Shown in pieces: positions 1 through 27,609 of a DNA stretch of 27,609 nt. Source of the stretch: a virus; the IMG/VR virus record IMGVR_UViG_3300042558_001448, positions 1 through 27,609 of that record; one strand, written 5' to 3'. The notes below the pieces were generated by a model. The model worked only from the letters and a program-made list of their open reading frames with translations. It ran no database searches and was not told where the DNA came from. The stretch's first letter is position 1; each line of letters begins with the position of its first letter. The position numbers were made by a program, and so were the translations under genes.

Positions 1-228
1 GGTGCATCAGCTGGATCAGAAGATCAAGGCACCCGTGCAGTCGCTATAGGAGGACAGGCAGGTGAACTTAGACAAAGCAACTACGGAGTGGCTGTAGGAG
101 CATCAGCAGCATATTTTGAGCAAGGTGATAGTGCGGTTGCCATAGGTGACAATGCTGGTCAATCAAGTCAGGGTGACTATGCGATCGCCGTCGGACATTA
201 TGCAGGGCATAATAATCAGTCAGCAAAC
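1..228 (+). repeat. 48-bp tandem repeats coding YadA-head-like units
   Basis: Four complete 48-bp units start at 37, 85, 133 and 181, preceded by a partial unit at 1-36. Each encodes 16 residues with the pattern [AG]-[VI]-A-[IV]-G followed by x-x-A. The nucleotide copies are diverged while the protein pattern is kept, which indicates selection at the protein level rather than recent slippage. Confidence 0.8.
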
Positions 229-594
229 AGTATTATCCTAAATGCCAGTGGTGCTATCTTAAACGGTGCTGCTGCTGGATTTTATGTTAATCCTATTCGA
301 TCAACCACAAGTTCAGCTAGACCTGTTGTTTACAATACCACAACCAAAGAATTATTTTATACATCAACATTAGAGTTTATTAACAGTACAATTTCGACCA
401 CTGATTCCAGCAGCATAACAGTTGATGTGCTGACCACATTCAATTCAGATGTTGTTGTTGAAAATGATCTCACTGTAGCAGAACGATTAACAGTCAAAGG
501 CAGTAGAGTAATTAATCTAACAGAATTACAAGCTATAACGGCGGCAAGTGCAGATTTTGCTGCATTTAAAACAGCAATAGCAGCATTGGCATAA
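1..594 (+). CDS. Tail fibre/adhesin protein, C-terminal part (5' end outside window)
   Basis: The reading frame is open from base 1, so the gene begins upstream and only the last 197 residues are visible. The visible part opens with four and a half copies of a 16-residue repeat of the form A-V-A-I-G-x-x-A-G-x-x-x-Q-G-x-x, which resembles the YadA-head (Hep_Hag) beta-roll repeat of trimeric adhesins. It is followed by a block containing NSIILNASG, then VNPIRS and TTKELFYTS, and a C-terminal stretch with LTVAERLTVKG and an Ala-rich end. The same order of modules recurs in the next gene, so the two are probably paralogous fibre proteins. The stop lies 11 bp before the next start, suggesting co-transcription. 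Role as a host-recognition fibre is inferred from the repeats and neighbours; the exact virion position cannot be told. Confidence 0.75.
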   Translation, partial: GASAGSEDQGTRAVAIGGQAGELRQSNYGVAVGASAAYFEQGDSAVAIGDNAGQSSQGDYAIAVGHYAGHNNQSANSIILNASGAILNGAAAGFYVNPIRSTTSSARPVVYNTTTKELFYTSTLEFINSTISTTDSSSITVDVLTTFNSDVVVENDLTVAERLTVKGSRVINLTELQAITAASADFAAFKTAIAALA

Positions 595-605
595 CGGAGC
601 GATAA

Positions 606-3600
606 ATGGCAAAACAGAATATAAACGTAGGTACCGCAGCTAACGATAAAAAAGGTGACAGCCTACGGGCAGCGTTCCAAAAAGTAAATGCTAACTTTAC
701 AGAATTGTATACAGCACTGGGATTGGCTGCTGACACCACACTGAACTTCGGCAACTTTGTATTTGAATCTAACACTGTTAGACTTACGAATGCCAACAAC
801 GACGACAGCACAGCAACACAGATTGAAATAGCACAACCAGTTAGAATAGAAAGCGACCTAACTGTAGGCGGCGATATTGTTCCTAACACAGCCAATGGTG
901 GTAACCTAGGTAGTCCGGCAAAACCTTTCCGCAGCCTGTATGTTAGTAATAGCACAATTTTCTTTGGCGGTGTTCCTCTAAGCCTAGAACCAGGAACCAA
1001 CGAACTACAGATCAACAATGTTCCTATCAGCCAACGCATAACCTATGCTGACATTCCTAATGCTCCCACAGATGTGTCAGACTTGACTGACACAGGAAAC
1101 TTATTAGGTGGTGGAGACGGTGGCGGATTATCTATCACAGACTTTGGTGAAGGCTTTACTGACTCATTAGATGCTGGAAAGATTACCACCAGCAAACTGT
1201 ACAATGAAAATCCTAACCAGGGACTCAACAACCTGTATGTACTGGAAGTCACCAATGGCGGTGTTGTTGTATTGCCAGATCAAAGTATCATCAACGGTGC
1301 TACATTAAAAACCGTAGCAGGCAACTATGCTGGTATCACAGCAGGACCAGCAAGCCCAGCAGGTAAGGATGAAGATTCGTGGGTATGGGTTGACAACAAC
1401 GGTGCTACTATTGCCACAAAATACAGCACAGATGCTCACACTTGGACATTCAATAACGATGGCGATCTAACATTACCAGCTGGCGGCGACATCCTAAACA
1501 GCGCAGGTGCAAGCGTGTTAGGTGGCGGTGGCGCTGCCACAGGCATAGAAAGTGAAACTGATGTTTCGATCAAGGTCAACTTGTCAGATTCCACACAGCG
1601 CATCTGGCAGTTTGGTGAGGATGGCAACCTAACATTCCCAAGTGGCATGACCATGGGAGACCTCGACGGTGTTGAAGGCATTCGTGGCGGCGTTGATAGT
1701 ACAATAGGCATTTTATCACAAGGCACAAGTGGAGCATCTGTTTTACAATGGGTGGACGATTTCGAAGAAGCAACGGCTGTTGCGGCTGTAGTAGTCAACA
1801 GTTTATTTGCGCCCAATACAGGCACTGTGCAAATCTTTACAGGTGATGTTGGTCCAGCTCCAGAACACAGTTGGACCTTTGGCACAGATGGTGCGTTGAC
1901 ATTGCCTACCGGTGGACATATTGGTCCGAGTGGCGGTAAAGGCGCGGGTACTACGTATGGCGGCGCAAATGACCATTTAGTAAGTTTAACCAGTTATTAT
2001 AATAGTGGTCTATATTCCAGTTGTGTTACTGCTTACGCTGATGGTACATTAAACATCACTGCTTATAATGATGGCGGCCCAAATCCGGCTAAAATCTGGA
2101 CATTTGACAATACTGGTACTCTGACACTCCCAGATGACAGTGGTATTAAATCCTCTACCAACATTGACATCACCATAGACACTCCGGACAGCAGTACATT
2201 TAATTGGCGATTTGGGGCAGATGGCAACACAACATTTCCAACAGGACTTACGCTAGGGGCACCGAGAGGTGTTGGCACAGTTAACTTTACTGCTGCTGTT
2301 GACAAAGAGTTTCAGATTGAAACAGGAACTGCCACCAGTGGTAAACTATGGCAGTTTGGTACAGATGGTGATTTAAAGATTCCCGGAGATATCAAGAGCA
2401 ACGGCAACATCAACATTGACATCAACCTTGCAGACTCAACTCTGCGCAGATGGCAGTTTGGTGAGGATGGCAGTTTAACATTACCCATTGGTGTATCTAT
2501 TGATAACAATGTTGACCCTCTGTATCCCAAGATCATTGCAGACAGTGGCAAGCTATTCAGCGTTCAGGGGCAAGGTAGCACTGGTTCCGCGGCATTGGCG
2601 TGGAGTGTGGATCCTAACGCTGATACCAAGTATGCGGCCGTAGGTGTTAGCCAAGGTGGTGGAGACAATCTTGCCAAGGTGGTCATGACGGCAGGAAATA
2701 CAACTGCTACACTAAAAGTTTGGAAATTAGACGAAACTGGAGTATTCACATTACCAACAGGCGGAGTTATTTCAGAGGGTGGCGGCATCAGTGGTGCTAT
2801 TCGACTCAAACCCGCGGGCGGTGCCAACGCTAACCAAGCATTGCTGATTTACCCCACTGCAGCCGCTGATGGTGATCATGTACATTTGACCGCAGGTGGT
2901 GGCACAACTGAATTGTATCTAGGCAATGACACACATTATGTCAAGTTGGTCAACGGTGGCAATGTAGAAGTAAGAGCCTCCACTGCAAATTTGTCTGCTC
3001 AGGCGGCTTGGACATTTGAAACCGACGGCGAATTAGATACCATCCGACCGTTGGGAATAAAAGTTCCCAATGGCGTGCCAACCGATGTTGCTGTGATCAA
3101 CAGCACCAGTGGCAGTTGGGAACTGAATCCCAGGTCTGACTTGGCCACAACAGGAGGTTCAGGCAGTGGACTGACTGTGAATGTTACTGAGACTGGTGGA
3201 TATGCCAGTACTATTGCTATTGCTGAGATTGCCGGTACAGGATATCTCAACGGAGATGTTATAACAGTTACAAGTGGCACATCAAATGCCACATTCACTA
3301 TTGTTATTGGAGGTCGAAACACTTGGCAGTTTGGCACAGATCGTGCATTAACATTACCTTCAGGTACCAGTAACATACAGTCAGTTCAGCAAGACGGTTA
3401 TCAATCAAAAGTAACGGTGAGTCCTTATCAAATTCTTTCACAAGCAAGAAGAAGCCAAACTCAAAGTTATTCCGCGACCAACGAAGATTTCACTTCAGCC
3501 GCCAGCGATGGTAATGGCATGATCGCTTTTGTGGGTCTACAAGGTGGTGTGGCAGAGTTTATCACTGACACGATAGAAAACGGTGGTGTGTACGAACGCA

Positions 3601-5102
3601 CAGTGAGATTAAACGGTGCGGGCCCAGAATACGGATACAGCAGTTTCAACGACACCGATGATCAAGTATTCCTAGTTGCTGCGGCCCCAGCAGGTGCAGT
3701 GACTTCGATACGATTCAGCTACACTCGAATCAGTAAAATAGACATAGACCCAGACGGAGGGGTATTTAGAATTGAAAGTGAACCTAGTCAGGATATAGAT
3801 ATCCAATCCGGTCAAACACTTCGATTGATTGCCGATGATGCCGTGGAGATAAGATCAACCGACGCTACAAGCATCACCACCAACTATGGAATTGATGCAC
3901 GAACTTGGGAGTTTGGCACCGGCGGTAATTTGACATTGCCCTACGGTGCGGTATTGAGAAACCTTGCCAACAATGCTATAGCATTTGGACAAGGTGCTGG
4001 GGCAAATAATTCACAAGGTGGTGAAGCAGTGGCCATTGGTACAAATGCCGGTTATGGCTCACAAGGTGCTGGCGCAGTGGCCATTGGCGAGAGTGCTGGC
4101 GAGACAGATCAAGGTGCTAATGCTGTGGCCATTGGTAAGAAAGCTGGCTACTATTATCAAGCCGCTAACTCAATCATTCTAAATGCCACTGGCGATCCCC
4201 TGGAACAAACAGTAGCCAACACATTCACAGTGGCACCAATTAGAAATATCAGTGCTACCAGCGGAGTATTGCAATACAACAGCAGTACCAAAGAAGTTTC
4301 ATACAGCAATAGAGTCACAGCTGAAAGTTTTGACACTGATCAGATCACCATAGTGGGCAATAGAATTACTACCACAGTCACAAACGCCAACCTTGAGATA
4401 GAATGCAATGGTACTGGTAGTGTTGTAGTTAACGGCGGCAAATTAATTCTAAACACCGGTGGTAATGCTTATGTTGAGTCAGTTGATTACGGAGTCAACA
4501 GTGCCAACAGTGCGTTAAATATCTTTGGCGGTCCTTATCAGAAAATTAACCTACGAGCTGGTTTTGGTACTCAAGCAACTTTGACATTAGCTACAGATGG
4601 TACATTAACATTGCCAGGTAGTATAGTTGGTACCGCTACGCAAGACGTGTTCAATACCACATCAACCACAGTTAATGCATTTGGTGCGGCCACTACTGCA
4701 TTGAACATCGGCGCAAGCGGTGCACCTATTACTGGCTTTGCGGCAACTGCTACCACATCAAGTACGGCTTCTAGTTTGGGTTATCTTGGTTTGCCGCAAA
4801 GTGCTACTGCTACCACTGCTACACTGGCCATAGGCGATGCAGGCAAACACATTTATGTAACAACCAACAGTCAGACAATAACAATTCCAGCCAATGCTTC
4901 AGTGGCCTATCCAATAGGAACCACTCTCACATTCATTGCTGGACCAAGTGCTACCACAGTTAGTATTGCTATCACATCAGACACACTGAGATTGGCGGGT
5001 GGCACAAGCACTGGCACAAGAACACTGGCCGCAAATGGTATGGCCACAGCAGTCAAGGTAGCTGCCACTACCTGGTACATCAACGGAACAGGATTAACAT
5101 AA
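606..5102 (+). CDS. Giant repeat-rich tail fibre protein (1498 aa)
   Basis: The start at 606 follows a GGAG at 595-598. The N-terminus (about residues 5-40, with GDSLRAAFQKVNANFTELY) matches a module found at the start of fibre/adhesin proteins of aquatic T4-like phages and recurs in the gene at 5826. From residue 280 to about 1340 a motif of the form W-x-F-x-x-D-G-x-L-T-L-P-x-G appears about twelve times (Trp or its equivalent at residues 280, 334, 423, 498, 534, 582, 616, 706, 802, 907, 1101, 1326). Residues 1124-1188 are YadA-head-like repeats followed by NSIILNATG and a VAPIRN...STKEVSYS block shared with the upstream gene. The C-terminus is Ser/Thr/Ala-rich with a beta-type pattern. No enzymatic motif is seen. 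It is probably a trimeric fibre that contacts the host. Opposite-strand open frames here are shadows. Confidence 0.8.
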   Translation: MAKQNINVGTAANDKKGDSLRAAFQKVNANFTELYTALGLAADTTLNFGNFVFESNTVRLTNANNDDSTATQIEIAQPVRIESDLTVGGDIVPNTANGGNLGSPAKPFRSLYVSNSTIFFGGVPLSLEPGTNELQINNVPISQRITYADIPNAPTDVSDLTDTGNLLGGGDGGGLSITDFGEGFTDSLDAGKITTSKLYNENPNQGLNNLYVLEVTNGGVVVLPDQSIINGATLKTVAGNYAGITAGPASPAGKDEDSWVWVDNNGATIATKYSTDAHTWTFNNDGDLTLPAGGDILNSAGASVLGGGGAATGIESETDVSIKVNLSDSTQRIWQFGEDGNLTFPSGMTMGDLDGVEGIRGGVDSTIGILSQGTSGASVLQWVDDFEEATAVAAVVVNSLFAPNTGTVQIFTGDVGPAPEHSWTFGTDGALTLPTGGHIGPSGGKGAGTTYGGANDHLVSLTSYYNSGLYSSCVTAYADGTLNITAYNDGGPNPAKIWTFDNTGTLTLPDDSGIKSSTNIDITIDTPDSSTFNWRFGADGNTTFPTGLTLGAPRGVGTVNFTAAVDKEFQIETGTATSGKLWQFGTDGDLKIPGDIKSNGNINIDINLADSTLRRWQFGEDGSLTLPIGVSIDNNVDPLYPKIIADSGKLFSVQGQGSTGSAALAWSVDPNADTKYAAVGVSQGGGDNLAKVVMTAGNTTATLKVWKLDETGVFTLPTGGVISEGGGISGAIRLKPAGGANANQALLIYPTAAADGDHVHLTAGGGTTELYLGNDTHYVKLVNGGNVEVRASTANLSAQAAWTFETDGELDTIRPLGIKVPNGVPTDVAVINSTSGSWELNPRSDLATTGGSGSGLTVNVTETGGYASTIAIAEIAGTGYLNGDVITVTSGTSNATFTIVIGGRNTWQFGTDRALTLPSGTSNIQSVQQDGYQSKVTVSPYQILSQARRSQTQSYSATNEDFTSAASDGNGMIAFVGLQGGVAEFITDTIENGGVYERTVRLNGAGPEYGYSSFNDTDDQVFLVAAAPAGAVTSIRFSYTRISKIDIDPDGGVFRIESEPSQDIDIQSGQTLRLIADDAVEIRSTDATSITTNYGIDARTWEFGTGGNLTLPYGAVLRNLANNAIAFGQGAGANNSQGGEAVAIGTNAGYGSQGAGAVAIGESAGETDQGANAVAIGKKAGYYYQAANSIILNATGDPLEQTVANTFTVAPIRNISATSGVLQYNSSTKEVSYSNRVTAESFDTDQITIVGNRITTTVTNANLEIECNGTGSVVVNGGKLILNTGGNAYVESVDYGVNSANSALNIFGGPYQKINLRAGFGTQATLTLATDGTLTLPGSIVGTATQDVFNTTSTTVNAFGAATTALNIGASGAPITGFAATATTSSTASSLGYLGLPQSATATTATLAIGDAGKHIYVTTNSQTITIPANASVAYPIGTTLTFIAGPSATTVSIAITSDTLRLAGGTSTGTRTLAANGMATAVKVAATTWYINGTGLT
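1443..4620 (+). repeat. Dispersed W-x-F-x-x-D-G-x-L-T-L-P protein repeats in the fibre gene
   Basis: In-frame copies begin at 1443, 1605, 1872, 2097, 2205, 2349, 2451, 2721, 3009, 3324, 3906 and a degenerate one at 4581. The core codes Trp, an aromatic or aliphatic residue two places on, an Asp/Thr-Gly turn and L/F-T-L/F-P. Copies are 34-194 residues apart, so these are anchor motifs separated by variable inserts rather than a simple tandem array. Confidence 0.8.
3975..4169 (+). repeat. 48-bp tandem repeats coding YadA-head-like units (second array)
   Basis: One 51-bp unit at 3975 and three 48-bp units starting at 4026, 4074 and 4122 encode A-V-A-I-G-x-x-A-G-x-x-x-Q-x-A-x. Period and consensus are the same as in the array at the window start, and the DNA between copies is closely similar around GCAGTGGCCATTGG. 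Confidence 0.8.
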
Positions 5103-5103
5103 T

Positions 5104-5796
5104 ATGACAGGCGCATTAGCAGTAATGGCCAGCTATGGCGGAAGCTCACTGCCAACTTTGGTATACGATTTAGATGCAGCCAACTATTCTGCTGTGCCTG
5201 TGAACGGCACCTCGGATGCTACAGGAACTTACACACTATCGGTGGCCAATGCTGGCGGCAGTATTTCTTGGCAATCTGCCAACGGTGGGGTATTTAGAAA
5301 AAGCACCAGCTCTGGCACTGATGTTATCTATGGTGGTCCAGACTATGTCACTGGACAAAGTTACACAGTGTTCATGGCCTACAAACGCATAGCAACTGCT
5401 GATGGTAGACTGCTGAACACACAAAGCGAAGCCAGTAAAGACTGGCTTATGGGCCTGTACAACGGTCACGACCAAACATTCTATCCGAACTTTGCAGTTA
5501 ACCTGCCGTCATCGGGTGCTGATCTCTTCTGGCACCTTGATTTTGCTACTTGGAATACCTCAACAAGTCTAGGACAACTATATTCTGCAACCAGTTCCTC
5601 GCCGTCAAGCGTGGCATTTTCTGCAACCAATGCCGGTGGCGGAGGTTTCGATCAGTTGCGATTGTTCAGTCGTTCATCAGGCAGTGAAGTACAAACAGCT
5701 GATATAGGATTTATCAAAGTGTACAACGGTGTGTTAACTCTGGCCAATGTCCAGTCGCTGTATGCCACATACAAGACGAGATTTGGATACCCATAA
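5104..5796 (+). CDS. LamG/concanavalin A-like lectin domain protein
   Basis: This 230-aa protein starts one base after the stop of the giant fibre gene, so the two are probably co-translated. It has the layout of a LamG/ConA-like jelly-roll domain: an N-terminal LVYDLDAANY strand, a central SYTVFMAYKR strand, and a C-terminal segment ADIGFIKVYNGVLT followed by a short helix and KTRFGYP. The last part matches the usual closing strand and helix of phage-borne laminin-G-like domains. No signal peptide or catalytic motif is seen. It is probably a glycan-binding tip or an accessory of the fibre. Sugar specificity cannot be told from sequence. The family call rests on pattern recognition without an alignment. 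Confidence 0.65.
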   Translation: MTGALAVMASYGGSSLPTLVYDLDAANYSAVPVNGTSDATGTYTLSVANAGGSISWQSANGGVFRKSTSSGTDVIYGGPDYVTGQSYTVFMAYKRIATADGRLLNTQSEASKDWLMGLYNGHDQTFYPNFAVNLPSSGADLFWHLDFATWNTSTSLGQLYSATSSSPSSVAFSATNAGGGGFDQLRLFSRSSGSEVQTADIGFIKVYNGVLTLANVQSLYATYKTRFGYP

Positions 5797-5825
5797 AACG
5801 GTAAATATACTAAAGAGAGCAGACT

Positions 5826-6401
5826 ATGACAGTACAAACAATCAATATCGGCAATGTGGTAAATGATGGCCTAGGCGATGATCTACGCACCGCGTTTCAA
5901 AAGGTAAATGCTAATTTTACAGATTTAAGTGCGCAGTTAACTATTACTGCTACCAACGTAGGCACAGTAGGTGTAGGCATATTCAAAGAAAAAATAGGTG
6001 CTGATCTAAAATTTAAAAAACTTGTGTCTGGCACAAAAATGTTACTGAATGAAAACACAGACACTATCACTGTTAACAACACTTCTCCGGATGCTTTCAT
6101 TAGAATAGACACAGATGCTGGTGTGATGTTGGCCAGTACATATCAACAGATTACCATGGCAGGTACCGCAGCACCGGGATCAACTACCAGTAGAAAGGAT
6201 ATTGAAGTCACTGCGTTTGGGTCCACTGTTAGTTTTAAAACCATTATCCCTGTAACCGATATACTTGAATCCTACGACTTCGGTACAATCACTGGATCAT
6301 ACACCAATGCCATGCAGTTGGCTCTACAATCTGCAAATATAGATTTTGGCACTGTTCTGTTGCCTGGACGCATAGATATAGACTGCGGTGCAATTGTCTA
6401 A
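5826..6401 (+). CDS. Short structural protein with fibre-type N-terminal module
   Basis: The 191-aa product begins with TINIGNVVNDGLGDDLRTAF and continues QKVNANFTDL, nearly the same as the N-terminus of the 1498-aa fibre. That module is probably the virion-attachment or trimer-forming end. The remainder is beta-rich with no repeats and ends in RIDIDCGAIV. A purine-rich AAAGAGAG precedes the start. It sits between the lectin and the Ig-like protein in an unbroken structural operon. It could be a short fibre, a fibre connector or a baseplate/neck accessory; sequence alone does not decide. Confidence 0.65.
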   Translation: MTVQTINIGNVVNDGLGDDLRTAFQKVNANFTDLSAQLTITATNVGTVGVGIFKEKIGADLKFKKLVSGTKMLLNENTDTITVNNTSPDAFIRIDTDAGVMLASTYQQITMAGTAAPGSTTSRKDIEVTAFGSTVSFKTIIPVTDILESYDFGTITGSYTNAMQLALQSANIDFGTVLLPGRIDIDCGAIV

Positions 6402-6412
6402 GGATTGATCAC

Positions 6413-8890
6413 ATGATAACATGGATCACACCCGCAGGCAGTCTAGGCTTACTCACAGAACGAATATCCATCGATATACAACTACAGGCCACTACCAATC
6501 TCACAGCCGCTGTCACATATAGCCTAATCGCAGGTGTTTTGCCTCGAGGACTCAAACTGATAAATGGTGCGATCAAAGGTAGTCCCACTGAAGTCAAAGT
6601 CTACACAGAAAGCAGATTTGTGATACGTGCCTCCGATGGGGTAGACCTAGAAGACCGAACTTTCAAACTTGCAGTGGATGGCAGCGACAGACCCATATGG
6701 CTCACACAGGAAGGATTCCTCAATGTTGGAGAAGCTGAAGCTTACTTTGTCTTAGACAATGCACCAGTTGATTTTCAACTGGAAGCCCGTGACTCGGATC
6801 TCATAGCTGGCGGAACTCTAGAATACTATCTCATGCCTAATGGCGGATTGTTACCGCCGGGTCTTAATCTCAGCAAAAGTGGTGTGATATCGGGTTTCAC
6901 TGATCCAATATTTGCTGTGGAATACACCTTAGAAACTTCTGGAGGCTACGATACCGCTCCCTTGGATGTGTTTCCCATAGACTTTGTAGAAGCTCGCAGC
7001 AATGGCTACGACACATTTGTGTTTGACAGTTTCACCTTTGACTACAACGAACCCAGCAGGACTCCAAGAAGACTCAGTAGGATCTATAATTTCATAGTGG
7101 CTGTCACTGACGGTGTGTATACTGAAACTAGACTGTTTAAAATCTATGTGGTCACTGAAGAGTTTCTGCAAGCTGATAACTCGTTGATTCAAGTAGATAC
7201 CAATATATTCCAAGCTGATGCCACCAGCGATCGTGTGCCAGTATGGATCACTGGCAGCGATCTAGGACGCTTTCGAGCCAACAACTATGTGACCATATTC
7301 TTAGATGTCTACGATCCGCCTACGTTAAGCGGTACTATCACATACTTCTTATTGCCTACAAATCCTGATGCTACTGCCAGTCAACTGCCTCCGGGCATGG
7401 CCTTAGACACTTCCACAGGCGATATAGCAGGTTCTGTGCCTTATCAAGCTAGAATTTCTAGAGATTATAAATTCACAATTCGTGCAGTGAACTATCCAGC
7501 AGCCCTAGCCTATACATCATATGTATACAAAGGCTCGTGGAATAACTCCACCACTTATGTAATCAATGACGCAGCGGAATTTGTCGGAATCACTTATGTC
7601 TGTGTACAGGCTCATCTCAATAGACTGCCCACCGATGCAGATTACTGGAGAGCTGGCACATCAAAGACCGAAAAGACTTTCACCGTGACTGTGATCGGTG
7701 AAATCGAAAGTGCTGTTGAATGGATCACTGACAGTGACCTCGGCACTATCAAACCCAATACTGCCAGTGACAAATTTATAGAAGCTACTAGCCTACTCTA
7801 CGGTGGCAGGATTGCCTATGAATTTGTGTCAGGCACACTGCCTCCAGGGTTGACATTTTTGCCCACCGGCATCTTGCAGGGCAAGGTCAAACAGTTTGGT
7901 GATGACACTGGTCTAGGGTTAACCAGATTTTTTGAACGTGCAGACAGTCTTGCTCCTGTAGAAGACAGTTCCACACTGAGCAAAGATTTTTCTGCTGTGT
8001 TTGACACAGCTACTACTTCTTTTGATCTCAAGTTTACTTTTACCATCAAGGCCAGAGACAGTGTGAATTTTGCCACGGTGGATAGAACCTTCAATCTCAC
8101 TGTACGTGTAGAAAACAATCAAACTTTTGCTAACCTATATGTCAGAGCTTTCCAAACAAAACCCAAAAGATTGGCCTGGTATAATTTCATCACCGATGCA
8201 GTGATATTCCGGCCTGCCGATCTCTATCGATACGGTGATGTTAACTTCGGAGTACAAACTGATCTCCGCGTGTTGATATATGCGGGAATAGAAAGCGTGG
8301 CTGCTGTGAAATATGTACAGGCCATGAGCAGAAATCATTATCAAAAGAGATTGAAATTTGGCAGTCTTAAAACTGCCAAGGCCAAGGATCCCGTAACACA
8401 GGAAACTATATATGAAATTATCTATGTGGAAATTGTAGATGACCTAGAAAAGAACGGTCGCAGCATCAGTCAAACTGTGAATCTACCCAATAATATCAAC
8501 AGCAAAGTGTTGATTAGTTATGATGCGATTAAAATAGACAGCGACATTCCGCTGGTCAGCGACAGCGATCATCAACGAGTATTTCCTAATAGTATTAAAA
8601 ACATGCGATCTCGCATAGGCTCGGTAGGAGACAAAGATAGAGAATTTTTACCTCTGTGGATGCGCAGCACACAAGAACAAGCAGCGTACGAAACTGGATT
8701 TGTGCAGGCCCTACCTCTATGCTATTGCAAACCTGGATCAGCCGAGAATGTAGCAGCTAGGATCAAAGCCAGTGGGTTTGATTTTAAAACCATTGACTTT
8801 GTAGCAGATCGCTATATAATAGATATTATAGACGGAGAAATAGAGGATAAATACCTTGCATTCCCGCAACGTGGAGAAAAATTACCTTGA
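6413..8890 (+). CDS. Ig-like (He_PIG-type) multi-module virion protein (825 aa)
   Basis: Four modules each begin with a W-[IL]-T motif, at W4, W96, W278 and W437 (the last two as WITxSDLG). Each contains an L-P-P/R-G-[LM]-x(n)-G-x-[IL]-x-G element (for example LPPGLTFLPTGILQGKV), the mark of He_PIG/cadherin-like Ig folds. In the third module, about residues 369-415, lies a segment with W376, Y-x-I-N-D, TYVCVQAH and DYW that resembles a CBM5/12 (ChiC-type) carbohydrate-binding module. Residues about 600-825 form a different, non-repeated domain ending with FLPLWMRSTQ, ALPLCYCKPG and SGFDFK, a C-terminal region I recall from structural proteins of T4-like cyanophages. No enzyme motif is visible. 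It is probably a long adhesin or baseplate-linked fibre. Confidence 0.75.
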   Translation: MITWITPAGSLGLLTERISIDIQLQATTNLTAAVTYSLIAGVLPRGLKLINGAIKGSPTEVKVYTESRFVIRASDGVDLEDRTFKLAVDGSDRPIWLTQEGFLNVGEAEAYFVLDNAPVDFQLEARDSDLIAGGTLEYYLMPNGGLLPPGLNLSKSGVISGFTDPIFAVEYTLETSGGYDTAPLDVFPIDFVEARSNGYDTFVFDSFTFDYNEPSRTPRRLSRIYNFIVAVTDGVYTETRLFKIYVVTEEFLQADNSLIQVDTNIFQADATSDRVPVWITGSDLGRFRANNYVTIFLDVYDPPTLSGTITYFLLPTNPDATASQLPPGMALDTSTGDIAGSVPYQARISRDYKFTIRAVNYPAALAYTSYVYKGSWNNSTTYVINDAAEFVGITYVCVQAHLNRLPTDADYWRAGTSKTEKTFTVTVIGEIESAVEWITDSDLGTIKPNTASDKFIEATSLLYGGRIAYEFVSGTLPPGLTFLPTGILQGKVKQFGDDTGLGLTRFFERADSLAPVEDSSTLSKDFSAVFDTATTSFDLKFTFTIKARDSVNFATVDRTFNLTVRVENNQTFANLYVRAFQTKPKRLAWYNFITDAVIFRPADLYRYGDVNFGVQTDLRVLIYAGIESVAAVKYVQAMSRNHYQKRLKFGSLKTAKAKDPVTQETIYEIIYVEIVDDLEKNGRSISQTVNLPNNINSKVLISYDAIKIDSDIPLVSDSDHQRVFPNSIKNMRSRIGSVGDKDREFLPLWMRSTQEQAAYETGFVQALPLCYCKPGSAENVAARIKASGFDFKTIDFVADRYIIDIIDGEIEDKYLAFPQRGEKLP

Positions 8891-9468
8891 CAAGCCTTAT
8901 CAATTTCGCAGCAATAAATGAAAACTTTCCTGTAGCTGGCCAGGACAACGACACGCAGGTGTTTAGAGATAACTTTGATACTATCAAAACCAACTTCTCA
9001 ACTGCCAAAACAGAGATCACCGACCTACAGGACAATGCAGCTAGAACAGACGGTGACAACGATTTCCTTTACAACATTGTAGGGTCTGTCACACTCAATG
9101 ATGCGTATCTGCGTAAAAAGGACTACGGTTCTGCTATCGTAGCGGGTACCCAAGATGTCAGCTTCAAACAGGCCATGTATCATGTGATCAAGTTTGGTGC
9201 TAATACCAGTTTGTCATTCTCTGAATTTCCTACCGGAGCGGTGGATGTCACAGGCCTTGGGCAGATCGGTAAAGCCACTCTAGAACTGTATGGTGATGGT
9301 ACCGCCAGAACAATCACATTTATTACTTCAGGCGGTACCGTGATTAAAAAATCTCCTGGATTTCCAGGAAGCGTAACGGTTACATCAGCTACCGATCCTG
9401 TGATCATTGAAGTGTGGCAACACAGTGCCACGGTGATTTGGATGAACTATCTCGGATTATACAGCTAA
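8887..9468 (+). CDS. Short structural/tail-fibre-like protein (TTG start)
   Basis: No ATG fits the N-terminus, and the TTG at 8887 overlaps the upstream stop (TTGA). A GGAG at 8873-8876 lies about 10 nt before it, so I take TTG as start. The 193-aa product opens with INENFPVAGQDNDTQVFRDN followed by FDTIKTNFSTAKTEITDLQ, a coiled-coil-prone N-terminal module known from structural proteins of aquatic T4-like phages. The second half is beta-rich and contains GKATLELYGDGTARTITF and a C-terminal WQHSATVIWMNYLGLYS. It closes the structural block and overlaps the next gene as TAATG. A short fibre or fibre-base protein is most likely. Confidence 0.6.
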   Translation: MTSLINFAAINENFPVAGQDNDTQVFRDNFDTIKTNFSTAKTEITDLQDNAARTDGDNDFLYNIVGSVTLNDAYLRKKDYGSAIVAGTQDVSFKQAMYHVIKFGANTSLSFSEFPTGAVDVTGLGQIGKATLELYGDGTARTITFITSGGTVIKKSPGFPGSVTVTSATDPVIIEVWQHSATVIWMNYLGLYS

Positions 9469-9698
9469 TGTTCCATCCATTAAGTGGCGACTTGTCTGGA
9501 TTCAAAGATCAAGAGATTGAAAATCGCTTGATCGAATTGAATAAAAAATATTACGCTGCGGCTAGAATGGGCAGCAGAGATCTCTTGACACAGCTATCTA
9601 CTTTTGTTACAATATATAGAGAAGAACTCGCAAAGAGACATTCTCAGAAATTGAAACAGGCAGATGGTGATTTAGGTCAATTGATCAATGTGGACTAA
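9468..9698 (+). CDS. Conserved small phage protein (76 aa), unknown function
   Basis: I place the start at the ATG at 9468, which overlaps the upstream stop (TAATG); an in-frame extension to 9414 would only overlap the previous gene. The product is helical and charged (IENRLIELNKKYYAAARMG, TIYREELAKRH) and ends in GDLGQLINVD. Similar short proteins with a LxxLINV ending occur next to structural genes in T4-like marine phages, as I recall. It has no transmembrane segment or known catalytic motif. The 11-bp overlap with the next gene suggests translational coupling. Confidence 0.6.
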   Translation: MFHPLSGDLSGFKDQEIENRLIELNKKYYAAARMGSRDLLTQLSTFVTIYREELAKRHSQKLKQADGDLGQLINVD

Positions 9699-10152
9699 TA
9701 CTACTCAACAACTCATACAAGGTGTGATGCGACACGGACCAGATATACTGGAACATTGTCAGACTTCTGATGACCTAAATCAATACGTAAGTCGATTACA
9801 GCAAGAACACTTAAATTATCCAATACCCCCGCAACAAATAGACGCTACCAATTGGTTCGTACCTTACGAATATAAAACCATGGATATTTTAGATTGGTTA
9901 TATCAGCAGTGTCCGACTCCTGACATTCGAGAACGAGTTGCTGAAGAGTTGAAACTGTTTGCCAAGCATGATATGATTCATGTGTTAAAAACTATGAAAT
10001 ATGTGGTAGATACTCTTAGGGCCAATAACATAGTCTGGGGAGTAGGAAGAGGCAGTTCCGTAGCCAGCTATGTGCTATTCATAATTGGCGTACACAAAAT
10101 TGACAGTGTTAAATACAAACTACCAATCAACGAATTCTTTAAAGGAGAATAA
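9688..10152 (+). CDS. DnaE-like (Pol III alpha palm) fragment protein
   Basis: The 154-aa product ends with NIVWGVGRGSSVASYVLFII and then GVHKIDSVKYKLPINEFF. This closely resembles the segment of bacterial DNA polymerase III alpha subunits around G-P-G-R-G-S-x-x-G-S-L-V-A-Y, which leads into D-P-L-x-Y-x-L and F-E-R-F-L. In true DnaE the catalytic D-x-D comes just after this point, but here the gene stops, so there is no polymerase active site. The N-terminal 100 residues (IPPQQIDATNWFVPYEYKTM, helical) do not include the PHP domain. The start at 9688 overlaps the upstream gene by 11 bp. The role is unknown: it may be a regulator or decoy of replication, or a structural reuse of the GS-motif fold. 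The homology call is from motif recognition. Confidence 0.65.
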   Translation: MWTNTTQQLIQGVMRHGPDILEHCQTSDDLNQYVSRLQQEHLNYPIPPQQIDATNWFVPYEYKTMDILDWLYQQCPTPDIRERVAEELKLFAKHDMIHVLKTMKYVVDTLRANNIVWGVGRGSSVASYVLFIIGVHKIDSVKYKLPINEFFKGE

Positions 10153-10153
10153 A

Positions 10154-10384
10154 ATGGGAAGAACTTATACCTCTATGAGAGGCAAAGAAATTGACATGGA
10201 AAAGATGAGCTTGAGATTTGAAAAAACTCCAGCTGTAGGTAATATGAAAGTCAACGCTCGCGGTGACGAAATTGGTGAAGGCGGCAGAGTAGTACGCACA
10301 CGTGAACAAGTGTTGGCGGACTATTATGCTCAGAACCCCAATGCATTGCATGAGGAAGTGGCTGCTCGCGGTAATAAGAAATAA
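10154..10384 (+). CDS. Conserved small phage protein (76 aa), unknown function
   Basis: The start at 10154 is chosen because AAGGAG at 10142-10147 is well spaced; the frame is open further upstream, but that would overlap the DnaE-like gene without a ribosome site. The sequence GRTYTSMRGKEIDMEKM is followed by TPAVGNMKVNARGDEIG and VVRTREQVLADYY. I recall this layout from short conserved proteins of T4-like marine phages, where function is unassigned. It is basic, lacks membrane segments, and lies just upstream of the GroES-like gene. A virion or assembly role is possible but not shown. Confidence 0.6.
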   Translation: MGRTYTSMRGKEIDMEKMSLRFEKTPAVGNMKVNARGDEIGEGGRVVRTREQVLADYYAQNPNALHEEVAARGNKK

Positions 10385-10392
10385 GGTAAACT

Positions 10393-10812
10393 ATGTTTAA
10401 TTTCCAAGCACGACACATGCAGGTTCGCCCCCTGTCAAAAGACCTTCTTGTTATCAACATGGACATGGGCGAAATGACAACCGCAGGCGGCATTGTTGTC
10501 CAAAGTGATGACGGTAAAGCACACGGTGTCAAACCTCGTTGGGCCGAAGTTTATAAAGTCGGAGATGAATGCGATCTTGATGTCAAGGTCGGGCAGTGGA
10601 TTCTTATTGAACACGGTCGCTGGACTCGTAAGATTAAAATCAACGACGGTGACGGTGAGAAAGAATTTCAAAAAGTCGAAACAAAGTCTGTTATAGCAGT
10701 TGCCGACGAAAGACCAAATGACTTTTATATTGGTCAGGAATTTTCAAATGGATCAAGTATGAATATTAATCCAGAAGATTTTATGCCAGGAAACTTATCT
10801 AAGATCAGCTAA
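10393..10812 (+). CDS. GroES/gp31-type co-chaperonin
   Basis: The 139-aa protein carries the Cpn10 layout. It opens with QVRPLSKDLLVINMD, like the GroES N-terminal strand I-R-P-L-x-D-R-V. A mobile-loop region GEMTTAGGIVVQSDDGKAHG has the hydrophobic tripeptide I-V-V where GroES has I-V-L, the residues that bind GroEL. Then come AEVYKVGDE and LDVKVGQWILIEHGRWTRKI, matching the G-x-x-V-K-x-G-D core. It is longer than GroES (about 97 aa) because of a C-terminal tail of about 40 residues. In T4, gp31 replaces GroES so that GroEL can fold the capsid protein gp23; a similar role is inferred. There is no GroEL gene in the window, so it must work with host GroEL. Confidence 0.85.
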   Translation: MFNFQARHMQVRPLSKDLLVINMDMGEMTTAGGIVVQSDDGKAHGVKPRWAEVYKVGDECDLDVKVGQWILIEHGRWTRKIKINDGDGEKEFQKVETKSVIAVADERPNDFYIGQEFSNGSSMNINPEDFMPGNLSKIS

Positions 10813-11051
10813 TGGGCTTTAAGAAAAACTGGGAAGTAGGTAATATCACTTCCCAAGTGCATAGTCTCGCCAGAGAAATCTCTAGTCCGTATAATGACGG
10901 GTACACACAATGGCACTGCAAACAAGATCTCTATCAGATCAAACAACTTGTAGATCAAGCCTTGGCTAGATCACCCGACTTCGGTGATTTGGAACAGGAG
11001 TGGTTGCAAACACAAGAAAAAAAGCATATAATAAAAATATTAAAGTCTTGA
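10812..11051 (+). CDS. Conserved small phage protein (79 aa), unknown function
   Basis: The ATG overlaps the stop of the co-chaperonin gene (TAATG). The product has GFKKNWEVGNITSQVHSL, then PYNDGYTQWHCKQDLYQIKQ and a helical C-terminus. I have seen the N-D-G-[YF]-x-x-W-x-x-K-Q-D-L-Y pattern in short conserved proteins of T4-like cyanophages with no assigned role. It has no membrane segment or catalytic motif. It is most likely soluble and helical. Confidence 0.6.
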   Translation: MGFKKNWEVGNITSQVHSLAREISSPYNDGYTQWHCKQDLYQIKQLVDQALARSPDFGDLEQEWLQTQEKKHIIKILKS

Positions 11052-11060
11052 AGGAGTTAT

Positions 11061-11432
11061 ATGACTAATCCGTTTCGTGATCAAGAAAAATTCATGCGGG
11101 CCTGTGATCAAACCGCAGATACAGAAAATAGAGATCAATTTAATATGTATCTTGGGTTGATTGAGGAAGAAGCTGAAGAGCTTAATCAAGCGATTCTCAA
11201 CAAAGATAAAGTAGAAATGCTTGATGCTCTCATCGACATGCTGGTTGTGACCATAGGTGCTATTCACTCAGCCGGCTTTGATGCCGAAGGTGCCTGGAAA
11301 GAAGTTATGAGCACAAACTTTGCCAAGATTGATAAAAAGACAGGCAAAGTGATTAAACGTGAAGATGGCAAAGTTCTCAAGCCTGACGGGTGGACCCCAC
11401 CTGATCTAAAAGGTTACTTGGAGAAAAAATAA
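11061..11432 (+). CDS. mazG: MazG-like nucleotide pyrophosphohydrolase
   Basis: This 123-aa protein has the all-alpha MazG motif: E36-E37-x-x-E40, followed 12 residues later by E52-x-x-D55, the acidic residues that bind magnesium. A D-x-L-V-x-x-I-G-A helix and a C-terminal strand pair (KTGKVIKREDGKVLKPDGW) follow. The family hydrolyses nucleoside triphosphates to monophosphates and pyrophosphate. Phage MazG proteins have been proposed to clean dNTP pools or act on (p)ppGpp; which applies here cannot be told. GAAGGAG is 5-10 nt before the start. The C-terminal KRxDGKVLKPDGWxPPDL tail is typical of the phage versions. It overlaps the next small gene by one base. Confidence 0.85.
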   Translation: MTNPFRDQEKFMRACDQTADTENRDQFNMYLGLIEEEAEELNQAILNKDKVEMLDALIDMLVVTIGAIHSAGFDAEGAWKEVMSTNFAKIDKKTGKVIKREDGKVLKPDGWTPPDLKGYLEKK

Positions 11433-11599
11433 TGGAAGTTCAACCTAAAGATACAAGCAAGGGACATTTTTATGTTAGCCTTGTAAAGAGTGGATTACGG
11501 ATTATAGCAGGAGTTTTTCTAATTGACGGAAACTTGCTTGTTGCAGGTTCATTGTTGATTCTAGCAGAAGGGTTGGGCATTATCGAGGAACTGGTATGA
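11432..11599 (+). CDS. Small membrane protein (55 aa)
   Basis: A short frame starts at the ATG overlapping the mazG stop (TAATG) and ends overlapping the next start (ATGA), so both junctions support a real coupled gene. After a polar N-terminus (MEVQPKDTSKGHF), residues about 20-50 are hydrophobic (LRIIAGVFLIDGNLLVAGSL and onwards), enough for one long or two short membrane segments. Similar tiny hydrophobic proteins occur in T4-like phage genomes without a known role. It sits outside the lysis cassette, so a holin role is not suggested by context. Confidence 0.6.
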   Translation: MEVQPKDTSKGHFYVSLVKSGLRIIAGVFLIDGNLLVAGSLLILAEGLGIIEELV

Positions 11600-11787
11600 G
11601 GAATATTGCATTAGTCGATGCGGTAATCGCATTGCACGATATTGCACGAACTGTTGCTGAAGAAGTCGGACAGGGACAACTACATGACGACATACGTAAG
11701 TGTGCTGATCGGTTACACGAGTTCTCGCTTATTGACAGTAAAAATAGTATACTAACACAAGACATTATAACAAAGGCGAAAGAATGA
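11596..11787 (+). CDS. Small hypothetical protein (63 aa)
   Basis: It overlaps the previous stop by 4 bp (ATGA) and the next gene start by 4 bp, a layout of translational coupling from mazG through to gp44. The product is helical and soluble (DAVIALHDIARTVAEEVGQG, IRKCADRLHEFSLIDSK). I do not recognise a family. Its tight placement directly before the clamp-loader gene hints at co-expression with replication functions, but nothing in the sequence indicates a function. Confidence 0.55.
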   Translation: MRNIALVDAVIALHDIARTVAEEVGQGQLHDDIRKCADRLHEFSLIDSKNSILTQDIITKAKE

Positions 11788-12707
11788 AAGAACTATGGGT
11801 AGAGAAGTACCGTCCTAAAAAAATGGAAGGGTATGTATGGCGTGATTCTGCACAACGAAAACAGGTCGAAACTTGGGTAAAAGAAAAAAGCATTCCACAT
11901 TTGTTGTTGAGCGGACCTCCGGGCATTGGCAAAACAACAATGGCCAAGATACTGGTTAATGAAATCGAAATCCTTGATGCTGATGTACTAGAAGTAAACG
12001 CCAGTAGAGAAACAGGTATTGATTTTATCCGTAACAAGATAGTGCCATTCATCAGCAGCATCGCTTGGGGTGCCTTTAAGGTGGTGCTGTTAGACGAAGC
12101 AGATCGACTAAGTCCGCAAGCACAGGATTCGTTGAAAGGTATCATAGAAGAATACAGCAATTATGCTCGTTTTATCTTGACCTGTAATAATCCTAATATG
12201 ATCGTTCCAGCACTGCACAGTCGTTGCCAACAATGGCATTTCTCAAAACTAGATCAAACTGAATTCACTGCTCGTGCTGCTACTGTGTTGGTTGAAGAAA
12301 ATATCGAATTTGATTTAGACACACTGGATATGTATGTGTCTACTACCTATCCCGACCTGCGTAAATGTTTGAATCTACTGCAACAGAATACCAATGATGC
12401 CAAATTGCACAGTGCAACCAAAGAGGATGTGGGATCTGCCGAGTGGAAGTTTGACATGGTTGAGTTGTTTAGAGCAGGAAAGATACAAGAAGCACGTAAG
12501 ATGCTGTGCGGCAAACTACGTGCTGAAGAGATGCAGGAAGTATTTGTATGGCTCTACAATCATCTAGATATATTTGGTGCAGAGGAAAATCAAGACAAGG
12601 CTCTGCAGATTATTAAGCAAGGTCTAGTTGATCACACACTAATCATTGATCCAGAAATTAATCTTGCTGCCACGCTGGTAAAATTATCAAAGATTAATGT
12701 CGGATAA
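11784..12707 (+). CDS. 44: Sliding-clamp loader large subunit (T4 gp44-like)
   Basis: This 307-aa AAA+ protein opens with LWVEKYRPKKMEGYV, the standard start of RFC/gp44 clamp-loader ATPases. It has Walker A G-P-P-G-I-G-K-T at residues 44-51, Walker B VVLLDEAD at 100-107, a sensor 1 region TCNNPN near 133-138, and S-R-C at 146-148 supplying the trans-acting arginine finger. Length fits T4 gp44 (319 aa). In T4, four gp44 with one gp62 load the gp45 clamp for the gp43 polymerase. No gp62, gp45 or gp43 is in this window, so those genes must lie elsewhere or be replaced. It starts inside the end of the previous gene and overlaps the next by 11 bp. Confidence 0.9.
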   Translation: MKELWVEKYRPKKMEGYVWRDSAQRKQVETWVKEKSIPHLLLSGPPGIGKTTMAKILVNEIEILDADVLEVNASRETGIDFIRNKIVPFISSIAWGAFKVVLLDEADRLSPQAQDSLKGIIEEYSNYARFILTCNNPNMIVPALHSRCQQWHFSKLDQTEFTARAATVLVEENIEFDLDTLDMYVSTTYPDLRKCLNLLQQNTNDAKLHSATKEDVGSAEWKFDMVELFRAGKIQEARKMLCGKLRAEEMQEVFVWLYNHLDIFGAEENQDKALQIIKQGLVDHTLIIDPEINLAATLVKLSKINVG

Positions 12708-13191
12708 AAAATCAAATCTAGCCAAAGGCAGAAATAGTTTTGATGCTGACATAGGCGGAACACTGGTACCGTTCTTTAATAAGAATGTATCAGAGTATCC
12801 CACGGAAGCAGGCGGAGTTAAATTTGAGCTAGTCCCGGTAACCAAGCAAAAAGATCTAATGATCAATCATGCTAGAATGTTTGCCCAGCAAGAATACGAT
12901 CGGATTGTAGAATTAGTTAATGTGTTAGAAAACCAAGCACAGGCCATCAAACGTAGATTAGAAATCACAGATGCTGTTCATGCCGCGGTGTATCAGTTTC
13001 AACCAGTGATGGGCAACGTCTATTGGATAGTATGGGATAAGAGAAAACAGCATACGTTGTTAACACAGAATGGTCCTAACGACTGGTCCAGCTCTGCTCC
13101 CGAAGACTACGAATATCAGGCTCAGGTAAAATACATGGGTGATCACACTTGGATGGAAATAGATCAAGAAGGAAATAGCATAGATGGATAA
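12697..13191 (+). CDS. DUF2452-like conserved protein (164 aa)
   Basis: The sequence includes LVPVTKQKDLMINHARMFAQ, then QEYDRIVELVNVLENQAQAI, a paired EITDAVHAAVYQFQP, VYWIVWDKRKQHTLL and GPNDWSSSAPEDYEY. This matches my memory of the DUF2452 family, found in bacteria and in T4-like phages, with no known function. The central helical part is followed by a beta-rich half with conserved Trp residues. It overlaps the gp44 gene by 11 bp, at the place where T4 carries gene 62, but it does not look like gp62. Family name given from memory. Confidence 0.6.
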   Translation: MSDKKSNLAKGRNSFDADIGGTLVPFFNKNVSEYPTEAGGVKFELVPVTKQKDLMINHARMFAQQEYDRIVELVNVLENQAQAIKRRLEITDAVHAAVYQFQPVMGNVYWIVWDKRKQHTLLTQNGPNDWSSSAPEDYEYQAQVKYMGDHTWMEIDQEGNSIDG

Positions 13192-13426
13192 TAGATACAT
13201 GATAGTGAAATACATCAAGAAGCCTGATGGCAAATATGACGAAGTCACTGAGTTTAAAAGGCACTATAGAAGCACCGACCTTCAAATGTCTAAGGTTATA
13301 TTAGACCTTGGCAAGAAAGCAGTGATCAAGAACGGTCTCAATCCCGACGCAGGATATGATGACATGATTGAGTTTTACAAAAGAGTACTAGGGGATCGCT
13401 TGACCCCCTACCTCCCTAAAGATTAA
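13184..13426 (+). CDS. Conserved small phage protein (80 aa), unknown function
   Basis: It starts at 13184 inside the end of the DUF2452-like gene, with AAGGAA about 10 nt upstream; an internal Met at 13199 is an alternative start. The product reads IVKYIKKPDGKYDEVTEFKR, then QMSKVILDLGKKAVIK and GYDDMIEFYKRVLGDRLTPY. It is basic and soluble, with a strand-turn-strand start and a helical end. I recall similar short proteins beside replication genes in aquatic T4-like phages, but no function. Its stop overlaps the convergent phoH stop by 4 bp. Confidence 0.6.
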   Translation: MDNRYMIVKYIKKPDGKYDEVTEFKRHYRSTDLQMSKVILDLGKKAVIKNGLNPDAGYDDMIEFYKRVLGDRLTPYLPKD

Positions 13427-14163
13427 CTATCGCCGTATATTGATAATATCTCTTTGACAGCTTCGTGACGTTCAACATCCTGAACATCAAATTTTACTAG
13501 ATCCACATATCTGTGGCCTTGGAAGTTGTTGTACAATCCCAAAAATTCTAGTAGGCCGTTATTGCTAGGACGATCAGCCTGTTGTAGGTCTCCTGTGACT
13601 ACCATTTGGCTACCTTGTCCTAGGCGAGTCAGTAGCATTTTCATCTGACTCGGTGTGGCATTCTGCATCTCATCAGCTACCACCACTGCGTTTTTAAAAG
13701 TTCTACCTCGCATGTATGCCAAAGGACTGGTCTCTATCACTCCTTCTTTGATAAAATTTTCTATTTCTCTGGCATTGAAATTTTCTGCGATCACATCAAA
13801 TATTGGCTTGGTCCAAGGTGCCATTTTTTCATTTAGGTCCCCGGGCAAGAATCCGTGTTCTTCATCAACACTCACAGCAGGTCGAGTAACAATGATTTTA
13901 TCTGCAGATCCGTACTTGAGTTGATCTATAGCCCATTGAACCGCCAGCATGGTTTTACCCGTACCGGCTGGGCCGATAGCGAATACAATCATTTTGTTGG
14001 GATCGTTTAGTTTAAGTAGATAAGTCTCTTGGCTTAGACTCTTGGGATAAATCTGTACTCTTCTGCGTTTTTCATTTAATCTATGATCAATATTTATTAC
14101 ATTGTTAGGGAATCGTGGATCATATTGCTCGTTTTGCTGAACTTGCGCTCTTTTTCGCTTCAT
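13423..14163 (-). CDS. phoH: PhoH-like ATPase
   Basis: This is the only convincing minus-strand gene in the window. The 246-aa product has Walker A G-P-A-G-T-G-K-T at residues 64-71, IIVTRPAVSVDEEHGFLPGD around 90-109, Walker B VVVADEMQN at 160-168, and a VVTGDLQQ motif, all classic for PhoH. The N-terminal extension is basic (MKRKRAQ, RLNEKRRRVQIYPKS). PhoH proteins are ATPases related to superfamily 1 helicases; their role in phages is unsettled although the gene is very common in marine phages. An AGGAGG lies 11 nt before the start. Transcription runs toward the gp44 operon and both end within 4 bp of each other. Confidence 0.9.
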   Translation of the reverse strand: MKRKRAQVQQNEQYDPRFPNNVINIDHRLNEKRRRVQIYPKSLSQETYLLKLNDPNKMIVFAIGPAGTGKTMLAVQWAIDQLKYGSADKIIVTRPAVSVDEEHGFLPGDLNEKMAPWTKPIFDVIAENFNAREIENFIKEGVIETSPLAYMRGRTFKNAVVVADEMQNATPSQMKMLLTRLGQGSQMVVTGDLQQADRPSNNGLLEFLGLYNNFQGHRYVDLVKFDVQDVERHEAVKEILSIYGDS

Positions 14164-14190
14164 ATAAGGTTAGCCCTCCTGTAAGTGTTA

Positions 14191-14221
14191 GGCACGGACC
14201 TCAAACCGTAGTGTCCGTGTC
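14191..14221. promoter_or_regulatory. Hairpin in the phoH 5' leader
   Basis: Arms 14191-14199 (GGCACGGAC) and 14213-14221 (GTCCGTGTC) can form a 9-bp stem with one G-U pair and a 13-nt loop. It lies between the divergent phoH gene and the 14304 operon, 27 bp upstream of the phoH start. There is no T tract, so it is not a simple terminator. It could be an RNA leader structure or a protein-binding site. Confidence 0.4.
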
Positions 14222-14224
14222 CGA

Positions 14225-14234
14225 ACACATGTGT
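14225..14234. promoter_or_regulatory. Perfect 10-bp palindrome in divergent intergenic region
   Basis: ACACATGTGT is a perfect dyad next to the phoH leader hairpin and 70 bp before the plus-strand operon. It is a possible operator for a dimeric regulator. Only the symmetry is observed; no binder is known. Confidence 0.25.
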
Positions 14235-14281
14235 ATTTAACCCCTGGCTCTAAAAGATATGTGTTATGTTTGTATTTTGAC

Positions 14282-14289
14282 GATAAATA
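14282..14289 (+). promoter_or_regulatory. Candidate late promoter (GATAAATA)
   Basis: GATAAATA lies 14 bp before the ATG at 14304, with a strong AAAGGGAGAT ribosome site between. It differs from the T4 late-promoter box TATAAATA by one base. It opens the operon that runs into the lysis genes. The same octamer recurs near other gene starts in this window. Confidence 0.5.
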
Positions 14290-14303
14290 CAAAGGGAGAT
14301 AAT

Positions 14304-14843
14304 ATGGCAGACATTAAAGATATCATCAGCAATATTGAACAGATCTACGGGTCTAACAACAGTCTACAACTGCTCAAAGACTTTGAGCGTGTGTTGGACG
14401 AATTAGATGTGTATGTGTTTGACAGCTGGATCGACGGTGAGCTTGTAGAAGGGCCAAAAGAAAGCAGATACTATGTGGAATGCACATTTATGTGGCCACA
14501 AGATCAGCTTCCGGAACCTGCAGGCGGAAAAAGACTGCTGGAATACGGCTGTAGAGTACAGGTGGCAGAAAGCAAGATCGCTACAGTTCGAAAGATTAAA
14601 ACTCCCGACGATATACGGCCCGGCACACGCAAGGGTAAAATTGATCACAAAGACATATGGATGATCAAGATCAGTATGCCTAAGAAGCTGATGAGTGACA
14701 TCAATAGAGGCTATACAGAATTAGATAAAAACAAGATCGAAGATATCGTTAATGCTAACATTATTAATTCTTCAATCGACCCAGCAGAACAACAAGCACA
14801 GGATATGGCAAATGCACAACCAGCAGAACAACCAGCAGCTTAA
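14304..14843 (+). CDS. Conserved phage protein (179 aa), unknown function
   Basis: The start at 14304 is chosen because AAAGGGAG is 5-12 nt upstream and a GATAAATA box precedes it; an upstream in-frame ATG at 14259 has no ribosome site. The product includes DIISNIEQIYGSNNSLQLLK and DFERVLDELDVYVFDSW, then YYVECTFMWP, DDIRPGTRKGKIDHKDIWMI and a helical end rich in Ala, Gln and Pro. I recall this protein as conserved in T4-like marine phages without a known role; the last 20 residues are low complexity and overlap the next gene in another frame. It may be a virion or assembly protein; nothing catalytic is visible. Confidence 0.65.
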   Translation: MADIKDIISNIEQIYGSNNSLQLLKDFERVLDELDVYVFDSWIDGELVEGPKESRYYVECTFMWPQDQLPEPAGGKRLLEYGCRVQVAESKIATVRKIKTPDDIRPGTRKGKIDHKDIWMIKISMPKKLMSDINRGYTELDKNKIEDIVNANIINSSIDPAEQQAQDMANAQPAEQPAA

Positions 14844-15564
14844 CGAAGGGCTAAGAGCCACCGACCTAAAAGAGATGGTCCATGATGTATTTGAAGTTGA
14901 TTCATTTAGATCAAAAATGGGCGAAGATCAAGATGTCTGCGTGGTCAGCTTCAAGGTCAAAGACCGATCACCTGCCAAGGATCTCATGGAGTTTATTGAA
15001 AAAGGTTATGAGTTCGTTCTAGATGCTGATGTCAGCAGTGGCGAAGACAACAACGGGGAATATTCCGTGTTCGTAGAAATCAGTAGAAGCCCCAGACTTG
15101 CAGAACAGATACAAGAACTAACCTACGGTGTTAAAAAACTCACAGGCCTAGATGAATTCAAATTTAAATATTATAAACAGACTCAAGTGCATGAAGTTAC
15201 CACTAACAACCTCAAGTCTAATATACCATCCAGTGTCAATGAATACAAAGAGTTTGTGAACCGAAACAAAACTGAGGATGTGAAACAGTTCTTTTCAAAG
15301 ACACTGATGGACAATCTCAGCCTAGATGGCAGTGTGGTTACTATATCAAAGCCATTTGGTTCTCAGGTTCGTTTAGAAATTGTCAAAGATGGCAACACAG
15401 AATCTATCTTAGAAGGCATCACAGATGGATATACTGTAGATCAAGCAGCTACCAGTGAAGTGTTTTGGCTCACAAAGGTGTTGGGAGACTACAACATAAA
15501 CAAAATAGGGGACACATTTGTGTTCAACAACGGTCAACGTTCGATGTTATTAAAAAGGATCTAA
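14812..15564 (+). CDS. Conserved phage protein (250 aa), unknown function
   Basis: I place the start at the ATG at 14812; the frame is open to 14752 but homologues I recall begin near the N-E-G-L-R-A-T-D-L-K sequence. This start overlaps the upstream gene by 32 bp, and the overlap encodes an Asn/Gln-rich leader. The body has GEDQDVCVVSFKVKDRSPAK, DLMEFIEKGYEFVLDADVSS and SVFVEISRSPRLAEQI, followed by GVKKLTGL and a second domain with RLEIVKDGNTESIL. It is a mixed alpha/beta soluble protein. It is likely a conserved structural or DNA-related protein of T4-like phages, unassigned. It is 2 bp from the endolysin gene. Confidence 0.65.
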   Translation: MHNQQNNQQLNEGLRATDLKEMVHDVFEVDSFRSKMGEDQDVCVVSFKVKDRSPAKDLMEFIEKGYEFVLDADVSSGEDNNGEYSVFVEISRSPRLAEQIQELTYGVKKLTGLDEFKFKYYKQTQVHEVTTNNLKSNIPSSVNEYKEFVNRNKTEDVKQFFSKTLMDNLSLDGSVVTISKPFGSQVRLEIVKDGNTESILEGITDGYTVDQAATSEVFWLTKVLGDYNINKIGDTFVFNNGQRSMLLKRI

Positions 15565-15566
15565 TA

Positions 15567-16196
15567 ATGAGCTTTACATTCGATTTTACCAAAGCGCAGC
15601 TGAAAGAAATGCTGCCAAAAAACCAATATCTACAGAACTGGTACGATGCACTGGATGCCATACTTCCAGAATACGATATCAATACTCCGCAACGTGTAGC
15701 AGCCTTCTTGGCACAGTGCGCTCATGAGAGTGGCGGGTTTGTGTTCCTCAAAGAAAATCTAAACTACAAAGCAGCCAGTCTTAGAAAAGTGTTTCCTAAA
15801 TACTTTCCAGACGATGCTATCGCAGCCACATACGCTAACAAGCCAGAAAAGATTGCGAATAGAGTCTATGCTAATCGTATGGGCAATGGGCCAGAAGAGT
15901 CAGGTGATGGCTTTAAATACTGCGGACGTGGACTTATCCAATTGACCGGTAAAGACAATTATACATTTTTTGCAGCCAGTATAGATGTTCCTGTAGAAGA
16001 AGCATCAGAATATCTACAGACATTCGAAGGTGCTGTACAAAGCGCCTGCTTCTTCTGGGATCAAAACAATTTAAATCAATGGGCAGACAAAGGTGACATT
16101 CTCACACTAACCAAGCGTATCAATGGTGGTACTATTGGACTTGAGGATAGAATCAAACACTACGAACATGCTCTGCATATATTCGGAGCACATTAA
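15567..16196 (+). CDS. GH19-family endolysin (chitinase-like lysozyme)
   Basis: The 209-aa protein has the GH19 pattern used by many phage endolysins: AAFLAQCAHESGGF with the likely catalytic acid E54, the following ENLNYKA segment, GDGFKYCGRGLIQLTGKDNY at residues 113-132, and a late RINGGTIGLEDRI. It is expected to cleave the glycan strands of peptidoglycan. There is no signal peptide or membrane anchor, so it should wait in the cytoplasm until a holin acts, which fits the holin-like gene downstream. The ATG at 15567 follows AAAAGGAT; the in-frame upstream extension overlaps the previous gene and is not needed. Spanin genes follow 2 bp later. Confidence 0.9.
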   Translation: MSFTFDFTKAQLKEMLPKNQYLQNWYDALDAILPEYDINTPQRVAAFLAQCAHESGGFVFLKENLNYKAASLRKVFPKYFPDDAIAATYANKPEKIANRVYANRMGNGPEESGDGFKYCGRGLIQLTGKDNYTFFAASIDVPVEEASEYLQTFEGAVQSACFFWDQNNLNQWADKGDILTLTKRINGGTIGLEDRIKHYEHALHIFGAH

Positions 16197-16198
16197 TA

Positions 16199-16819
16199 AT
16201 GTGGCAGATTCAGTGGGTGCTGGCACTGATTCCAGATAGTTTCTTCCTCTGGATCACTTACCTATTGATTGCTGTTGGGGTTGGTTTATATGTGGCCAGC
16301 AAATTGGTCACATGGATTCCTCTAATCTCTCAATACAAACTACCGGCAGAACTAGTTGGGGTCGTATTACTAGTAGCTGGTAGTTATTTGTTTGGCAGTT
16401 ACGGAACAGAAATGGCATGGAGAGAACGTGTTAGGGAATTAGAAGCAAAAGTTAAGGCCGCTGAAGAAAAAAGTCAGCAGGTCAACACAGTAATAGAAAC
16501 CAAAATTGTAGAAAAAATCAAAATAGTCAAGGAAAACGTCTATGTTAACAGAGAAATTATCAAAGAAGTTGCGGGCAAGCAACTTGATGCTCAGTGTACT
16601 TTGCCTAAGTCTACTATCAGCTTGCACGACAGCGCCAGTCGTAATGAAGTTCCCGAGCGTGCCGCCGCAACTGATGGAACCCCCAGCGGAGTTGAAGCCA
16701 GTAAACTCCTCGACAGAGTCGTTGAAAACTACGGTTCCTGCCACGAAAACGCAGAAAAATTAAAAATGTGGCAAGAATGGTACCGAGAACAGAAGAAAAT
16801 CTTCGAATCAGTTAAATAA
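16199..16819 (+). CDS. Rz: Inner-membrane spanin (Rz-like)
   Basis: The 206-aa protein has two hydrophobic segments, about residues 7-33 and 50-68, followed by a long charged coiled-coil region from about 74 to 125 (RERVRELEAKVKAAEEKSQQ). That is the layout of an i-spanin, which joins with an outer-membrane lipoprotein to fuse the two membranes at the end of lysis. The nested lipoprotein gene in another frame (16542-16763) and the adjacent endolysin support the call. Lambda Rz has one N-terminal membrane helix; two here imply that the N-terminus also faces the periplasm or that one segment is re-entrant. The region coding its C-terminal half serves two proteins. Confidence 0.8.
   Translation: MWQIQWVLALIPDSFFLWITYLLIAVGVGLYVASKLVTWIPLISQYKLPAELVGVVLLVAGSYLFGSYGTEMAWRERVRELEAKVKAAEEKSQQVNTVIETKIVEKIKIVKENVYVNREIIKEVAGKQLDAQCTLPKSTISLHDSASRNEVPERAAATDGTPSGVEASKLLDRVVENYGSCHENAEKLKMWQEWYREQKKIFESVK
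16542..16763 (+). CDS. Rz1: Outer-membrane spanin lipoprotein (Rz1-like), nested in Rz
   Basis: This 73-aa frame lies wholly inside the i-spanin gene in the +1 frame. Its N-terminus is a lipoprotein signal: basic residues at 8-11 (KKLR), a hydrophobic run LMLSVLCLSLLSA and a lipobox L-S-A-C with Cys28. The mature part is short and proline-rich (FPSVPPQLMEPPAELKPV), as in other o-spanins. AAGGAA at 16529-16534 lies 7 nt before the ATG at 16542; Met16 at 16587 is an alternative start. The nested Rz/Rz1 layout is well known from lambda-like phages. It implies a host with an outer membrane. Confidence 0.85.
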   Translation: MLTEKLSKKLRASNLMLSVLCLSLLSACTTAPVVMKFPSVPPQLMEPPAELKPVNSSTESLKTTVPATKTQKN

Positions 16820-16846
16820 TACAGCAGACAAATAGGAGCGAAAACT

Positions 16847-17350
16847 ATGTCAGAAGAAGTAAAAAGCGAGAGCGAAAAGAAAAAAGAAGATTGGATGAAC
16901 AGCAAATGGCGTCCAATGATGGGTTGGATGTATATGGTAGTTTGTATGTTCGACATGATCGTATTCCCGATACTGTGGAGTTTGTTGCAAACTATGACTA
17001 GCACTCCTATTACTCAATGGAATCCGCTGACCCTACAAGGTGCAGGACTATTCCATATCGCAATGGGTGCTGTATTAGGTATCGCGGCATTTGGTCGTAC
17101 ACAAGAAAAACTAAACGGAGCAAACAATGGCGGAGCACAAACATCAACACCTGCACCAACGTTTAGTCCTGCTCCAGCAGCACCAATTTCAACAGGCTTT
17201 GTTAGTAGTCCAACAACTGGAGCAGGACCGTTTGCAGCTCCAGCAACAGGATTCAGCGCCAGCAGCTTTACCAGCGCCCCTAAGCCAACAACCGCAGTAA
17301 GCAGCTCGGGCAAACCAATGCCTATGCAGCCAGATCAACCAGAACTATAA
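16847..17350 (+). CDS. Holin-like membrane protein
   Basis: The 167-aa product has a charged N-terminus (residues 1-20), then KWRPMMGWMYMVVCMFDMIV leading through FPILWSLL as a first membrane segment (about 25-48), QWNPLTLQGAGLFHIAMGAV and LGIAAFG as a second (about 60-82), and a polar loop. The R-P-x-x-G-W-x-Y, F-D-x-I-x-F-P and P-L-T-L-x-G-x-G-L-F-H motifs fit the family of small phage/GTA holins with two or three helices. The C-terminal half is a low-complexity Ala/Pro/Ser/Thr tail of about 65 residues, unusual for holins. TAGGAGCG precedes the start. Context with endolysin and spanins supports holin; function is inferred. Confidence 0.75.
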   Translation: MSEEVKSESEKKKEDWMNSKWRPMMGWMYMVVCMFDMIVFPILWSLLQTMTSTPITQWNPLTLQGAGLFHIAMGAVLGIAAFGRTQEKLNGANNGGAQTSTPAPTFSPAPAAPISTGFVSSPTTGAGPFAAPATGFSASSFTSAPKPTTAVSSSGKPMPMQPDQPEL

Positions 17351-17363
17351 AAGGAGATTTTAC

Positions 17364-17486
17364 ATGTTAGATATATTATTATGGGTAGCAGTAGGTGCAT
17401 TTGTAGGGTGGAATTTTCCACAACCTTTCTGGGCAAAAGCTATACAAGAAAAAGTTCAAGCCATGTTGGCTAAAAAGGAAAAATAA
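17364..17486 (+). CDS. 40-aa single-span membrane peptide
   Basis: A very short frame begins at 17364 with AAAAGGAGAT ideally placed 6-8 nt upstream. It codes MLDILLWVAVGAFVGWNFPQ, then PFWAKAIQEKVQAML and a Lys-rich end. Residues 2-17 are a membrane segment and the rest is an amphipathic, basic helix. It ends one base before the next ATG. Position in the lysis cassette suggests a lysis accessory such as an antiholin or small holin, but that is only inference. Confidence 0.6.
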   Translation: MLDILLWVAVGAFVGWNFPQPFWAKAIQEKVQAMLAKKEK

Positions 17487-17487
17487 A

Positions 17488-17769
17488 ATGAAATTATTAG
17501 CCACAGCAATTTTTGCAGGTATGTTAACATTTGGTACAGCAGCCTGCGCAAAAGAAGAACCAAAGAAACCAACAGCTACAACACCTGCGGCACCAGCAGC
17601 ACCTGCCAAAGCAGATACACCAAAGACTAAAAAAGTCTGTGTGGATCAACAGGGCAAAGATGGTAAGCCTGTGATGGATGCAAAGACCAAGAAACCAAAA
17701 CAAAACTGCAAAGAAGTCAAAGTGCGTGAAAAACACGAAGGCACAGCAGTTCCTGAAAAGAAAAAATAA
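17488..17769 (+). CDS. Small exported or lipoprotein, Lys/Pro-rich (93 aa)
   Basis: The N-terminus MKLLATAIFAGMLTFGTAAC is a clear export signal. The end could be read as an imperfect lipobox (T-A-A-C, Cys20) or as an A-C-A signal peptidase I site followed by KEEPKK. The rest is low complexity: an Ala/Pro/Thr stretch, then KKVCVDQQGKDGKPVMDAKT and KKPKQNCKEVKVREKHEG with two Cys that may pair. It is the last gene of the lysis operon before a strong terminator. A role in envelope disruption or superinfection exclusion is possible; no family is recognised. Confidence 0.6.
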   Translation: MKLLATAIFAGMLTFGTAACAKEEPKKPTATTPAAPAAPAKADTPKTKKVCVDQQGKDGKPVMDAKTKKPKQNCKEVKVREKHEGTAVPEKKK

Positions 17770-17793
17770 AGCTCAGTAAATTTCTAATTAAAT

Positions 17794-17823
17794 AAAAGGA
17801 CTGCTTGACACAGTCCTTTTTTT
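17794..17823 (+). terminator. Rho-independent terminator after lysis operon
   Basis: Arms 17794-17803 (AAAAGGACTG) and 17811-17820 (CAGTCCTTTT) form a perfect 10-bp stem with a 7-nt loop, and the T run extends to 17823. The loop contains TTGACA, the -35 box of the next promoter. Confidence 0.9.
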
Positions 17824-17833
17824 ATCATATAAT
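17805..17833 (+). promoter_or_regulatory. Consensus sigma70-type promoter nested in terminator
   Basis: TTGACA at 17805-17810 and TATAAT at 17828-17833 are separated by 17 nt, matching the sigma70 consensus at every position. The -35 box is the terminator loop and the T tract lies in the spacer. The predicted start site falls at or next to the ATG of dnaJ (17840), so the transcript would have almost no leader. As a host-type promoter it is probably an early one. Confidence 0.85.
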
Positions 17834-17839
17834 ATAAGC

Positions 17840-18685
17840 ATGGATTACTACAATACTCTAGGACTACAAAGAAACGCTAGTGATGCCGAAATAAAAAAGG
17901 CATACCGAAGCATGGCCATGAAATATCACCCGGATCGAGGCGGTGATGAAAAGAAGTTCAAAGAAATATCACAGGCCTACGAATTTCTCAGCGACCCTCA
18001 GAAAAAACAAATCATTGACCTCGGTGGCGATCCCAATGCACAGCCGGGCGGCATGGGCGGAGGTCAAGGACCTTTTGAGTTCCATTTTAACACGGGTAAT
18101 ATGAATGACATTTTTGGTAATTTTGGGTTTGGCGGATTTGGTCGCCAACCCCAACGTAGAAATAGATCATTGAACATCAACGTGGAAATTACCTTAGAAG
18201 ATGTACTCAACGGCAAGGACTTTACTGCTGAAGTTAGTATACCCGGCAAGAATAAAATGATCAATATTCAAATCCCGCCTGGTATAGAAAATGGGCAACA
18301 GATTAGATACGAAGGCATGGGTGATGATTCAATCCCAGGTCTTAAGCCGGGAGATTTATTAGTCAATGTCATAGTGCGTGAACACCCCAGATACAAACGA
18401 GAAGGCACATCGTTGATCGTAGAACAAGTAGTAAGTGTATGGGATGCATTGCTGGGAGCCAGCATAGAAATACAAACACTAGATCGCAAAACATTATCAA
18501 TGAACTTGCCGCCCGGTACACAGCCCGATACTGTAATGAGTTGCAAAGGAGAGGGTCTACCTAATATGCGCACACGACAACGAGGTAACCTACTAATCCG
18601 TATCAAGATCACAGTGCCGAAAAATCTTAACCCAGAACAGATTAACATGATCAAACAAATCAAACAAGGAACATCTAATGATTGA
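17840..18685 (+). CDS. dnaJ: DnaJ-like co-chaperone without zinc finger (CbpA type)
   Basis: The 281-aa product begins with the J domain: DYYNTLGLQRNASDAEIKKA and the H-P-D motif in KYHPDRGGDEKKF, which stimulates DnaK ATPase. A Gly/Phe-rich linker (about residues 70-105) follows, then two beta-rich substrate-binding domains with LNINVEITLEDVLNG, IQIPPGIENGQQIRYEGMGD and a second SMNLPPGTQPDTVMSCKGEG. The Cys-rich zinc-binding domain of DnaJ is missing, so this is a type II (CbpA-like) protein. No DnaK gene is in the window, so it should work with host DnaK. The J domain starts right at residue 2, which fixes the start at 17840 although no Shine-Dalgarno is visible. It overlaps clpA by 8 bp. 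Confidence 0.9.
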   Translation: MDYYNTLGLQRNASDAEIKKAYRSMAMKYHPDRGGDEKKFKEISQAYEFLSDPQKKQIIDLGGDPNAQPGGMGGGQGPFEFHFNTGNMNDIFGNFGFGGFGRQPQRRNRSLNINVEITLEDVLNGKDFTAEVSIPGKNKMINIQIPPGIENGQQIRYEGMGDDSIPGLKPGDLLVNVIVREHPRYKREGTSLIVEQVVSVWDALLGASIEIQTLDRKTLSMNLPPGTQPDTVMSCKGEGLPNMRTRQRGNLLIRIKITVPKNLNPEQINMIKQIKQGTSND

Positions 18686-21035
18686 ACCCAGCAAGAGTCT
18701 ACAAGAAATCTTTGAAAAATCTGTAGAGATGGCCAAGACCCTGAGCCATGAGTACATAACCATTGAACACATTATCTATGGTATCATGGAGGATGAGGAT
18801 TCTTATAAACTGTTAGAAAGTTTCGGTGCTGATGCTAAATTTGTCAAAACAAACATCGAACACTATCTGAGAAACAATCTCAATGATATTAAAACTACCA
18901 ATGTCAACGCAAAACCTAAAAAGACCAACAGTGTAGAACGTGTGTTGAATCGCTGCTTCACACAGGTGTTGTTTAGCGGCAGACAGCGTATGGAAATAGC
19001 AGATATCATTATCAGTGTGCTGTCAGAGAAAAATAGTTTCGGTTACTACTTTCTTACCAAAGCCGGAGTGACCAAAGAAAAGTTTGTGAAGTATTTCCAA
19101 GAAAATGTACAGATAACCGAAGACGCAGAAGTCGAAACAAGAATAGTGAACTCAAATCAAATAGATCGGATACTGAATCAATTCTGTACCAACCTCAGCC
19201 TCAAAGCCAAGCAGCGAAAACTTGACCCTGTGATAGGTCGTGATGACGAAATAGAAAAAATACAGTTGGTGCTGGCTCGCAGAAACAAGGCCAACGTGTT
19301 GATGGTGGGTGATCCAGGAGTAGGTAAAACTGCCATTGCCGAAGGCATTGCTCGTAAGATACACGAAGGTAAGGTTCCTAAATTCATCAAAGACCATCAA
19401 GTCTATACCTTAGACATCAGTGCTCTGTTAGCTGGCTCCAAGTATCGCGGCGATTTCGAAGAACGTGTTAAAGCAGTGCTGTCAGCCTTGGAGAAGAAAG
19501 GCAATATCATCTTGTTCATCGACGAAGCACATATGATGAATGGTGCAGGTGCTGCAAATGGCAGTTCCAACGACATGGCCAATATGTTAAAACCCATACT
19601 TACCAAAGGTGTTCTCAAACTGATAGCATCTACCACATGGGAAGAATATCGCAAGCACTTTGAAGCCGATCGTGCGCTGATGCGCAGATTCCAACGTGTG
19701 ACCGTTGAAGAGCCTAGTGCAGAAATGACCGTGAAGATCCTGAAAGGTCTAAAGAAATATTACGAACAGCATCACAATGTGAAAATATCCGACGCAGCCA
19801 TTGAGCAAGCAGTCAAGCTCAGCGTCAAGTACATGGCAGATAAAAAACTACCAGATAAGGCTATCGATATCATTGACTGTGCCTGTGCTAGATACAAACT
19901 CAAAGATGACGAGAGCATGGAAGGTGTTACACAGATTGTAGACATAGAACAAGTTACCTACGAACTCAGCAAGATGATTAACATGCCGTTGGAAACAGTG
20001 GCGCAAAAAGAAAGCAAAAATCTTGCAGATCTAGACACTCAGATGAAAGGAGTGGTCTACGGCCAAGATGGCGCTGTAGATACATTGTTAGATAAGATAT
20101 TTGTAAGTCAAGCTGGCATGAAAGCACCTAACAAGCCTATTGGTAGTTTCCTATTCTTAGGCCCTACCGGCTGCGGTAAAACCGAAACTGCTAAACAGTT
20201 AGCAGATAAAATGGGCATGCAACTAATTCGATTTGACATGGGCGAATATCAGGAGAAACATTCCGTGGCAAGATTGATTGGTGCTCCTCCGGGCTATGTC
20301 GGTTACGAAGACAATGCTGGACAACTTATTACCAAGTTACAAGAAACACCCAACGCTATCTTACTGTTAGACGAAGTTGAAAAAGCTCATCCAGATGTTA
20401 TGAATATTCTTCTAGCATTCATGGACAACGGTTTTATTACAGGATCCAATGGCAAACAAGCTGATGGTCGCAACACCATATTGATTATGACATCAAATCT
20501 TGGAGCAGCAGACAACGAACTTAACACCATTGGGTTTGGAGAGTTGGAACGAGACGGTGAAGATGACAAAGCCATCAAGAAACATTTTAGTCCGGAATTC
20601 CGCAATAGATTAGATGCTGTGATCAAGTTCTCTAAACTCAGTGGCGATACGGTCATCCAGATCGTCAAGAAGTTTGTGGCTGATCTCAACAGTCAATTAA
20701 AAGACAAAGGCATTGAGATTGTGGTCAACGCCAAGGCCACTCGTTGGCTAGCAGATCGAGGCTACGACAAGAAGATGGGAGCAAGACCATTGGCCAGAAT
20801 CATAGACAACGAGATCAAGAGCCCGCTAAGTCGTAGAGTATTGTTCGGCGATCTAGTAAATGGCGGTAGAGTCACTGTAGATATAGTCGACGACAAACTT
20901 GATTTTACAGTTGTTGAGATACCAAAACCGTTGACCAAGGAAGAGAAAAAAGCTCTCAGGGCGCAACGCAACGCTGAAGCAGCAACTACACAAGAACAAG
21001 ATGCTACAACTGAAAACCAAATCAACCAGTCGTAA
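18678..21035 (+). CDS. clpA: ClpA-like AAA+ unfoldase
   Basis: The 785-aa protein has an N-terminal Clp_N domain (ITIEHIIYGIMEDEDSYKLL), a first AAA+ domain with Walker A G-D-P-G-V-G-K-T at 211-218 and ILFIDEAHMM, and a second with Walker A G-P-T-G-C-G-K-T at 495-502, GAPPGYVGYE and ILLLDEVEKAHP. No long coiled-coil insert separates D1 and D2, which fits ClpA rather than ClpB. In D2, I618-G619-F620 sits where ClpA has the I-G-L loop that docks ClpP, so host ClpP binding is plausible. FSPEFRNRLD and GARPLARIID follow as in ClpA. The C-terminal tail is Glu/Ala/Thr/Gln-rich. No ClpP or ClpS is present. It starts within the dnaJ stop region and shares its promoter. Confidence 0.92.
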   Translation: MIEPSKSLQEIFEKSVEMAKTLSHEYITIEHIIYGIMEDEDSYKLLESFGADAKFVKTNIEHYLRNNLNDIKTTNVNAKPKKTNSVERVLNRCFTQVLFSGRQRMEIADIIISVLSEKNSFGYYFLTKAGVTKEKFVKYFQENVQITEDAEVETRIVNSNQIDRILNQFCTNLSLKAKQRKLDPVIGRDDEIEKIQLVLARRNKANVLMVGDPGVGKTAIAEGIARKIHEGKVPKFIKDHQVYTLDISALLAGSKYRGDFEERVKAVLSALEKKGNIILFIDEAHMMNGAGAANGSSNDMANMLKPILTKGVLKLIASTTWEEYRKHFEADRALMRRFQRVTVEEPSAEMTVKILKGLKKYYEQHHNVKISDAAIEQAVKLSVKYMADKKLPDKAIDIIDCACARYKLKDDESMEGVTQIVDIEQVTYELSKMINMPLETVAQKESKNLADLDTQMKGVVYGQDGAVDTLLDKIFVSQAGMKAPNKPIGSFLFLGPTGCGKTETAKQLADKMGMQLIRFDMGEYQEKHSVARLIGAPPGYVGYEDNAGQLITKLQETPNAILLLDEVEKAHPDVMNILLAFMDNGFITGSNGKQADGRNTILIMTSNLGAADNELNTIGFGELERDGEDDKAIKKHFSPEFRNRLDAVIKFSKLSGDTVIQIVKKFVADLNSQLKDKGIEIVVNAKATRWLADRGYDKKMGARPLARIIDNEIKSPLSRRVLFGDLVNGGRVTVDIVDDKLDFTVVEIPKPLTKEEKKALRAQRNAEAATTQEQDATTENQINQS

Positions 21036-21684
21036 GTTTTATAACAAATGGTTATATAAAATCAGCCTGTTGGTAGACGGCTGCGTGGTATTTCGCACAC
21101 AGCCGTTATCAAACATCAAGAGTTGGTTGAGCCATTCTGACAGCGACAGCGGATATCACTATGAAAATTGGCGCAGGGCCTCAGTTAATAAAGAAATAAT
21201 AATCAGTCTTTGTGATTTCTTAAGTGCCCACGATGCAGATATGTATGCAACAAGAGTTGAAAGAAACAGACTAGATGTTTATACCAACGATCCCGAGTTC
21301 TATGAGAAACTCAGCCTGCACAGCCAAGATTATTTGATACATAGGTTTGAACCTAACAGCAACAATCTTGATGTGTTAAATAATTCACAGAACTGTATCA
21401 CTGTGAGTAAGCTACCCAAGGACAGATATCGCTATCGTGTGTATCTGCTGCCCCATAAAATGGCCAAAGACCGTGAAGGCAAACAGAGATATCTAGCTTG
21501 GTTGAAGTCGCAGACCCCTAGAATAACCTGTACTCCAGCTATCGAACGTTGGTTCTTGACCACAGATTGGAACTGGGACCGTAGATATGTGTTGGTTGAA
21601 GATGAATCTACACTGCTAATGATGAAATTGCGTGGTGCTGACGTTGTGGGCAGGGTATACAACTTTGTAGTATGCGATAAATAG
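21001..21684 (+). CDS. Hypothetical protein (227 aa)
   Basis: It starts at 21001 inside the end of clpA (35-bp overlap); no later Met lies in the first 70 residues and no good Shine-Dalgarno is seen. The sequence is rich in aromatic and basic residues: KFYNKWLYKISLLVDG, DMYATRVERNRLDVYTND, then DRYRYRVYLLPHKMAKDREG and TPAIERWFLTTDWNWDRRYV, ending LRGADVVGRVYNFVVCDK. It is mixed alpha/beta and soluble. I recall proteins of this look in aquatic phage genomes without annotation; a nucleic-acid-related role would be a guess. Its stop overlaps a GATAAATA. Confidence 0.6.
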   Translation: MLQLKTKSTSRKFYNKWLYKISLLVDGCVVFRTQPLSNIKSWLSHSDSDSGYHYENWRRASVNKEIIISLCDFLSAHDADMYATRVERNRLDVYTNDPEFYEKLSLHSQDYLIHRFEPNSNNLDVLNNSQNCITVSKLPKDRYRYRVYLLPHKMAKDREGKQRYLAWLKSQTPRITCTPAIERWFLTTDWNWDRRYVLVEDESTLLMMKLRGADVVGRVYNFVVCDK

Positions 21685-21687
21685 TTG

Positions 21688-22053
21688 ATGAGCAGAGAAA
21701 CTATAGTTCTATTATCAAATATCACTGACGACAGTCAGCCTTCTACGTGGCAATACGGTGAAAAACACATAGGAGCAGGTTACTATAAGAATGGTAACGG
21801 TGTGCATACTATGACTGTTGAACTGAACGAGTTTAAGGGAAGCATCAAAGTACAGGCTACTCTAGACCTAAATCCCGGCGTCAACGACTGGTTTGATGTG
21901 GTTCTCGACAGCACAGACACTGTGTTAACTGCTATTGATAGCACACCCGTCACTGCCAACGCTGCCTGCACATTTACTGGAAAATTTGTGTTCATACGTG
22001 TGGCTTATCAGCTAGAACAAGGCACAATCACCGAAATCCGTTATAATCATTAA
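21688..22053 (+). CDS. Small beta-rich protein, possible virion component (121 aa)
   Basis: The start is taken at the ATG at 21688 (a TTG at 21685 is in frame just before it). The product reads SRETIVLLSNITDDSQPSTW, then YYKNGNGVHTMTVELNEFKG, SIKVQATLDLNPG, NDWFDVV, and a closing FTGKFVFIRVAYQLEQGTIT. It is predominantly beta and resembles small structural proteins seen in T4-like marine phages, where the W-x-R-[AV] strand and G-T-I-T end recur, as I recall. No signal or membrane segment is present. Capsid decoration or fibre accessory are both possible. Confidence 0.5.
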   Translation: MSRETIVLLSNITDDSQPSTWQYGEKHIGAGYYKNGNGVHTMTVELNEFKGSIKVQATLDLNPGVNDWFDVVLDSTDTVLTAIDSTPVTANAACTFTGKFVFIRVAYQLEQGTITEIRYNH

Positions 22054-22065
22054 CAGTTAAAGTTC

Positions 22066-22073
22066 GATAAATA
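22066..22073 (+). promoter_or_regulatory. Candidate late promoter (GATAAATA)
   Basis: GATAAATA lies in a 44-bp gap, 24 bp before the start at 22098, with a GAGGA ribosome site between. It heads the run of coupled genes that I read as virion-associated, which fits late expression. One base differs from the T4 late box. Confidence 0.55.
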
Positions 22074-22097
22074 TAGTATGACCTCCCGAGGAATGCT

Positions 22098-27609: not shown

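Follow-up and report, generated by a model that had tools for sequence, protein, structure and literature searches.

A putative terminator hairpin with the -35 box of a sigma-70-type promoter in its loop precedes the dnaJ-like gene of an uncultured phage

Can a single short element at the junction between two gene groups of a phage act both as a terminator and as a promoter? This question is raised by the region between the lysis genes and a dnaJ-like gene in IMG/VR virus record IMGVR_UViG_3300042558_001448, of which positions 1 to 27,609 (27,609 nt; hereafter, the window) were analyzed. Upstream of the junction, the genes are arranged in the order endolysin (15558), a 206-aa protein, holin (16847) and a 93-aa ORF; the endolysin and holin were assigned using PHROGs, and the 93-aa ORF matched no family in Pfam or PHROGs. 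For the clamp loader, the best isolate matches, with a sequence identity of 50%, were Pseudomonas phage PA5oct (Arenbergviridae) and phages closely related to it, and the gene order clamp loader, PhoH, DnaJ and ClpA was found to be common to the window phage and PA5oct. A megablast search for a near-identical isolate among 50,697 phage records gave no match. The window phage appears to be an uncultured relative of the Arenbergviridae phage PA5oct. The features discussed below are listed in Table 1.

Table 1. Positions of the genes and predicted signals at the two junctions, in window coordinates.
Feature	Position	Strand	Basis	Remarks
93-aa ORF	17488..17769	+	ORF listing	Signal-peptide-like start; last of the endolysin-holin gene run
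TAAATA late-promoter-like box (T4 gp55 type)	17789..17794	+	Relatives, hexamer bias, gp55-like sigma	Predicted late start ~17800, inside the 5' arm
Element 1 hairpin	17794..17820	+	Read from sequence, hairpin scan, fold energy, covariation	
Element 1 -35 box TTGACA	17805..17810	+	TTGAC in 40/41 promoter-positive distinct relatives	In the hairpin loop
T7 run	17817..17823	+	Kept in most, not all, relatives	U-tract of the predicted intrinsic terminator
Element 1 -10 box TATAAT	17828..17833	+	Sequence, promoter scan, relatives	17 nt from the -35 box; predicted start ~17840
dnaJ-like gene	17840..18685	+	Pfam DnaJ, DnaJ_C	No Shine-Dalgarno
clpA-like gene	18678..21035	+	Pfam AAA_2, Clp_N	3' of dnaJ
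Element 2 hairpin	27339..27371	+	Sequence, hairpin scan	14-bp stem, loop TAGGT, T run after
Element 2 -35 box TTGACT	27357..27362	+	TTGAC[T/C] in relatives	
Element 2 -10 box TATAAT	27380..27385	+	Promoter scan, relatives	17 nt from its -35 box
dsbA-like gene	27406..27609	+	Pfam Phage_DsbA, E 1.6e-4, just under cut-off; PHROG transcriptional regulator, 1e-10	Runs off the window

The junction before dnaJ contains a hairpin (element 1) with a 10-bp stem, in which AAAAGGACTG (17794-17803) pairs with CAGTCCTTTT (17811-17820) and the loop is CTTGACA. The initial annotation had described this hairpin, the TTGACA in its loop and the distance of 17 nt to the TATAAT at 17828, and we confirmed each of these in the sequence. 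Element 1 displayed the anatomy of an intrinsic terminator, namely a G-C-containing stem-loop directly followed by a U-rich tract; its stem has four G-C pairs, and its RNA fold has an energy of -12 kcal/mol (z = -4.8 versus shuffles). It also displayed the anatomy of a sigma-70-type promoter (TTGACA, 16-18 nt, TATAAT), with a 12/12 match to a consensus from which the preference of the host sigma factor may differ, and a promoter scan of the whole window revealed 17805 as the sole 12/12 site. The transcript of a sigma-70-type promoter starts approximately 7 nt past the -10 box. As the dnaJ ATG is 6 nt past the -10 box, a start at the usual distance would fall on the A of this ATG. Since the ATG coincides with the predicted start site, we infer that the dnaJ mRNA is leaderless or near-leaderless.

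Element 1 is probably a nested terminator-promoter, with both activities being predicted. A host sigma-70-type RNA polymerase would use the loop TTGACA and the TATAAT to transcribe dnaJ-clpA from approximately the dnaJ ATG, and the RNA hairpin with its U-tract would stop polymerase coming from the lysis genes near 17823, thereby insulating the two units. If both activities hold, approximately 40 bp stop one transcription unit and start the next. This would be a simple, sequence-defined coupling of neighbouring transcription units, in which the nested start would be exposed to occlusion by the polymerases halting on it.

A home-made terminator scan (stem of at least 7, at least 3 GC, T tract) revealed only two T-tailed hairpins on the + strand of the window, each of which overlapped a promoter of at least 11/12. 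Promoter sites of this strength were found at 8793, 9585, 17805 and 27357, versus a mean of 0.8 and a maximum of 3 in shuffles; those at 8793 and 9585 had no T-tailed hairpin. A search of Rfam gave no family at the gathering score, and the sub-threshold matches at element 1 look like chance.

To compare related phages, 80 IMG/VR loci with ClpA were fetched, of which the dnaJ junction was readable in 65, corresponding to 49 distinct sequences. Most of the 80 relatives carry elements 1 and 2 at the two gene junctions where they are located in the window. A nested promoter of at least 10/12 was present at 41 of the 49 distinct dnaJ junctions, with a spacer of 17 nt in 40 and 18 nt in one, and the distance from the -10 box to the dnaJ ATG was 5-9 nt in these 41. 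Four stem positions showed covariation among the promoter-positive junctions (GC29/AT7/GT4, AT32/GC8, GC33/AT7 and AT25/TA13), while TTGAC was constant in 40 of the 41. Thus, the claim that one element of approximately 40 bp is built like a promoter in its DNA form and like a terminator in its RNA form was borne out, the element being conserved as both.

The -35 and -10 boxes were both present at 41 junctions and both missing at eight, with no mixed cases. The Fisher p value for this pairing (2e-9) overstates its strength because the sequences are related, and a count of independent changes is safer; on the clpA tree, the promoter state changed at least four times, and at least two of these changes were forced by well-supported branches. 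At L080, the hairpin and boxes were all missing. At the other seven junctions, the hairpin was kept without either box, a pattern that the initial annotation had regarded as evidence against its own proposal, but the boxes were always lost together, which supports the promoter. The joint loss indicates that the boxes form a unit that can be separated from the hairpin and supports a real promoter that was added to it, and the seven promoter-less junctions indicate that the hairpin has an independent role.

We also scanned viral contigs with the pattern TTGAC-N7-T5-N6-TATAAT, which does not itself require a hairpin. Among the matches listed, the -35 box was inside a T-tailed hairpin in 57 of 122 distinct viral matches, and a few of these 57 belonged to the phage group of the window. 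Nesting was found in 4 of 99 matches listed for a wrong-spacing control (one or two of these four also had a properly spaced -10-like box), in 2 of all 68 matches of a scrambled -35 control and, with the same pattern, in 5 of 116 matches listed for bacterial genomes. When the matches listed were clustered by flanking DNA, the corresponding values were 16/52 for viruses versus 2/73 for wrong spacing, 2/59 for the scrambled -35 box and 5/111 for bacteria. These controls bear on the proposal that the terminator alone is functional and that the promoter boxes arose by chance in AT-rich DNA. Terminators give T-rich spacers that favour sigma-70-like matches, and the boxes are indeed missing in some relatives, but this proposal is highly improbable given that nested hairpins were rare with wrong spacing or a scrambled -35 box, that TTGAC and TATAAT were near-invariant at 17 nt while adjoining positions varied, and that the boxes were lost as a pair. 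A chance match as the explanation was ruled out by the conservation, the covariation, the joint loss and the control scans.

The initial annotation had assigned the hairpin to the end of the lysis operon, which proved too simple. In L010, L022, L055 and L058, the 93-aa gene is absent or approximately 0.7 kb away, and the hairpin still precedes dnaJ; because it persists where the upstream genes differ, the hairpin is associated with dnaJ and not with the lysis genes. In PA5oct, dnaJ is likewise directly preceded by a hairpin, where the dnaJ strand has no promoter boxes. The T run after the hairpin was observed in most relatives, including the promoter-less ones. The U-tract was degraded in the promoter-positive L035, L057, L071 and L075, and termination there may therefore be weak.

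The view that the terminator serves late transcription and the promoter early transcription was also too simple, as it missed a T4-type TAAATA box 3-4 nt before the stem. The T4 late promoter is TATAAATA, which is read by the gp55 sigma. TAAATA was present at all 49 distinct dnaJ junctions and was 3-4 nt ahead of the stem GG in all 48 with a hairpin; its position was independent of the sigma-70 boxes, with and without which it was found. In two near-complete genomes of approximately 280 kb, G001 and G002, TAAATA ranked second and first, respectively, for strand bias among upstream intergenic hexamers, and a gene for a gp55-like late sigma is present in each of the two. The box resembles T4 late promoters in its location upstream of genes and in the presence of a gp55-like sigma in the genome (PHROG late sigma, E 1.7e-80). 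It differs in that it adjoins a hairpin holding an early-type promoter, and its late use is predicted. Because TAAATA is beside the stem at every hairpin-bearing junction, late RNA may begin at the hairpin itself. In T4-type late promoters, initiation is approximately 6 nt past the box, which by analogy would put the start inside the 5' arm. An UP element as the reason why TAAATA is conserved was ruled out, since TAAATA stays where the sigma-70 promoter is lost. The possibility that TAAATA forms the U-tract of a reverse terminator was also ruled out, since several relatives lack A-rich sequence after it and the box persists in the hairpin-less L080.

These observations raise the alternative that the hairpin is mainly the 5' leader of a late, TAAATA-started dnaJ-clpA mRNA, acting in RNA stability or translation control, with the sigma-70 promoter as a clade-specific addition to the loop and termination as a minor activity. 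The spacing of 3-4 nt between TAAATA and the stem with or without sigma-70 boxes, the fact that hairpin and TAAATA together follow dnaJ where the upstream genes differ, and the box-less hairpin of PA5oct are consistent with such a leader, as is the finding that none of the 49 distinct relatives, all of whose dnaJ junctions were checked, had a Shine-Dalgarno sequence before dnaJ. A late box directly ahead of a terminator would also seem self-defeating if it drives dnaJ, which speaks against the nested terminator-promoter. In contrast, the T run retained after the hairpin, even in promoter-less relatives, fits a terminator and not a stabiliser, and element 2 shares the hairpin design yet had TAAATA at only 1 of 50 distinct dsbA junctions. 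A general link between TAAATA and a following hairpin was also not clear, as 7 of 158 and 6 of 183 TAAATA sites had one versus 1-3% for control hexamers. We consider the leader alternative unlikely. With the nested terminator-promoter as the preferred reading, gp55-dependent initiation at TAAATA would take place on the DNA that also holds the sigma-70 promoter, so that early and late initiation should exclude each other, and late transcripts would start near 17800, with the hairpin at their 5' end.

Element 2 is located before the dsbA-like gene. Its stem has five G-C pairs, and its fold has an energy of -19.5 kcal/mol (z = -5.3 versus shuffles). The initial annotation had ascribed to it the same geometry as element 1; the T-tailed hairpin, the 17-nt distance and the TATAAT were indeed present, but the geometry was found to be similar and not identical. 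In particular, the first T of the -35 box is the last loop base, and TGACT is within the 3' arm. TTGAC[T/C]-17-TATAAT was present at 49 of 50 distinct dsbA junctions (L080 has the variant TTGATT); the lone exception, L065, was matched elsewhere, and its element 2, at 20764, is of the standard kind. In L080, the promoter is kept and the T-tailed hairpin is gone, and in several relatives the loop is larger and the inner stem is interrupted. The TAAATA box is absent from element 2 of the window, and a Shine-Dalgarno sequence (AGGAGAG in the window) precedes the dsbA-like gene in all 50 distinct relatives. Element 2 would thus play the same role before the dsbA-like gene, with an ordinary ribosome-binding site and no late box. 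We also observed an 8-bp inverted repeat, ATGACTAT/ATAGTCAT (27373-27380/27384-27391), which spans the -10 box of element 2, is poorly conserved in relatives and is a possible operator candidate.

The home-made scan detected 17 and 18 T-tailed hairpins in G001 and G002, respectively. In each genome, clear nesting with a strong promoter was found at two junctions only (dnaJ and dsbA), and the other overlaps flagged in G001 were weak 9/12 matches. The suggestion of a recurring design was thus upheld, with two elements per genome in two near-complete genomes and further examples in unrelated phages. Several long relative records contained dense clusters of TTGACA-17-TATAAT promoters without nesting. 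Among isolates, nested elements were found in PA5oct at 186478, in Stenotrophomonas phage RAS14 at 44319, 277661 and 315829, in Klebsiella phage RaK2 at 210243 and in S-PM2, and some of the viral matches were cyanophage-like contigs; T4 gave no match to the promoter pattern, and the first 50 kb of Syn9 contained no nested promoter of at least 11/12. That such elements occur in phages of Stenotrophomonas, Klebsiella and Pseudomonas as well as in cyanophages suggests that, if both activities hold, a class of phage promoters would be missed by annotation that assumes no overlap between terminators and promoters. It is conceivable, and we propose it tentatively, that the nested terminator-promoter is a widespread module of tailed phages with several origins, fused here to a T4-type late box within approximately 45 bp, where early initiation, late initiation and termination would compete. 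In the RaK2 promoter L247, the -35 box is in the 5' arm of a T-tailed hairpin with its complement in the 3' arm (TTGAC..GTCAA); L249 is a shorter version of this arrangement, and the similar-looking L248 had no stem by the scan.

Among the closest known counterparts are the PeSLs (promoter early stem-loops), which are cassettes of T4-like phages such as RB49/phi1 (Arbiol et al. 2010; Comeau et al. 2014; as described in PMC4503421 and PMC5931544). Like these, element 1 combines a sigma-70-type early promoter and a terminator stem-loop in one cassette between transcription units, a likeness read here from sequence only. The two differ in geometry. In RB49, the T-tailed hairpin ends approximately 15-20 nt before the -35 box or, in other promoters, a palindrome is inside the -35/-10 spacer, whereas the -35 box of element 1 is inside the hairpin; two 50-kb stretches of RB49 scanned for a promoter of at least 11/12 with its -35 box in a T-tailed hairpin contained none. 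PeSLs also occur as many similar copies in plastic regions, where they serve as recombination points, whereas each 280-kb genome here has only two clear elements, which differ in their stems and are located at conserved junctions between core genes. According to PMC4503421, the promoter and stem-loop cassettes of T4-like phages are linked to shuffling, which, together with the inverted repeat across the -10 box of element 2, would favour the inverted repeats being DNA operators or PeSL-like recombination cassettes and not terminators. That second inverted repeat is poorly conserved, and two elements with unlike stems at fixed core-gene junctions share little homology for recombination; we regard this alternative to a nested terminator-promoter as very doubtful.

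Inter-operon terminator-promoter overlaps have been reported in Salmonella at tufB-secE and other operons, with effects on expression and fitness (Brandis et al. 2019, as described in PMC7055797). There, too, the promoter of an operon overlaps with the terminator of the operon before it; these overlaps are on a bacterial chromosome, in translation and RNA polymerase operons, and the description in PMC7055797 mentions no -35 box in the loop. In the haloarchaeal virus HGTV-1, a conserved promoter-like motif with an inverted repeat precedes many ORFs (PMC3950731). The combination of a promoter box and an inverted repeat before viral ORFs is shared, but the HGTV-1 promoter is of the archaeal TATA type and is found at many ORFs, and no T-tailed terminator is described in the account of PMC3950731. 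Element 1 would work like the PeSLs and the terminator-promoter overlaps, and its geometry, with the -35 box inside the hairpin, is its own. The RB49 early promoters (L252-L255) often have a G/C palindrome that fills the 17-nt spacer, for example TTGACAGGGGATCGGTGATCCCCTATAAT.

TAAATA was also observed elsewhere in these genomes. In a number of genes of G002 and G001 (L083-L110), it precedes the predicted start codon by 4-5 nt, the start codons having been assigned mechanically, which suggests leaderless late mRNAs in these two genomes. On the minus strand at 41605 of G002:C1, a T-tailed hairpin (AAAGGACCAGAGGTCCTTTTTTT) comes immediately after another TTAAATA, and strong sigma-70 boxes are absent there. 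In the window, on the minus strand at 14164-14245, TAAATA is followed by a structured 5' leader, GTGTTCGG..ACGGACAC..CGGTT..GGTCCGTGCCTAACAC..AGGAGGGCTAACCTTAT, directly before phoH. This leader matched no Rfam family at the gathering score. It was strongly conserved among 37 distinct aligned relatives, with its paired positions kept, and it may be an unrecognised riboregulator.
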